A DNA stretch of 51,859 nt from Oscillospiraceae bacterium (GTDB lineage: Bacteria > Bacillota > Clostridia > Oscillospirales > Oscillospiraceae): positions 1-51,859 of the forward strand of contig JAFSEW010000002.1 in the NCBI GenBank assembly GCA_017435525.1, written 5' to 3'. The notes under the pieces were generated by a model, which was given only the letters and a program-made list of their open reading frames with translations, was not told where the DNA came from and did not search any database. A program made the translations under genes and the position numbers. Shown here piece by piece: positions 1 to 51,859 of the stretch (position 1 is the stretch's first letter; each line of letters starts with the position of its first letter).

Positions 1-836
1 CCCAGGAAGCATACGACATGGTTTCCGCCATTAAGGATGCCGTGGATATGCCCATTGACCTGCATACTCACTCCACCACCGGTCTGGCATTCATGACCTA
101 CCTGAAGGCTATCGAAGCCGGCTGTGACATCGTGGACACCGCTATCTCCCCCATGTCCGGCGGTACCTCTCAGCCCGCCACCGAGACCATGGCTTACGCG
201 CTGCGTCAGCTGGGCTACGAGGTGGATATCGACGACAAGTGCACCAAGAAGATGGCTGACTACTTCAAGGGCGTTCGCGACGAGTTCATCGCTGACGGCA
301 CCCTGATGCCCAAGGCTCTGGCCACCGATACCCAGTGCCTGACCTATCAGATCCCCGGCGGCATGCTGTCTAACCTGCTGAGCCAGCTGAAGCAGATGAA
401 TGCTCTGGATAAGTTCGACGAGGCTCTGATCGAGACTCCCAAGGTCCGTGCCGATCTGGGCTATCCTCCCCTGGTTACCCCCACTTCCCAGATGGTCGGC
501 GTGCAGGCTGTTATGAATGTGCTGAACGGCGAGCGTTATGCCAAGGTCACCAAGGAAGTTAAGGCTTACTGCCGCGGTGAGTACGGCCGTACCCCCGCTC
601 CCATCGACGAGAAGATCAAGGCTCACATCCTGGGCGACGAGAAGCCCATCGAGGGCCGCTATGCCGACTCCCTGGAGCCCGTGGTTGAAAAGACCCGTCA
701 GAAGCTGGGCGACCTGGCTAAGTGCGACGAGGATGTGCTGAGCTACATCGCATTCCCCAACCTGGCTGAGAAGTTCCTGGAAGATCGCAAGGCTAAGGAA
801 GAGAACAAGCTCACCTACTCCATCGTGGAGTGCTAA
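1..836 (+). CDS. oadA: Biotin-dependent oxaloacetate decarboxylase alpha subunit (carboxyltransferase), 5' truncated
   Basis: The reading frame is open from the window edge (codons in phase with position 3), so the N-terminus lies outside. The visible part matches the carboxyltransferase barrel and C-terminal domain of OadA/pyruvate carboxylase subunit B: the segment LHTHSTTGLAFMTYLKA is the metal-binding strand, followed by DTAISPMSGGTSQPATE. It transfers the carboxyl group of oxaloacetate (or a related 2-oxo acid) to biotin on a separate carrier. The protein stops without the biotinyl domain that many OadA proteins carry; that domain is encoded at 1196-1600. The barrel is of the oxo-acid type, not the crotonase-fold type of acyl-CoA decarboxylases, which favours oxaloacetate; the substrate is still inferred. 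Confidence 0.88.
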   Translation, partial: QEAYDMVSAIKDAVDMPIDLHTHSTTGLAFMTYLKAIEAGCDIVDTAISPMSGGTSQPATETMAYALRQLGYEVDIDDKCTKKMADYFKGVRDEFIADGTLMPKALATDTQCLTYQIPGGMLSNLLSQLKQMNALDKFDEALIETPKVRADLGYPPLVTPTSQMVGVQAVMNVLNGERYAKVTKEVKAYCRGEYGRTPAPIDEKIKAHILGDEKPIEGRYADSLEPVVEKTRQKLGDLAKCDEDVLSYIAFPNLAEKFLEDRKAKEENKLTYSIVEC

Positions 837-848
837 GGAGGGAATCCT

Positions 849-1196
849 ATGACTATGCTTACCGCCAACGCCATGGGCATTGGTGCAGCAGCTGTCTATG
901 CCCTGCTGGGCTATGCTGTGGTTTTCTTCGGCCTGATCCTGCTGATGATCGTGGTTATCATCATGGGCAAAATCTTCAGCGCCAAGAAGGAGGCTCCCGT
1001 AGCTGCTCCCGCTGCTCCTGTCGCCGCTCCCGCCCCCGAGAAGGAGGCTCCCGCTGCTCCCGGTACTGCCGGCCAGCTGAAAACTTACGATGTTCCTGCT
1101 AAGACTTGTGCCATGCTGATGGCCATCGTGGCTGATAAGATGGGTAAGCCCCTGAATGAGCTGCGTTTCATTTCCATCAAGGAGGTCAAAGAATAA
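849..1196 (+). CDS. OadG-like gamma subunit of sodium-pumping decarboxylase
   Basis: This 115-residue protein has one strong N-terminal membrane helix (about residues 18-42, ending [13 protein letters not shown]), then an Ala/Pro-rich linker and a short C-terminal domain. That layout is typical of the gamma subunits that anchor the carboxyltransferase to the membrane beta subunit. It sits 12 bases after the alpha gene behind AAGGAGGG. Its stop overlaps the next start as TAATG, so it is probably translationally coupled to the biotin carrier. Gamma subunits are poorly conserved, so the call rests on topology and position. Confidence 0.75.
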
Positions 1197-1600
1197 TGAA
1201 GTATAAAGTAACTCTGAACGGCCGTACCTACGAAGTTGAGGTCGAGGCCGGTAAGGCTATGCTCCTGGATGAGTATGAAGCCATTGTTCCTTCCGCACCT
1301 GCCGCACCCGTTGCCGCTCCTGTAGCTGCTCCCGTTGCTGCTGCTCCTGTCGCTGCTCCTGCCGCCGCTCCCGCTGCCACTGCTGCCGGTGAGACTGTCA
1401 ACGCTCCCATGCCTGGCACCATCCTGAAGGTCAATGTTCAGAACGGTCAGGCTGTTAAGGAAGGCGACCTGCTGTGCGTTCTGGAAGCCATGAAGATGGA
1501 AAATGAGATCATGGCCCCCAAGGCCGGCACTGTTGCCCAGGTCGTTGTCTCCAAGGGCGCTTCCGTCAACACCGGTGATGTGCTGGTCGTGATCGCTTAA
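1196..1600 (+). CDS. Biotin carboxyl carrier protein of the decarboxylase
   Basis: This is a 134-residue protein with a short N-terminal strand region, a long Ala/Pro/Val linker (about residues 35-65) and a C-terminal biotinyl domain. The biotin-acceptor motif EAMKMENEI is intact; its Lys is about residue 100. The swinging arm carries carboxybiotin from the carboxyltransferase to the membrane beta subunit. It lies between the gamma and beta genes, as in Na+-pumping decarboxylase operons with a detached carrier. The GCT/GCC-rich linker makes the DNA internally repetitive. Confidence 0.9.
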
Positions 1601-1613
1601 GGAGGATAACTCC

Positions 1614-2831
1614 ATGAATATTAATATTGGTGAGGTTCTGCTGAACCTGTGGAACAAGTCCGGCTTTGCCGCACTGTCCGTGGGCTTCATGGACGGTGGT
1701 TGGCAGAACCTGGTTATGATCGCCATTGCCTGCGGTCTGCTGTACCTGGGCATTGTCAAGAAGTTTGAGCCCCTGCTGATGGTAGGCATCGCCTTCGGCT
1801 GCCTGCTTTCCAACCTGCCCATGGGCGGCCTGTATCATCAGGAACTGTGGACTGCGTTTATGGATCCTGCAAGCAATGCCTATCACTCCTACGGCGCTAT
1901 CCTCCGGGAAGGCGGCCTGCTGGACTTCTTCTACATCGGCGTTAAGACCTCTATTTATCCCTGCCTGATCTTCATGGGCGTTGGCGCTATGACCGACTTC
2001 GGCCCCCTGCTGTCCAATCCCAAGAGCCTGCTGCTGGGCGCTGCTGCCCAGATGGGCGTGTTCGTGGCATTCTTCGGCGGCATCCTGCTGGGCTTCACCG
2101 GCCCCGAGGCTGCTTCCATCGGCATCATCGGCGGCGCTGACGGCCCCACCGCCATCTTCCTGACCACCAAGCTGGCTCCCCATCTGCTGGGTGCCATCGC
2201 CGTGGCAGCTTACTCCTACATGGCCCTGATCCCCATGATCCAGCCCCCCATCATGAACCTGCTGACCACCCCCGAGCAGCGTAAGATCAAGATGGTGCAG
2301 ACCCGTGCGGTCTCCAAGGCTGAGAAGATCATCTTCCCCATCGTGGTTACCATCTTCGTGGCTCTGCTGATGCCCGACACCGCTCCTCTGATCGGCTGCC
2401 TGATGCTGGGTAACCTGGCTAAGGAGACCGGCGTCACCGACCGTCTGTCTGACACTATGCAGAATGCTCTGATGAACATCGTCACTATCCTGCTGTCCAC
2501 CTCCGTGGGTGCTACCATGGTCGGTTCCACCTTCCTGACTGCTCAGACCCTGAAGATCGTTGTTCTGGGTGTTGTGGCCTTCGGTATCTCCACCGCAGGC
2601 GGTCTGCTGGGCGGCCTGGTGATGTGCAAGCTGACCAAGGGTAAGGTCAACCCCCTCATCGGCTCCGCCGGTGTTTCCGCTGTTCCCATGGCAGCCCGTG
2701 TTTCCAACATGGTCGGTCAGAAGAACAACCCCTCCAACTTCCTGCTGATGCACGCCATGGGCCCCAATGTGGCCGGCGTTATCGGCTCCGCCATCGCCGC
2801 AGGCTTCCTGCTGAGCGTTTTCGGTGGCTAA
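1614..2831 (+). CDS. oadB: Sodium-ion-translocating decarboxylase beta subunit
   Basis: This 405-residue polytopic membrane protein belongs to the OadB/GcdB/MmdB family. It decarboxylates carboxybiotin and couples the reaction to Na+ export. The family signature [20 protein letters not shown] is present near residue 180, as are the late conserved segments around [20 protein letters not shown]. The length is normal. It is the last gene of the operon, 13 bases after the carrier behind AAGGAGG, and is followed at once by a strong terminator. The family alone does not separate oxaloacetate from methylmalonyl-CoA or glutaconyl-CoA enzymes; the alpha subunit suggests oxaloacetate. Confidence 0.92.
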
Positions 2832-2841
2832 TATCTGTAGC

Positions 2842-2871
2842 AAAAGCCCTCGTCGCAAGACGAGGGCTTTT
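2842..2871 (+). terminator. Rho-independent terminator of the decarboxylase operon
   Basis: A perfect 13-base stem (AAAAGCCCTCGTC / GACGAGGGCTTTT) closes on a GCAA tetraloop and runs into T-rich sequence, 10 bases after the oadB stop. Confidence 0.92.
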
Positions 2872-2936
2872 ATTATGGGGGACGGATCCAGAAACAGGAC
2901 TCCGCTATTCGGCGAAGGGGTTTTTCTGTTTATAGA

Positions 2937-3168
2937 TGTAGGGCGCTTCCTTGGTCCCGCCGCAACCTGGTACGATGTCGAATGGACAATTGATAATTAG
3001 AAAACGGATTCTTCGACTCACTCCGTTCGCTCAGAATGACATGCGAAAGAACCAGCCTCCCCATTCTTCTGTCGTCCTGAGCGAGCGCAGCGAATCGAAG
3101 GACCCGCATCCCCATTACCCAGGTGCGATATTGAAGCGGGTTACGGCGACAACAAGCCCCACCCTACA
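2937..3168. mobile_element. MITE-like intergenic element, copy 1
   Basis: This non-coding stretch is bounded by TGTAGGG (2937-2943) and its inverse CCCTACA (3162-3168). Inside are two imperfect inverted arms, 3007-3044 and 3071-3107, each carrying the TTCTGAGCGA / CTGAGCGAGCGCAGCGAATC type sequence in opposite orientation. It shares these arms and the tail GACCCGCATCCCCATTACCC with the element at 27514-27790. No reading frame of plausible function is present. It fits a non-autonomous miniature element; target duplications are not obvious. Confidence 0.7.
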
Positions 3169-3211
3169 TGCAAAAACCCCTGCCGGATGGCAAGGGCTCT
3201 TGCATAGTTTT

Positions 3212-4033
3212 TTATGTAAGGATGAAATACAGCAGCACCATAACGCCCAGAATGATCCGGTACACACCGAACAGGGAGAAGCTGCTCTTGCGGACATACT
3301 CCATCAGCGCCTTGATCACCAGCATACTCACAATAAAGGAAACCAGGCAGCCTACGAACAGCACGCTGATCTCCATGCCGGAGGCTTTGGCACCCTCGCC
3401 CAGGAACTTGACCAGTTTCAACGCACTGGCACCCAGCATGGTGGGGATCGCCAGGAAGAAGGAGAATTCCGCTGCCGCGCTGCGGCTGACACCCAGCAAA
3501 ATGGCACCCAGGATCGTAGCACCGCTGCGTGAAGTGCCGGGAATCAGGCTCAGACACTGGAAGCAGCCGATGAGAATGGCTGTACGCAGGTCAATGGCGT
3601 GAACACCGTTGATTTTCGGTTCCTTACCCTGATTGCGCCGCTCCACCACAATAAAGGCAATGCCATAGAGAATCAGCATCAGGGCAACCACTGTGTAAAT
3701 GTAGAGGTGTTCTTCCATCCAGTTGTCCAGCAGCAGGCCGATTACCGCGGAGGGGAACACCGCCACAATCACTTTAAACCAAAGTGCCCAGGTCATTTGC
3801 TTCTGGCGCTTTTTCTTGGAAGGGTCCAGAGGATTCATCTTCTTGAAAAACAGCACCACCACAGCCAGAATCGCGCCCAGCTGGATCACCACCTGGAACA
3901 TCTCATAAAAGGCTTCCGACACCTTCAGTGTCAGCACCTCATCCAGCAGAATCAGGTGGCCTGTGGAAGAAATAGGCAGCCACTCCGTGATGCCCTCAAT
4001 AATACCGAACAGTATCGCTTTTAAAATTTCCAT
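3212..4033 (-). CDS. uppP: Undecaprenyl-diphosphatase
   Basis: This 273-residue, multi-helix membrane protein of the UppP/BacA family dephosphorylates undecaprenyl pyrophosphate to recycle the lipid carrier of cell-wall synthesis. Both family signatures are present: EGITEWLPISSTGHLIL near the N-terminus and GTSRSGATILGAILLG near residue 170, which carry the catalytic Glu, Ser and Arg. The start is preceded by AAAGGAG. It is transcribed alone, away from the neighbouring two-component system, from a good promoter at 4063-4091. High-level expression of this family is known to give bacitracin tolerance. Confidence 0.95.
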   Translation of the reverse strand: MEILKAILFGIIEGITEWLPISSTGHLILLDEVLTLKVSEAFYEMFQVVIQLGAILAVVVLFFKKMNPLDPSKKKRQKQMTWALWFKVIVAVFPSAVIGLLLDNWMEEHLYIYTVVALMLILYGIAFIVVERRNQGKEPKINGVHAIDLRTAILIGCFQCLSLIPGTSRSGATILGAILLGVSRSAAAEFSFFLAIPTMLGASALKLVKFLGEGAKASGMEISVLFVGCLVSFIVSMLVIKALMEYVRKSSFSLFGVYRIILGVMVLLYFILT

Positions 4034-4062
4034 AGCAATCTCCTTTACAGGGGGGTATCCCT

Positions 4063-4091
4063 ATGATACTCCGAAAACGCGTTATTTGCAA
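4063..4091 (-). promoter_or_regulatory. Promoter of uppP
   Basis: On the minus strand TTGCAA (4086-4091), a 17-base spacer and TATCAT (4063-4068) stand 30 bases upstream of the uppP start. Confidence 0.6.
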
Positions 4092-4209
4092 GGAAAACTT
4101 GTCTGTTCACAAATTACCGGGATACTCTTTACAAATTGTTCAACACAAATCGGCTTTTTCGGCTATAATGATAAAAAAAGAAACTTATTGATAACAGGAG
4201 GATTATCCT

Positions 4210-4896
4210 ATGGCCATTTCTGTACTGGTTGTGGAAGATGACCGCAATATTGCTGAGCTGCTGCAGATGTATCTGGAAAAGGAAGGCTATGCCGTGACCG
4301 TTGCCGCTGACGGCGGCCAGGGTCTTGCAAAATTCCGTGCCATCAAGCCCGATTTGGTGCTGCTGGATGTGATGATGCCCGTGATGGATGGCTGGGCCGT
4401 GTGCAAGGCTATCCGTGCCGACAGTCAGACTCCCGTAATCATGCTCACCGCCAAGGGAGAAACCGATGACAAAGTGGCAGGCCTGAAATCCGGCGCTGAT
4501 GACTATATCACCAAGCCCTTTGAAATGAAGGAAGTACTGGCCCGGATCGAAGCGGTACTGCGCCGCAGCAGCGGCGTTACTGCGGAGAGCAAATCCCGCC
4601 GCTTGGTATTCGACAAGCTGATCATCGATATGGATGCATTTGAGCTGACCGTGGATGGCAGAAAGGTGGATACGCCGCCTAAGGAGATGGAGCTGCTGTT
4701 CTATCTGGCCTCCTCTCCCAACCGGGTGTATACCCGCAATCAGCTGCTGGATGAAGTGTGGGGCTTTGATTATTTCGGCGATTCCCGCACCGTGGATGTG
4801 CATGTGAAGCGGCTGCGTGAAAAACTGGAGGGCGTCTGCGACAGCTGGAGCCTGAAAACCGTGTGGGGCGTGGGATATAAGTTCGAGGTGCTGTAA
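4210..4896 (+). CDS. OmpR/PhoB-family response regulator
   Basis: This 228-residue protein has an N-terminal receiver domain (acidic pocket ED at 9-10, phospho-acceptor Asp53 in LLDVMMP, Lys in ITKPF) and a C-terminal winged-helix domain ending in the typical RTVDVHVKRLREKL and VWGVGYKFE segments. It starts behind ACAGGAGGAT, with a TATAAT hexamer at 4164-4169 upstream but no clear -35. The partner kinase follows after 2 bases. Targets are unknown; the downstream HtrA protease suggests an envelope-stress role, by inference only. Confidence 0.93.
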   Translation: MAISVLVVEDDRNIAELLQMYLEKEGYAVTVAADGGQGLAKFRAIKPDLVLLDVMMPVMDGWAVCKAIRADSQTPVIMLTAKGETDDKVAGLKSGADDYITKPFEMKEVLARIEAVLRRSSGVTAESKSRRLVFDKLIIDMDAFELTVDGRKVDTPPKEMELLFYLASSPNRVYTRNQLLDEVWGFDYFGDSRTVDVHVKRLREKLEGVCDSWSLKTVWGVGYKFEVL

Positions 4897-4898
4897 GT

Positions 4899-6332
4899 AT
4901 GCGATCTACCTTCAGCCGAACTTTTTTCCCGGCAGCGCTGCTGCTGCTGATCGCGCTGATGCTGGTAGGCACCTCTTTTCAGATGTTGGTGCGGAACTAT
5001 CTGACCAACCAGGCCTTTGACAGTCTGGAAAATGACGGCAAGGCCATTTCATCCCTGGCATCAGCCTATTATTCCGAGGGGCATTCCTTCGGTCGGGACT
5101 TTTATTTGAATCTTTCCATCGCGTCGCAGGTATCCGATGCCGATGCTGTGATCTTCGACATCAAAGGACGGCTGCTCCTTTGCTCCGATGCCCCCTATGG
5201 CTGTGACCATCAGGGCTGGGTCATTGAGCAGGATGCCTATATCCATCAGGTTCTGGAACAGGGGATTGCCCGGCATACGGGACTGTTCTCCGGCTTGTAT
5301 AACGATACCCGCTATGTGGTATCGGTACCCATTACCGATCTGCAGACAGGGGAAAGTCTGGGCATCGTCATGGTGTCCACCCCCATGCGCGCCACTTTGG
5401 ATGTGCTGGACCGGCTTTCTGACATCTATATATTCGTTTCGCTGCTGTCGGTGGCTGTAGCCGTGATTATCATGAGCATCTTTGCCCGGCATCACAGCAC
5501 GCCGCTGCGGGAAATGGCCCGTGCTGCCCGGGCCTTCGGCCACGGCAATCTGGAAGCCCGTGTCACCGTAAAGCCTTCCTATGCACAGGAAGTGGAGGAG
5601 CTGGCTCTGGCTTTCAATAATATGGCCTCTTCCCTGCAGAAGAGCGAATATCAGCGGCAGGAATTTGTTGCCAACGTTTCCCATGAGCTGAAAACCCCCA
5701 TGACTACCATCGGCGGCTATATCGACGGTATTCTGGACGGCACCATCCCGGAAGAAAGAAGCCGTCACTACATGCAGATCGTTTCCGATGAGATCAAGCG
5801 GCTGAGCCGACTGGTGCGCAGTATGCTGGATATTTCCCAGCTGCAGGATCAGCAGGGTATCCCGGAAGAGAAAATGACCCGCTTCGATCTGGAAGAATGC
5901 GCCGGCCGCACCCTGATTACCTTTGAGCAGAAGATTCTGGGAAAAAACCTTTCTGTGGAAGTGGATATGCCGGAGCACCCCGTATATATCCGGGCCAATC
6001 AGGACTATGTGACCCAGGTGATCTACAACCTGCTGGACAACGCCGTAAAATTCTGCCCGGACGGCGGATTATTAGGTCTGACCATTAAGGAAGGCCCCGA
6101 AAAAGCGTATGTAACCATCGCCAACGAAGGCGAGACAATCCCGCCGGAGGAGCTGCCTCTGGTGTTCGACCGGTTCCACAAAACCGACAAAAGCCGCTCT
6201 CAGAACCGGGACGGCTGGGGTCTTGGCCTGTATATTGTCAAGACTATCGTATGCAGCCACGGCGAGAACATCTCCGTTTCCAGCCGTGACGGTAAGACAG
6301 AATTCACCTTCACCATGCCCCTGGTAAATTAA
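4899..6332 (+). CDS. Membrane sensor histidine kinase
   Basis: This 477-residue kinase has a first membrane helix at about residues 8-30, an extracellular sensor domain of about 130 residues and a second helix near 170-195. A HAMP linker follows, then a HisKA domain with VSHELKTP (phospho-acceptor His262) and a HATPase domain with N box LLDNAVKF and G box GWGLGLYI. It is the partner of the response regulator immediately upstream. The HtrA gene begins 14 bases after its stop, so all three genes are probably one transcript. The signal sensed cannot be told from the sequence. Confidence 0.93.
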   Translation: MRSTFSRTFFPAALLLLIALMLVGTSFQMLVRNYLTNQAFDSLENDGKAISSLASAYYSEGHSFGRDFYLNLSIASQVSDADAVIFDIKGRLLLCSDAPYGCDHQGWVIEQDAYIHQVLEQGIARHTGLFSGLYNDTRYVVSVPITDLQTGESLGIVMVSTPMRATLDVLDRLSDIYIFVSLLSVAVAVIIMSIFARHHSTPLREMARAARAFGHGNLEARVTVKPSYAQEVEELALAFNNMASSLQKSEYQRQEFVANVSHELKTPMTTIGGYIDGILDGTIPEERSRHYMQIVSDEIKRLSRLVRSMLDISQLQDQQGIPEEKMTRFDLEECAGRTLITFEQKILGKNLSVEVDMPEHPVYIRANQDYVTQVIYNLLDNAVKFCPDGGLLGLTIKEGPEKAYVTIANEGETIPPEELPLVFDRFHKTDKSRSQNRDGWGLGLYIVKTIVCSHGENISVSSRDGKTEFTFTMPLVN

Positions 6333-6346
6333 AGCGAGGTAATCCA

Positions 6347-7627
6347 ATGAGTAAAGAAACCAATCAGCCCTGGGATGCACCGGACTATGATCCCTGGAAC
6401 CAGGGCACCTATCGCACCGGCTCGACGCGGCCGCCCAAAAGTCACGGCGGCCTGATTGCCCTGCTGCTGGTGTTGGTGATTCTCCTTTCCGGCATCACCA
6501 CAATTTTGGGCGTTGTGAATATCCGGCTGTTCCGGCAGGTCAATACCGCGGAGCCCGGGGAAACGCTGCCCATTTCCTTCTCCAATGACAATCCCGCCCA
6601 TTTAAGCACCATTCCTCCGGAAGAAATTTCCATCTCCGCCACAGAGAGTCCCGCCGCGGATACCGTCATTCTGGCACCCCCTGTTGTGGGTGCGGAAAAT
6701 CTTCCCCAGGAGGGAGGCCTCTCCCTGCAGAAGATTTATGATACGGTAATCAATTCCGTAGTATCCATTTCCTGCACCAACGCAGCCGGAGGTTCCACAG
6801 GCACAGGTGTTGTGCTGACCTACGACGGCTACATTGTCACCAACTGCCATGTGGTGGAAAACGCCCGGTATATCCAGGTACTGCTCACCGACGGCAGAAC
6901 CGCAGATGCCACCCTGGTGGGCATGGACGAGATCTCCGATCTGGCTGTGCTGCAGATCAACGCCGAGAATCTGTCCCCGGCGCAGCTGGGGGACTCCGCC
7001 TCCCTGCGGGTGGGCGATACCGTAGTGGCCATCGGCGATCCTCTGGGCATCAAGCTCCGGGGCACCATGACCGACGGCATCATCTCTGCCATCAGCCGGG
7101 ATATTGATGTGGACGGCAGAACCATGAACCTGATCCAGACCAACGCGGCTTTGAATTCCGGTAACTCCGGCGGCCCGCTGATCAACTGCTACGGCCAGGT
7201 AATCGGCATCAACACCATGAAAATAGGCGACAGTATGAGCGTTGCCGGTGTGGAAGGCCTGGGATTTGCCATCCCCAGCGCCACGGTTTCCGACATTGTG
7301 AACCAGCTGATCAATCAGGGCTATGTTTCCGGCAGACCTACCCTGGGTATCACCGGTGAAAGCATTTCCAACCTGTATCATTTCTATTACCGGCTGCCCA
7401 AGGGGTTGTATATCACCGCTGTGGAATCCGGCAGCAGCGCCGACATTGCCGGTATTGAAGAGGGCGATATTCTGCTGAGCCTGGAGGGTGTGACCATTAC
7501 CACCAACGATTCTTTGAAGGCACAGCTGTATAACTACGCCCCCGGTGACCAGATCACCGCCATTATCTACCGCAGCGGCAACCAGTATGCGGTAACCCTG
7601 ACAGTAGGGGAGGCCAAAGGATCATGA
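6347..7627 (+). CDS. HtrA/DegP-type membrane-anchored serine protease
   Basis: This 426-residue protein has a cytoplasmic N-tail, one membrane helix (about residues 38-60), a variable linker, a trypsin-like domain and one C-terminal PDZ domain. The catalytic triad is visible: His168 in TNCHVV, Asp198 in ISDLAVL and Ser274 in GNSGGPL. This is the usual Gram-positive HtrA layout for degrading misfolded exported proteins. It lies in an apparent operon with a two-component system, which recalls CssRS-type control of htrA. Its stop overlaps the next start (ATGA), coupling it to the thioesterase. Confidence 0.93.
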   Translation: MSKETNQPWDAPDYDPWNQGTYRTGSTRPPKSHGGLIALLLVLVILLSGITTILGVVNIRLFRQVNTAEPGETLPISFSNDNPAHLSTIPPEEISISATESPAADTVILAPPVVGAENLPQEGGLSLQKIYDTVINSVVSISCTNAAGGSTGTGVVLTYDGYIVTNCHVVENARYIQVLLTDGRTADATLVGMDEISDLAVLQINAENLSPAQLGDSASLRVGDTVVAIGDPLGIKLRGTMTDGIISAISRDIDVDGRTMNLIQTNAALNSGNSGGPLINCYGQVIGINTMKIGDSMSVAGVEGLGFAIPSATVSDIVNQLINQGYVSGRPTLGITGESISNLYHFYYRLPKGLYITAVESGSSADIAGIEEGDILLSLEGVTITTNDSLKAQLYNYAPGDQITAIIYRSGNQYAVTLTVGEAKGS

Positions 7628-8358
7628 CATATACCCAGAAATTTACCCTCAGCGATATGGAAGTGGACTGCTTCGGCAAGCTGAAGCTCTCCGCGCTGCT
7701 CTACTTTGCCCAGGAAGTGGCAGGTAAGCACTGCATTCAGCTGGGCGCGGACTATGAAACCCTGCAGCAGAAGAATCTGTTCTGGGCCGTTACCCGTCAC
7801 CGGGTGCAGATCACCCGCTTGCCCGTAAGAGGGGAGACCATCACCGTGGAGACCTGGCCCATGCCCACCACCCGGGTGGCTTATCCCAGATCCATGGTGG
7901 CTTACGACGCCGACGGCAATGAACTGTTCCGTTCCATCAGCCTTTGGGTGCTGATCAACGGAGAAAGCCGGGCTATGGTTCTGCCCGGTAAAAGCGGCGT
8001 GGATGTAACCGGTACTTTGAAAGGTACCGAACTGGCATCTCCCCGTTCTCTGGCCCCTGCAGCTGCCGGGCATACGGAGCGCAGAACCGTTACCTATTCC
8101 TGCCTGGACCGCAACGGCCATATGAACAACACCCGGTACCTGGATTGGGTGGACGATCTGCTGTCCAGCCAGTTCCACCGCAGCCACAGTGCCCGGGAAT
8201 TCCTGATTTGCTATCTGAGTGAAGCCATGGAAGGCCAGCAGATCAGACTGAACTGGGAGCTGTCTGCCGATGGCTGCCTGCAGGTGGATGCCCACCGGGA
8301 AGCTTCCCTTTCCGGAGAAAAACTCACCCGGGTCTTCTCTGCACAGGTATTGTTTTAA
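7624..8358 (+). CDS. Acyl-ACP thioesterase family protein
   Basis: This 244-residue protein consists of two hot-dog folds, as in bacterial acyl-ACP thioesterases that release fatty acids from acyl carrier protein. The first fold begins FTLSDMEVDCFGKLKLSALLYFAQEVAG. The second holds the family's catalytic segment NGHMNNTRYLDWVDD near residue 165. It overlaps the HtrA stop by 4 bases. A terminator follows at 8421-8463. Substrate chain length cannot be predicted. Confidence 0.88.
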   Translation: MTYTQKFTLSDMEVDCFGKLKLSALLYFAQEVAGKHCIQLGADYETLQQKNLFWAVTRHRVQITRLPVRGETITVETWPMPTTRVAYPRSMVAYDADGNELFRSISLWVLINGESRAMVLPGKSGVDVTGTLKGTELASPRSLAPAAAGHTERRTVTYSCLDRNGHMNNTRYLDWVDDLLSSQFHRSHSAREFLICYLSEAMEGQQIRLNWELSADGCLQVDAHREASLSGEKLTRVFSAQVLF

Positions 8359-8403
8359 TCTGTATTCTGTAAACCCCAAAGGGTTCACAGGTTGCTGTCG
8401 AAC

Positions 8404-8498
8404 TGTGGAAAACTTTGCCGAAATCCCTTGAAAGCTCAGTCTTTTCAAGGGATTTTCTTTTTTCCTCCTGTGGATAAACCTGTGGAGAGTGTGGAAAA
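8404..8498. promoter_or_regulatory. Cluster of DnaA-box-like 9-mers
   Basis: Four same-orientation sites are seen: TGTGGAAAA (8404-8412), TGTGGATAA (8469-8477, exact inverse of the consensus TTATCCACA), TGTGGAGAG (8481-8489) and TGTGGAAAA (8490-8498). The last two abut. They lie in the thioesterase-hrcA gap, and an AT-rich stretch follows at 8530-8625. The origin region at 35.7 kb carries the same variant TGTGGAAAA. Binding by DnaA is inferred. Confidence 0.55.
8421..8463 (+). terminator. Terminator of the two-component/HtrA/thioesterase operon
   Basis: A 13-base perfect stem (AAATCCCTTGAAA / TTTCAAGGGATTT, 8421-8433 with 8443-8455) is followed by TCTTTTTT. Confidence 0.85.
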
Positions 8499-8625
8499 CT
8501 TTCCTGAAAAGTTTCCGTTTTCCAGATTGCGTAATACTTTATGTTAACCTGTTTTCTGTTGCGGTATCCGCTGCAAAAACCCATGTATGATACCCTTGTT
8601 CAAGAATAATTTATAATTGGAAAGC

Positions 8626-8654
8626 TTGACTTTTTTAGCACTCTATAGTATAGT
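8626..8654 (+). promoter_or_regulatory. Sigma-A-type promoter of the hrcA operon
   Basis: TTGACT (8626-8631), a 17-base spacer and TATAGT (8649-8654) stand upstream of hrcA. The -10 lies inside the tandem CIRCE operators. Confidence 0.8.
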
Positions 8655-8685
8655 GTGCTTAGCACTCAGATATATGGAGTGCTAA
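8635..8685 (+). promoter_or_regulatory. CIRCE operator, perfect copy plus an overlapping degenerate copy
   Basis: A perfect CIRCE (TTAGCACTC, 9 bases, GAGTGCTAA) spans 8659-8685. A second one begins at 8635 with a perfect left half TTAGCACTC and a 9-base spacer, but its right half GTGTGCTTA (8653-8661) has three mismatches and shares its last bases with the perfect copy. CIRCE is the binding site of HrcA, encoded directly downstream. Confidence 0.93.
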
Positions 8686-8706
8686 GTTTCAGGAGGAGGG
8701 ATATCT

Positions 8707-9768
8707 GTGGAGCTGACCGAGCGAAAGAAGAAAGTGCTGCGCAGCGTGGTGGATCTGTATATCCGCACTGCAGAGCCTGTAGGTTCCAAAGCCATTACGG
8801 AGCTGCCGGATATGAAATATTCCTCCGCTACCATTCGTAACGAAATGGCAGACCTGACTGCCATGGGTTATTTGGAGCAGCCCCATACCAGCGCGGGCCG
8901 CATCCCCTCCGCAGCCGGTTACCGGCTGTATGTGGATGAGCTGATGCTGGACTACCGCCTGACTATGGATGAGACCCACTCCATCAACGCCGCCATTGAG
9001 GAAAAGATGGAACGGGTGGACCGGATGGTGGAAAAGGTTGCCCGGCTTGTGTCCCAGGCGACGGATCTTCCGGCCATCTCCATGGCAGCCCGGCAGGGCG
9101 GCGCCACGGTAAAGCGGTTTGATCTGATCCTGGCCGGCGAAGGCAGCTTCATCCTGGTGCTGATGCTCAATAGTGATGAAGTGGTCAACAAGCTGATCAA
9201 GCTTCCTCTGAATGTGGAAGAAGCAGACCTGAAGGTTCTCAGTGCCTTGCTCAACGCCACCATGACCGGCACCACCGAATTCTCCGCCGAGCTGATGGAC
9301 CGGCTGATGCGCTCCGCAGGTGCCGCCGCAGGCCTGGTGCCGGTGATCGTGGAATTCACCGCCGATACGCTGCGCCGCCAGGGCAGCACCAATCTGGCCG
9401 TGGCCGGTCAGATGCGTCTGCTGGGTCAGCCGGAATACCGGGATGTGGATAAAGCACAGCGGGTGCTCACCTCTCTGGATGAGGAAGCCCTGGCCAATCT
9501 CCCTGCCGTGATGCAGAACGCCAACGGCACCCAGGTGCTGGTGGGCCCGGAAAATGTTGCCCGGGAACTGAAAGACACCTCCGTGGTTATGACCAAGTTT
9601 GATATCGGCGACGGTATGCAGGCCATGATCGGCGTGGTGGGTCCCACCAGAATGGATTACGCGAAAGTGACTGCCCGGCTCAGCTACTTTGCCGAGAGTC
9701 TTTCCAAAATGTTTGCAAAGCCGGATCAGGCGCAGCTGCCTGCCCCGGAACCCGATAAGGAGGCATGA
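8707..9768 (+). CDS. hrcA: Heat-inducible transcription repressor HrcA
   Basis: This 353-residue protein uses a GTG start 6 to 7 bases after AGGAGGAGGG. The N-terminal winged helix includes the family segments LYIRTAEPVGSK and SSATIRNEMADL...GYLEQPHTSAGRIPS. The C-terminal GAF-like dimerisation domain ends with IGVVGPTRMDYAKV. HrcA represses class I heat-shock genes through CIRCE and depends on GroEL for folding. It is the first gene of hrcA-grpE-dnaK-dnaJ and represses its own operon through the sites at 8635-8685. The 3' end overlaps the possible ATG of grpE. Confidence 0.96.
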   Translation: MELTERKKKVLRSVVDLYIRTAEPVGSKAITELPDMKYSSATIRNEMADLTAMGYLEQPHTSAGRIPSAAGYRLYVDELMLDYRLTMDETHSINAAIEEKMERVDRMVEKVARLVSQATDLPAISMAARQGGATVKRFDLILAGEGSFILVLMLNSDEVVNKLIKLPLNVEEADLKVLSALLNATMTGTTEFSAELMDRLMRSAGAAAGLVPVIVEFTADTLRRQGSTNLAVAGQMRLLGQPEYRDVDKAQRVLTSLDEEALANLPAVMQNANGTQVLVGPENVARELKDTSVVMTKFDIGDGMQAMIGVVGPTRMDYAKVTARLSYFAESLSKMFAKPDQAQLPAPEPDKEA

Positions 9769-9773
9769 CCCCA

Positions 9774-10304
9774 GTGGCTAAGAAAGAAAAGAAGCAGGAA
9801 GTTCCTGCTGAGGAAACCGTAGAAACCCCCGAGACCCAGGAAACCGCCCCGGAGACCCCGGAAGTTCCCGAAGTGAATCCCTGGGAAGAAAAATACAACG
9901 CAGAGCACGACAGTTTTCTGCGGCTGGCTGCGGATTATGATAATTTCCGCAAGCGCACCATCAAAGAAAAGGAAGCCTCTTACGGCAACGGCAAGGCCGA
10001 TGCCATCGAAAAGATCCTTCCCATCTATGATAATCTGGAGCGGGCCATGAATCAGGCCTGCACCGACGAGGCCTACAAAAAAGGTGTGGAAATGACCATG
10101 AACGAGCTGCTGAAAATCTTCGGCAATCTGGGCGTGGAGATTTTCGGTCAGGTGGGTGAGGAATTCAACCCCGAATTCCACAACGCCGTGATGCACACCG
10201 AGGACGAATCCCTGGGCGAGAATGTGATCAGCCAGGTATTCCTGAAGGGCTTCAAGCTGGGCGACAAAGTCGTTCGCTTCGCCATGGTCCAGGTGGCCAA
10301 CTAA
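9774..10304 (+). CDS. grpE: Nucleotide exchange factor GrpE
   Basis: GrpE is the nucleotide exchange factor of DnaK. The protein has an acidic Pro/Thr/Glu-rich N-tail, a long helical region (LRLAADYDNFRKRTIKEKE) and the C-terminal beta domain with the family signature VISQVFLKGFKLGDKVVRFAMVQV. The start is a choice between ATG at 9765, which is only 1 base from AAGGAGG (9757-9763) and overlaps the hrcA stop, and GTG at 9774, at 10 bases. GTG 9774 (176 residues, beginning M-A-K-K-E-K-K) fits ribosome spacing better. Confidence 0.93.
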   Translation: MAKKEKKQEVPAEETVETPETQETAPETPEVPEVNPWEEKYNAEHDSFLRLAADYDNFRKRTIKEKEASYGNGKADAIEKILPIYDNLERAMNQACTDEAYKKGVEMTMNELLKIFGNLGVEIFGQVGEEFNPEFHNAVMHTEDESLGENVISQVFLKGFKLGDKVVRFAMVQVAN

Positions 10305-10345
10305 CTTCGTAAAAAATTTTTGGATTTATATAGGAGGAAAACATT

Positions 10346-12151
<1,806 letters not shown>

Positions 12152-12166
12152 TCATTCCCATCCCTT

Positions 12167-12191
12167 ATGGGGCGGCAAACTGCCGCCCCAT
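12167..12191 (+). terminator. GC-rich hairpin between dnaK and dnaJ
   Basis: An 11-base perfect stem (ATGGGGCGGCA / TGCCGCCCCAT) closes on AAC. It is followed only by TTTCGG, not a clean T run, so it may act as a partial terminator or as a 3' stabiliser of dnaK mRNA. Confidence 0.5.
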
Positions 12192-12217
12192 TTCGGTGAT
12201 TTTAAGAGGTGACAGCA

Positions 12218-13366
12218 ATGGCTGAAAACAAACGCGATTATTATGAGGTGCTGGGCGTAGACAAGAGCGCCAGTGCCGATGACATTAAAAAGGCCTACCG
12301 GAAAAAGGCCATGCAGTTCCACCCTGACCGCAATCCCGGCGACAAGGAAGCCGAGGAGAAATTCAAGGAAGTAGGCGAAGCCTACGAGGTGCTGTCCGAT
12401 GATGACAAGCGCGCCCGGTACGACCAGTTCGGTTTCCAGGGCGTTGACCCCAATTTCGGGGGCGGCAGCGGCTTTGGCGGCGGTTTCGGTGGCTTTGGCG
12501 ATTTCGGTGACCTGGGCGATATCTTCGGTGAATTCTTCGGCGGCAGCAGCCGCAGAGCCTCCGCAGCAACCAACGCGCCTCGCCGGGGTGAGAATGTAGG
12601 CGTGCGGCTGGATCTGACCTTTGAGGAAGCCGCCTTCGGCTGCGAGAAGGAAGTTTCCGCCCAGCGTATTGAGAACTGTTCTTCCTGCGGCGGCAGCGGC
12701 AGCGCTGACGGCGCCATCGAATCCTGCTCCCACTGCCACGGCACCGGTCAGGTTCGCACCGTGCAGAACTTCATGGGCATGCAGATGCAGTCCACTTCCG
12801 TCTGTCCCATGTGTAACGGCCGGGGCAAGATGGTCAAGAATCCCTGTACCACCTGTAAGGGCAAGGGCAAAGTGCGCCGCACCCAGAAGATCAAGGTAAA
12901 GATCCCCGCCGGTGTGGATGAGGGTCAGAGCGTTCGTGTCCGGGGTGAAGGCTGCGTAGGTGCCAACGGCGGCCCCAACGGTGACCTGCTGGCGGAAGTT
13001 TATATCAGACGACATCCCATCTTTACCCGCCAGAATATGGATGTGCTGTGTGAAGTGCCCATCACCTTCTCCCAGGCTGCTCTGGGCGCGGAAATCGAAG
13101 TGCCCACCCTGGATGGCCGGATCAAATATGAGATTCCCGAAGGCACCCAGACCGGCAAGATGTTCGTCATGTCCGGCCGGGGCATTCCCTCCGTGAGCAA
13201 TCCCAAGCGCCGGGGCAATCACCTGTTCACCGTGGTGGTGGAGACCCCCACCAAGCTGACCAAGGAGCAGCGGGAACTGCTGCGGCAGCTGGATGCCACC
13301 ATGGATAACAGCGGCACCCCCAAGCGGAAGAAATTCTTCGATACCCTGAAAGATTTCTTTGACTAA
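12218..13366 (+). CDS. dnaJ: Co-chaperone DnaJ (Hsp40)
   Basis: This is a 382-residue type I Hsp40: J domain with HPD (in FHPDRNPG), Gly/Phe-rich linker, then a zinc-binding domain with four repeats ([32 protein letters not shown]), and the C-terminal client-binding region. It stimulates the DnaK ATPase. ATG 12218 is chosen over the in-frame GTG at 12209 because AAGAGGTG (12204-12211) would otherwise overlap the start. Confidence 0.97.
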
Positions 13367-13414
13367 TGGCGCTGCCCATAGTATAGTAAAGAAAAACCTT
13401 TGGGAGGCTGGGTC

Positions 13415-13906
13415 ATGAAGCGCACGGATTACATCAACTGGGACGAATATTTTATGGGTATTGCCATGCTGGCCGCCCGGCGCAGCAAGGACCCCAATAC
13501 GCAGGTTGGCGCCTGCATCGTATCCCCCGATAATATCATCATCTCCACCGGCTATAACGGTATGCCCAAGGGCTGCAGCGATGATGAATATCCCTGGGAG
13601 CGGGAAGGCCAGGAAACCAAGTACCCCTATGTGGTGCATGCGGAGCTGAACGCCATCCTCAATGCCAACGGCCGTGACCTGAAGGGCAGCCGCCTGTTTG
13701 TGGCGCTGTTCCCCTGCAACGAGTGCGCCAAGGCCATTATCCAGAGCGGCGTAAAGGAAGTGGTGTACCTGTCTGATAAGTACGCCAACACGCCCACCAC
13801 CCTGGCCTCCAAGCGGATGCTGCATTCCGCCGGTGTCAAGTGCACCCAGATGAAGCCCTCCATGGCTTCCATCACCTTGGATTTCATCCCGGAAGAGGAT
13901 AAGTAA
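13415..13906 (+). CDS. Deoxycytidylate (dCMP) deaminase
   Basis: This 163-residue zinc deaminase converts dCMP to dUMP for thymidylate synthesis. The catalytic motif is HAELNAIL, and the two zinc cysteines are in PCNECAKAI. The N-terminus YINWDEYFMGIAMLAARRSKDPNTQVGA is typical of the ComEB/dCMP deaminase family. The ATG at 13415 follows GGGAGG by 7 bases; an upstream in-frame TTG at 13400 would overlap that site. It lies 48 bases after dnaJ and ends at a bidirectional terminator. Confidence 0.93.
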   Translation: MKRTDYINWDEYFMGIAMLAARRSKDPNTQVGACIVSPDNIIISTGYNGMPKGCSDDEYPWEREGQETKYPYVVHAELNAILNANGRDLKGSRLFVALFPCNECAKAIIQSGVKEVVYLSDKYANTPTTLASKRMLHSAGVKCTQMKPSMASITLDFIPEEDK

Positions 13907-13907
13907 C

Positions 13908-13941
13908 AAAAAAAGAGAAGCCTCAAGGCTTCTCTTTTTTT
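13908..13941. terminator. Bidirectional terminator shared by convergent genes
   Basis: A 15-base stem (A7 then GAGAAGCC / GGCTTCTC then T7) closes on TCAA. The loop contains the TGA stop of the minus-strand gene at 13923-14342. Confidence 0.92.
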
Positions 13942-14342
13942 GTGCTTTTCAGGCAGGTCAGGCTGCTCATCAGCAGGCAGGCCCATGAGAACAGGCTCAG
14001 CACCCAGGCCTGACCGCAGAACATGGGCGCGGACAGGATCACCAGAAAACCGTACAGCAGGTCACCGGTGACCGCCGTGGCACCGGCAGTGAGGAAATTG
14101 GCCACCAGCAGCAAAAGGGTCATACCCAGCCATACCAGGGAGATATTGCGAATGACTTTGATCTTACCGGGATTTTTTTCTCTGTAGCCCCGGTAGAGCA
14201 GCACAGCCCCCGGCACAAAGAATCCCACTGCCAGCAGCACCAGCAGCGCCGTAACAAATCCGTTTGGCTCCCGAATAAAACCCAGCAGGCCGCAGAAAAT
14301 ATAGAGAACGCCCCACAGAGCGTAGAGTTTGCCGTCTTTCAT
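13923..14342 (-). CDS. Small polytopic membrane protein of unknown function
   Basis: This 139-residue protein has four hydrophobic helices (roughly residues 5-20, 28-50, 66-90 and 97-125) and short charged loops such as YREKNPGKIKVIRN. I do not recognise a family. The start follows GAAAGGAG. It stands alone, convergent with the dCMP deaminase gene and divergent from nrdR. Its stop codon lies in the loop of the shared terminator. Confidence 0.7.
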   Translation of the reverse strand: MKDGKLYALWGVLYIFCGLLGFIREPNGFVTALLVLLAVGFFVPGAVLLYRGYREKNPGKIKVIRNISLVWLGMTLLLLVANFLTAGATAVTGDLLYGFLVILSAPMFCGQAWVLSLFSWACLLMSSLTCLKSTKKEKP

Positions 14343-14408
14343 ATTAGGCTCCTTTCCCGATTTTCCTTATTTTATCCCATTGTCCGGGAAAACACAAGCG
14401 AAAAAACC

Positions 14409-14437
14409 TTTACAGCCTTTGCCTGTTCTGTTATAAT
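14409..14437 (+). promoter_or_regulatory. Promoter of nrdR
   Basis: TTTACA (14409-14414), 17 bases, TATAAT (14432-14437), 34 bases before the nrdR start. Confidence 0.75.
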
Positions 14438-14471
14438 AGTAAAATAATTTGGAAAAGGGAGTGGATTCCCC

Positions 14472-14927
14472 ATGAAATGTCCGTTTTGCGGCGATCAGGA
14501 CAGCAAAGTCGTAGATTCCCGGCACAGTGAGGACGGCCTGAGCATTCGCCGCCGCCGTGAGTGTCTGAAGTGTCAGCGCCGGTTCACCACCTATGAAATC
14601 GTGGAGAGCCTGCCTATCATCGTAATCAAGCGGGATGGCTCCCGCCAGAGCTTTGACCGGAACAAGATTATGAATTCCATGGTCCGGGCCTTTGACAAGC
14701 GTCAGGTGGATATGGCTGATCTGGATCGCATCACCACGGAGATCGAGCAGAGCATCCAGAACACGCTGGACCGGGAAGTCAGTACCGATAAAATTGGTGA
14801 GATGGTTATGGAGCGTATCAAACCCCTTGACGAGGTTGCCTATATTCGTTTCGCCTCCGTCTACCGCCGCTTCCAGGATGTGAGCAGTTTTGTGCACGAA
14901 ATCAACAGATACCTGGAGGAAAAATAA
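14472..14927 (+). CDS. nrdR: Ribonucleotide reductase regulator NrdR
   Basis: This 151-residue protein has an N-terminal zinc ribbon (MKCPFC and ECLKCQRRF) and an ATP-cone domain that begins at IVIKRDGSRQSFDRNKI. The family regulates ribonucleotide reductase genes in response to dATP/ATP. The length is standard. It has its own promoter at 14409-14437 and is followed after 10 bases by a membrane protein gene. No nrd gene is in the window. Confidence 0.96.
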   Translation: MKCPFCGDQDSKVVDSRHSEDGLSIRRRRECLKCQRRFTTYEIVESLPIIVIKRDGSRQSFDRNKIMNSMVRAFDKRQVDMADLDRITTEIEQSIQNTLDREVSTDKIGEMVMERIKPLDEVAYIRFASVYRRFQDVSSFVHEINRYLEEK

Positions 14928-14937
14928 GGAGTAAACC

Positions 14938-15429
14938 ATGGAATCTGAAAACCTCATTGAATCCTTGATCGCACTGGTCAATGAATTTGATTTTGCAAAA
15001 ATGATGCCGGAGTTGGACAGTGTTATGGGCTGGATCGACCTGTTCGTGCGGCTTTGTGTGCTGGCAGCCCCTGTTGCTGTGCTGTTCTTCGGCCTTTGGT
15101 GGCTGATTCTGCCCCCCAAGGAAGCCAACCATCATGTGGGTTACCGGTGCTTCTTCGGCATGGGCAGTGTGGACGCCTGGCGCTTTACCCAGAAGATTGC
15201 CGGTGTGCTCTTTACTGTGCTGGGTGTGGGTTTGCTGGCCATCTCCCTGCTGGTGAGCAACCGCTTCCCGGATATGGAACCCATGGTCATGCTGGACAAG
15301 GCTGTGGTATGTATCCTGTGGCAAATCGGCATCACATTGGTGCTGAGCCTGATGATCAACCTGATCGTCGCCCTGCGCTATGACCGCAATGGCGACCTGC
15401 GCAGCGAAAAGTCGATCAACGATAAATAA
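14938..15429 (+). CDS. SdpI-like membrane protein
   Basis: This 163-residue protein has an N-terminal helical segment and three membrane helices (about residues 37-58, 84-105 and 120-145). After the first helix comes HHVGYRCFFGMGSVDAWRFTQKIAG. It resembles the conserved GYR...S...W segment of the SdpI family, known from the SdpC toxin immunity protein of Bacillus, though most members have no assigned role. It starts behind AAGGAG, 10 bases after nrdR. Family membership is moderate; function is unknown. Confidence 0.6.
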   Translation: MESENLIESLIALVNEFDFAKMMPELDSVMGWIDLFVRLCVLAAPVAVLFFGLWWLILPPKEANHHVGYRCFFGMGSVDAWRFTQKIAGVLFTVLGVGLLAISLLVSNRFPDMEPMVMLDKAVVCILWQIGITLVLSLMINLIVALRYDRNGDLRSEKSINDK

Positions 15430-15456
15430 ATAACAAACCACCCGGAAGGGTAGGTT

Positions 15457-15613
15457 TGAAGTGACCCCAAAACGTTAGACAACTATTTCTAACGCAAATT
15501 GTTCAAGCAATCAAGAGGGCTTGCTGTCTGTGTCATGCAGACGGCAAGCCCTGTAATCTTGCTTTGATACGCCCGTTGTTATCGTAAGTTATGGAAGAAT
15601 AACTGATATAGCT
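15457..15613 (-). mobile_element. Remnant of an IS3-family insertion sequence (one end)
   Basis: The sequence TGAAGTGACCCCAAAACG followed by TTAGACAA (15457-15482) has the form of an IS3-family terminal repeat. Adjoining it on the minus strand is the C-terminal end of an OrfB transposase (separate entry). The other end and the rest of the element are missing. The homology seems to stop at 15613, where a terminator hairpin begins. Confidence 0.65.
15503..15613 (-). pseudogene. C-terminal fragment of an IS3-family OrfB transposase
   Basis: Read on the minus strand, the frame ends TYDNNGRIKARLQGLPSA, stop, HRQQALLIA, stop. This is the usual C-terminus of IS3 OrfB (YYNNxRIKAKLKGLPPAxHRQQAL...). 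The in-frame TGA (complement of 15533-15535) sits where a sense codon is expected. Only about 37 codons remain, so the gene is dead. Confidence 0.7.
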
Positions 15614-15650
15614 TGCGGAGGGGAACAAAACCCCCTCCGCATTTTCTTTT
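15614..15650 (+). terminator. Terminator downstream of the IS remnant
   Basis: A 10-base stem (TGCGGAGGGG / CCCCTCCGCA, 15614-15623 with 15632-15641) is followed by TTTTCTTTT. It may be the original terminator of the nrdR transcript, separated from it by the insertion. The remaining stretch to 15796 is AT-rich, with TATACT (15762-15767) and TATAAT (15767-15772) as possible -10 boxes for the next gene and no clear -35. Confidence 0.8.
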
Positions 15651-15796
15651 GCGACAGTTTTCGAACTGTTTCCTATGTATGTCTAAGGTTCAAGTTATAT
15701 AATTATACTGTATTTCTGCAGCTTTGCATGCAGCGCCCATGAAATCGTCACATTTGCGTGTTATACTATAATAAACTCTGCTCAAAGGAGGCTGCC

Positions 15797-16471
15797 ATGA
15801 AGCTATTGTATGCCGAAGATGAACCGGCTTTGTCTGAAGCCGTTGTTGATTACCTTACATACCATAAATACATCGTGGATGCCGTGTATGACGGTGCCGA
15901 TGCCTATGATTATGCCATGTCCGGCGAATATGACGGCATTCTTCTTGATATTATGATGCCAAAGCGTGACGGGTTGGAAGTGCTGTCTGCTCTGCGCAGA
16001 AACGGATGCAGAACTCCGGTACTTCTGCTGACTGCAAAAACGCAGGTGGAGGATCGCATCCGTGGCTTGGATACCGGGGCGGACGATTATCTGCCCAAGC
16101 CTTTTGATATGGGTGAACTGATTGCCAGAATCCGTGCCATGCTCAGACGACGGGAGGAATTTCATCCGGACTTGATTCACTTTGGAGACTTAACGCTGAA
16201 TATGCAGTCCGGTGAGATCAGCGTGGGAGAGATTTCCTTTCAGCTGCCCAAGCAGGAATACCGTCTGATGGAGCAGCTCATGCTGAACAACACGATGTTT
16301 CTGTCCACCGAAGATTTACTGGTGAAAGCATGGGGATTTAATACTGAAACGGATATTAACAGCGTCTGGCTGTATATTTCTTATCTGCGCAAACGGCTTA
16401 TTTCCATGAACTCCAAGGTCGAGATTGTTTCAAAGCGTAATATTGGATACAAACTGGAGTTTCAGCCATGA
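15797..16471 (+). CDS. OmpR-family response regulator of the VTC/CotH locus
   Basis: This 224-residue protein has a receiver domain (acidic EDE at 7-9, phospho-acceptor Asp51 in ILLDIMMP, Lys in LPKPF) and a winged-helix DNA-binding domain ending SYLRKRLISMNSKVEIVSKRNIGYKLEF. The ATG at 15797 lies 5 bases after AAAGGAGG (15784-15791); an upstream in-frame start at 15758 is not supported. Its stop overlaps the kinase start (ATGA). Codon use is more AT-rich than in genes to the left, suggesting transfer. It probably controls the genes at 17807-21241, by proximity. Confidence 0.92.
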   Translation: MKLLYAEDEPALSEAVVDYLTYHKYIVDAVYDGADAYDYAMSGEYDGILLDIMMPKRDGLEVLSALRRNGCRTPVLLLTAKTQVEDRIRGLDTGADDYLPKPFDMGELIARIRAMLRRREEFHPDLIHFGDLTLNMQSGEISVGEISFQLPKQEYRLMEQLMLNNTMFLSTEDLLVKAWGFNTETDINSVWLYISYLRKRLISMNSKVEIVSKRNIGYKLEFQP

Positions 16472-17688
16472 CAAAGACATTAAAAAGACGATTTATCGTA
16501 TTCACTATGGCGGCAGTTACCTGTTTGCTGGTGTTCATCGTCCTTGCAATCAACAGCCTTAACTGGATGATGCTGGAACGCCAGTCTGATATGGTACTGG
16601 AAACGCTTGTGGATGCTGACGGTATCTTTCAACAAATGGATTTCAACCGTCCTCCACCTTTCTCACGCCCGCTGGATATGGACAGAATGCGAGCTTCTCG
16701 TTTTTTTACTGTCCGAAGTGATTTTAGCGGCAATATCGTGGAGGTCAATATTGATCAAATATCTGCCATTGACCAAGAAACAGCCAAAAGCTATGCGTTG
16801 GAAGTGCTGAAATCAGACAACACCTCCGGTCGGGTACATGGATACAAATATGCGGTAAAGCAATTAGGCCCGAACAAATTGACATTTTTTATGGACACTT
16901 CGGAGCAAAGTGAAAACTTCCGCATGGTTCTGTTTGCATCCACAGCAATAGCGGTGCTGTGCTGGGTGATTCTGCTGATGATCGTGATCCTGCTTTCGGG
17001 CAAGGTCATTCGTCCTGTGCTTGCGGGTATGGAGAAGCAAAAGCAATTCATCACAAATGCCGGACATGAAATGAAAACACCTCTTGCCATCATTCAGTCC
17101 AATAACGACACCATGTCGCTGATCCACGGTGAGAACAAGTACAATGTGCATATCCGCAATCAAACCAAGCGTCTGAATGTACTGATGTCCAATCTGCTTA
17201 CTCTTGCCAAATTGGATGAGGAAATTCCCCTGCCGACAGAAACAGTAAATATCAGCGATGTAACGAAGGAACTGCTTCCGGTCTATATGGAGGCTGCTGG
17301 TTCACGAAATCTTCGGTTCTCTGTGCAGATTGAGCCGGATATTGTCATTCAAACCAACAAAGACAGTTTCCGTCAGATGATGACGATTCTGCTGGATAAT
17401 GCGCTCAAATACACCCTCGAGGGCGGCAATATCCATTTGTCGCTTGCAAGGGATGGCAGACACATTCAGATTATCACAGAAAACACCTGTGATCCGTCCC
17501 TTGAGCCAGACCCGGAGAGACTGTTTGAACGCTTTTACCGAGGGGATGCTGCCCGTACACAGAAAAGGGAATCCTCCGGTTATGGTATCGGCTTATCTGC
17601 GGCGCGTGCAATCTGTGAGAACTTCGGCGGCAAACTGACAGCGGAATACGCCTCTGATAACAGCATTCGCTTTGCCGCCAGATTTTAG
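16468..17688 (+). CDS. Membrane sensor histidine kinase of the VTC/CotH locus
   Basis: This 406-residue kinase has a first helix at about residues 9-32, an extracellular sensor of about 115 residues and a second helix near 150-175. The HisKA domain has AGHEMKTPLAIIQSN (phospho-acceptor His200). The HATPase domain has N box LLDNALKY and G box GYGIGLSAARAI. There is no clear HAMP domain between the second helix and HisKA; the linker is short. It is translationally coupled to the regulator and followed by a terminator at 17707-17746, so the genes beyond have their own promoter. Confidence 0.92.
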   Translation: MTKTLKRRFIVFTMAAVTCLLVFIVLAINSLNWMMLERQSDMVLETLVDADGIFQQMDFNRPPPFSRPLDMDRMRASRFFTVRSDFSGNIVEVNIDQISAIDQETAKSYALEVLKSDNTSGRVHGYKYAVKQLGPNKLTFFMDTSEQSENFRMVLFASTAIAVLCWVILLMIVILLSGKVIRPVLAGMEKQKQFITNAGHEMKTPLAIIQSNNDTMSLIHGENKYNVHIRNQTKRLNVLMSNLLTLAKLDEEIPLPTETVNISDVTKELLPVYMEAAGSRNLRFSVQIEPDIVIQTNKDSFRQMMTILLDNALKYTLEGGNIHLSLARDGRHIQIITENTCDPSLEPDPERLFERFYRGDAARTQKRESSGYGIGLSAARAICENFGGKLTAEYASDNSIRFAARF

Positions 17689-17706
17689 ATTATAATACAT
17701 GTTCAA

Positions 17707-17746
17707 AAAAACCTTCCCGTGTTCGTTCACACATGGGAAGGTTTTT
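17707..17746 (+). terminator. Terminator of the second two-component system
   Basis: Stem AAAAACCTTCCC (17707-17718) pairs with GGGAAGGTTTTT (17735-17746). An inner GTGT/ACAC pairing adds to the stem, and the right arm supplies the T run. Confidence 0.88.
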
Positions 17747-17806
17747 CTAATGTAGCTCATAGGTTGACCAAGTATAATGGTAGCCATAGAAAGGAGGAAT
17801 GCCGTT

Positions 17807-18478
17807 TTGCAATTCAGACATGAAGTAAAACATGAGATCAGCCATCACGATATGCTGATTCTGAGGCAACGGCTTCGGGCGGTGATGAAACCGGACAGCC
17901 ATGCCGTAAACGGGCGCTATAAAATACGAAGTTTGTATTTTGACAGCCTTGACGATAAAGCTCTCAGAGAAAAACTGGATGGGGTAAATATCCGTGAAAA
18001 GTACCGCATCCGTCTGTATAATAACGATCCTTCCATTATTCATCTGGAACGAAAGTTCAAACGCGGCAGTCTTGGCTACAAGAACTCTACGGGGCTTACG
18101 CCGGAACAGGCACAAGCGATTGCCGATGGCGATGTAGAATGGATGGCGGGTAGTACCGATGAAGTCATCCTTGGCTTTTATACCTGCATCCGAAACGAAG
18201 GACTGAAAGCAAAGGTCATCGTGGACTACATCCGAGAGCCGTTTGTATTTGCTCCCGGCAATGTCCGTGTCACACTGGATTATGAGATTCATACCGGTAT
18301 GCGCTGTACGGATTTTCTGAATCCCGACTGTGTTACCGTCCCAATCATGGATTCGCCTTGCATCCTTGAAGTAAAGTGGGATAACTTCCTGCCCGATGTC
18401 ATTCGGGATGCCGTACAACTTGATAATAGACGCAGCGCAGCGTTTTCCAAGTATGCTGCCAGCCGTATGTACGATTAA
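17807..18478 (+). CDS. VTC-domain protein, predicted polyphosphate polymerase
   Basis: This 223-residue soluble protein is a single VTC domain, the fold of the yeast polyphosphate polymerase Vtc4. The elements that form the basic tunnel are visible in order: FRHEVKH at the start, YKIRSLYFDS, REKYRIRLYN, HLERKFKR, VDYIREPF, VRVTLDYEI and ILEVKWDN. TTG at 17807 is preferred: AAAGGAGG lies at 17790-17797 and the VTC fold starts exactly there. An upstream in-frame ATG (17777) overlaps a TATAAT that may be the promoter -10 (17773-17778). It is the first gene of a three-gene set with DUF4956 and CotH proteins. Polymerase activity is inferred from retained motifs. Confidence 0.85.
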   Translation: MQFRHEVKHEISHHDMLILRQRLRAVMKPDSHAVNGRYKIRSLYFDSLDDKALREKLDGVNIREKYRIRLYNNDPSIIHLERKFKRGSLGYKNSTGLTPEQAQAIADGDVEWMAGSTDEVILGFYTCIRNEGLKAKVIVDYIREPFVFAPGNVRVTLDYEIHTGMRCTDFLNPDCVTVPIMDSPCILEVKWDNFLPDVIRDAVQLDNRRSAAFSKYAASRMYD

Positions 18479-18513
18479 ACCAACACCAACAAAGTAAAGG
18501 AGTAACCCAAACT

Positions 18514-19185
18514 ATGAATTTCAATGATATTCTTAAGTCCAGTTTTCTGGAAAATGTATCTTCGATCGGCGTACTGGATATGCTGCTGACCATCATGCTG
18601 TCCTTCGGCATTGGTCTTTTCATCTTCCTCATCTATAAGAAAACTTATCGTGGCGTGATGTATTCCGCAGGCTTCGGTACGACCCTGATTGCCTTGACCA
18701 TGATTACATCCATCGTCATTCTCGCTGTAACTTCCAATGTCGTTCTGTCCCTCGGTATGGTCGGTGCGTTGTCCATCGTTCGTTTCCGTACCGCCATTAA
18801 GGACCCTCTGGACATTGCGTTCCTGTTCTGGTCGATTGGTGCCGGTATTATCCTCGCCGCCGGTATGATTCCCCTTGCCATCATTGGCAGCGTGTGCATC
18901 GGTCTGATTCTGCTGGTATTTGTCAATCAGAAGTCCCACATGCATCCTTATATGGTGGTGCTGAACTGCATCAACCATGATGCAGAAGTAAAAGCCAAAG
19001 AGTTCCTTGCAAAGAATGTCACCCGATCCACCGTCAAAAGCAAATCCGCTGTTAAGGGTGCGATTGAAATGAACATTGAAGTCCGTCTGAAGGAAGACGA
19101 TACCGATTTTATCAACATTCTCTCCGAAATGCCCGGTGTGAACAGCGCTGTTATCGTTTCCTACAACGGCGATTACATGGGGTGA
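18514..19185 (+). CDS. DUF4956-family membrane protein
   Basis: This 223-residue protein has about four membrane helices in its first 145 residues and a cytosolic C-terminal ferredoxin-like domain of about 75 residues. The signature GMVGALSIVRFRTAIKDPLDIAFLFWSIGAGI is that of DUF4956. No biochemical function is established for this family that I can name. It lies between the VTC and CotH genes, 35 bases and 4 bases away, behind AAAGGAG. A role as the membrane partner of the VTC protein is an inference from gene order. Confidence 0.85.
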   Translation: MNFNDILKSSFLENVSSIGVLDMLLTIMLSFGIGLFIFLIYKKTYRGVMYSAGFGTTLIALTMITSIVILAVTSNVVLSLGMVGALSIVRFRTAIKDPLDIAFLFWSIGAGIILAAGMIPLAIIGSVCIGLILLVFVNQKSHMHPYMVVLNCINHDAEVKAKEFLAKNVTRSTVKSKSAVKGAIEMNIEVRLKEDDTDFINILSEMPGVNSAVIVSYNGDYMG

Positions 19186-19189
19186 GGGT

Positions 19190-21241
19190 ATGTCTGGGAG
19201 CAAACATTTTGACAAAATAGCATGGTCTGTTACAGCTTTCATACTGGTCGTTACGCTCCTGTTTATGAACGGCGGCGCATTTGGTCTTGAAGCTATGGCA
19301 CATACCATGGGATATGAAAACCGCCTATTTGACAATACGAAGGTGCATACCATTGATATTGTCATGGACGATTGGGACGCGTTTATTGCCAATGCCACAA
19401 GTGAGGAATACTATACTGCTGCCATGGTAATCGACGGCGAAGCCTATCAAAACATAGGTATCCGTGGCAAGGGTAATACATCTTTGTCTACGGTTTCCTC
19501 CATGAACAGTGATCGATACAGCTTTAAGGTGGAGTTTGACCACTACGATAATTCCATCACTTATCACGGGCTTGATAAGCTCAGTCTGAACAATCTGATC
19601 CAGGACACTACCATGATGAAGGATTATCTGACCTACACCATGATGAATGCGTTCGAAGTTACTGCGCCCCTTTGCAGCTTCGTGTATATCACCGTCAACG
19701 GCGAGGATTGGGGACTGTATCTTGCGGTAGAGGGTGTAGAGGACAGCTTCCTTGAACGCAATTACGGCTCAAACTACGGCGAACTATACAAACCGGACAG
19801 CATGAGCTTTGGTGGTGGTCGTGGCAACGGTAAAGACTTCAATATGGACGATTTTATGAATCGTGAGGAATCTGCGGATAGCTCCGAGCAAGAAGCAACA
19901 ATGCCTGAAGGATTTGGCGGCGAAATACCCAACATGGGCAACTTCGATCCCTCGCAGATGCCTGGTATGACACAGGGTAATTCTGAAAACAGCAAGGAAC
20001 CTTCTTCGGCCGGTGGCAGAGGCGGCTTTGGTGGAAAGGATTCCTCTGATGTAAAACTTCAGTATGTTGATGACAATATGTCCAGCTACTCCAACATCTG
20101 GAACAATGCCAAGACTGATATAACCGCTGCCGATCAAACACGGCTGATTGAATCTTTGAAAAAGTTGTCAAATGGCGAACAGATTGAATCTGTCGTGGAT
20201 ATTGAACAGGTTATCCGCTATTTCGTCGTTCACAACTATGTGTGTAACGGTGACAGCTACACCGGCTCTATGATCCACAATTACTATCTGTACGAAGAAA
20301 ACGGGCAGATGGCAATGATTCCCTGGGACTACAATCTGGCATTTGGTACATTCCAGGGCGGCAGCGGACAGAGTACGGTCAATACCCCGATTGATGCCCC
20401 TGTGTCCGGTGAAGCAGGAGAAGATCGTCCCATGTGGAACTGGATTCTGTCTGACGAAAGCTACACGGAAGTGTATCATCAGTATTTTGCCGCGTTCCTG
20501 AACACGGTGGATGTGCAGGCAATCATCGACAACGCCTACAACTTGATTAAGTCCTATGTAGAGAAAGACCCCACCGCATTTTACACCTATGAAGAATTTA
20601 AAACAGGTGTGGCAACCATGCGTCAGTTCTGCAGGCTTCGCAGCGAGAGTATTTCCATGCAGCTTGAAAACGGCGAAACCACAACCAATATGAGCTATGT
20701 GGATGCATCCGGTCTTACCACTTCCGACATGGGTTCCATGAGCGGAGGATTTGGCGGCAGTATGCCGGGCAGAGACAGCAATAAAGGGAACTTCGGAAAC
20801 CGTGGATCATCCCCCTCCTCCACAAAACCTAATACAGATGAGAGCACTTCTTCCGACCTGAACATCCAAGGAACTTCTGCATCCACACCGGAGGATATGC
20901 AGCGAAATGGTGCCATGCCTTCCATGCCCGAGGGTTTTGACCCTTCTCAGATGCCGGAAGGCTTCGATCCCTCGGGGATGCAAGGGGGTCTCGGCGGTAT
21001 GTTCCCCGGTCAGACCTCTGGCGGAACAGGCACAACTCCTTCGGATCATTCGGGGGACACCGATTCCACAGGCGACAGCAACCGCCCTTCCCGTGACAAT
21101 ATGCAGATGCCCGGTGGCGATTCCAATTTTAATATGAACGGCAATGCGGCTTCAAGCAGCACAAACTGGATATGGCTTGCCGTATCCGTACTGATTCTTG
21201 GTGTGGGCTTGCTCATTGCAAAACTTTATAAGAAATACTGA
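19190..21241 (+). CDS. CotH-kinase family membrane protein with Met/Gly/Pro-rich arms
   Basis: This 683-residue protein has an N-terminal membrane helix (about residues 8-30) and an extracellular CotH-type kinase fold. The fold carries IRGKGNTS, YSFKVEFD (candidate ATP-binding Lys), LNNLIQDTTMMKDYLTYTMM, YITVNGEDWGLYLAVEGVED and, after a long insertion, NGDSYTG...NYYLYEENG and IPWDYNLAFG (candidate catalytic and metal Asp). A low-complexity tail and a C-terminal helix WIWLAVSVLILGVGLLIAKL end the protein. CotH proteins phosphorylate spore-coat or surface proteins. The insertion (about residues 205-285) and tail (about 505-655) are rich in Gly, Met, Pro, Ser and repeat PEGF/FDPSQMP units. It starts 4 bases after the DUF4956 stop. 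Confidence 0.87.
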   Translation: MSGSKHFDKIAWSVTAFILVVTLLFMNGGAFGLEAMAHTMGYENRLFDNTKVHTIDIVMDDWDAFIANATSEEYYTAAMVIDGEAYQNIGIRGKGNTSLSTVSSMNSDRYSFKVEFDHYDNSITYHGLDKLSLNNLIQDTTMMKDYLTYTMMNAFEVTAPLCSFVYITVNGEDWGLYLAVEGVEDSFLERNYGSNYGELYKPDSMSFGGGRGNGKDFNMDDFMNREESADSSEQEATMPEGFGGEIPNMGNFDPSQMPGMTQGNSENSKEPSSAGGRGGFGGKDSSDVKLQYVDDNMSSYSNIWNNAKTDITAADQTRLIESLKKLSNGEQIESVVDIEQVIRYFVVHNYVCNGDSYTGSMIHNYYLYEENGQMAMIPWDYNLAFGTFQGGSGQSTVNTPIDAPVSGEAGEDRPMWNWILSDESYTEVYHQYFAAFLNTVDVQAIIDNAYNLIKSYVEKDPTAFYTYEEFKTGVATMRQFCRLRSESISMQLENGETTTNMSYVDASGLTTSDMGSMSGGFGGSMPGRDSNKGNFGNRGSSPSSTKPNTDESTSSDLNIQGTSASTPEDMQRNGAMPSMPEGFDPSQMPEGFDPSGMQGGLGGMFPGQTSGGTGTTPSDHSGDTDSTGDSNRPSRDNMQMPGGDSNFNMNGNAASSSTNWIWLAVSVLILGVGLLIAKLYKKY

Positions 21242-21288
21242 AATGTTACCCGAGAAAGGTGCTAACCGCAAAAGTTAGTGCCTTTCCG

Positions 21289-21309
21289 AAAACAGTATTA
21301 TACTGTTTT
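21289..21309. repeat. Perfect 21-base palindrome after the CotH gene
   Basis: Arms AAAACAGTAT (21289-21298) and ATACTGTTTT (21300-21309) flank a single T. Another imperfect hairpin (21254-21287, GAAAGG...CCTTTC) stands just before it. Together with the terminator at 21325-21356, three hairpins follow one another. Confidence 0.7.
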
Positions 21310-21324
21310 ATTGGACCGCTCCGA

Positions 21325-21356
21325 AAAGGCGGCTATCCATAGGGATAGCCGCCTTT
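21325..21356. terminator. Bidirectional terminator between CotH gene and psuG
   Basis: A 14-base perfect stem (AAAGGCGGCTATCC / GGATAGCCGCCTTT) closes on a 4-base loop, with A/T runs on both sides. It can end both the CotH transcript and psuG. Confidence 0.88.
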
Positions 21357-21362
21357 CTTATT

Positions 21363-22283
21363 TTACAGGTTCTTGCAGGCCACGGCGGTTTTGGCTGCCA
21401 GGGCTGCGTTGTTGTATACCAGGCGGATATTGGATGCCAGGGAATTGCCGCCGGTAAGCTCTGCTACTCTTGCCAGCAGGAAGGGGGTAGTTTCCTTGCC
21501 ATGGATACCCTTTTCCTCGCACTCCCGCAGCGCCTGCTCAATGGCGGCGTTGATGGTGTCCAGGGGCATGGCGTATTCCTCAGGGATGGGATTGGTAACC
21601 AGCATGCCGCCCTTCATGCCCAGCTCCTGCTGCGCCACAAAAGCTGCGGCCAGCTCCTCGGGGGTATCAATGCGGTAGTCCACCTTGAAGCCGGACTTGC
21701 GGGTGTAGAAGGCAGGCAGCTCTTCGGTGCCGTAGCCGATGACAGGAACGCCCTTGGTTTCCAGATACTCCAGAGTCAGGCCCAGATCCAGAATGCTCTT
21801 GGCACCGGCGCACACCACCATCACAGGGGTCTGGCCCAGCTCTTCCAGGTCGGCGGAGATATCCATGGTGGTTTCCGCGCCTCTGTGGACGCCGCCGATG
21901 CCGCCGGTGGCAAAGATCTTGATACCGGCCATATGGGCGATGATCATAGTGGTAGTAACGGTGGTGGCACCGTCCTCACCCCGGGCGCACAGCACAGCCA
22001 GGTCGCGGCGGGAAGCCTTGGTGATACCCAGACCCTTCTTGCCGAAGTATTCGATCTCCTCTGCAGACAGGCCGGCCTTCAGGCGGCCGCCGATGATGGC
22101 GATGGTAGCGGGCACAGCGCCGTTTTCCCGGATGATTCGCTCCACATTCAGGGCAGTCTCCACATTCTGGGGGTAGGGCATGCCGTGGGAAATGATGGTG
22201 GATTCTAGGGCAACAACAGGCTTGCCCGCAGCAAGGGCAGCGGCGACTTCGGGATTGATGTCAAGATACTTGTTCAGCAGCAT
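21363..22283 (-). CDS. psuG: Pseudouridine-5'-phosphate glycosidase
   Basis: This 306-residue enzyme splits pseudouridine 5'-phosphate into uracil and ribose 5-phosphate. Family segments are clear: VALESTIISHGMPYPQN, ASRRDLA, FATGGIGGVHRGAE with ISADLEEL, and VVCAGAKSILDLGLTLEYLET. The start follows AAAGGAGA. It is the second gene of a psuK-psuG pair, 28 bases after psuK, so the kinase product feeds straight into it. Confidence 0.96.
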   Translation of the reverse strand: MLLNKYLDINPEVAAALAAGKPVVALESTIISHGMPYPQNVETALNVERIIRENGAVPATIAIIGGRLKAGLSAEEIEYFGKKGLGITKASRRDLAVLCARGEDGATTVTTTMIIAHMAGIKIFATGGIGGVHRGAETTMDISADLEELGQTPVMVVCAGAKSILDLGLTLEYLETKGVPVIGYGTEELPAFYTRKSGFKVDYRIDTPEELAAAFVAQQELGMKGGMLVTNPIPEEYAMPLDTINAAIEQALRECEEKGIHGKETTPFLLARVAELTGGNSLASNIRLVYNNAALAAKTAVACKNL

Positions 22284-22311
22284 GGTAATTTCTCCTTTTA
22301 TATGGTAAATT

Positions 22312-23391
22312 TTATTTTTTCATACGGGCCCGCAGGGCATCGGCGCTCATAGCGGGGTTGATGGTGCCGTCATACTCCATGGCGATGGCACCGGCGGCAA
22401 GGCCTGCCAGGGCAGTCTGGCGCAGATCCATGTCTTCCAGGTATGCCCAAACCAGCGCCGCCATAAAAGCATCGCCGCAGCCGGTGGTGTTAACCATGTT
22501 TCCCGGCAGGTTTTGCAGCCAGAGCTGTTTATTTTCGTCAGCGGCGTAGACACCCTCTGCGCCCATGGAAATAAACACCCGGTGTACGCCCTTTTCCAGC
22601 AGCGCCTTGGCTGCGGCTTTCGCATCCGCAGCGCTGATGATCTTCACACCGGACAGCAGCTCCGCTTCCAGCCGATTGGGCTTCAGGGTATGGATCTGAG
22701 AGAGGATGGGCAGCAGTTTGGACGCTTTTGCCGTGGATACCGGGTCTGCAAACAGCGGTGCATGGCAATTCTGGGCCAGATACACCAGGGACTCCGCGGG
22801 AATATTGGCATCTGCCACCACCACCCGGGCATTTTGCAGCAGCGGCAGGTTCGCCGCCAGATAAGCCGGTGTAATCCGATCGCAGACAGACATATCGGAA
22901 ATGGCCACCGTCATTTCTCCTTGAGAATCGGCAATATACAGATAGGTGGAAGTGGCTGCATCGCTGCAGCGCAGGGCGTGGCTCACATCGATCCCCAGCT
23001 CCGCGCAGGAGGATGCCACCTTCTGCCCATGCAGATCCTGGCCGAAGGCTGTCAGCATCCGCACATCCGTACCCATCAGGCTCAGATTATGGGCAATATT
23101 GCGCCCCACACCCCCAAGGCTGACGGTGACGGTGCCGGGATTGGAATCCGCCTGCACCAGCGCACCGGCACAGCGGCCGCCGATATCCACATTCACACCG
23201 CCCACAACCACCGCATAGGTGCTGTGGCGCAGCACATAGCCTTTTCCGGCGATATAGCCCTTTTTCAGGAGATTGGAAATGTGCACCGCCACGGAAGAGC
23301 GGGTGATTTGCAACGCATCCGCGATATTCTGCTGGGAGATCATGGGATTCGCTTCGATGAGGCTGAGAATCTGCCTTTCTCTTTGCGTCAT
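22312..23391 (-). CDS. psuK: Pseudouridine kinase with N-terminal helix-turn-helix (PfkB family)
   Basis: This 359-residue protein has a winged-helix segment at its N-terminus (residues 1-55, ISQQNIADALQITRSSVAVHISNLLKKGYI) fused to a PfkB sugar kinase. The kinase part begins VVVGGVNVDIGG and carries the anion-hole signature NTTGCGDAFMAAL near residue 310. It phosphorylates pseudouridine for PsuG. The fused DNA-binding domain, known in other kinases of this group, suggests it may regulate its own operon. It has a good promoter at 23436-23464. Confidence 0.93.
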   Translation of the reverse strand: MTQRERQILSLIEANPMISQQNIADALQITRSSVAVHISNLLKKGYIAGKGYVLRHSTYAVVVGGVNVDIGGRCAGALVQADSNPGTVTVSLGGVGRNIAHNLSLMGTDVRMLTAFGQDLHGQKVASSCAELGIDVSHALRCSDAATSTYLYIADSQGEMTVAISDMSVCDRITPAYLAANLPLLQNARVVVADANIPAESLVYLAQNCHAPLFADPVSTAKASKLLPILSQIHTLKPNRLEAELLSGVKIISAADAKAAAKALLEKGVHRVFISMGAEGVYAADENKQLWLQNLPGNMVNTTGCGDAFMAALVWAYLEDMDLRQTALAGLAAGAIAMEYDGTINPAMSADALRARMKK

Positions 23392-23435
23392 GCTGTTCCC
23401 TCCATAAACTTATGCTTATTTTTTAATTTATGTTT

Positions 23436-23464
23436 AATATAAAATGGGATACAGGGAATGTCAA
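23436..23464 (-). promoter_or_regulatory. Promoter of psuK-psuG
   Basis: On the minus strand TTGACA (23459-23464), 17 bases, TATATT (23436-23441). Between it and the start codon the DNA is AT-rich and contains the near-palindrome CATAAACTTATG (23403-23414), a possible operator. Confidence 0.72.
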
Positions 23465-23475
23465 TACCAAAAACA

Positions 23476-23515
23476 AAAACCGCCTTGCATCCATAGCTTG
23501 ATCCAAGGCGGTTTT
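23476..23515 (-). terminator. Terminator of trmB-mnmG
   Basis: Stem AAAACCGCCTTG (23476-23487) pairs with CAAGGCGGTTTT (23504-23515). On the minus strand it is followed by TTTTTGTTTTT. Confidence 0.9.
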
Positions 23516-23518
23516 CAG

Positions 23519-25396
23519 TTATGTCTGCTTATTCTGCTCCAGCCAGATCAGCAGCACGGCAATATCCGCGGGGCTGACGCCGGAAATGCGGCCTGCCTGA
23601 CCGATGGACATGGGCCGGATCTGAGAAAGCTTCTGCCTTGCTTCCAGACGCAGACCTGCGATATTCTCATAGTCGATAGTTTCAGGAAGCTTCCGGGATT
23701 CTTCCTTCTTGAACTCCGCCACCTGCTTTTCCTGCCGGGCAAGATAGCCTGCGTACTTCACCTGGATCTCCACTTCCTCGGTGACTGCCTTGGGAAGTAC
23801 AGGACGCTCCGCATCAAAAGGGGCAATGTCTTCGTAGCTTACCTGGGGGCGGCGCAGCAGATCTGCCAATCTTGCGGAATTTGCCACGGGGGTGGAATTT
23901 TTGCTTTCCAGCATGGCGTTCAGAGCATCGGAAGCCGGAACGCCGCTTCCCTCCAGGCGCTGGATTTCCCGGTGCACGGCTTCATACTTTTCTTCCACCT
24001 GCCGCAGCCGTTCCTGGGAAACCAGGCCAACTTTGGCACCGATGGCGGTGAGCCGCTGATCGGCATTGTCCTGCCGGTGCAGCAGCCGGTACTCGGAACG
24101 GCTGGTCATAATCCGGTAGGGTTCCTCCGTTCCCTTGGTCACCAGATCGTCGATGAGGGTGCCGATATAGCTGGTATCCCGGGTGAGGATCATAGGCTCC
24201 CGGCCCAGCAGCTTCAGCGCCGCATTGATACCGGCTACCAGACCCTGGGCGGCAGCTTCCTCATAGCCGGAAGTGCCGTTGAACTGGCCTGCGCCGTACA
24301 GACCCCCAATTCTCTTGGTTTCCAGGGTGGGCAGCAGCACCGTGGGGTCTACGCACTCATATTCGATGGCATAGGCCGGGCGCATCATCTCGGCGTTTTC
24401 CAGGCCGGGGATGGTGCGCAGCATCTGCAGCTGCACATCCTCCGGCAGGCTGGAGGAAAGGCCCTGGATATACATTTCTTCCGTTTCCGCGCCGCAGGGC
24501 TCGATGAACAGCTGATGCCGCTCCTTATCGGCGAAACGGACGATCTTGGTTTCAATACTGGGGCAATACCGGGGGCCAACACCGGCGATAGTGCCGTCGT
24601 ACATGGGGCTGCGGTGGAGATTCTCCTGAATGATCCGGTGGGTCTGCTTGTTGGTGTAGGTCATATGGCACACGGCCCGGTTATTTAGTTCATGCGTTGT
24701 ACGGAAGGAAAAAGGCTCGATGGTATCGTCACCGGGCTGCAGCTCCATCTTGGAAAAATCGATGGAGCGGCGGTTGATTCTGGGGGGTGTGCCGGTCTTG
24801 AACCGGCGCAGGGGCAGACCCAGCTTACGCAGGTTATCTGCCAGTCCCTCGGATGCGTGCATCCCGTCGGGGCCGGAGGCATAGACGGATTCGCCGGTGA
24901 TCACCGTGCTGTCTAAGTAAGTGCCGGTGGCCAGAATTACAGCCTTGGCATGATACTTTGCGCCCAGTCGGGTGAGAAGGCCCGTTACATGGCCATCCTC
25001 CACCAGAATTTCCGTAACCATGGCCTGCTTCAGCTCCAGATTTTCCTGGCGCTCCAGGGCATGCTTCATATATTCCTGATACTTACGGCGGTCTGCCTGG
25101 GCCCGGAGGGAATGGACAGCAGGGCCCTTGCCCCGGTTCAGCATCCGGTACTGGATGCAGCTGGCATCCGCTGCCAGGCCCATCTCGCCGCCCAGAGCGT
25201 CAAGTTCTCTTACCAGGTGGCCCTTGCCGGTACCGCCGATGGCGGGATTGCAGGGCATATTGCCCACGGCATCCAGGTTGATGGTAAAGAGGATGGTATG
25301 CAGCCCCAACCGGGCGGCAGCCATGGCTGCCTCAATGCCAGCGTGACCCGCGCCTACCACCGCCACATCGCAGCTGCCTGCGTGGTATGTGGTCAT
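23519..25396 (-). CDS. mnmG: tRNA uridine-5-carboxymethylaminomethyl modification enzyme MnmG
   Basis: This 625-residue FAD enzyme works with MnmE to modify U34 of tRNAs. It shows the dinucleotide fold [40 protein letters not shown], the FAD segment [18 protein letters not shown] and [24 protein letters not shown] at 25396 is chosen because the family begins there and GGAGGA lies just upstream; the longer frame would add 19 atypical residues. It overlaps the trmB stop as ATGA. Its usual partner gene mnmE is not in the window. Confidence 0.96.
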
Positions 25397-26079
25397 GCTT
25401 CTTCCTCCACAGCCTGCTTCTTCTCTTCCGGCGGCAGCACGAAGGGCTTGCACACCACTTCGCAGCGGTTGATGGGGGTGCCCAGGGCGTGGAACTTCTC
25501 CTCATAGCCGGTCATAATACCCACAATGCCGTTTTCATGGAGATTCCGGGTCAGGTTCTTCACTTCCAGGCCGCAGGCGGCAAACTCCTCCACGCTGAAC
25601 TCGAAAAGAGGCGCGTTGTCGGTCTTGAAATGGAACTCGCCGCCGGTGCGAACCACCCGGCAATATTTATCCAGGAAGCCTCTGTGGGTCAGACGGCGCT
25701 TGGCGTTCTTCTTCCGGGGCCAGGGGTCGGGGAAATTGATGAACAGCCGGTCTATCTCTTCTCCGGCGAAGATTTCCTCGATATTGGCTACATCCATATC
25801 GATGTAAAACACATTCTTCAGCCCCATGGCCATGGCCTTCTCCATAGCCACCACCATAGCCTCCCGGCAGCGCTCCACGGCGATCATCAAAACATCAGGG
25901 TTGGCCTGGGCAGTCTCGGCAGTGAACTTACCCTTGCCGCAGCCCACTTCTACCCAAAGGGCAGTGCAGTCCGGCTTCAAAGAGCGCCAGTTGCCCTTCA
26001 GGGTGGCAGGCTCGGTGATCCGGTAGCTGCCGCACTTTTCGGTGCGGGGTTCCAGATTCCGCATTTTTCGCATTCTCAT
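25393..26079 (-). CDS. trmB: tRNA (guanine-N7-)-methyltransferase
   Basis: This 228-residue class I SAM methyltransferase forms m7G46 in tRNA. It shows the SAM motif [10 protein letters not shown], the DMDVANIEE segment and the family signature [21 protein letters not shown] 26079 is preferred, with TTTTGGAGG 8 bases upstream; a longer frame from a TTG at 26112 would contain that ribosome site. It is the first gene of trmB-mnmG, with a strong promoter at 26116-26144. Confidence 0.95.
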
Positions 26080-26115
26080 AAGTGTTTCCTCCAAAAGGTC
26101 ATAACAATTCAATTT

Positions 26116-26144
26116 ATTATAGCAGAGGAATCCCCCGCAGTCAA
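26116..26144 (-). promoter_or_regulatory. Promoter of trmB-mnmG
   Basis: On the minus strand TTGACT (26139-26144), 17 bases, TATAAT (26116-26121). Confidence 0.82.
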
Positions 26145-26147
26145 AAC

Positions 26148-26179
26148 AATTTGCGCAAATTTATCCCCCGGATGGGGTT
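26148..26179. promoter_or_regulatory. Palindromes between divergent trmB and CsoR-family promoters
   Basis: AATTTGCGCAAATT (26148-26161) is a perfect 14-base palindrome just outside the trmB -35. Next to it CCCCCGGATGGGG (26165-26177) is a GC-rich interrupted inverted repeat touching the -35 of the CsoR-family gene. Known CsoR operators are G/C-tract inverted repeats, so the second is a candidate autoregulatory site. Confidence 0.4.
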
Positions 26180-26206
26180 GCCACAACTCTTAAAATGGCG
26201 TATAAT
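26178..26206 (+). promoter_or_regulatory. Promoter of the CsoR-family gene
   Basis: TTGCCA (26178-26183), 17 bases, TATAAT (26201-26206). Confidence 0.78.
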
Positions 26207-26234
26207 AGCAAAAAATCCAAGGAGGGCTGCAGCT

Positions 26235-26558
26235 ATGGCGCATTCCCACGATCATCCCCATCTGCATGAAGAAGGCATTGCCCGCAGCCACGGCCATGTC
26301 CATGAAAATCAAAAAGCGGTGATGAACCGTCTGGCCCGGGCCATCGGTCACCTGGAAAAGGTAAGGCGCATGGTGGAAGAGGGGTATGACTGTTCTGATG
26401 TTCTGGTGCAGCTGGCAGCTGTGCGCAGCGCTATTGATAACACCGGCAAGGTGATATTGCAGGACCATCTGCGCCACTGTATGGTGGATGCTGTGGAAGC
26501 CGGAGACGATTCCGCCATTGATGATCTGTGTATGGCCATTGACAAGTTTATGAAATAA
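26235..26558 (+). CDS. CsoR/RcnR-family metal-responsive repressor with His-rich N-tail
   Basis: This 107-residue, all-helical DUF156 protein has Cys53, His78 and Cys82 in the spacing of the Cu(I) ligands of CsoR (C, 25 on H, 4 on C). Before the fold is a 24-residue tail with eight histidines (HSHDHPHLH... HGHVH), so Ni/Co/Zn binding or metal storage is also possible. ATG 26235 follows AAGGAGGG. No metal exporter is adjacent: the next gene, past a terminator, is a DMT transporter. Regulated genes are therefore unknown. Confidence 0.88.
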   Translation: MAHSHDHPHLHEEGIARSHGHVHENQKAVMNRLARAIGHLEKVRRMVEEGYDCSDVLVQLAAVRSAIDNTGKVILQDHLRHCMVDAVEAGDDSAIDDLCMAIDKFMK

Positions 26559-26559
26559 C

Positions 26560-26586
26560 AAAAGCCGCCGTCATGGCGGCTTTTCT
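26560..26586 (+). terminator. Terminator after the CsoR-family gene
   Basis: Stem AAAAGCCGCC (26560-26569) pairs with GGCGGCTTTT (26575-26584), loop GTCAT. Confidence 0.88.
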
Positions 26587-26598
26587 GGGAGAGAGCGT

Positions 26599-27480
26599 AT
26601 GAAACGAATGTTAAGTCCCCGGCTGCGGGTGGTCATTTCCATGGCCATTTTCGGCACCATTGGCCTGTTTGTGAGAAATATTTCCGTGGCTTCCGGCGAA
26701 CTGGCGCTGTATCGGGCTGTATTGGCGGTGATCGTGCTGTCCGGCGTATTTCTGATTACCGGACAGAAGATTCCTTTCCGGGAGATCCGGAAAGAGCTGC
26801 CGATTCTGCTGATTTCCGGCGTTGCCATGGGCTTTAACTGGATTCTGCTGTTCCAGGCCTACAAATACACCACCGTTTCCGTGGCGACCCTCAGCTATTA
26901 TTTTGCCCCGGTGATTGTTACCCTGGCCTGCCCCATTCTTTTTAAGGAAAAGATGGGCGCCAAGCAATGGATTTGTTTTGTTATGTCAACCCTGGGTATC
27001 GTGCTGATTACCGGTATCGGGGATCTCTCCGCCGGCAGTGACCATATAAAAGGCATCCTCTTCGGCCTCAGTGCCGCCTGTCTCTATGCATCCGTGGTAC
27101 TGCTGAATAAGTTTATCAAGGGCGTGGCCGGTCTGCATCGGACATTTCTGCAATTTGCCGCAGCAGTTGCGGTACTGATTCCCTATGTGGCCTTTACGGA
27201 TGGCTGCAGTCTGGGGAATCTGGATGTTTCCGGCTGGATCTATCTGCTGGTAGTGGGCCTGGTGCATACGGGCCTTGCCTATTGCCTGTACTTTTCTTCC
27301 ATTGAAGCCATTTCCGGCCAGCAGGCCGCTATTCTCAGCTATGTGGATCCCCTGGTGGCGATCCTGGTATCGGTGCTGCTTCTGGGAGAGGGCATGACCC
27401 CGGTGCAGGCTCTGGGCGGTGCCATGATCCTGGGCTTTACCTTGTGGAACGAATTGACACCAACGAAAACAGTTACATAA
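26599..27480 (+). CDS. EamA/DMT-superfamily transporter
   Basis: This 293-residue protein has ten predicted membrane helices in two EamA repeats (first about residues 8-140, second about 150-285), the usual drug/metabolite transporter design. The conserved end-of-repeat segments YKYTTVSVATLSYYFAPVIV and SIEAISGQQAAILSYVDPLVAIL are present. The start follows GGGAGAGAG, 12 bases beyond a terminator, so expression may depend on read-through. Substrate and direction are unknown. It is followed by the MITE-like element. Confidence 0.88.
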   Translation: MKRMLSPRLRVVISMAIFGTIGLFVRNISVASGELALYRAVLAVIVLSGVFLITGQKIPFREIRKELPILLISGVAMGFNWILLFQAYKYTTVSVATLSYYFAPVIVTLACPILFKEKMGAKQWICFVMSTLGIVLITGIGDLSAGSDHIKGILFGLSAACLYASVVLLNKFIKGVAGLHRTFLQFAAAVAVLIPYVAFTDGCSLGNLDVSGWIYLLVVGLVHTGLAYCLYFSSIEAISGQQAAILSYVDPLVAILVSVLLLGEGMTPVQALGGAMILGFTLWNELTPTKTVT

Positions 27481-27513
27481 CTTCCGATTTATCTAACAAT
27501 CCTCAGATAGGAC

Positions 27514-27790
27514 TGTAGGGGCGCGCATTGTGCCGTCCGCCGAATTCCCCAAAGGGTTACGGATTCTTCGACGCGCCTTCGGCTTGCTCAGAATGACATG
27601 CAGAAGAACCAGCCCTCAAGTTTTAACCTGTCGTCCTGAGCATGGTGCTCCGCGCAGCGAATCAAAATAAACATGCTTGCCGGGGGCAAGCATACCGCAA
27701 CTTATGCGCAGCGCGCCGAAGGACCCGCATCCCCATTACCCAGGCCGCAATATCGCACCCGGCATCGGACGAGCGATGCTCGCCCCTACA
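27514..27790. mobile_element. MITE-like intergenic element, copy 2, with an internal insertion
   Basis: Bounded by perfect 10-base terminal inverted repeats TGTAGGGGCG (27514-27523) and CGCCCCTACA (27781-27790). It shares with copy 1 the left arm (27561-27601), the start of the right arm (GTCGTCCTGAGC, 27630-27641) and the tail GGACCCGCATCCCCATTACC. Between the last two it has extra sequence with a perfect hairpin (27673-27681 with 27685-27693) and the direct repeat GCGCAGCG at 27652-27659 and 27706-27713. No coding capacity is seen. Confidence 0.75.
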
Positions 27791-27805
27791 AAATTTATAT
27801 AGCAA

Positions 27806-27839
27806 AACCCCGGCCTGTGTGGTACACAGGTCGGGGTTA
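27806..27839 (-). terminator. Terminator of the flavodiiron protein gene
   Basis: Arms AACCCCG...CCTGTGT and ACACAGG...CGGGGTT form a long stem just inside the 3' side of fprA. On the minus strand TTTTGCTATAT follows. Confidence 0.8.
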
Positions 27840-27842
27840 TTA

Positions 27843-28994
27843 TTACTTGCTCAATTCTTCTGCCAGGGCTTCGATCTGGGCTTTGCTTTCGGCGCTGAGG
27901 GCACAAAGGATCTTCACATTGTTTTCGGTGAAGGTCAGGTTCTTGCTTCCTTCCAGCATCTTGGCCATGACCTTGGCGGCAACAGGTGCCCAGGAGCCGT
28001 TCTCCATGAAGGCCACGGTGCGGTTCTTGTAGCTGCGCTCGGTCAGATGGTGGATGTACTCCTTCATAAAGGGGAACACATCGCCGTTATAAGTGGTGGT
28101 AGCCAGCACCAGCTTGCTGTAGCGGAAGGCATCCTCCACAGCTTCTGCCATATCGGTCCGGGCCAGGTCATGGACGCTGACCTTGACGCCCTTGGCTTCC
28201 AGCTTTTCAGCCAGCAGCAGCGCGGCAGCTTTGGTATGGCCGTAAACAGAGGTGTAGGCGATCACAACACCCTCGTCCTCCACAGCGTAGGAAGACCAGA
28301 TATCGTACTTATTCAGATAGTGGCCCAGATTCTCCGTGAGGATGGGGCCATGGAGGGGGCAGATAATGGCAATATCCAGAGTGGCAGCCTTCTTCAGCAG
28401 CGCCTGCACCTGTGCGCCGTACTTGCCCACGATGCCGATATAGTAGCGGCGGGCTTCGCAATCCCAGGGCTCGTCCGCATCCAGAGCGCCAAACTTACCG
28501 AAACCATCGGCAGAGAACAGCACCTTGTCGCAGGTATCATAGGACACAATCACCTCAGGCCAGTGCACCATGGGAGCGGTGACGAAGGTGAGAACATGCT
28601 TGCCCAGATTCAGGGTATCGCCTTCGCCCACCACGATACGACGATCCGCATAATCGGTGCCAAAGAAGCCCTGCATCATCACAAAGGCCTTCATGGAGGA
28701 AACCACGGTGGCATTGGGATATGTATTCAGGAACAGATCAATATTGGCAGAATGGTCGGGCTCCATGTGGTGCACCACCAGGTAGTCGGGCTGCTTATCC
28801 CCCAGGACTTCCCGGATGTTAGCCAGCCATTCCTGACCGAAATGCTGATCCACGGTGTCCATCACGGCCACCTTCTCATCCAGGATCACATAGGAATTAT
28901 AGGACATGCCGTTGGGAACAACATACTGGCCTTCAAACAGGTCTACAGCATGGTCGTTCACGCCCACATAACGAATATCATTGGTAATGGTCAT
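27843..28994 (-). CDS. fprA: FprA-type flavodiiron protein
   Basis: This 383-residue A-type flavoprotein joins an N-terminal metallo-beta-lactamase-like diiron domain to a C-terminal flavodoxin domain. The diiron ligands are visible in HHMEPDHS (HxExDH) and later His/Asp residues; the FMN loop is VIAYTSVYGHTKAAA. The family reduces O2 to water or NO to N2O in anaerobes, with electrons from rubredoxin; rubredoxin genes lie at 47.9-51.9 kb. It is monocistronic, with promoter 29024-29051 and terminator 27806-27839. Confidence 0.95.
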   Translation of the reverse strand: MTITNDIRYVGVNDHAVDLFEGQYVVPNGMSYNSYVILDEKVAVMDTVDQHFGQEWLANIREVLGDKQPDYLVVHHMEPDHSANIDLFLNTYPNATVVSSMKAFVMMQGFFGTDYADRRIVVGEGDTLNLGKHVLTFVTAPMVHWPEVIVSYDTCDKVLFSADGFGKFGALDADEPWDCEARRYYIGIVGKYGAQVQALLKKAATLDIAIICPLHGPILTENLGHYLNKYDIWSSYAVEDEGVVIAYTSVYGHTKAAALLLAEKLEAKGVKVSVHDLARTDMAEAVEDAFRYSKLVLATTTYNGDVFPFMKEYIHHLTERSYKNRTVAFMENGSWAPVAAKVMAKMLEGSKNLTFTENNVKILCALSAESKAQIEALAEELSK

Positions 28995-29023
28995 TATATT
29001 GCTCCTTTCTTTTTATCGAACCT

Positions 29024-29051
29024 AATATACCATACCCCCGGAAAATTGCAA
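29024..29051 (-). promoter_or_regulatory. Promoter of fprA
   Basis: On the minus strand TTGCAA (29046-29051), 16 bases, TATATT (29024-29029). Confidence 0.55.
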
Positions 29052-29065
29052 ATACATATTTGCAT

Positions 29066-29100
29066 AAAAATCTCCCACATTCTTCATGTGGGAGATTTTT
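29066..29100 (-). terminator. Terminator of the galactonate operon
   Basis: A 15-base perfect stem (AAAAATCTCCCACAT / ATGTGGGAGATTTTT) begins 1 base beyond the stop of the last operon gene. Confidence 0.92.
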
Positions 29101-29101
29101 T

Positions 29102-30466
29102 TCAGCTTCCGAAAAAGCTTTGATTGTATTTTTCCAGTTCTTCTTCCAGAAGCACGGTGAGCCTGTCCTGACTTGTATCGCCGAAGACCCGGCGCAGCAG
29201 GGGACTGCCGATATCCGAGCACAGGGCATCGTGATGGGGATAATAGTTATCAATCAGGAACCAGGCGTACTTTGCCAGGCGCATACTGCCGTACACAGAT
29301 TTATCCTTCTGATCGATATTATCCACAGCCACGGAATATTTGGCAAGAATATCTTCCAGAACCGTGTCCTTATTTTGGGCAAAGACAATGGTCCAGGAAT
29401 AATCGAAGGTCTTGAAATCCCGGGCTGCTGCGCTGTGGGTATCACTGGAGCCTACAATGGGAATATCCAGACCCTTGGCCCGCATTTCCTGCCAGAACAC
29501 CGCCTGCAATCTTCTGGCTGCCAGATTTTCCGTGCCGCTGACAGCTTCCAGCACATCGCACAGTCCCTCCCGGATCACATACTCCGCCACCTTGGTCTGC
29601 ACATTGTAGGTGCCGCCGATGATGCCGTAGGGGTGAGGCAGAATGCTGATGCCGCCGGATTTATGGATCTCCCGCTGGAACCAGGTACGCCAGGCAATCT
29701 CCCGCTTGTCCAGATGCTCCGGCACTTCGATTTCCCCTTCAATGGCATCGATGGCCTGTTCCACCGTCTCCCGGCTTTCCATGATCTTTTCACAGACGCT
29801 TTCATGGCATCCCAGATTGACCATGTGGAAATAGCAATCGTGGCCGTTGTGGATCTCTTCACCGGGGTAGATTTTCAGCTGTGTGGGGATCTCCCGGAAA
29901 TTTTCCACTACCTGCAAGGCCGGGGCAATGGTATTGTGATCGGTAATGGCGATGAAATCAAAACCGGCCTTTCGGTACAGCGCCGCGGACATCTCGGGGC
30001 TTTCCTCGCCGTCGGTAAACACTGTGTGGATATGCAGATCACCCTTCAGGGGCCGCCGGGTATACAGATCTTCTTCCAAAGAATAGATTCTTGCGGAAAT
30101 GCCGTTGAGGGGTCGGTCGATCAGGTGTTTCCAGGCTACAGGATAGAATTGATATATGGGATTTTGATGTTTTTCCACTTCCTTGCGGAAGATCCGGATA
30201 TTCCACTCCTGCTCGCCTTTGAAGAAATATTCAAATGTCACAACGCCGTTTTCACAGCGGCAGGGGATATCCTCCACCACATGCTTTGCAGGATACATAG
30301 GGTCCTGGGGAATATCATAATCTTCCAAAGCGTGGACATTGGCAAAATACTGGCAGTCATCGTAAAACCGGCTGGATTCGTCCAGACCGATGGCGGTGAT
30401 CACCTGCTTCTGATTCGCCCTTACCACCCGGGGGAAAATATGATATTTCAGAATATCCACATTCAC
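29102..30466 (-). CDS. PHP-domain putative phosphoesterase of the galactonate operon
   Basis: This 454-residue protein has an uncharacterised N-terminal beta-rich part (about residues 1-135) and a PHP metal-dependent phosphoesterase domain. PHP motifs are GDLHIHTVFTDGE (near 143), FIAITDHNT, YPGEEIHNG, ILPHPYG and GSSDTHSA. It is the last gene of the dgo-like operon, 4 bases after dgoD, so it likely serves the same pathway, for example acting on a phosphorylated sugar acid. No substrate can be named. Confidence 0.75.
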   Translation of the reverse strand: MNVDILKYHIFPRVVRANQKQVITAIGLDESSRFYDDCQYFANVHALEDYDIPQDPMYPAKHVVEDIPCRCENGVVTFEYFFKGEQEWNIRIFRKEVEKHQNPIYQFYPVAWKHLIDRPLNGISARIYSLEEDLYTRRPLKGDLHIHTVFTDGEESPEMSAALYRKAGFDFIAITDHNTIAPALQVVENFREIPTQLKIYPGEEIHNGHDCYFHMVNLGCHESVCEKIMESRETVEQAIDAIEGEIEVPEHLDKREIAWRTWFQREIHKSGGISILPHPYGIIGGTYNVQTKVAEYVIREGLCDVLEAVSGTENLAARRLQAVFWQEMRAKGLDIPIVGSSDTHSAAARDFKTFDYSWTIVFAQNKDTVLEDILAKYSVAVDNIDQKDKSVYGSMRLAKYAWFLIDNYYPHHDALCSDIGSPLLRRVFGDTSQDRLTVLLEEELEKYNQSFFGS

Positions 30467-30470
30467 GGTA

Positions 30471-31619
30471 TCACCACTCCGCTACGCTGCCGTCAGCATG
30501 ATGCCAGACGGGGTTCTTCCAATTGTGGGGGGTCTTGTTTTCTTCCAGCACCAGGGCCTTATTCACCTGCACACCCAGGCCGGGGAGCTTGGGCAGGTCT
30601 ACGAAGCCGTTCACGAATTTGAAGTCTTCCTTGTTATCCACATAGTCCAGAACGGTCTTGCCCACATTGTAGTGGATACCCATGCTCTGCTCCTGGATCA
30701 CCGCGTTATAGCTGGTGGCGTCCACATTCAGGCAGGCTGCCAGGGCAATGGGGCCCAGGGGACAGTGGGGCGCCAGGGCCACATCATAGGCCTCTGCCAT
30801 GGCACCGATCTTTTTCACTTCCGTCAGGCCACCTGCATGGCTCAGGTCGGGCTGGATGATATCCACGCCGCCTGCTTCCAGCAGACGCTTGAAATCATAC
30901 TTGGTAAACAGCCGCTCGCCGGTGGCAATGGGAATATTGCAGGCAGCGGCAATCTCCTTGAAGCACTCCATATTCTCGCACAGCACAGGCTCTTCAATGA
31001 ACATGGGGTCGAACTCTTCCAGCTTCTTGGCCAGCACCTTGGCCATGGGCTTATGGACGCGGCCGTGGAAATCGATGGCAATGCCGAAATACTTGCCGCA
31101 GGCTTCCCGGATAGCTGCCACACGCTCCAGAACGGCATCGATCTTATCGTAGGTATCGATCATCTGCAGCTCTTCCGTGGCGTTCATCTTGATGGCGCTG
31201 AAGCCTTCCTCCATCTTTTCCCTGGCTGCCGCGCCTACATCGCTGGGACGGTCGCCGCCGATCCAGGAATAAACCTTCATCTTATCCCGGCAGGCACCGC
31301 CCATCAGCTGCCATGCAGGGGCATTGAAGACCTTACCCTTGATATCCCACAGAGCCTGGTCAATGCCGGAGATGGCGCTCATGAGCACGCCGCCGCCCCG
31401 GTAGAAACCGGCGCGATAGATGGTAGACCAGATATCCTCAATCCGGGCAGGGTCCTGACCGATGAGATAATCCTTATACTCCTGCACGCAGGCCAGCACA
31501 GCTGCCGCATGGCCTTCCAGCACCGCTTCACCCCAGCCGGTGATGCCTTCGTCGGTTTCAATTTCCACAAAACCCCAACGGGGGCGGACAAAATAGGTAT
31601 TAACCTTTGTAATCTTCAT
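30471..31619 (-). CDS. dgoD: D-galactonate dehydratase
   Basis: This 382-residue enolase-superfamily dehydratase converts D-galactonate to 2-keto-3-deoxygalactonate. It resembles E. coli DgoD along its whole length: [73 protein letters not shown] (metal Asp), [23 protein letters not shown] and the C-terminus [12 protein letters not shown]. It sits in an operon with a sugar-acid kinase and an aldolase, which completes a DeLey-Doudoroff path to pyruvate and glyceraldehyde 3-phosphate. Confidence 0.94.
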
Positions 31620-31624
31620 AGCAA

Positions 31625-32653
31625 TTACCTCTGCACTCTGCCGCTGCCGCTGCCGTTCATCAGGGCCAGCACTTCGTCTACCTTCACCTGGTTGAAATCA
31701 TGCTCGATGGTGTGCTTCAGGCAGGAAGCTGCCACAGCGAAATTGATGGCATCCTGATCGTTGTAGCCCTGGCTCAGAGCGTAGATCAGACCGCCGCCAA
31801 AGCTGTCGCCGCCGCCTACCCGGTCAACGATGAGAATATGGTAGCTGCGGGACAGCACAGCTTTATCGGTTTCCTTGTCATAGAGCATACCGGCCCAGGT
31901 GTTCTCGCTGGCGGAAATGCTGCCGCGCAGGGTAATGGCCACCTTCTTGCAGCCAAAGCGCTGGCTCAGCTGCCGGGCAACGCTTTCGTAAGCGGCGTAA
32001 TCCAGCTTGCCGCCTTCAATATCGGTGTGCTCCGCGTGGATGCCGAAGACATCGGCGGCATCTTCCTCATTGGCGATGCACACATCCACATAGGGCATCA
32101 GCTGAGCCATCACTTCACCTGCCTTTTCCCGGGTCCAGAGCTTCTTGCGGTAGTTCAGGTCGCAGCTGACGGTGATACCCTTTTCCTTAGCCTTCTTACA
32201 GGCTTCCAGGCAGGCCTGCACCATATTGTCGCTGAGGGCCGGGGTAATACCGGTCCAGTGGAACCACTGGGCGCCCTCAAAAATGGCATCCCAATCAAAG
32301 TCGCTGGGATCAGCCATGGCGATAGCAGAGCCTTCCCGGTCATAGATGACCTTGGAAGGACGCTGGGAAGCACCCTTCTCCACATAATAGATGCCCAGAC
32401 GCTTGCCGCCCCGGACAACATACTTGGTGTCGATGCCGTAAGTCCGCAGGCCCCGGATCACGCAGTCGCCCACTTCATGGGCGGGAACCTTGGATACGAA
32501 AGCTGCATCCAGACCGTAGTTGGCCAGAGAAACCGCCACATTGGCTTCGCCGCCGGCAACGCTGACTTCCAGCTTGTCCGCCTGCACCAGGCGCAGATAC
32601 CCTTCCGGATTAAACCGGAACATAATTTCACCGAATGTTACAAACTTACCCAT
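31625..32653 (-). CDS. kdgK: 2-keto-3-deoxy sugar-acid kinase (PfkB family)
   Basis: This 342-residue PfkB kinase phosphorylates 2-keto-3-deoxygluconate/galactonate. Features are the start [15 protein letters not shown], the substrate segment [16 protein letters not shown], the KDG-kinase-like [12 protein letters not shown] and the anion-hole motif [19 protein letters not shown] 32653 follows AAAGGAG; the longer frame would extend into the aldolase gene. It lies 14 bases after the aldolase and 5 bases before dgoD. Gluconate versus galactonate preference cannot be read from sequence; dgoD beside it favours galactonate. Confidence 0.9.
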
Positions 32654-32667
32654 GATACAATTCTCCT

Positions 32668-33318
32668 TTATTTCGAAATGTTGGCAAGGATCTTCTTGGC
32701 TTCTTCCGTGATGCGCCAATATTCCCCGGCATCTGCCCAGGCCTTGTTTACCAGGCAGCTGCCTACGCCCATCCCCACGGCACCGGCATTTAAGAAGGCT
32801 GCGGCATTCTCGGCGCTGACACCGCCTACGGCCAGGAATTTAATATGATTGAAGGGGGCGCACAGAGCTTTCACATAGGCAGGGGCATCGCCAATACAGG
32901 GGAACAGCTTGACGAAATCCGCGCCGGCATTATGGGCCTGCTTCGCTTCCGTGGCAGTGTAAGCGCCGGGCATGGATACCAGACCCAGCTCCCGGGTACG
33001 GCGGATCACATCGGTATCGCAGTCCGGGGAGATAATATACTTGGCACCGGCGGCAGCTGCCATTTCCACCAGCTCCACACTGGTAACGGTACCGGCACCC
33101 ACCAGCATCTTGTCACCCATGGTTTGCGTAATGGCACGGATGGCATCGGCGGTCTTATAGAAATTCTCAGGTTCCTTCTGGTTGAAAGTCACCTCGATGA
33201 GCCGGATGCCGCCATCGTACAGAGCCTGGGCCACCGGCAGGATCTTCTCCGGCGCCATACCTCTTACAATGGAAATCACCTTATGCTCCAAAACACTCTG
33301 AATTACTTGTTCGCGCAT
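32668..33318 (-). CDS. 2-keto-3-deoxy-6-phospho-gluconate/galactonate aldolase
   Basis: This 216-residue class I aldolase splits KDPG or KDPGal to pyruvate and glyceraldehyde 3-phosphate. The Schiff-base lysine is Lys137 in FVKLFP and the catalytic acid/base Glu is Glu42 in IEVTF. GAGTVTS and the phosphate loop AVGGVSAENAAAFLNAGAVGMGVG are also present. It is second in the operon, after the IclR regulator and before the kinase. It could be called KdgA or DgoA. Confidence 0.92.
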   Translation of the reverse strand: MREQVIQSVLEHKVISIVRGMAPEKILPVAQALYDGGIRLIEVTFNQKEPENFYKTADAIRAITQTMGDKMLVGAGTVTSVELVEMAAAAGAKYIISPDCDTDVIRRTRELGLVSMPGAYTATEAKQAHNAGADFVKLFPCIGDAPAYVKALCAPFNHIKFLAVGGVSAENAAAFLNAGAVGMGVGSCLVNKAWADAGEYWRITEEAKKILANISK

Positions 33319-33333
33319 TGTTTTTCCATCCTT

Positions 33334-34089
33334 TCACTGATTGGTTTCGTCGGACTGCTGCAAAAGCTCCCCCAGACGCCGGGCTGTACTCTGCAGCGCT
33401 GCAACGATATTTTCTTTTTTCTCCTCCCGATAGCGGAACAGCGGGATTGCCATACTGACAGCGCCGATAATACTGCCGCTTTTCCGCACCGGCACCGCAA
33501 AGCAGCGGATATGCTCTGTGGATTCCTCAATCTCCCAGGCATAACCGTCAGCTCTTGCCTGAGTCAGCTGCGCCGCCAGAGAGGGAATATTTCGCACCGT
33601 CTTTTCTGTAAGCGGAGCAAGTCCCTTTGGGTACAGCGCTTCCAGCTGCTGCTTCGTATGATCTGTCAGCAGGGCTTTTCCGATTCCCGTGGCGTAAGCC
33701 GGAAGCTTATGGCCCATGGCTGTGAGCATTCGCAGCGGCTGCCGGGATTCCACCTTCTGCACATACAGCACCTGATTTCCTTCCAGCACACCGTAATAGC
33801 AGGTTTCGTCAAATTCTTCCACCAGCTCTTTCAAGCACACCTTGATACATTTTTCCGGCGCGTAAATTTTGCCGGCAGCTGCAGCGGCACCCAGAAGCGC
33901 CATACCAAGGAAATAACGGTCAGAATCGTCTTTGGCCAGATAGCGGCTTTGGGTCATGGTTTGCAGTATGGGCAGCAGCGTGCTTTTGGGAATGTCCAAT
34001 GCCCGGCTGATATCTGCCAACCGCATGGGTGTTCCGGCACTGCTGAGCAATTCCAAAATCTGCAGAACGCGCTGTGTTGGCTTATGCAT
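33334..34089 (-). CDS. IclR-family transcriptional regulator of the galactonate operon
   Basis: This 251-residue protein has an N-terminal winged helix (TQRVLQILELLSSAGTPMRLADISRALDIPKSTLLPILQTM) and a C-terminal effector-binding domain (YATGIGKALLTDHT...). ATG 34089 lies about 7 bases after GGGGTG; a longer frame would run through the operator. It is the first gene of the operon it probably controls, with a promoter at 34142-34170 and palindromic sites between promoter and start. The inducer is presumably galactonate or a KDG compound, by inference. Confidence 0.88.
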   Translation of the reverse strand: MHKPTQRVLQILELLSSAGTPMRLADISRALDIPKSTLLPILQTMTQSRYLAKDDSDRYFLGMALLGAAAAAGKIYAPEKCIKVCLKELVEEFDETCYYGVLEGNQVLYVQKVESRQPLRMLTAMGHKLPAYATGIGKALLTDHTKQQLEALYPKGLAPLTEKTVRNIPSLAAQLTQARADGYAWEIEESTEHIRCFAVPVRKSGSIIGAVSMAIPLFRYREEKKENIVAALQSTARRLGELLQQSDETNQ

Positions 34090-34102
34090 GTGTATCACCC
34101 CG

Positions 34103-34134
34103 TTCGTATATACGAATCTTATTCGCATATTCGT
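34103..34134 (-). promoter_or_regulatory. Operator-like palindrome upstream of the IclR gene
   Basis: TTCGTATATACGAA (34103-34116) is a perfect 14-base palindrome. Two further ATTCG/TTCG half sites follow at 34121-34134. All lie between the -10 box and the start codon, where repressor binding would block transcription of the operon. Confidence 0.6.
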
Positions 34135-34141
34135 TTATTTT

Positions 34142-34170
34142 ATGATACTGTTTTCACCATTTTTTGTCAA
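34142..34170 (-). promoter_or_regulatory. Promoter of the galactonate operon
   Basis: On the minus strand TTGACA (34165-34170), 17 bases, TATCAT (34142-34147). Confidence 0.75.
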
Positions 34171-34238
34171 TAAAAATCGCACAAAAACCGAGTAAATTTC
34201 TTGTATTTTTCGGGCAGTTTTTTCTTTGGTTTTTTACC

Positions 34239-34287
34239 TGTGGATAACGAAAAAATCCTTGTTTTTCATAGGAAAATATGATAAAAT
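34239..34287 (+). promoter_or_regulatory. dnaA promoter with an adjacent DnaA box
   Basis: TTGTTT (34259-34264), 17 bases and TAAAAT (34282-34287) form a plausible promoter. TGTGGATAA (34239-34247), the exact inverse of the DnaA-box consensus, lies 11 bases upstream of the -35, the usual arrangement for DnaA autoregulation. Confidence 0.55.
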
Positions 34288-34369
34288 TTAGGGTGATATA
34301 GTATGCCTGTTTTCCGGTTTTTTCTGGTGTACGGGCCCTTTGAAAGAAAGAAAAGAAAGGAGCCGAACT

Positions 34370-35683
34370 ATGTACGCTTCTGCTTATGTTTGGGCAAAAA
34401 TCATCAATTATCTGGAAGAGCGGCTCAGCGCTGTTACGGTGTCTGCCTGGTTTGATGACGCTGAAGTTGTGGAGCTGAACGAGGAACATCTGATCCTTTA
34501 TTCCGCTTCCGATTTCCGCCGGGAAATCATCCGCCGCCGCTGCACCCAGTATATCCAGGACGCCCTGAAAGAGATCTTTAATTCCGATGCCAAGCTGATT
34601 GTTTTCGGCGACGAGGAGCTGAACTCCTTCAAGACCAAAGGCAAGCAATCCACTTCCATGGATTTTAATCCCCAGTTCTCCTTTGACAACTTCGTGGTAG
34701 GTCCCTCCAACCGGTTTGCCCATGGCGCGGCCATTGCGGTTTCCAATATTCCCGGTCAGGTGTATAACCCTCTGTTTATCTATGGCCCCGCCGGTGTGGG
34801 TAAGACCCACCTGCTTTATGCCATCGCCAACGGCATCCGCAAGCAGAATCCCGATGCCAACATCGTGTATATCAAGGGCGACCAGTTTACCAATGAGCTA
34901 ATCTCCGCCATCCAGAGCGGTAAGAATATTGAGTTCCGCAGCAAATACCGGGAAGCCGACCTGTTCCTCATCGATGATATTCAGTTCATCGCCGGTAAGG
35001 AAGCCACCCAGGAAGAATTCTTCCATACCTTCAATAAGCTCTACGAAGAGCATAAGCAGATCGTCATGACCTCTGACCGGAAGCCCAGCGACATGCTGAC
35101 ATTGGAAGACCGGCTGAAGACCCGTTTTGAATGGGGTCTGCTGGCAGACATTCAGCCGCCGGACTATGAGACCCGTATGGCCATCATTAAGAACAAGGCC
35201 ACTTCTCTGGGTCTGGAGCTGCCGGACGATGTTTGCAACTACATTGCCGTGAATGTGACCAACAATGTGCGGCAGATTGAAGGCACCGTGAAAAAGATCC
35301 TGGCATACCGGGATCTCAACGACATGCCTCTGGATCTGCCCAACATTTCCCGGGCTATCGACGATATGTTCAAGAGCGAAGGCAACGCCCTGCCCACCCC
35401 CAGCCTGATTATCAGCCAGGTGTGCAAGTTCTACTCCATTGACGAAGCTGTGCTCCGGGGCACCCTGAAGAACAAGGGCACCACCGAAGCCCGTCAGGTT
35501 GCCATTTACCTGATCCGCAAGCTCACCAACCTGAGCTTGCCGGACATCGGCAAGGAATTCGGCAGAGATCACTCCACCATCCTCTATGCCATCCGCAAGG
35601 TGGAAGTGGCCCTGAAGGGCGGCAACGACAATCTGCAGAATAATATCCGGGATATCACCGCAAATATCAATTCCTGTCTGTAA
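34370..35683 (+). CDS. dnaA: Chromosomal replication initiator DnaA
   Basis: This 437-residue AAA+ initiator has the N-terminal helicase-loading domain I, a short linker, the ATPase domain (Walker A GPAGVGKT at 139-146, Walker B LFLIDD at 198-203, TSDRKPSDM) and the C-terminal DNA-binding domain with FGRDHSTILYAIRKVE. ATG 34370 follows AAAGGAGC; an in-frame TTG at 34340 lies upstream of the ribosome site. It precedes the DnaA-box-rich gap and dnaN, the standard origin arrangement. Confidence 0.98.
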   Translation: MYASAYVWAKIINYLEERLSAVTVSAWFDDAEVVELNEEHLILYSASDFRREIIRRRCTQYIQDALKEIFNSDAKLIVFGDEELNSFKTKGKQSTSMDFNPQFSFDNFVVGPSNRFAHGAAIAVSNIPGQVYNPLFIYGPAGVGKTHLLYAIANGIRKQNPDANIVYIKGDQFTNELISAIQSGKNIEFRSKYREADLFLIDDIQFIAGKEATQEEFFHTFNKLYEEHKQIVMTSDRKPSDMLTLEDRLKTRFEWGLLADIQPPDYETRMAIIKNKATSLGLELPDDVCNYIAVNVTNNVRQIEGTVKKILAYRDLNDMPLDLPNISRAIDDMFKSEGNALPTPSLIISQVCKFYSIDEAVLRGTLKNKGTTEARQVAIYLIRKLTNLSLPDIGKEFGRDHSTILYAIRKVEVALKGGNDNLQNNIRDITANINSCL

Positions 35684-35928
35684 AAAAGTTTTCCACAGAG
35701 CCTGTGGAATGTGGAAGGATAATCTGTTGAAAAACAGAACCGGGAATTTGTAAAAATCCGCCTGTGGAAAAGTTATTTTTTCTCCACAAGGGCGTGTGCA
35801 GAAAAAGGCGTTGCGGCTGTAAGACAAATCCGGGTTTTCCACATAACTTTCCCCTATAACTGTTAATACTGCATTCAATAAGAAAAATATATATATTTCT
35901 TTATATCTTTACAAAGCGAGGTACTGCT
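35684..35928. other. Replication origin region (oriC) between dnaA and dnaN
   Basis: This 245-base gap carries six DnaA-box-like sites: TTTTCCACA at 35689-35697 and 35835-35843, TTCTCCACA at 35780-35788, and the reverse forms TGTGGAATG 35703-35711, TGTGGAAGG 35710-35718 and TGTGGAAAA 35763-35771. None is the exact consensus; the prevailing variant has T or A at the third position changed. After them an AT-rich stretch (35876-35912, with TATATATAT) could be the unwinding element. It also holds the dnaN leader; no clear terminator is seen. Confidence 0.85.
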
Positions 35929-37038
35929 ATGAGATTTACCTGTGAAAAAAATATGCTGGTTACCGGCCTGAACATTACCGGCCGCGCCGTGGCACAGAAG
36001 AGCAGCCTGTCTGTCATCGAGGGTATCCTCTGTAAAGCAGGCGTGAATCTGAGTCTCACCGGCTACAATATGGAAACCGCCATTACCTACCAGATCGATG
36101 CCGAGATTTCCGATCCCGGTGCCTGCATCCTGCCTGCCAAGCTCTTCGGCGACATTATCCGCCGTCTGCCGGAAGGCCCTGTTACCGTTGTGGTGGACGA
36201 TAACTACAAAGTTTCCATCCGGGCAGGCTACGCTTCCTTTACCATTTCCGCAGAATCTGCCGAGGATTACCCGGAGCTGCCGGATGTGGGTTCCGGCAAG
36301 AAGGTGCTGATCCCTCAGAGCGCTCTGAAGGATCTGATCTCCGGCACCATTTTTGCGGTTTCTGAAAATCAGGGCCGCCCCATCCACACCGGCGTGAAGT
36401 TTGAAGTGGAGGATGATACCGTTTCCGCCATCGCCGTGGACGGTTTCCGCCTGGCAAGACGCACCTACCACATGGAAAGCGGCACCGGCCGCACCATGGC
36501 TTTCGTGGTGCCTGCCCAGGGCCTGAAGGAAGTGGAAAAGATCCTGACGGACTCCGAGGAAGATGCCGGCTTTGTGCTGGGTGACAAGCACATTCTGTAT
36601 TCTCTGGGCAACGCCACCGTCATCTGCCGCCTGCTGGACGGCGAGTTCCTGAACTGGAAAAAAGTGGTTCCCACCAACTGCCCCATCAAGCTTACTGCCC
36701 ATGTCAGCGATCTGGCTTCCTCCATTGAGCGCGTGGGCCTGATCGTTTCCGAAAAATACAAGAGCCCTGTGCGCTGCATCTTCGGCAGCCAGGTGCTGCA
36801 GCTGCGGACCAATACCACCATCGGTGCCGCGGAAGACCGCTGTGCCATTGCCGGCGACGGTAAGGAGCTGGAAATCGGCTTCAATGTCCGGTATCTTGCC
36901 GATGCCCTGCGGGCAATTCCCAGCGAAGAAGTTGTTCTGGAGCTGACCAATGGCCTGAGCCCCATTGTGATGACTCCCGTGGAAGAAAAATACGATTATT
37001 CTTATATGGTGCTGCCTGTGCGCATCAACAAGGGTTGA
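35929..37038 (+). CDS. dnaN: DNA polymerase III beta subunit (sliding clamp)
   Basis: This 369-residue protein forms the clamp ring that tethers the replicative polymerase. It consists of three repeats of the clamp fold. The start MRFTCEKNMLVTGLNITGRAVAQKSSLSVIEGI and the end SPIVMTPVEEKYDYSYMVLPVRI are typical. The start follows AAAGCGAGG. Position directly after the DnaA-box gap confirms the origin context; yaaA follows after 4 bases. Confidence 0.97.
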   Translation: MRFTCEKNMLVTGLNITGRAVAQKSSLSVIEGILCKAGVNLSLTGYNMETAITYQIDAEISDPGACILPAKLFGDIIRRLPEGPVTVVVDDNYKVSIRAGYASFTISAESAEDYPELPDVGSGKKVLIPQSALKDLISGTIFAVSENQGRPIHTGVKFEVEDDTVSAIAVDGFRLARRTYHMESGTGRTMAFVVPAQGLKEVEKILTDSEEDAGFVLGDKHILYSLGNATVICRLLDGEFLNWKKVVPTNCPIKLTAHVSDLASSIERVGLIVSEKYKSPVRCIFGSQVLQLRTNTTIGAAEDRCAIAGDGKELEIGFNVRYLADALRAIPSEEVVLELTNGLSPIVMTPVEEKYDYSYMVLPVRINKG

Positions 37039-37042
37039 GATT

Positions 37043-37300
37043 ATGAAAGTAACTGTAAAAAAGAAGGATCCCAATGCCAAGATCCCCGTGGTCATCGGCA
37101 CGGAATTTATTAAGCTGGAATCCGCCATGAAGCTGGCAAACATTATGCCCTCCGGCGGCACCGCCAAAATGGTGATCCAGGATGGGCTGGTGGAAGTGAA
37201 CGGCGAAGTTTGCACCATGCGGGGCAAGAAGCTTTACCCCGGCGACAGCTTTTCTTTTGAAGGGCTGCACTACCTGATCTGCATCCATGAACCTCAATGA
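37043..37300 (+). CDS. yaaA: S4-domain RNA-binding protein YaaA (RlbA)
   Basis: This 85-residue S4-domain protein contains IKLESAMKLANIMPSGGTAKMVIQDGLVEVNGEVCTMRGKKLYPGD. It is the conserved small gene between dnaN and recF in Firmicutes, thought to act in ribosome or RNA metabolism. Its last 14 bases overlap the recF start, implying coupled translation. Confidence 0.93.
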   Translation: MKVTVKKKDPNAKIPVVIGTEFIKLESAMKLANIMPSGGTAKMVIQDGLVEVNGEVCTMRGKKLYPGDSFSFEGLHYLICIHEPQ

Positions 37301-38393
37301 GTTGTCCCTCCGGAATTTCCGGAATTATCAGGAACTGAGCCTTACCTTTGATCCCGGTGTGAACCTGATCGTGGGCAACAATGCCCAGGGCAAGACCAAT
37401 CTGCTGGAAGCCATCAGCTATCTCGGCTCCGGAAAAAGCTTCCGGGCCCAGAAAAGCAGCGAAATGGTGCGCTTTGGGGCAGACTTTGCGGACTGTGAGG
37501 GAACCGTATTCTCTCAGGAACGGGAACAGCGGCTTCGCTGGGTGATTTTCGGCAGCAGCAGACCCCGGCAGGTATGGCGCAACGGCGCCAAGAAGAAAAC
37601 CGCCGCGGATATTTCCGGTGTATTGCAGACAGTTCTGTTCTGCCCGGAGGACTTGATGGTGCTGAAATCCGGCGCTGCCGCCCGGCGGCGTCTGGGTGAC
37701 CATGCCCTGTGCCAGCTGCGGCCCAATTATGAGGCGGCTCTGGCGGAATACGGAAGAATTTTGGATCAGAAGAGCAGAATTTTAAAAGACCGGTTTGAAA
37801 ATCCCGCAATTGCGGAGATTCTGCCGGAATACGATCTGCGGCTTTGTCAGGTGGGCGCCTTGCTGATTTCCTACCGCGCCCGGTTTTATGAAGGACTGGG
37901 AAAAGCCGCAGCGGTTTACCACGGCCATTTTTCCGGCGGTGCGGAGGATTTCCACCTGGAATACAAGACGGTTTCCACGGTGAAAGATCCTTTCGCGCCT
38001 ATTGCTGTGCTGCAGGATGACCTGATGGCGCATCTGGAAAGCCACCGCAGAGCGGAGCTGGAAACGGCCCAATGCCTCACGGGGCCTCATAAAGATGATT
38101 TTGAAGTGTCCCTTTCCGGCATCAACCTGAAAGCCTACGGTTCTCAGGGTCAGACCCGTACCGCTGCCATCAGTTTGAAACTGGCCCAGCGGCAGCTGAT
38201 GGGCAGAGAATCCGGTGAGATCCCGGTGCTGCTGCTGGATGATGTGCTTTCGGAGCTGGACCCCGGCCGGCAGGACTTTGTGCTGAATCAGATATCCGAA
38301 GGCCAGGTGTTTATCACCTGCTGCGAGCCCGGGCAGTTTACAAAGTTGGGCAAGAATATCGAGATCCGGGCCGGACAGGTCGTGGAAGATTGA
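37287..38393 (+). CDS. recF: DNA replication and repair protein RecF
   Basis: This 368-residue SMC-like ATPase loads RecA at gapped DNA with RecO and RecR. It has LRNFRNYQELSLTFDPGVN and Walker A GNNAQGKTNLLEAI at the N-terminus, the signature GSQGQTRTAAISLKLAQ near residue 290, and Walker B VLLLDDVLSELDPGR. The start overlaps yaaA by 14 bases; gyrB follows after 33 bases. Confidence 0.97.
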   Translation: MNLNELSLRNFRNYQELSLTFDPGVNLIVGNNAQGKTNLLEAISYLGSGKSFRAQKSSEMVRFGADFADCEGTVFSQEREQRLRWVIFGSSRPRQVWRNGAKKKTAADISGVLQTVLFCPEDLMVLKSGAAARRRLGDHALCQLRPNYEAALAEYGRILDQKSRILKDRFENPAIAEILPEYDLRLCQVGALLISYRARFYEGLGKAAAVYHGHFSGGAEDFHLEYKTVSTVKDPFAPIAVLQDDLMAHLESHRRAELETAQCLTGPHKDDFEVSLSGINLKAYGSQGQTRTAAISLKLAQRQLMGRESGEIPVLLLDDVLSELDPGRQDFVLNQISEGQVFITCCEPGQFTKLGKNIEIRAGQVVED

Positions 38394-38426
38394 TTTGACT
38401 TTACCCCTATTAAGGAGATTGAACCC

Positions 38427-40352
38427 ATGTCTGATGAAATGAAAGTAACACAGGAATACGGTGCGGAGCAGATCCAGGTTCTGGAAGGACTGGAAGCTGT
38501 CCGGAAGCGCCCCGGTATGTATATCGGCTCCACTTCCGCCTCTGGCTTGCATCATCTGGTGTATGAGATCGTGGATAATTCCATCGACGAAGCGCTGGCC
38601 GGTTACTGCAAGCACATTACCGTGACCATTAACCCCGGTAACTCTATCACCGTTACCGATGACGGCCGCGGTATTCCTGTAGATATCCAGGCCCAGACCG
38701 GTAAGCCTGCCCTGGAAGTTGTGTTTACCGTGCTGCACGCAGGCGGTAAGTTCGGCGGCGGCGGCTATAAGGTGTCCGGCGGCCTTCACGGTGTCGGTGC
38801 TTCCGTTGTAAACGCCCTGTCCGAAAGCCTTACGGCCAGAGTCTATAAAAACGGCAATATCTACGAAATGAAATTCGCCCGGGGCCACATTACCCAGGAA
38901 ATGAAGATCGTAGGCACCACCGAAAAGACCGGCACCGAAGTGACCTTCCAGCCCGACCCCGAAATGTTTGATACCCTGGTTTATGACTACGCCATTCTCC
39001 ATGAGCGTATGCGGGAGGAAGCATTCCTGAATGCGGGCCTGTCCATTACCATTACCGATGCCCGTGGGGAAACGCCTGTTACCAAGACCATGTGCTACGA
39101 GGGCGGCATCCGGGAGTTTGCCACCTGGTGCAACAAAAATAAGACCCCCCTGCACAATGATGTGATCTACATGAGCGGCATGAAGGGCGACGCTTCTGCG
39201 GAAATCGCCATTCAGTATAACGACGGTTATAATGAATTCATGCTTTCCTTTGCCAATGATGTCCGCACCCCGGAAGGCGGTATGCATGAAACCGGTTTTA
39301 AAACTGCCCTGACCCGTGTGCTGAATAACTACGGCGTCAAGAGTGGCCTGATTAAGGGCGATGACAAGGTCTCCGGCGAAGACTGCCGGGAAGGTATCAC
39401 CGCCATTATCTCCGTGAAGCTGACGGACGCTCAGTTTGAGGGTCAGACCAAGGCAAAGCTGGGCAATGCCTACATCCGCACCCTGGTGGATTCCATCGTT
39501 AACGAGCAGCTGGCTACTTATTTTGAGGAGCATCCCGGCGTGGCCAAGACCATTCTGGAAAAGGCTATGATGGCAAACCGGGCAAGAGAAGCTGCCCGGA
39601 AGGCCAGAGAAAATGCCCGCCGCAAGACCGGTTTGGAATCCGGCGGTATGCCTGACAAGCTGCAGGACTGCAATGAAAAAGATCCCACCCTCTGCGAACT
39701 GTATATCGTCGAGGGTGACTCCGCTGCGGGCTCTGCCATTCAGGGCAGAGACTCCCGGTTCCAGGCAATCCTGGCTATGTGGGGTAAGATGCTGAATGTG
39801 GAAAAGGCCAGAGTGGACAAGGTTTACGGCAACGATAAGCTGAATCCCCTGATCGTAGCGCTGGGCGGCGGCATCGGTGAGGACTTTGACCTGGAAAAGC
39901 TGCGCTATCACAAGGTTGTGATTATGTCCGATGCGGATGTAGACGGCGCCCATATCCGCACATTGCTGCTGACCTTCTTTTTCCGCTATATGCGGCCCCT
40001 GATTGAGCATGGCCATGTATATTCCGCTGTACCCCCTCTGTATAAGCTGAAGCGGGGTAAGACAGAGCGTGTTGCTTACTCTGATGAGCAGCGGGATCTG
40101 GTATCTGCCGAAATGCGGGGCGAGAGCAATGCCAAGGTGGAGATTTCCCGGTTTAAGGGCCTTGGTGAGATGGACCCCCACGAACTGTGGGATACCACCA
40201 TGGACCCCGAAAAGCGTACCCTGCGCCGGATTACCCTGGAAGATGCCCGCCGTGCCGACGAGATTTTCACCGTGCTCATGGGCGAGCAGGTGGAGCCCCG
40301 TAAGGAATGGATCGAGCGTAACGCCAAGTACGCCGTGAATATCGATATCTAA
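38427..40352 (+). CDS. gyrB: DNA gyrase subunit B
   Basis: This 641-residue gyrase B has a GHKL ATPase domain (EIVDNSIDEALAG, VTDDGRGIPVD, GGLHGVGASVVNALS), a transducer and a TOPRIM domain (EGDSAAGS, then DADVDGAHIRTLLLTFFFRYM). The length fits the Gram-positive form. Odd: the usual SAGGSAKQGRD reads SAAGSAIQGRD, and the usual ILPLRGK/ILPLKGK reads ILAMWGK, putting Trp452 at the position of E. coli Lys447. The start follows AAGGAG. It is followed by gyrA after 14 bases. Confidence 0.97.
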   Translation: MSDEMKVTQEYGAEQIQVLEGLEAVRKRPGMYIGSTSASGLHHLVYEIVDNSIDEALAGYCKHITVTINPGNSITVTDDGRGIPVDIQAQTGKPALEVVFTVLHAGGKFGGGGYKVSGGLHGVGASVVNALSESLTARVYKNGNIYEMKFARGHITQEMKIVGTTEKTGTEVTFQPDPEMFDTLVYDYAILHERMREEAFLNAGLSITITDARGETPVTKTMCYEGGIREFATWCNKNKTPLHNDVIYMSGMKGDASAEIAIQYNDGYNEFMLSFANDVRTPEGGMHETGFKTALTRVLNNYGVKSGLIKGDDKVSGEDCREGITAIISVKLTDAQFEGQTKAKLGNAYIRTLVDSIVNEQLATYFEEHPGVAKTILEKAMMANRAREAARKARENARRKTGLESGGMPDKLQDCNEKDPTLCELYIVEGDSAAGSAIQGRDSRFQAILAMWGKMLNVEKARVDKVYGNDKLNPLIVALGGGIGEDFDLEKLRYHKVVIMSDADVDGAHIRTLLLTFFFRYMRPLIEHGHVYSAVPPLYKLKRGKTERVAYSDEQRDLVSAEMRGESNAKVEISRFKGLGEMDPHELWDTTMDPEKRTLRRITLEDARRADEIFTVLMGEQVEPRKEWIERNAKYAVNIDI

Positions 40353-40366
40353 GGAGGTGACGCACT

Positions 40367-42868
40367 TTGGCAAAACACAACCGCGACTATAAGCCTGAGG
40401 ACATTCTGTTCCCTAATCAGGCCATTACCTCTTCCAATCTGGTGGAAGAGATGGAAAAATCCTATATTGAATATGCCATGAGCGTCATCGTTGGCCGTGC
40501 CCTGCCGGATGTCCGTGACGGTCTGAAGCCCGTGCACCGCCGTATCCTCTATACCATGTACGAAAGCGGCCTGACTTCCGACAAGCCTTTCAAGAAGTCT
40601 GCCACCTGTGTCGGTGATGTGCTGGGTAAGTATCATCCCCATGGCGACGCATCTGTTTACGATGCCATGGTTCGTCTGGCTCAGAATTTCTCCATGCGCT
40701 ATGTGCTGGTGGATGGCCACGGTAACTTCGGCTCCGTGGATGGCGATCCCGCCGCTGCCTACCGTTACACTGAAGCCCGGCTTTCCAAGCTTTCCAACGA
40801 AATGCTCCGGGATATCGAAAAGGATACCGTCAACTGGGACCCTAACTTCGACGAATCCCGGAAAGAGCCCCGGGTGCTGCCCAGCCGGTTTCCCAATCTG
40901 CTGGTAAACGGATCTTCCGGTATCGCTGTGGGTATGGCTACCAATATTCCGCCCCACAACCTGACGGAAGTGATCAATGCCTGCGTCTGCGTGCTGGATG
41001 ACAGCGAAGCAAGCTTGCCGGATCTGATGGAGCATATCTCCGGCCCCGATTTCCCCACCGGCGGCATTATCATGGGCCGCAGCGGTATCCGGGCTGCCTA
41101 CGCCACCGGCCGCGGCAAGATCGTTGTCCGTGCTAGAACCGAATTTGAAGAATTCGCCAAGGACCGGGTGCGCATCATTGTTTCCGAGCTTCCCTATCAG
41201 GTAAATAAGCGCCAGCTGATTAAGAATATCGCCGAGCAGGTGAAGGATAAGAAGCTGGAAGGCATTTCCGACCTCCGTGACGAGACTGACCGCAACGGTA
41301 TGCGTATGGTCATCGAGCTGAAGAAGGATGCCAATCCCCAGGTGGTGCTGAATAACCTCTTTAAGCAGACTGCTCTGCAGTCCAGCTTCGGCATTATTAT
41401 GCTGGCCCTGGTGGATGACCAGAAGCAGCCCAGAATTCTGTCCCTGCGGCAGATTCTGGATGAATATCTTACCTTCCAGATGGAAGTGCTGACCCGCCGT
41501 ACCCAGTATGACCTGCGTAAGGCAAGAGAGCGTGCCCACCTGTTGGAGGGTCTGCTGATCGCCCAGGATAATATCGACGAAGTGATCCATATTATCCGCT
41601 CTGCCTATGACGATGCCAAGGAGCGTCTGTGTGAGCGGTTCGGTCTGGACGATGTGCAGGCTCAGGCAATTTTGGATATGCGCCTGAAGGCTCTCCAGGG
41701 TCTGGACAGAGAAAAGCTGCAGAATGAATACGATGAGCTGCAGCAGCGCATTGCCTATTACCTGGAACTGCTCTCTGACGAAACCAAGCTCAAGGGCGTT
41801 CTGCGGGAAGAGCTCATCGCCATCCGGGATAAGTTCGGCGATGACCGCAAGACCGAGATCCAGGATGTGGAGGATGAGATCGACATTGAAGACCTCATCG
41901 AAGAGGAGACTTGCGCCTTTACCATTTCCAACCAGGGCTATGTGAAGCGGATGCCCGTGGATACCTACCGTACCCAGAGTAGAGGCGGCCGTGGTGTCAA
42001 TGCCCAGAACCTGAAGGAAGAGGACTTTGTGAAGAGCCTGTATGTGGCTTCCACCCACGATCATCTGCTGTTCTTTACGGATAAGGGCCGGGTACATCAC
42101 CGGAAGGGCTATCAGATTCCCGAAGCCGGCAGAACCGCCAGAGGCACTGCCATTGTCAATGTGCTGCCCCTGATGCCTGATGAATCTGTCACCGCCCTGG
42201 TGGTGACCAGAGAATTCCACGAAAATGAGTATCTGATGATGGTAACCCGGAAGGGTACTGTCAAGCGCATCCCCTTCATCGCGCTCAGCACCAACCGCAA
42301 GACCGGTATCCGGGCCATTACCCTGGATGAGGACGATCAGCTGGTGAATGTGATCCGCACCGAGGGCGATGACCGGATTCTCATTGCCACCGCTCAGGGT
42401 ATGGCTATCTGCTTCCATGAAAACGATGTGCGTCCCATGGGTCGTGACGCTGCGGGCGTTCGCGGTATTCAGCTGGTGGGCGAGGACTATGTTGTGGGTG
42501 CGGAAAAGGCAGAAGAGGGCAAGACTCTGCTGACTGTCACCCAGAACGGTTACGGCAAGCGTACCGAGCTTTCCGAGTACCTGCGTACCGGTCCCAACGG
42601 GGAGAAGATCCCCCAGAGCCGCGGCGGTAAGGGCCTGAAGAACTACAACATTACTCCCAAGACCGGTATCGTGGCCGGCTGCCGTGTGGTCAGCGAGACA
42701 GATGATGTGATGCTGATTGAAAACGGCGGCGTGATTATTCGGGTCCGGGCGGCGGATATCAATATCTATAAGCGCGATGTCCAGGGCGTTATCATTATGC
42801 GCATCGAAGAGGGCAATGCCCTGGTGAGCATGGAGCGCATCAGCCCCGAAGAGGAGCCGGAAGCATGA
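40367..42868 (+). CDS. gyrA: DNA gyrase subunit A
   Basis: This 833-residue protein has the breakage-reunion domain with catalytic Tyr134 ([11 protein letters not shown]) and a C-terminal beta-pinwheel DNA-wrapping domain with a GyrA-box-like segment ([12 protein letters not shown]). It starts with TTG at 40367 behind AAGGAGGTGA (40351-40360). In the quinolone-binding region the sequence is [10 protein letters not shown], so Ala95 occupies the position of E. coli Ser83. The 3' end overlaps rnhA as ATGA. Confidence 0.97.
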
Positions 42869-43311
42869 GGACGGTGACCCTCTATACCGATGGCGCTTGC
42901 TCCGGCAATCCCGGCCCCGGTGGCTGGGGTGCCATCCTGGAATACATGGGCCATGAAAAAGAACTGTCCGGCGGTGAGGAAACCACCACCAACAACCGGA
43001 TGGAACTGACAGCGGTGATTCAGGGCTTGCAGGCCCTGAAAGAACCCTGCATTGTAGAGCTGTATTCCGACAGTAAGTATGTCATTGATGCCCTGGAAAA
43101 GGGCTGGGCCTGGGGCTGGAAGAAAAAGGGCTGGATCAAGTCGGATAAGAAGCCTGCCCTGAACCCGGATCTTTGGGAAGTGCTTCTGAGCCTGACCCAA
43201 AAGCATGAACTGCACTACCATTGGGTGAAGGGCCATGCGGACAATCCTAAGAACAACCGCTGCGATGAATTGGCAGTGGCCCAGTGGAAGCGGATCAAGG
43301 GAGAGCTTTGA
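42865..43311 (+). CDS. rnhA: Ribonuclease HI
   Basis: This 148-residue RNase H1 removes RNA from RNA-DNA hybrids. Catalytic residues are visible: Asp in [16 protein letters not shown], Glu in [10 protein letters not shown], Asp in [11 protein letters not shown], and late His/Asp in [17 protein letters not shown]. It overlaps the gyrA stop by 4 bases, an uncommon place for rnhA. The RemB-like gene starts 1 base after its stop. Confidence 0.95.
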
Positions 43312-43312
43312 T

Positions 43313-43555
43313 ATGTATCTTTCCATCGGCAACGATATGGCGGTGCGGCAGTCTTCCATCATCGGTATTTTCGATATGGACAATACCAGCACTTCCAAAC
43401 GCACCAAGCTGTTTTTGGAAAAAGCGGAAAAAATGGGGCAGGTGGTTCCCTGCGATGATCTGCCCAAGTCCTATATTCTCACGGCAGAATACGGCCTTAC
43501 CCGAATTTACCTGACTTCTTTAAGTATCCAGACATTGGAAAAGCGGCTGAAATGA
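43313..43555 (+). CDS. RemB/YaaB-like protein (DUF370)
   Basis: This 80-residue protein resembles Bacillus YaaB (RemB), the small DUF370 protein normally encoded between recF and gyrB: MYLSIGNDMAVRQSSIIGIFDMD, LPKSYILT and IYLTSLSIQTLEKR align with it. RemA/RemB act on extracellular matrix genes in Bacillus; the role here is unknown. The family start is at ATG 43313. Here the gene sits after rnhA instead of before gyrB. Confidence 0.82.
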   Translation: MYLSIGNDMAVRQSSIIGIFDMDNTSTSKRTKLFLEKAEKMGQVVPCDDLPKSYILTAEYGLTRIYLTSLSIQTLEKRLK

Positions 43556-43562
43556 GGGAATT

Positions 43563-44351
43563 ATGAAAAACTTGCTTTGCATCGATGTGTTTGAAGGTAT
43601 CGACTACGACCGGCTGTTTTACATGGCAAAGGACATCGGCTTTGACGGATTATTCTCCGGGGAAATTCACGGCGATGATTTTGAATCCATGAAGCGGGTG
43701 AGAAGAATCGCCAATGAGACGGGGCTTCTGTATGAATTTTCCCATTCCAAAATTCCCGGCTGCATGGAGCTTTGGCGGAATAGCGGCGGCGGTGCAGACT
43801 ATGTAAAACTGCTCAAACGCAATATTGATAACTGCGCCCGGCTGGAAATTCCGATTCTGGTAGTCCACTGTCAGCCGGAATACCAGACGGAGCCGGATAT
43901 GGCTCTGGGACTTTCTTATTTGGAGCCGGTGGTGCGCTATGCGGAGGATGCCGGGGTGAAGATCGCCTTTGAGAATATCGACCATCCCCAGTGTCTGCTG
44001 CAGACCATGGCCCATTTTACGGATTCTCATGTGGGCTTCTGCTATGACGCGGGCCATGAGGCCTGCCGTGGCTACGGCTATGAATTCCTGCCCCTGGTGG
44101 GTGACCGGCTGATCTGCACCCATATCCATGACAATGATATGGTGGATGACCTGCACCTGATCCCCTTTGACGGCAAGATCGACTGGCAGCGGGTCACGCG
44201 GCAGCTGAAAGACTGCCACTACGAAGGCCCCCTGACTTTGGAGCTGCGCTACGGCAAGTTCTATGAAGGCGTACCGGAAACGGAATTCCTGCAAAAGAGC
44301 TTTGATGCAGTTAAGTGCCTGCGGGAAATGATGAATGGAAAAGAGGTATAA
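43563..44351 (+). CDS. Sugar phosphate isomerase/epimerase family protein (TIM barrel)
   Basis: This 262-residue protein has the AP-endonuclease-2-like TIM barrel of sugar isomerases/epimerases: ILVVHCQPEY, KIAFENIDH (metal Glu), VGFCYDAGHEACRG (metal Asp/His), ICTHIHDNDMVDDLHLIPFDGKIDW and LTLELRYG. Substrate is unknown. It starts behind GAGGGAA 8 bases after the RemB-like gene, so it belongs to the gyrase transcript. Confidence 0.85.
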   Translation: MKNLLCIDVFEGIDYDRLFYMAKDIGFDGLFSGEIHGDDFESMKRVRRIANETGLLYEFSHSKIPGCMELWRNSGGGADYVKLLKRNIDNCARLEIPILVVHCQPEYQTEPDMALGLSYLEPVVRYAEDAGVKIAFENIDHPQCLLQTMAHFTDSHVGFCYDAGHEACRGYGYEFLPLVGDRLICTHIHDNDMVDDLHLIPFDGKIDWQRVTRQLKDCHYEGPLTLELRYGKFYEGVPETEFLQKSFDAVKCLREMMNGKEV

Positions 44352-44353
44352 TT

Positions 44354-44698
44354 ATGGAAAGAAAATATCCTGTAAAGTATTTTTGTATGTTTGTGCTTAC
44401 AAATTTTCTATTTCACTATTTCTACTTATTTGTTCCAGGTGTGATTCTGTGCATTATTGGAATATGGTCAAAGCCTTGTCTTGCTGCAGGTTTGGCAATT
44501 CTTATATTGGACTTGATACTGTCTGTCATAGAGCAGCTTAAACTTCGCAGAGCCGCGGTTTCAAAAAGTGACAGTCCGGAATTTAACAAAATTATGGATG
44601 CCTTTTGTTCCCCGGGGGGATTGCATGCTACTGGAGAAGTTCTGGAAGAGATGCTGAAAAATGCGCCTGTTGTTGAAGACAGTGAGAAAAATCAATAA
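44354..44698 (+). CDS. Small membrane protein of unknown function
   Basis: This 114-residue protein has two membrane helices (about residues 9-35 and 40-62) and a soluble tail with SDSPEFNKIMDAF...EEMLKNAPV. I do not recognise a family. It starts behind AAGAGG, 2 bases after the isomerase stop. Its coding sequence is noticeably more AT-rich than the genes around it. It ends at a bidirectional terminator. Confidence 0.6.
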   Translation: MERKYPVKYFCMFVLTNFLFHYFYLFVPGVILCIIGIWSKPCLAAGLAILILDLILSVIEQLKLRRAAVSKSDSPEFNKIMDAFCSPGGLHATGEVLEEMLKNAPVVEDSEKNQ

Positions 44699-44701
44699 AA
44701 A

Positions 44702-44733
44702 GAAACCGCGACCGGTCAGGTCGCGGTTTCTTT
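44702..44733. terminator. Bidirectional terminator between the origin operon and rqcH
   Basis: A perfect 12-base stem GAAACCGCGACC / GGTCGCGGTTTC (44702-44713 with 44719-44730) has A and T runs outside. The loop GGTCA contains the rqcH stop (complement TGA). Confidence 0.92.
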
Positions 44734-46476
44734 ATGTTCTGCGTTTAATGCATCCACTACAATGTCAGGGTAAGGATTGACAATGACGGTGTTGTAGGTG
44801 TGATAGATTACCATGCCGGGCTTGGCGCCGCTGATTTTTTTCACCTGCTTTACCGGGGTCACATCCACGGGAATATTCTGGCCGCCGGTGGTTTCTGCGT
44901 AGTGGGCTGCCAGCTGAGCCGCCTGGGTGATGGTGTCATCCGGGGGCTTGGTGCCGCCGCAGGAGATGATTACATGGCTGCCGTGGACTTTCTGGGCGTG
45001 GAGCCAGATGTCGTCCTTTCTTGCCAGCTTGAAGGTCAATTCATCGTTCTGCCGGTTGTTCCGGCCTACATAGATGGGATATCCGTCGGTGGATTCAAAG
45101 CGCATGGGCGAAAGTTTCCCCTGGCGCACGCGCTTTTTGGCGCTGTCCAGCCGGACATAGCCCCCGGTGTGAAGCTCCTGGCGAATTTCTTCGATCTCCT
45201 GCTCCGTCTGCGCCCGGTTCAACTCATCCTGGACACTCTGCAGATATTGCAGCTCTTCCCGGCCCAGTTCCATCTGGCGGGTCAACTCCTTTTCCGCATT
45301 CTTCATGCGGGTATAGTCCTTATAGAACTTGGAGGCATTCTGCTGGGGAGAGAGAATGGGGGAGATGGGAATCTGGATGACCGGCATTTCCTCATCATAG
45401 AAATCTTCCGCTTCCAGAATTGTCTGGCCCTTAATGATCTTGTGGATATTGGCGGTGACAATATCGCCCAGCTGACGCAGTCGCTCCCGGTCATAGGTGG
45501 CGGAGAGTTCCTTTTCCTGAATAGCCAGCTTGCGCTGGATGCGCTGGCAGAGATTGCTGACGGTTTTCCGCAGGGCCTGGCTCTTTTGGCGCATGGCGTC
45601 CTTGCGGTCTTTCAGGATATAGTAGCTGTCCAGAAGGGCAGTGAAGGATTCCGATTCTTTACAGCTGCCGTATTCCCGGATAGGGCAGAAGGCAAACTGT
45701 TTGGGAGTGCCGTCCGGGGCGGCATAGAACCAGGGCTTGGGATGCTGCAGATGCTCCCGGAAAAACAGATACAGCTTTTCTCCCACGGTATCCGCATCCA
45801 ACGCATCCACCCGGGCATCGGTGCTGCCTGCAGCAAAAAGAGCCGCTTCCCGGCAAACCAGAGGGGACAGGCCACCCAGAGAATCCATCAGCCGGTCAGA
45901 AAGCACATCCGCGCCGGGATTCTTTATAAGATTGACATAATCACAAATTTCGAAGTTTACGGGATTGGCTTTGGCCACATCCTCCGGCTCCTGATACTTT
46001 AAGCCCGGCAGCGCGGGGCGTTTGCTGGTTTCGTCCAGACCAATACGGCGCAGGCAATCGATGATCCGCCCCTCGGGGTCCAGCAGATACAAATTACAGG
46101 TGCGGCCCATCAGCTCCGCCACCAGCCGCTTCTGCACGGGATAGCCCATTTCATCGGTGCAGTCAAAATAGAAGGTAGCGGCACGCTCCATAGGAGGCTG
46201 GGTGATCTTTGCCAGCCGTGCGCCGGACAGATGCTTACGCAGCAGCATGCAGAACATGGGAGGCTCCGCAGGATTTTCCGGGCTGGCGGTGGTCAGATGC
46301 AGCCGGGGCGCAGCGGGGTTGGGGGCAAAGAGAAGCTTTTCTCTGCCACCTTCGCAGCGCAGCAGCATCAACACCGTATCCCGGCTGGGCTGGTGGATCT
46401 TTTCCACCCGGGCGCCGGTGGCTGTACTCCGGATCTCATCCAGTACCGCAGAAAGAAAAAATGCGTCAAATGCCAT
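44716..46476 (-). CDS. rqcH: Ribosome quality-control NFACT protein RqcH
   Basis: This 586-residue NFACT-family protein (often named FbpA, fibronectin-binding) recruits tRNA-Ala to stalled 50S subunits to add alanine tails. It has the NFACT-N domain (MAFDAFFLSAVLDEIR...), a central helical coiled-coil region and the NFACT-R domain (VGRNNRQNDELTFKLARKDDIWLHAQKVHGSHVII). ATG 46476 follows AAAGGA and matches the family start. It overlaps the mini-RNase III gene by 11 bases. The last codons lie in the terminator stem. Confidence 0.93.
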   Translation of the reverse strand: MAFDAFFLSAVLDEIRSTATGARVEKIHQPSRDTVLMLLRCEGGREKLLFAPNPAAPRLHLTTASPENPAEPPMFCMLLRKHLSGARLAKITQPPMERAATFYFDCTDEMGYPVQKRLVAELMGRTCNLYLLDPEGRIIDCLRRIGLDETSKRPALPGLKYQEPEDVAKANPVNFEICDYVNLIKNPGADVLSDRLMDSLGGLSPLVCREAALFAAGSTDARVDALDADTVGEKLYLFFREHLQHPKPWFYAAPDGTPKQFAFCPIREYGSCKESESFTALLDSYYILKDRKDAMRQKSQALRKTVSNLCQRIQRKLAIQEKELSATYDRERLRQLGDIVTANIHKIIKGQTILEAEDFYDEEMPVIQIPISPILSPQQNASKFYKDYTRMKNAEKELTRQMELGREELQYLQSVQDELNRAQTEQEIEEIRQELHTGGYVRLDSAKKRVRQGKLSPMRFESTDGYPIYVGRNNRQNDELTFKLARKDDIWLHAQKVHGSHVIISCGGTKPPDDTITQAAQLAAHYAETTGGQNIPVDVTPVKQVKKISGAKPGMVIYHTYNTVIVNPYPDIVVDALNAEHKETAT

Positions 46477-46876
46477 GGATTTCCATTCCTTTCCGGAATA
46501 ATTCGTTGAGCCGCTCTTTCCGGCCATAGAGATACAATGCCCCAAACAGGGTTTCCAGGCCGGTGGCCATGGCGTATTCCTTGGGGGTAGCGGATTTGGG
46601 CGCGGCATGGGTGTGGGAGTTCTTGCCCCGGCGATAGTAGGCGGCTTCTTCTTCCGTGAGGATGGGAAGAATACGCTCCGCAAACTTGGCCTGGGCAGGG
46701 GCTTTCACAAGATTGATGGCATCCTTGTGGAAATTTTTGACGGTGTGATCGCCCGCGGTGCACAGGTAGCTGCGCACCATCAGTTCAAACACGCCGTCAC
46801 CCACATGGGCCAGGCCCAGATTGGAAATGGCGTCCACCTGGGCTTTGGTAAAATTCAGTTCGAAATAGTTTTCCAT
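46466..46876 (-). CDS. mrnC: Mini-ribonuclease III
   Basis: This 136-residue protein is a lone RNase III catalytic domain without the double-stranded RNA-binding domain. The conserved stretches are LGLAHVGDGVFELMVRSYL (with catalytic Asp), YYRRGKNSHTHAAPKSATPKEYAMATGLETLFGALYLYGR (with late acidic Glu). It matures 23S rRNA in Bacillus. It overlaps both neighbours, 22 bases with the transporter gene and 11 with rqcH, so the three are co-translated. Confidence 0.93.
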   Translation of the reverse strand: MENYFELNFTKAQVDAISNLGLAHVGDGVFELMVRSYLCTAGDHTVKNFHKDAINLVKAPAQAKFAERILPILTEEEAAYYRRGKNSHTHAAPKSATPKEYAMATGLETLFGALYLYGRKERLNELFRKGMEIHGI

Positions 46877-47364
46877 ATTTTTTTACCCCGATTCACAAGG
46901 AGCTGGGCGCACAGGCCCGTAAAAATGCCGGTGATAATGCTGCATATCAGCAGCGCCGGCAAATAAATAATAATGGACGGCGTACCGGTGACCAGCACAG
47001 CCATAATCATCTGTCCAACAGAATGGGCCATTGCGCCCAGACAGCCTGCGATCCACATCTGATTTTCTTTCAGGATCTTCCGGGAGAAGATGGTGATGGT
47101 AATGGCCAGCGCGCCGCCTGCCGCGGAATAGAGAATGGAGCTGAAATTGCCCGCAAATACCGCACCCAGGAAGATACGGCCTGCCAGAATCAGAATCGCT
47201 TCCACGGGCCCCATCACAAACACCGCAAACACCGTAACAATATTGCTCAGACCCAGCTTGACACCGGGCAGCGGCACCGGGGAGGGGATCTGGGCTTCTA
47301 CCATAAAAATCGTAAGTGCTATGGCACAAAGCAGCGCCATAGTGGTAAGTTTTTTCGTTTTCAA
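46855..47364 (-). CDS. Gx-transporter family membrane protein (HepI-like annotation)
   Basis: This roughly 169-residue protein has five to six membrane helices with PLPGVKLGLSNIVTVFAVFVMGP and RIFLGAVFAGNFSSILYSAAGGA. These belong to the Gx transporter family often labelled heptaprenyl diphosphate synthase component I; ECF-type S subunits have a similar form. TTG at 47364 is preferred because AAAGGTGG would overlap the alternative GTG at 47376. It is the first gene before mrnC and rqcH. Confidence 0.8.
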   Translation of the reverse strand: MKTKKLTTMALLCAIALTIFMVEAQIPSPVPLPGVKLGLSNIVTVFAVFVMGPVEAILILAGRIFLGAVFAGNFSSILYSAAGGALAITITIFSRKILKENQMWIAGCLGAMAHSVGQMIMAVLVTGTPSIIIYLPALLICSIITGIFTGLCAQLLVNRGKKIWKTISN

Positions 47365-47388
47365 GGGATCTGCCACCTTTCTTCGCCT

Positions 47389-47417
47389 ATGGTAACAGAT
47401 TTTCGGCCAAAAGTAAA
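47389..47417 (-). promoter_or_regulatory. Possible promoter of the Gx transporter-mrnC-rqcH operon
   Basis: On the minus strand TTTACT (47412-47417), 17 bases, TACCAT (47389-47394). Confidence 0.4.
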
Positions 47418-47450
47418 GGATTCCGGGGTGGCATAAAAAATGTAAAAATA

Positions 47451-47526
47451 AATAAGAATAATTCTTATTTTTCTATTGACAAACAGAGAAGGCTGTGTTA
47501 TACTCTAGTTGTAAATGATAATCATT
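47451..47526 (+). promoter_or_regulatory. Promoter and two Fur/PerR-type operators of module 1
   Basis: TTGACA (47476-47481), 17 bases, TATACT (47499-47504). The perfect palindrome AATAAGAATAATTCTTATT (47451-47469) lies just upstream of the -35. A second, AATGATAATCATT (47514-47526), lies just after the start region. Both have the 7-1-7-like form of Fur/PerR boxes, and the first gene downstream is a Fur-family regulator, which points to autoregulation. Confidence 0.8.
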
Positions 47527-47546
47527 CGCAAACAGGAGGTGACCGG

Positions 47547-47939
47547 ATGGAAGGTGCTTCAAAGAACTTCCGCAAGCGAAATGCGATTCTGCAATATCTG
47601 CGGCAAAGCGAAGACCACCCCTCTGCCGAGAAGATCTACACGGATCTGAAAAAGGAAATACCGGACCTCTCCATGGGAACGGTGTACCGAAACCTGAACC
47701 TGTTTAAACAGCAGGGGTTGATCACCAGTGTGGCAACCGTAAACGGTGTGGAACGGTTCGATCCCGATACCGAACCCCATGTGCATTTCATTTGCCATAC
47801 CTGCGGCGCGGTGGCGCATCTGGAGCGGTTGGAAACTCCGGAAACGCTCAGTGCCAAAGCAGAAGCCGCCATCGGCTGCAAGGTAGGCCAGTGTCAATTG
47901 TATTTTACCGGCCAATGCCGGACATGTCTGAATCAATAA
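47547..47939 (+). CDS. PerR/Fur-family regulator, copy 1
   Basis: This 130-residue protein has an N-terminal winged helix ([30 protein letters not shown]) and a C-terminal dimerisation/metal domain with [10 protein letters not shown] and CRTC, the two CxxC pairs of the structural zinc site. PerR-like regulatory ligands are present as His24, Asp72, His78 and His80, but the fifth (PerR Asp104) is His91. It is 58% identical, without gaps, to the regulator at 51098-51490. It heads an operon with a mini-rubredoxin and a reverse rubrerythrin, indicating control of peroxide defence. Confidence 0.9.
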
Positions 47940-47953
47940 AAGGAGATTTTTTT

Positions 47954-48070
47954 ATGAAAAAGTTTGTTTGTACCGTATGTGGTTTTGTTTATGAGGGCGA
48001 CGAGCTTCCCGAAGATTACGAGTGCCCCCTGTGCAGCGTAGGCCCCGACCTCTTTGAAGAAGAGAAATAA
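47954..48070 (+). CDS. Very small rubredoxin (38 residues)
   Basis: [18 protein letters not shown] followed by [13 protein letters not shown] gives two CxxC knuckles for one Fe(SCys)4 site. It is shorter than ordinary rubredoxins of about 50 residues and resembles the rubredoxin domain of rubrerythrins. It starts behind AAGGAGA, 14 bases after the regulator. It may pass electrons to the rubrerythrin next to it or to the flavodiiron protein at 27843-28994. Confidence 0.88.
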
Positions 48071-48137
48071 GCAAAATAAAGCGATTTCCCGATCCTATCA
48101 AAATTAATTACATTTCTAAAATATGGAGGAAAAAATT

Positions 48138-48731
48138 ATGAAGAAGTTTGTATGCTCTGTTTGTGGTTATGTTCACACCGCCGAGGAACTGGCCGCTGAT
48201 TTCCGCTGCCCCGTCTGCAAGGTCCCTGCTTCCAAGTTTGTGGAGCAGAAGGGCGAGCAGAAACTGGCCGCTGTCCATGAGTACGGCGTGTATGCTCAGA
48301 CTGTGAAGAACAACCCCGACATCTCCGCCGAGGACAAGAAGTACATCTTCGATCAGCTGATGGCCAACTTCAACGGCGAGTGCTCCGAAGTGGGCATGTA
48401 CCTGTGCATGGCTCGCATCGCCCATCGTGAGGGCTATCCCGAGATCGGCCTGTACTGGGAGAAGGCAGCCTGGGAAGAGGCTGAGCATGCTGCCAAGTTC
48501 GCCGAGCTGCTGGGCGAGGATCTGGAGCCCAACATGAAGGCCACCACCCGCGACAATCTGGCATGGCGCGTTGACTGCGAGTTCGGCGCAACCCAGGGTA
48601 AGTTCGACCTGGCCTCCTGCGCCAAGAAGAACGGCCTGGATGCCATCCACGACACCGTCCACGAAATGGCCCGGGACGAGGCCCGCCACGGTGTAGCCCT
48701 GAAGGGTCTGCTGGAGCGCTACTTCAAGTAA
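48138..48731 (+). CDS. Reverse rubrerythrin, copy 1
   Basis: This 197-residue protein has the rubredoxin domain first ([15 protein letters not shown]) and a ferritin-like diiron domain after it ([34 protein letters not shown]). That is the reverse domain order described in clostridia, where such proteins reduce peroxide and oxygen with NADH-derived electrons. ATG 48138 follows TGGAGG. A near-identical second copy begins at 51528. Confidence 0.95.
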   Translation: MKKFVCSVCGYVHTAEELAADFRCPVCKVPASKFVEQKGEQKLAAVHEYGVYAQTVKNNPDISAEDKKYIFDQLMANFNGECSEVGMYLCMARIAHREGYPEIGLYWEKAAWEEAEHAAKFAELLGEDLEPNMKATTRDNLAWRVDCEFGATQGKFDLASCAKKNGLDAIHDTVHEMARDEARHGVALKGLLERYFK

Positions 48732-48752
48732 GAGAATTACCGACGATCTTGT

Positions 48753-48788
48753 AACCGCCGGTCCCAGTACCGGGGCCGGCGGTTTTTC
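48753..48788 (+). terminator. Terminator after reverse rubrerythrin 1
   Basis: Arms AACCGCCGG-TCCC and GGGG-CCGGCGGTT (48753-48783) are followed by a T run. Confidence 0.85.
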
Positions 48789-48817
48789 TTATAAAAAAAT
48801 AAAAAGGAGAATGAATT

Positions 48818-49147
48818 ATGAAAATCCGTATTGATAAAGATATTGTGAGCTTTACCCCGGAGCATGCCGCTGAGGCAGCAGAGCTGGAAGCTCTGTGGAT
48901 CAAGATGGGTAACTGTCTGGGTGACAACAAACACCTGGAACCTTTGGGTGTGTACATTCCCTCTGAGAATAAGACGGCATCCTTCCATATTGCCGGCCTG
49001 AACGAGCAGGAAAAGAGTGCAGTACCCGAGATCCGGGCACCTTACGATACCGATGTATATTGCGTCACCTGCAATAAGACGGTACATATCAAAGCCGGCG
49101 AAGTGGTACCTTCCTGCTGTGGCAGATTGATGGAAATTCTGGACTGA
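48818..49147 (+). CDS. Small protein with a C-terminal desulforedoxin-like iron site
   Basis: This 109-residue protein has about 75 N-terminal residues I cannot assign. They are followed by DVYCVTCNKTVHIKAGEVVPSCCGRLMEIL, which has the CxxC...CC pattern of desulforedoxin and of the N-terminal domain of desulfoferrodoxin. It lacks the histidine-rich superoxide reductase centre. It starts behind AAAAGGAG just past the rubrerythrin terminator. Setting among peroxide-defence genes suggests a redox role, but function is unknown. Confidence 0.7.
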   Translation: MKIRIDKDIVSFTPEHAAEAAELEALWIKMGNCLGDNKHLEPLGVYIPSENKTASFHIAGLNEQEKSAVPEIRAPYDTDVYCVTCNKTVHIKAGEVVPSCCGRLMEILD

Positions 49148-49179
49148 GTTCCGCAGCGGTATCCCAAAAGAATATATCA

Positions 49180-49210
49180 AACAGGTGGAGATCATCTCCA
49201 CCTGTTTTTT
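49180..49210 (+). terminator. Terminator after the desulforedoxin-like gene
   Basis: A perfect 12-base stem AACAGGTGGAGA / TCTCCACCTGTT closes on TCA and is followed by TTTT. Confidence 0.92.
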
Positions 49211-49224
49211 GCTGCCTGGAGACC

Positions 49225-49253
49225 TTGAAACATGGAAACGAACCGATTATAAT
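49225..49253 (+). promoter_or_regulatory. Promoter of the QueG-like gene
   Basis: TTGAAA (49225-49230), 17 bases, TATAAT (49248-49253). Confidence 0.75.
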
Positions 49254-49292
49254 GAAAATACAGATATTCGCGCATTATAGGAGGCGACTGGG

Positions 49293-50138
49293 ATGACGCT
49301 TTTGGAATTGGAACGCGCGCTGGCGGCATTTGTGGCAGAGAATCCGGGCAACTGTGTGGAGACATCCTACGCGCTGCGTCCGGAATATGTGGGAACGCGG
49401 ATTTACGAAGCACCTCTGATGGGCTGCGCGGCGGCGGATGACCCGCTGTTTGCCTATATGAAGCAGAGCAAAGAGATTTATGGGCCGACCCTGCGGCTGC
49501 CGGAGGAATGGCTGCCGGGGGCTGTATCGGTGGTGTCGTTCTTCCTGCCGTTTACAAAAGAAATTCGGGACAGCAACCGCTGCGATCTGACCAGACCGTC
49601 GGATCTGTGGCTCCATGGCCGTGCAGAAGGCCAGGCATTTTTGGATCGTGCCACCGCATATCTGGCGGAACTGCTGCGGGAAGCGGGAGGCAAAGTGGCG
49701 ATCCCCTCTCAGGACCCGGAATTTTATGTGATTCGGGACCCGGCCCGTGCGGAGCGTGGCGAGCCGCCCTATGTGAGCAACTGGTCGGAACGCCATGCTG
49801 CGTTTACGGCGGGTTTGGGTACATTCAGTTTATCCAAGCATCTGATTACGGAAAAGGGCGTCAGCGGCCGCTTCAGCAGCTTAATCACAGATTTGCCCCT
49901 GACCGTAACACCCCGACCCTATACGGACCCCTATGAGTACTGCACATTCTGCGGTGCCTGCCGGAAACGCTGCATCGTCAACGCCATCGGCGAGAAAGAG
50001 AAGGATAACCGTATCTGCTCCGGCTTTCAGCACCAGATGCGGGAGCGTTTTGCCCCCCGGCACGGCTGCGGCAAATGCCAGCTGTCCGTCCCCTGCGAGA
50101 CCAGACGCCCCAAGCGGAGCGGAGCAAAGATGGGCTGA
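49293..50138 (+). CDS. Epoxyqueuosine reductase-like 4Fe-4S protein
   Basis: This 281-residue protein has an N-terminal domain of the QueG-like type and a C-terminal double-cluster ferredoxin region: CTFCGACRKRC, then a lone Cys (RICSGF) and HGCGKCQLSVPC. The segment AAFTAGLGTFSLSKHLITEKGVSGRFSSLIT is typical of QueG relatives. It is shorter than true QueG (about 380 residues) and lacks its C-terminal HEAT repeats, so it is probably a paralogous iron-sulfur oxidoreductase of unknown substrate. It is alone on the + strand between terminators. Confidence 0.75.
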   Translation: MTLLELERALAAFVAENPGNCVETSYALRPEYVGTRIYEAPLMGCAAADDPLFAYMKQSKEIYGPTLRLPEEWLPGAVSVVSFFLPFTKEIRDSNRCDLTRPSDLWLHGRAEGQAFLDRATAYLAELLREAGGKVAIPSQDPEFYVIRDPARAERGEPPYVSNWSERHAAFTAGLGTFSLSKHLITEKGVSGRFSSLITDLPLTVTPRPYTDPYEYCTFCGACRKRCIVNAIGEKEKDNRICSGFQHQMRERFAPRHGCGKCQLSVPCETRRPKRSGAKMG

Positions 50139-50177
50139 AGCGCTGCTTTCTGCGGCTTACCGGCAGTCAGGCAATCC

Positions 50178-50220
50178 AAATAATAGGGGCTATTGCAAAA
50201 GCAACAGCCCCTGATTATTT
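50178..50220. terminator. Bidirectional terminator
   Basis: Arms AATAAT-AGGGGCT-TTGC and GCAA-AGCCCCT-ATTATT, with one or two bulges, pair across 50178-50220. They can end the QueG-like gene and the convergent gene at 50219. Confidence 0.78.
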
Positions 50221-50857
50221 ACTTTTGGATCTTACGCCATTCGCCGGTATCGGGATCTTTATACATAGAGCCATCGCTGTTGACCTGCAGACGCTTCATG
50301 GAACCATTATTCTGTTCCCGCCAGACCTCAACCACAGGCTGTCTCCGGGCAGCCTCCTCAGCGGCTTCCCGTTCTCTGCGGGCAATGTCTGCGTCAAGAA
50401 TCTCAGAGATGGAGGGACCGTTATCACGGCTGGCGTTCTGGGCATTGCTTTCCATCCACTCCATGGCGGTGTTTGCCCATCCAATCTCGGCGGCACGCTT
50501 GGTTTTTCTGGTAACAAACAGGCCAATAATGGTCCATGCCAGCAGGACGCGGGCGTATGCACCCATGGATGCCATAATCAGCAAATGGATGGACCGGAAG
50601 CAGAGAATTCCGTCAGCGCGCATTTTCAGGATAGAGGGTATGGAAAGAACTGCGGTAATGGCGAGCCAGAGGAAAAAGTTACCCACATTGCCCAGCATCA
50701 GGAAGACAACAGCTACCCATGCAGGCAAACCGATGATCGCACGGACCAGTGCATTGGCATAACGCGTATGGTTTTCGTGGAGCTTCCACAGGGGGTTGGC
50801 ATAACTGCCGTAGAAACAGGAATAGATAACAAGAACAAAACCGATAAAATAAATCAT
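50219..50857 (-). CDS. Membrane protein of unknown function
   Basis: This roughly 212-residue protein has about four membrane helices in its first 125 residues and a charged cytosolic tail. The tail includes an acidic/basic helix (DADIARREREAAEEAARR) and ends NSDGSMYKDPDTGEWRKIQK. The start is ATG 50857 or the adjacent GTG 50860, behind AAAGGA; a longer frame has no ribosome site. I do not recognise the family. Confidence 0.65.
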   Translation of the reverse strand: MIYFIGFVLVIYSCFYGSYANPLWKLHENHTRYANALVRAIIGLPAWVAVVFLMLGNVGNFFLWLAITAVLSIPSILKMRADGILCFRSIHLLIMASMGAYARVLLAWTIIGLFVTRKTKRAAEIGWANTAMEWMESNAQNASRDNGPSISEILDADIARREREAAEEAARRQPVVEVWREQNNGSMKRLQVNSDGSMYKDPDTGEWRKIQK

Positions 50858-51002
50858 CACTGGACATTCCTTTCTGGTTTGAATCTGGTCACAGAACACA
50901 TATATGGTAACATATGGAAAAGGGAAAAACAATACAGTTTTTTTTCGGAAAAATGCAGAACGAACCATATTGTCTTATAGCATGCCAAAATAAAAAAATA
51001 AA

Positions 51003-51048
51003 AATAAGAATAATTCCTATTGACAAATGAGCAGTTGTATAGTATACT
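51003..51048 (+). promoter_or_regulatory. Promoter and Fur/PerR-type operator of module 2
   Basis: TTGACA (51020-51025), 17 bases, TATACT (51043-51048), the same hexamers and spacing as module 1. The operator AATAAGAATAATTCCTATT (51003-51021) differs by one base from that of module 1 and overlaps the -35. A second 7-1-7-like site (TAAGAGTGATTCTCA) lies at 51060-51074. Confidence 0.8.
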
Positions 51049-51097
51049 CAACTTGTAAATAAGAGTGATTCTCATCCGGGAGGTAAAGGAGGTATCC

Positions 51098-51490
51098 ATG
51101 GAACAAACAGTAAAACGATTTCGCAAGCGAGATGCGATTCTCACCTGCCTGCGCCAGACAGTGGTGCACCCTTCGGCAGATTGGGTGTTCGCCCAGCTGA
51201 AGCCGGAGATTCCGGATCTCTCTCTGGGTACCGTCTATCGCAACCTGGCTCTGTTTAAGGAGCAGGGCTTGATCATGAGTCTGGGTACCGTGAACGGTGT
51301 GGAGCGCTTCGATGGCAACACGGCACCCCATGTTCATTTTATCTGTACGGAATGCGGCAAAGTAGATGACCTGCACACCATTTCCGTTCCGGAAGAACTG
51401 AAAAACACAGCAGCCCAAAGCTGCGGCGGCCGGATTGATGGCTGCCAGCTTCTATTCACAGGAATTTGCGCGGAATGCGCCAACAAATAA
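51098..51490 (+). CDS. PerR/Fur-family regulator, copy 2
   Basis: This 130-residue protein has the same length as copy 1 and aligns to it without gaps (75 identical residues). It has the winged helix [30 protein letters not shown] and the CxxC pairs CTEC and CAEC. The full set of PerR-like regulatory ligands is present: His24, Asp72, His78, His80 and Asp91. ATG 51098 follows AAAGGAGG. It lies directly before the second reverse rubrerythrin, with no rubredoxin gene between. Confidence 0.9.
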
Positions 51491-51527
51491 AAAATCTATA
51501 AATACTTATATAATTGGAGGAAAAATT

Positions 51528-51859
51528 ATGAAGAAGTTTGTATGCTCTGTTTGTGGTTATGTTCACACCGCCGAGGAACTGGCTGCTGATTTCCGCTGCC
51601 CCGTCTGCAAGGTCCCCGCTTCCAAGTTTGTGGAGCAGAAGGGCGAGCAGAAACTGGCCGCTGTCCATGAGTACGGCGTGTACGCCCAGACTGTGAAGAA
51701 CAACCCCGACATCTCCGCCGAGGACAAAAAGTACATCTTTGATCAGCTGATGGCCAACTTCAACGGCGAGTGCTCCGAAGTGGGCATGTACCTGTGCATG
51801 GCTCGCATCGCCCATCGTGAGGGCTATCCCGAGATCGGCCTGTACTGGGAGAAGGCAGC
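51528..51859 (+). CDS. Reverse rubrerythrin, copy 2, truncated by the window end
   Basis: The first 110 codons are visible and encode exactly the same residues as copy 1 (48138-48731): rubredoxin domain with two CxxC pairs, then the first half of the ferritin-like domain. Over 332 bases I count six differences, all at silent third positions. The ribosome site TTGGAGG and the bases up to the ATG are also nearly the same. It follows regulator copy 2 by 37 bases. Confidence 0.95.

Follow-up and report, generated by a model that had tools for sequence, protein, structure and literature searches.

The genes for a VTC-domain protein, a DUF4956 membrane protein and a CotH-family atypical kinase form one operon in the Oscillospiraceae window (the whole 51,859-nucleotide stretch that was analysed), an association conserved far beyond chance. 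Its constant unit is the VTC-DUF4956 pair, while the third gene varies. With a probability of roughly 0.4, the operon is under two-component control and would make a phosphate polymer at the membrane that serves a surface protein. The trio is already in print (PMC7112168, PMC2879425 and PMC12345266), where it has no defined function, in line with the original prediction.

Gene organization in the window

The five genes named in the original prediction are correctly placed (Table 1), and all five proteins exceed the Pfam gathering scores. The RR and HK genes overlap by 4 bp, while VTC, DUF4956 and CotH nearly abut as had been claimed, with gaps of 35 bp (VTC to DUF4956) and 4 bp (DUF4956 to CotH). 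The terminator described between the HK and VTC genes is real, as 0 of 200 shuffled sequences were equally stable. The seven neighbouring genes scanned (DnaJ, a deaminase, a DUF308-like protein, NrdR, an Indigoidine_A/PfkB pair and GidA) include no glycosyltransferase.

Table 1. Genes and putative regulatory elements of the VTC-DUF4956-CotH region.
Feature	Position	Strand	Evidence or remark
OmpR-type response regulator (RR)	15797..16471	+	Pfam Response_reg 6.8e-28, Trans_reg_C 3e-14
Membrane sensor histidine kinase (HK), HisKA + HATPase_c	16468..17688	+	Pfam 1.8e-8 and 6e-14
Intrinsic terminator, HK-VTC gap	17707..17746	+	16-pair hairpin, -25.2 kcal/mol, z -6.5
VTC-domain (TTM) protein, presumed polyphosphate polymerase	17807..18478	+	223 aa with TTG start; 17777 in the ORF list; Pfam VTC 1.2e-34
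DUF4956 membrane protein, MgtC-like helices + C-terminal ferredoxin/ACT-like domain	18514..19185	+	Pfam DUF4956 5.8e-12
CotH-family atypical kinase, N- and C-terminal hydrophobic anchors, Gly/Met/Pro-rich tracts	19190..21241	+	Pfam CotH 6.5e-62
Terminator-like site 3' of CotH	21325..21356	+	14-pair stem then T-rich tail
11-bp-spaced direct repeat (CTAATG ... CATAGGTT), presumed RR operator	17747..17765	+	Conservation across loci; matrix score 19.5
-10 box TATAAT, presumed VTC promoter	17773..17778	+	Read in sequence; TAnnnT in 17/18 seeds
VTC ribosome-binding site AGGAGG	17792..17797	+	Read in sequence
Possible half-operator (CTAAGGTTC) + TATAAT 5' of RR	15672..15705	+	Weak: matrix score 8.9

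Conservation and the variable third gene

Among 147 genomes from the window organism's order, 96 have VTC and DUF4956 genes next to each other. For 126 of the 135 VTC hits in the 147 genomes (one hit, G085:C14, being a fragment with two internal stops and a few others partial), a same-strand DUF4956 gene is no more than 2 kb away, and CotH lies within 4 kb for at least 42 of the 135, against about 0.2 and 0.4 expected, respectively, as rough estimates for 2.2-Mb genomes; the predicted neighbourhood thus exceeds chance. CotH is found near VTC in at least 37 genomes.

The slot after DUF4956 is occupied by CotH in 59 of 94 cases and by the beta-helix protein Cthe_2159 in 35, two unrelated families that alternate with about eight switches on a tree from which 7 of 101 DUF4956 rows lacking either label were left out (by our own count) and which includes six Cthe_2159-type DUF4956 sequences on a long branch. 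Neither family is nearby in up to 20 of 76 neighbourhoods, five of the original 81 having dropped out because simple ORF calling did not recover their VTC gene; partner classes are BLAST clusters, in which singletons were scored as having no partner (wrongly for at least L035 and L100) and the upstream class (n=9) includes one plain CotH (L112). The third-slot proteins of both families often share Gly/Met/Pro-rich tracts, by a statistic devised post hoc on sequences already inspected, and a C-terminal anchor. A C-terminal hydrophobic stretch alone is not rare, because 122 of 649 ORFs of at least 250 aa have one in the 80 named loci (third genes included). These loci are biased to close relatives, as they are the best 80 of at least 589.

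The window CotH scores 210.3 bits against PF08757 (cut-off 23.8) and matches the Bacillus spore-coat kinase CotH (PDB 5jd9) at 7.2e-8 through the conserved CotH domain. It differs from the latter in its gene context, its Gly/Met/Pro-rich insert and tail (one tract is 50% G+M+P) and its two hydrophobic anchors, whose 17-residue averages of 2.4 and 2.7 agree with the anchoring at both ends that had been proposed. N353, D355 and D380 are each conserved in 90% or more of 25 sequences and may map onto D228, the catalytic residue of B. subtilis CotH (PMC7821199).

The VTC and DUF4956 proteins

The VTC protein is presumed to be a polyphosphate polymerase. It has the TTM tunnel fold with Vtc4 closest, the fold list being headed by Vtc4, Vtc3 and Vtc2, which are also the sole PDB sequences matched by the VTC profile at 0.01. 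The equivalents of K200, K281, K294, R361 and R373, which we take to be Vtc4 tunnel residues, and of R264 and R266 are invariant in all 45 VTC proteins; the basic-tunnel motifs are thus kept rather than substituted, as originally stated. R264 and R266 line the Vtc4 tunnel (PMC9911596). E198 is likewise invariant (45/45) and may correspond to E426 of Vtc4, the sequence alignment with which ended before it. Like the yeast VTC complex (Vtc4/Vtc3/Vtc1), the window combines a TTM polymerase fold and its residues with a membrane part; unlike it, the window VTC protein has no SPX domain, an MgtC-like protein serves as its separate membrane partner, and the presumed location is the plasma membrane rather than the vacuole.

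The DUF4956 protein (AF2 model, pLDDT 79.6) resembles the MgtC/SapB family in profile over its helices and in a C-terminal ferredoxin/ACT-like domain. By hhalign it reached 96.9% against an MgtC profile (E 1.9e-10) and 88.2% against a single MgtC, while two control membrane proteins stayed below 1%. It differs from this family in an invariant RxR (R90, R92) and in falling short of the Pfam and NCBIfam cut-offs: the window protein gave no match to Pfam MgtC (PF02308) at 1e-3 and 28.2 bits with PRK09977 (cut-off 214), and the DUF4956 of one relative matched PF02308 at 3.5e-4, under its cut-off.

Presumed promoter and operator

Translation of VTC likely starts at TTG 17807, downstream of the AGGAGG, as in loci L114 and L116; the start was moved from ATG 17777 because this codon overlaps the TATAAT. 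Among 35 loci whose two-component system is co-directional, 19 have the direct repeat 5' of the -10 box, compared with 12 of 712 background windows (taken upstream of all ORFs of at least 200 aa, including chance ORFs, in the 80 named loci); the count omits loci with less than 150 bp upstream, and the two-component control genes were drawn from the same loci. The repeat was first spotted by eye in 11 loci, all within these 35; among the 24 loci other than those 11, it is present in 11 (own count from the rows). In 17 of the 18 matrix seeds a TAnnnT lies at offset 26, counted from the start of the repeat. The window site has the highest matrix score on both strands of the window (next 9.1), although it is itself among the seeds. 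The half-operator 5' of RR ranks sixth in the window, no better than four unrelated places. The extracytoplasmic part of the HK is only weakly conserved among 35 co-directional HKs. Control of the VTC promoter by the adjacent two-component system, through the presumed operator, is supported by this conserved repeat, which fits the switching originally proposed.

Relation to Pel loci and NELoc-2

Accessory genes of Gram-positive Pel loci include cotH, PPP, DUF4956 and DUF4832, with SIR_1594-1592 in Streptococcus intermedius (PMC7112168, PMC12345266), and the trio is described in Pel loci of streptococci, clostridia and bifidobacteria (PMC7112168). The same three families adjoin in the window, and the Pel-locus DUF4956 homologue is likewise described as an MgtC transmembrane part plus an ACT domain (PMC12345266). 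The window differs in its VTC-DUF4956-CotH order and its own two-component system and operator, and its sister loci in carrying Cthe_2159 in place of CotH. In PMC12345266, streptococcal mutants are reported to have altered Pel level and aggregation, with decreased aggregation in S. intermedius for the DUF4956 and CotH deletions, while the VTC deletion had no reported effect. A published remark confines the trio to Pel loci, which is contradicted here: PelG (PF16933) scores above its cut-off in a single genome of the 147, and it had no match in the window's assembly (77% complete).

NELoc-2 of C. perfringens, described as containing VTC, 'tubulin/FtsZ', CotH, HEAT and glycosyltransferase genes (PMC2879425), also brings VTC and CotH genes together, and its 'tubulin' genes, with products of 222-226 aa and located next to VTC, probably encode DUF4956 proteins, judging from size and place. 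It differs from the window in having two VTC genes, a HEAT-glycosyltransferase tail, and sigma and anti-sigma genes (PMC11677781) in place of the two-component system.

Proposed mechanism and alternatives

The HK would sense an envelope signal, and the phosphorylated RR would bind the direct repeat, an operator by conservation, just 5' of the -10 box and switch on VTC-DUF4956-CotH. The VTC protein, by fold and residues a tunnel enzyme standing alone in the cytosol, may then convert the gamma-phosphate of ATP into polyphosphate, and DUF4956, its partner by synteny, may dock it and pass or anchor the growing chain at the membrane, a role modelled on the transmembrane part of the yeast VTC complex. 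The chain, or its phosphate, would be used outside by the third-slot protein (CotH here, Cthe_2159 in other lineages), and a surface with changed adhesion or matrix properties would result, to judge from the Pel contexts, the glycosyltransferase contexts and the mutants in streptococci. Of the 'envelope machine' originally envisaged, the single operon, the tunnel residues and a repeat fitting control stand; the joining of polyphosphate to protein phosphorylation is not supported as a general rule, because in many close relatives the CotH slot is taken by Cthe_2159, which belongs to a family of beta-helix binding proteins, not of kinases, and because the aggregation decrease in S. intermedius was reported for the DUF4956 and CotH deletions but not for that of VTC. 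A bolder version, which we consider doubtful, makes VTC and DUF4956 a bacterial equivalent, in split form, of the yeast VTC complex, exporting polyphosphate across the plasma membrane via an MgtC-like translocator, the chain being captured at the surface by Cthe_2159 (polyanion-binding, e.g. polygalacturonate) or used by CotH as phosphoryl donor where ATP is scarce: a dedicated secretion system with interchangeable surface end-points.

The Pel contexts and mutant phenotypes, the glycosyltransferases near the trio (L230, L231, L106 and L107) and in NELoc-2, and the binding of cellulose and polygalacturonate by Cthe_2159 proteins (PMC6712302) are consistent with a surface-polysaccharide accessory module, in which the pair gives phosphate or energy to modify or anchor an exopolymer, matrix or synthase proteins are the substrates of CotH, an acidic glycan is the ligand of Cthe_2159, and polyphosphate itself is not exported. 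This is possible but on the unlikely side, as the single PelG genome contrasts with the at least 37 genomes with CotH near VTC, and the scanned window neighbours lack a glycosyltransferase. The MgtC-like character of DUF4956, the effect on phosphate metabolism ascribed to Salmonella MgtC in the discussion of PMC12345266, and the neighbourhoods without CotH or Cthe_2159 would suit a phosphate/magnesium homeostasis module, with polyphosphate stored inside the cell, DUF4956 acting on phosphate/ATP balance, and the surface gene merely co-regulated by shared envelope or nutrient stress. However, a surface protein recurring in the next slot, and the exchange there of two unrelated families with common low-complexity tracts and anchors, go beyond what co-regulation predicts, and we regard this reading as rather unlikely. 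That the bacterial VTC protein is instead a tri-/polyphosphatase or nucleotide-binding TTM protein, with DUF4956 as its membrane regulator, is quite improbable given that Vtc4, Vtc3 and Vtc2 dominate both searches.

Significance

DUF4956 is named in only 3 papers of the searched library despite the frequency of adjacent VTC-DUF4956 genes, and the pair with its surface protein points to a widespread, little-studied cell-surface system, whose wide non-Pel distribution corrects the published remark. Experiments can start directly from the operator sequence and from the exchange of CotH for Cthe_2159. If the pair does make and move polyphosphate, bacteria would have a route to this polymer separate from PPK1, and the pair might account for what extracytoplasmic CotH proteins act on.

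The VTC-DUF4956-CotH locus

The two-component system and the VTC, DUF4956 and CotH genes were recovered with the coordinates and descriptions of the original prediction. The VTC start points to TTG 17807 rather than the listed ATG 17777, which is overlapped by a TATAAT box (17773–17778), because of an AGGAGG sequence (17792–17797) and the starts in two other loci (L114 and L116).

Features of the two-component system and the downstream trio in the window
Feature	Position	Strand	Basis
Response regulator, OmpR-type	15797–16471	+	Pfam gathering score passed
Histidine kinase, membrane	16468–17688	+	Pfam gathering score passed
Strong terminator	between histidine kinase and VTC	+	computed
VTC	17807–18478	+	Pfam gathering score passed
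DUF4956	18514–19185	+	Pfam gathering score passed
CotH	19190–21241	+	Pfam gathering score passed
Second terminator-like site	3' of CotH	+	sequence

The flanking genes scanned in the window encode DnaJ, a deaminase, NrdR, an SdpI protein, Indigoidine_A, PfkB and GidA, together with a DUF308-like protein scoring below the cut-off. The SdpI/YfhL-type membrane protein (PF13630; 14938–15429) lies just 5' of the response regulator, while the region 4210–7627 holds what we take to be a second regulator/kinase pair followed by an HtrA-like, trypsin-like protease with a PDZ-like part. The same genome (2.06 Mb, 77% complete) contains another VTC-DUF4956 pair on contig C15 (L003, 7848–11628), preceded by a CotH ORF; the CotH and LTD portions there are split between two ORFs, of which the second reaches the contig end. 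Contig C21 (L110, 4109–8825) encodes two tandem CotH proteins with LTD-like N-terminal parts and has no VTC or DUF4956 match.

Conservation of the pair and exchange of the third gene

A survey of 147 genomes of the order (E 0.001) found VTC in 99, DUF4956 in 96, CotH in at least 85 and PPK1 in 50. DUF4956 lies within 2 kb of VTC on the same strand in 126 of 135 VTC hits (about 0.2 expected by chance), 125 of them with DUF4956 downstream, and the median gap between the domains is 150 bp. CotH lies within 4 kb of at least 42 of the 135 hits, in at least 37 genomes, where about 0.4 would be expected; the three families are thus neighbours far beyond chance. Among the matches listed, VTC and CotH also co-occur at the genome level (80/19/5/43, p 1e-16). 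PPK1 is distributed independently of VTC-DUF4956 (32/64/18/33, p 0.86) and has no match in the incomplete assembly of the window's own genome. One locus (L182, 7995–11256) has the permuted order DUF4956, Cthe_2159, VTC.

The third place is shared by CotH and the beta-helix family Cthe_2159, which match different Pfam models. In 76 readable of 81 fetched neighbourhoods, with partners assigned by clustering, the downstream partner is CotH in 23, Cthe_2159 in 17 and LTD-CotH in 3, and the upstream partner is Cthe_2159 in 4, LTD-CotH in 8 and CotH in 1; the remaining 20 have neither by clustering, at least two of which (L035 and L100) have one by Pfam. The 80 named loci, the best 80 of at least 589 and retrieved with a CotH-type DUF4956, comprise 52 with VTC and CotH, 24 with VTC and Cthe_2159, two with VTC and neither, one CotH locus with VTC lost at the contig end and one Cthe_2159 locus with VTC displaced. 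For a phylogeny of 94 DUF4956 proteins (59 CotH, 35 Cthe_2159), parsimony requires at least 8 partner changes (8–10 over bootstraps); with only the well-supported branches considered, no fewer than 3 remain necessary. The window's own genus is itself split between Cthe_2159 (L210–L213) and CotH (L214–L218), as confirmed by Pfam in L211 and L214. No published report of this exchange was found in the literature searched, including on both families together.

Both partners carry stretches of 50 residues with at least 50% Gly/Met/Pro (CotH 29/77, Cthe_2159 24/53), compared with 0/14 LTD-CotH, 1/760 other proteins of the loci and 0/118 secreted-like proteins, and C-terminal hydrophobic stretches (35/52 and 19/30, against 122/649 of all ORFs). 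The window CotH has both features; the two CotH proteins encoded on C21 lack the tract as well as the C-terminal anchor. Given the exchange and these shared tracts and anchors, what the loci have in common is the VTC-DUF4956 pair, often accompanied by a surface protein with an anchor, rather than a kinase. Of the three genes first proposed to form one machine, the pair is the constant unit and the kinase is not constant.

DUF4956 as an MgtC-like protein

The predicted structure of DUF4956 (pLDDT 79.6) consists of helices up to residue 137 followed by a C-terminal ferredoxin-like domain, and R90 and R92 are invariant in 52/52 sequences. In the PDB, nothing but the C-terminal domain of MgtC (2.4e-4) falls under 1e-3; on further comparison, NikR, S6 and ACT domains match the ferredoxin-like domain of DUF4956 equally well or better. 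Profile comparison gave 96.9% (E 1.9e-10) with ten MgtC proteins and 88.2% with a single MgtC, against 0.95% for SdpI and 0.1% for another membrane protein as controls. By sequence, the protein is MgtC-like but not a family member, as it does not pass the MgtC models. Its Streptococcus intermedius homologue has been described as an MgtC transmembrane plus ACT domain (2025; PMC12345266), in a paper whose available text treats the family without the name DUF4956; three papers of the literature searched use that name.

Probable regulation by the adjacent two-component system

A two-component gene occupies one of the first two places upstream of VTC in 22/72 neighbourhoods, against 6/132 other genes drawn from the same loci (p 6e-7); by class, this holds for 10/21 with CotH downstream, 6/16 with Cthe_2159 downstream and 0/11 of the LTD-CotH classes. 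Among 61 named loci (from the best 80 of at least 589) with at least 2.3 kb upstream, 28 have an adjacent co-directional or divergent system. Each of 30 genomes encodes between 1 and 18 OmpR-type regulator domains, and the window's own has 12.

Direct repeats one helical turn apart are typical of OmpR-type regulators. Between the kinase terminator and the VTC start lies such a repeat with 11-bp spacing (consensus CTAAG-N6-CTAAGGTT), scoring at least 9 of 11 in 19/35 loci with a co-directional system (CotH 12/17, Cthe_2159 6/14, other 1/4), against 1/22 with a divergent system, 8/114 with none adjacent and 12/712 background upstream windows. The motif was first noticed in 11 of the 35, and 11 of the other 24 have it. 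A TAnnnT box at offset 26, looked for from offset 24 on and outside the score, occurs in 17/18 seed sequences. The window site (17747), itself one seed, reaches a score of 19.5, compared with 9.1 for the next-best position in the window. The upstream enrichment and the conserved repeat with its -10-like box make it likely that the adjacent system controls the operon, as originally predicted, through this putative operator.

Similar repeats precede the regulator gene in L139, L166 and L134 (matrix scores 24.7, 14.2 and 11.8), which suggests autoregulation in some lineages. In the eight loci with a repeat and no system scored adjacent (L129, L141, L134, L124, L107, L188, L153 and L034), the cognate regulator may be encoded elsewhere, or some repeats may occur by chance.

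Relation to known systems

A set of cotH, polyphosphate polymerase, DUF4956 and DUF4832 genes adjoins Pel genes in streptococci and clostridia (PMC7112168), and Clostridium perfringens NELoc-2 contains VTC, 'tubulin' and CotH genes (PMC2879425; PMC11677781). In S. intermedius, deletion of DUF4956 or CotH reduced aggregation in artificial sputum by more than half, with more Pel in the DUF4956 deletion and less in the CotH deletion, and the available text reports no aggregation decrease for the VTC deletion (PMC12345266). According to the same text, analyses by its authors recovered the three-gene arrangement nowhere but at the Pel locus. In the present survey, PelG exceeded the cut-off in only 1/147 genomes (G116, beside one of its trios), in contrast to the at least 37 with CotH near VTC.

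Plasmid-borne trios occur in Planococcus (L231; VTC-DUF4956-CotH-hypothetical-HEAT-glycosyltransferase) and Pseudobutyrivibrio (L230; CotH-VTC-DUF4956 amid polysaccharide (EPS) genes). L106 (651–7541) and L107 (1675–8598) have the Planococcus-like order DUF4956-CotH-unknown(724)-HEAT-like-glycosyltransferase, with a family 2 glycosyltransferase, and resemble NELoc-2. In L071 (1755–4681), the VTC-DUF4956 pair precedes a gene for an RsgI-like anti-sigma protein (PF23750), which is reminiscent of the sigma and anti-sigma genes in NELoc-2.

Proposed mechanism

The families, gene order, residues, fold, synteny, exchange and conserved operator observed here most likely belong to a regulated membrane-coupled phosphate-polymer synthase that supplies an anchored surface protein with its product. 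Sensor, regulator and operator would turn on VTC-DUF4956; VTC, seated on DUF4956 and presumably active as a polymerase, would make a phosphate polymer at the membrane, which may pass through DUF4956 and be used by the anchored protein. The result that speaks most strongly against such a linear chain is the absence of a reported effect in the streptococcal VTC deletion. Either another polymerase or the conditions of the assay could lie behind this, but DUF4956 and CotH could also have a function unrelated to polyphosphate.

The trio may instead be a polysaccharide accessory module, a possible but doubtful reading, while it is unlikely that VTC-DUF4956 serves as a phosphate store inside the cell and quite improbable that the VTC protein is a triphosphatase. 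For the regulated membrane-coupled synthase, the outcome would be matrix or adhesion.
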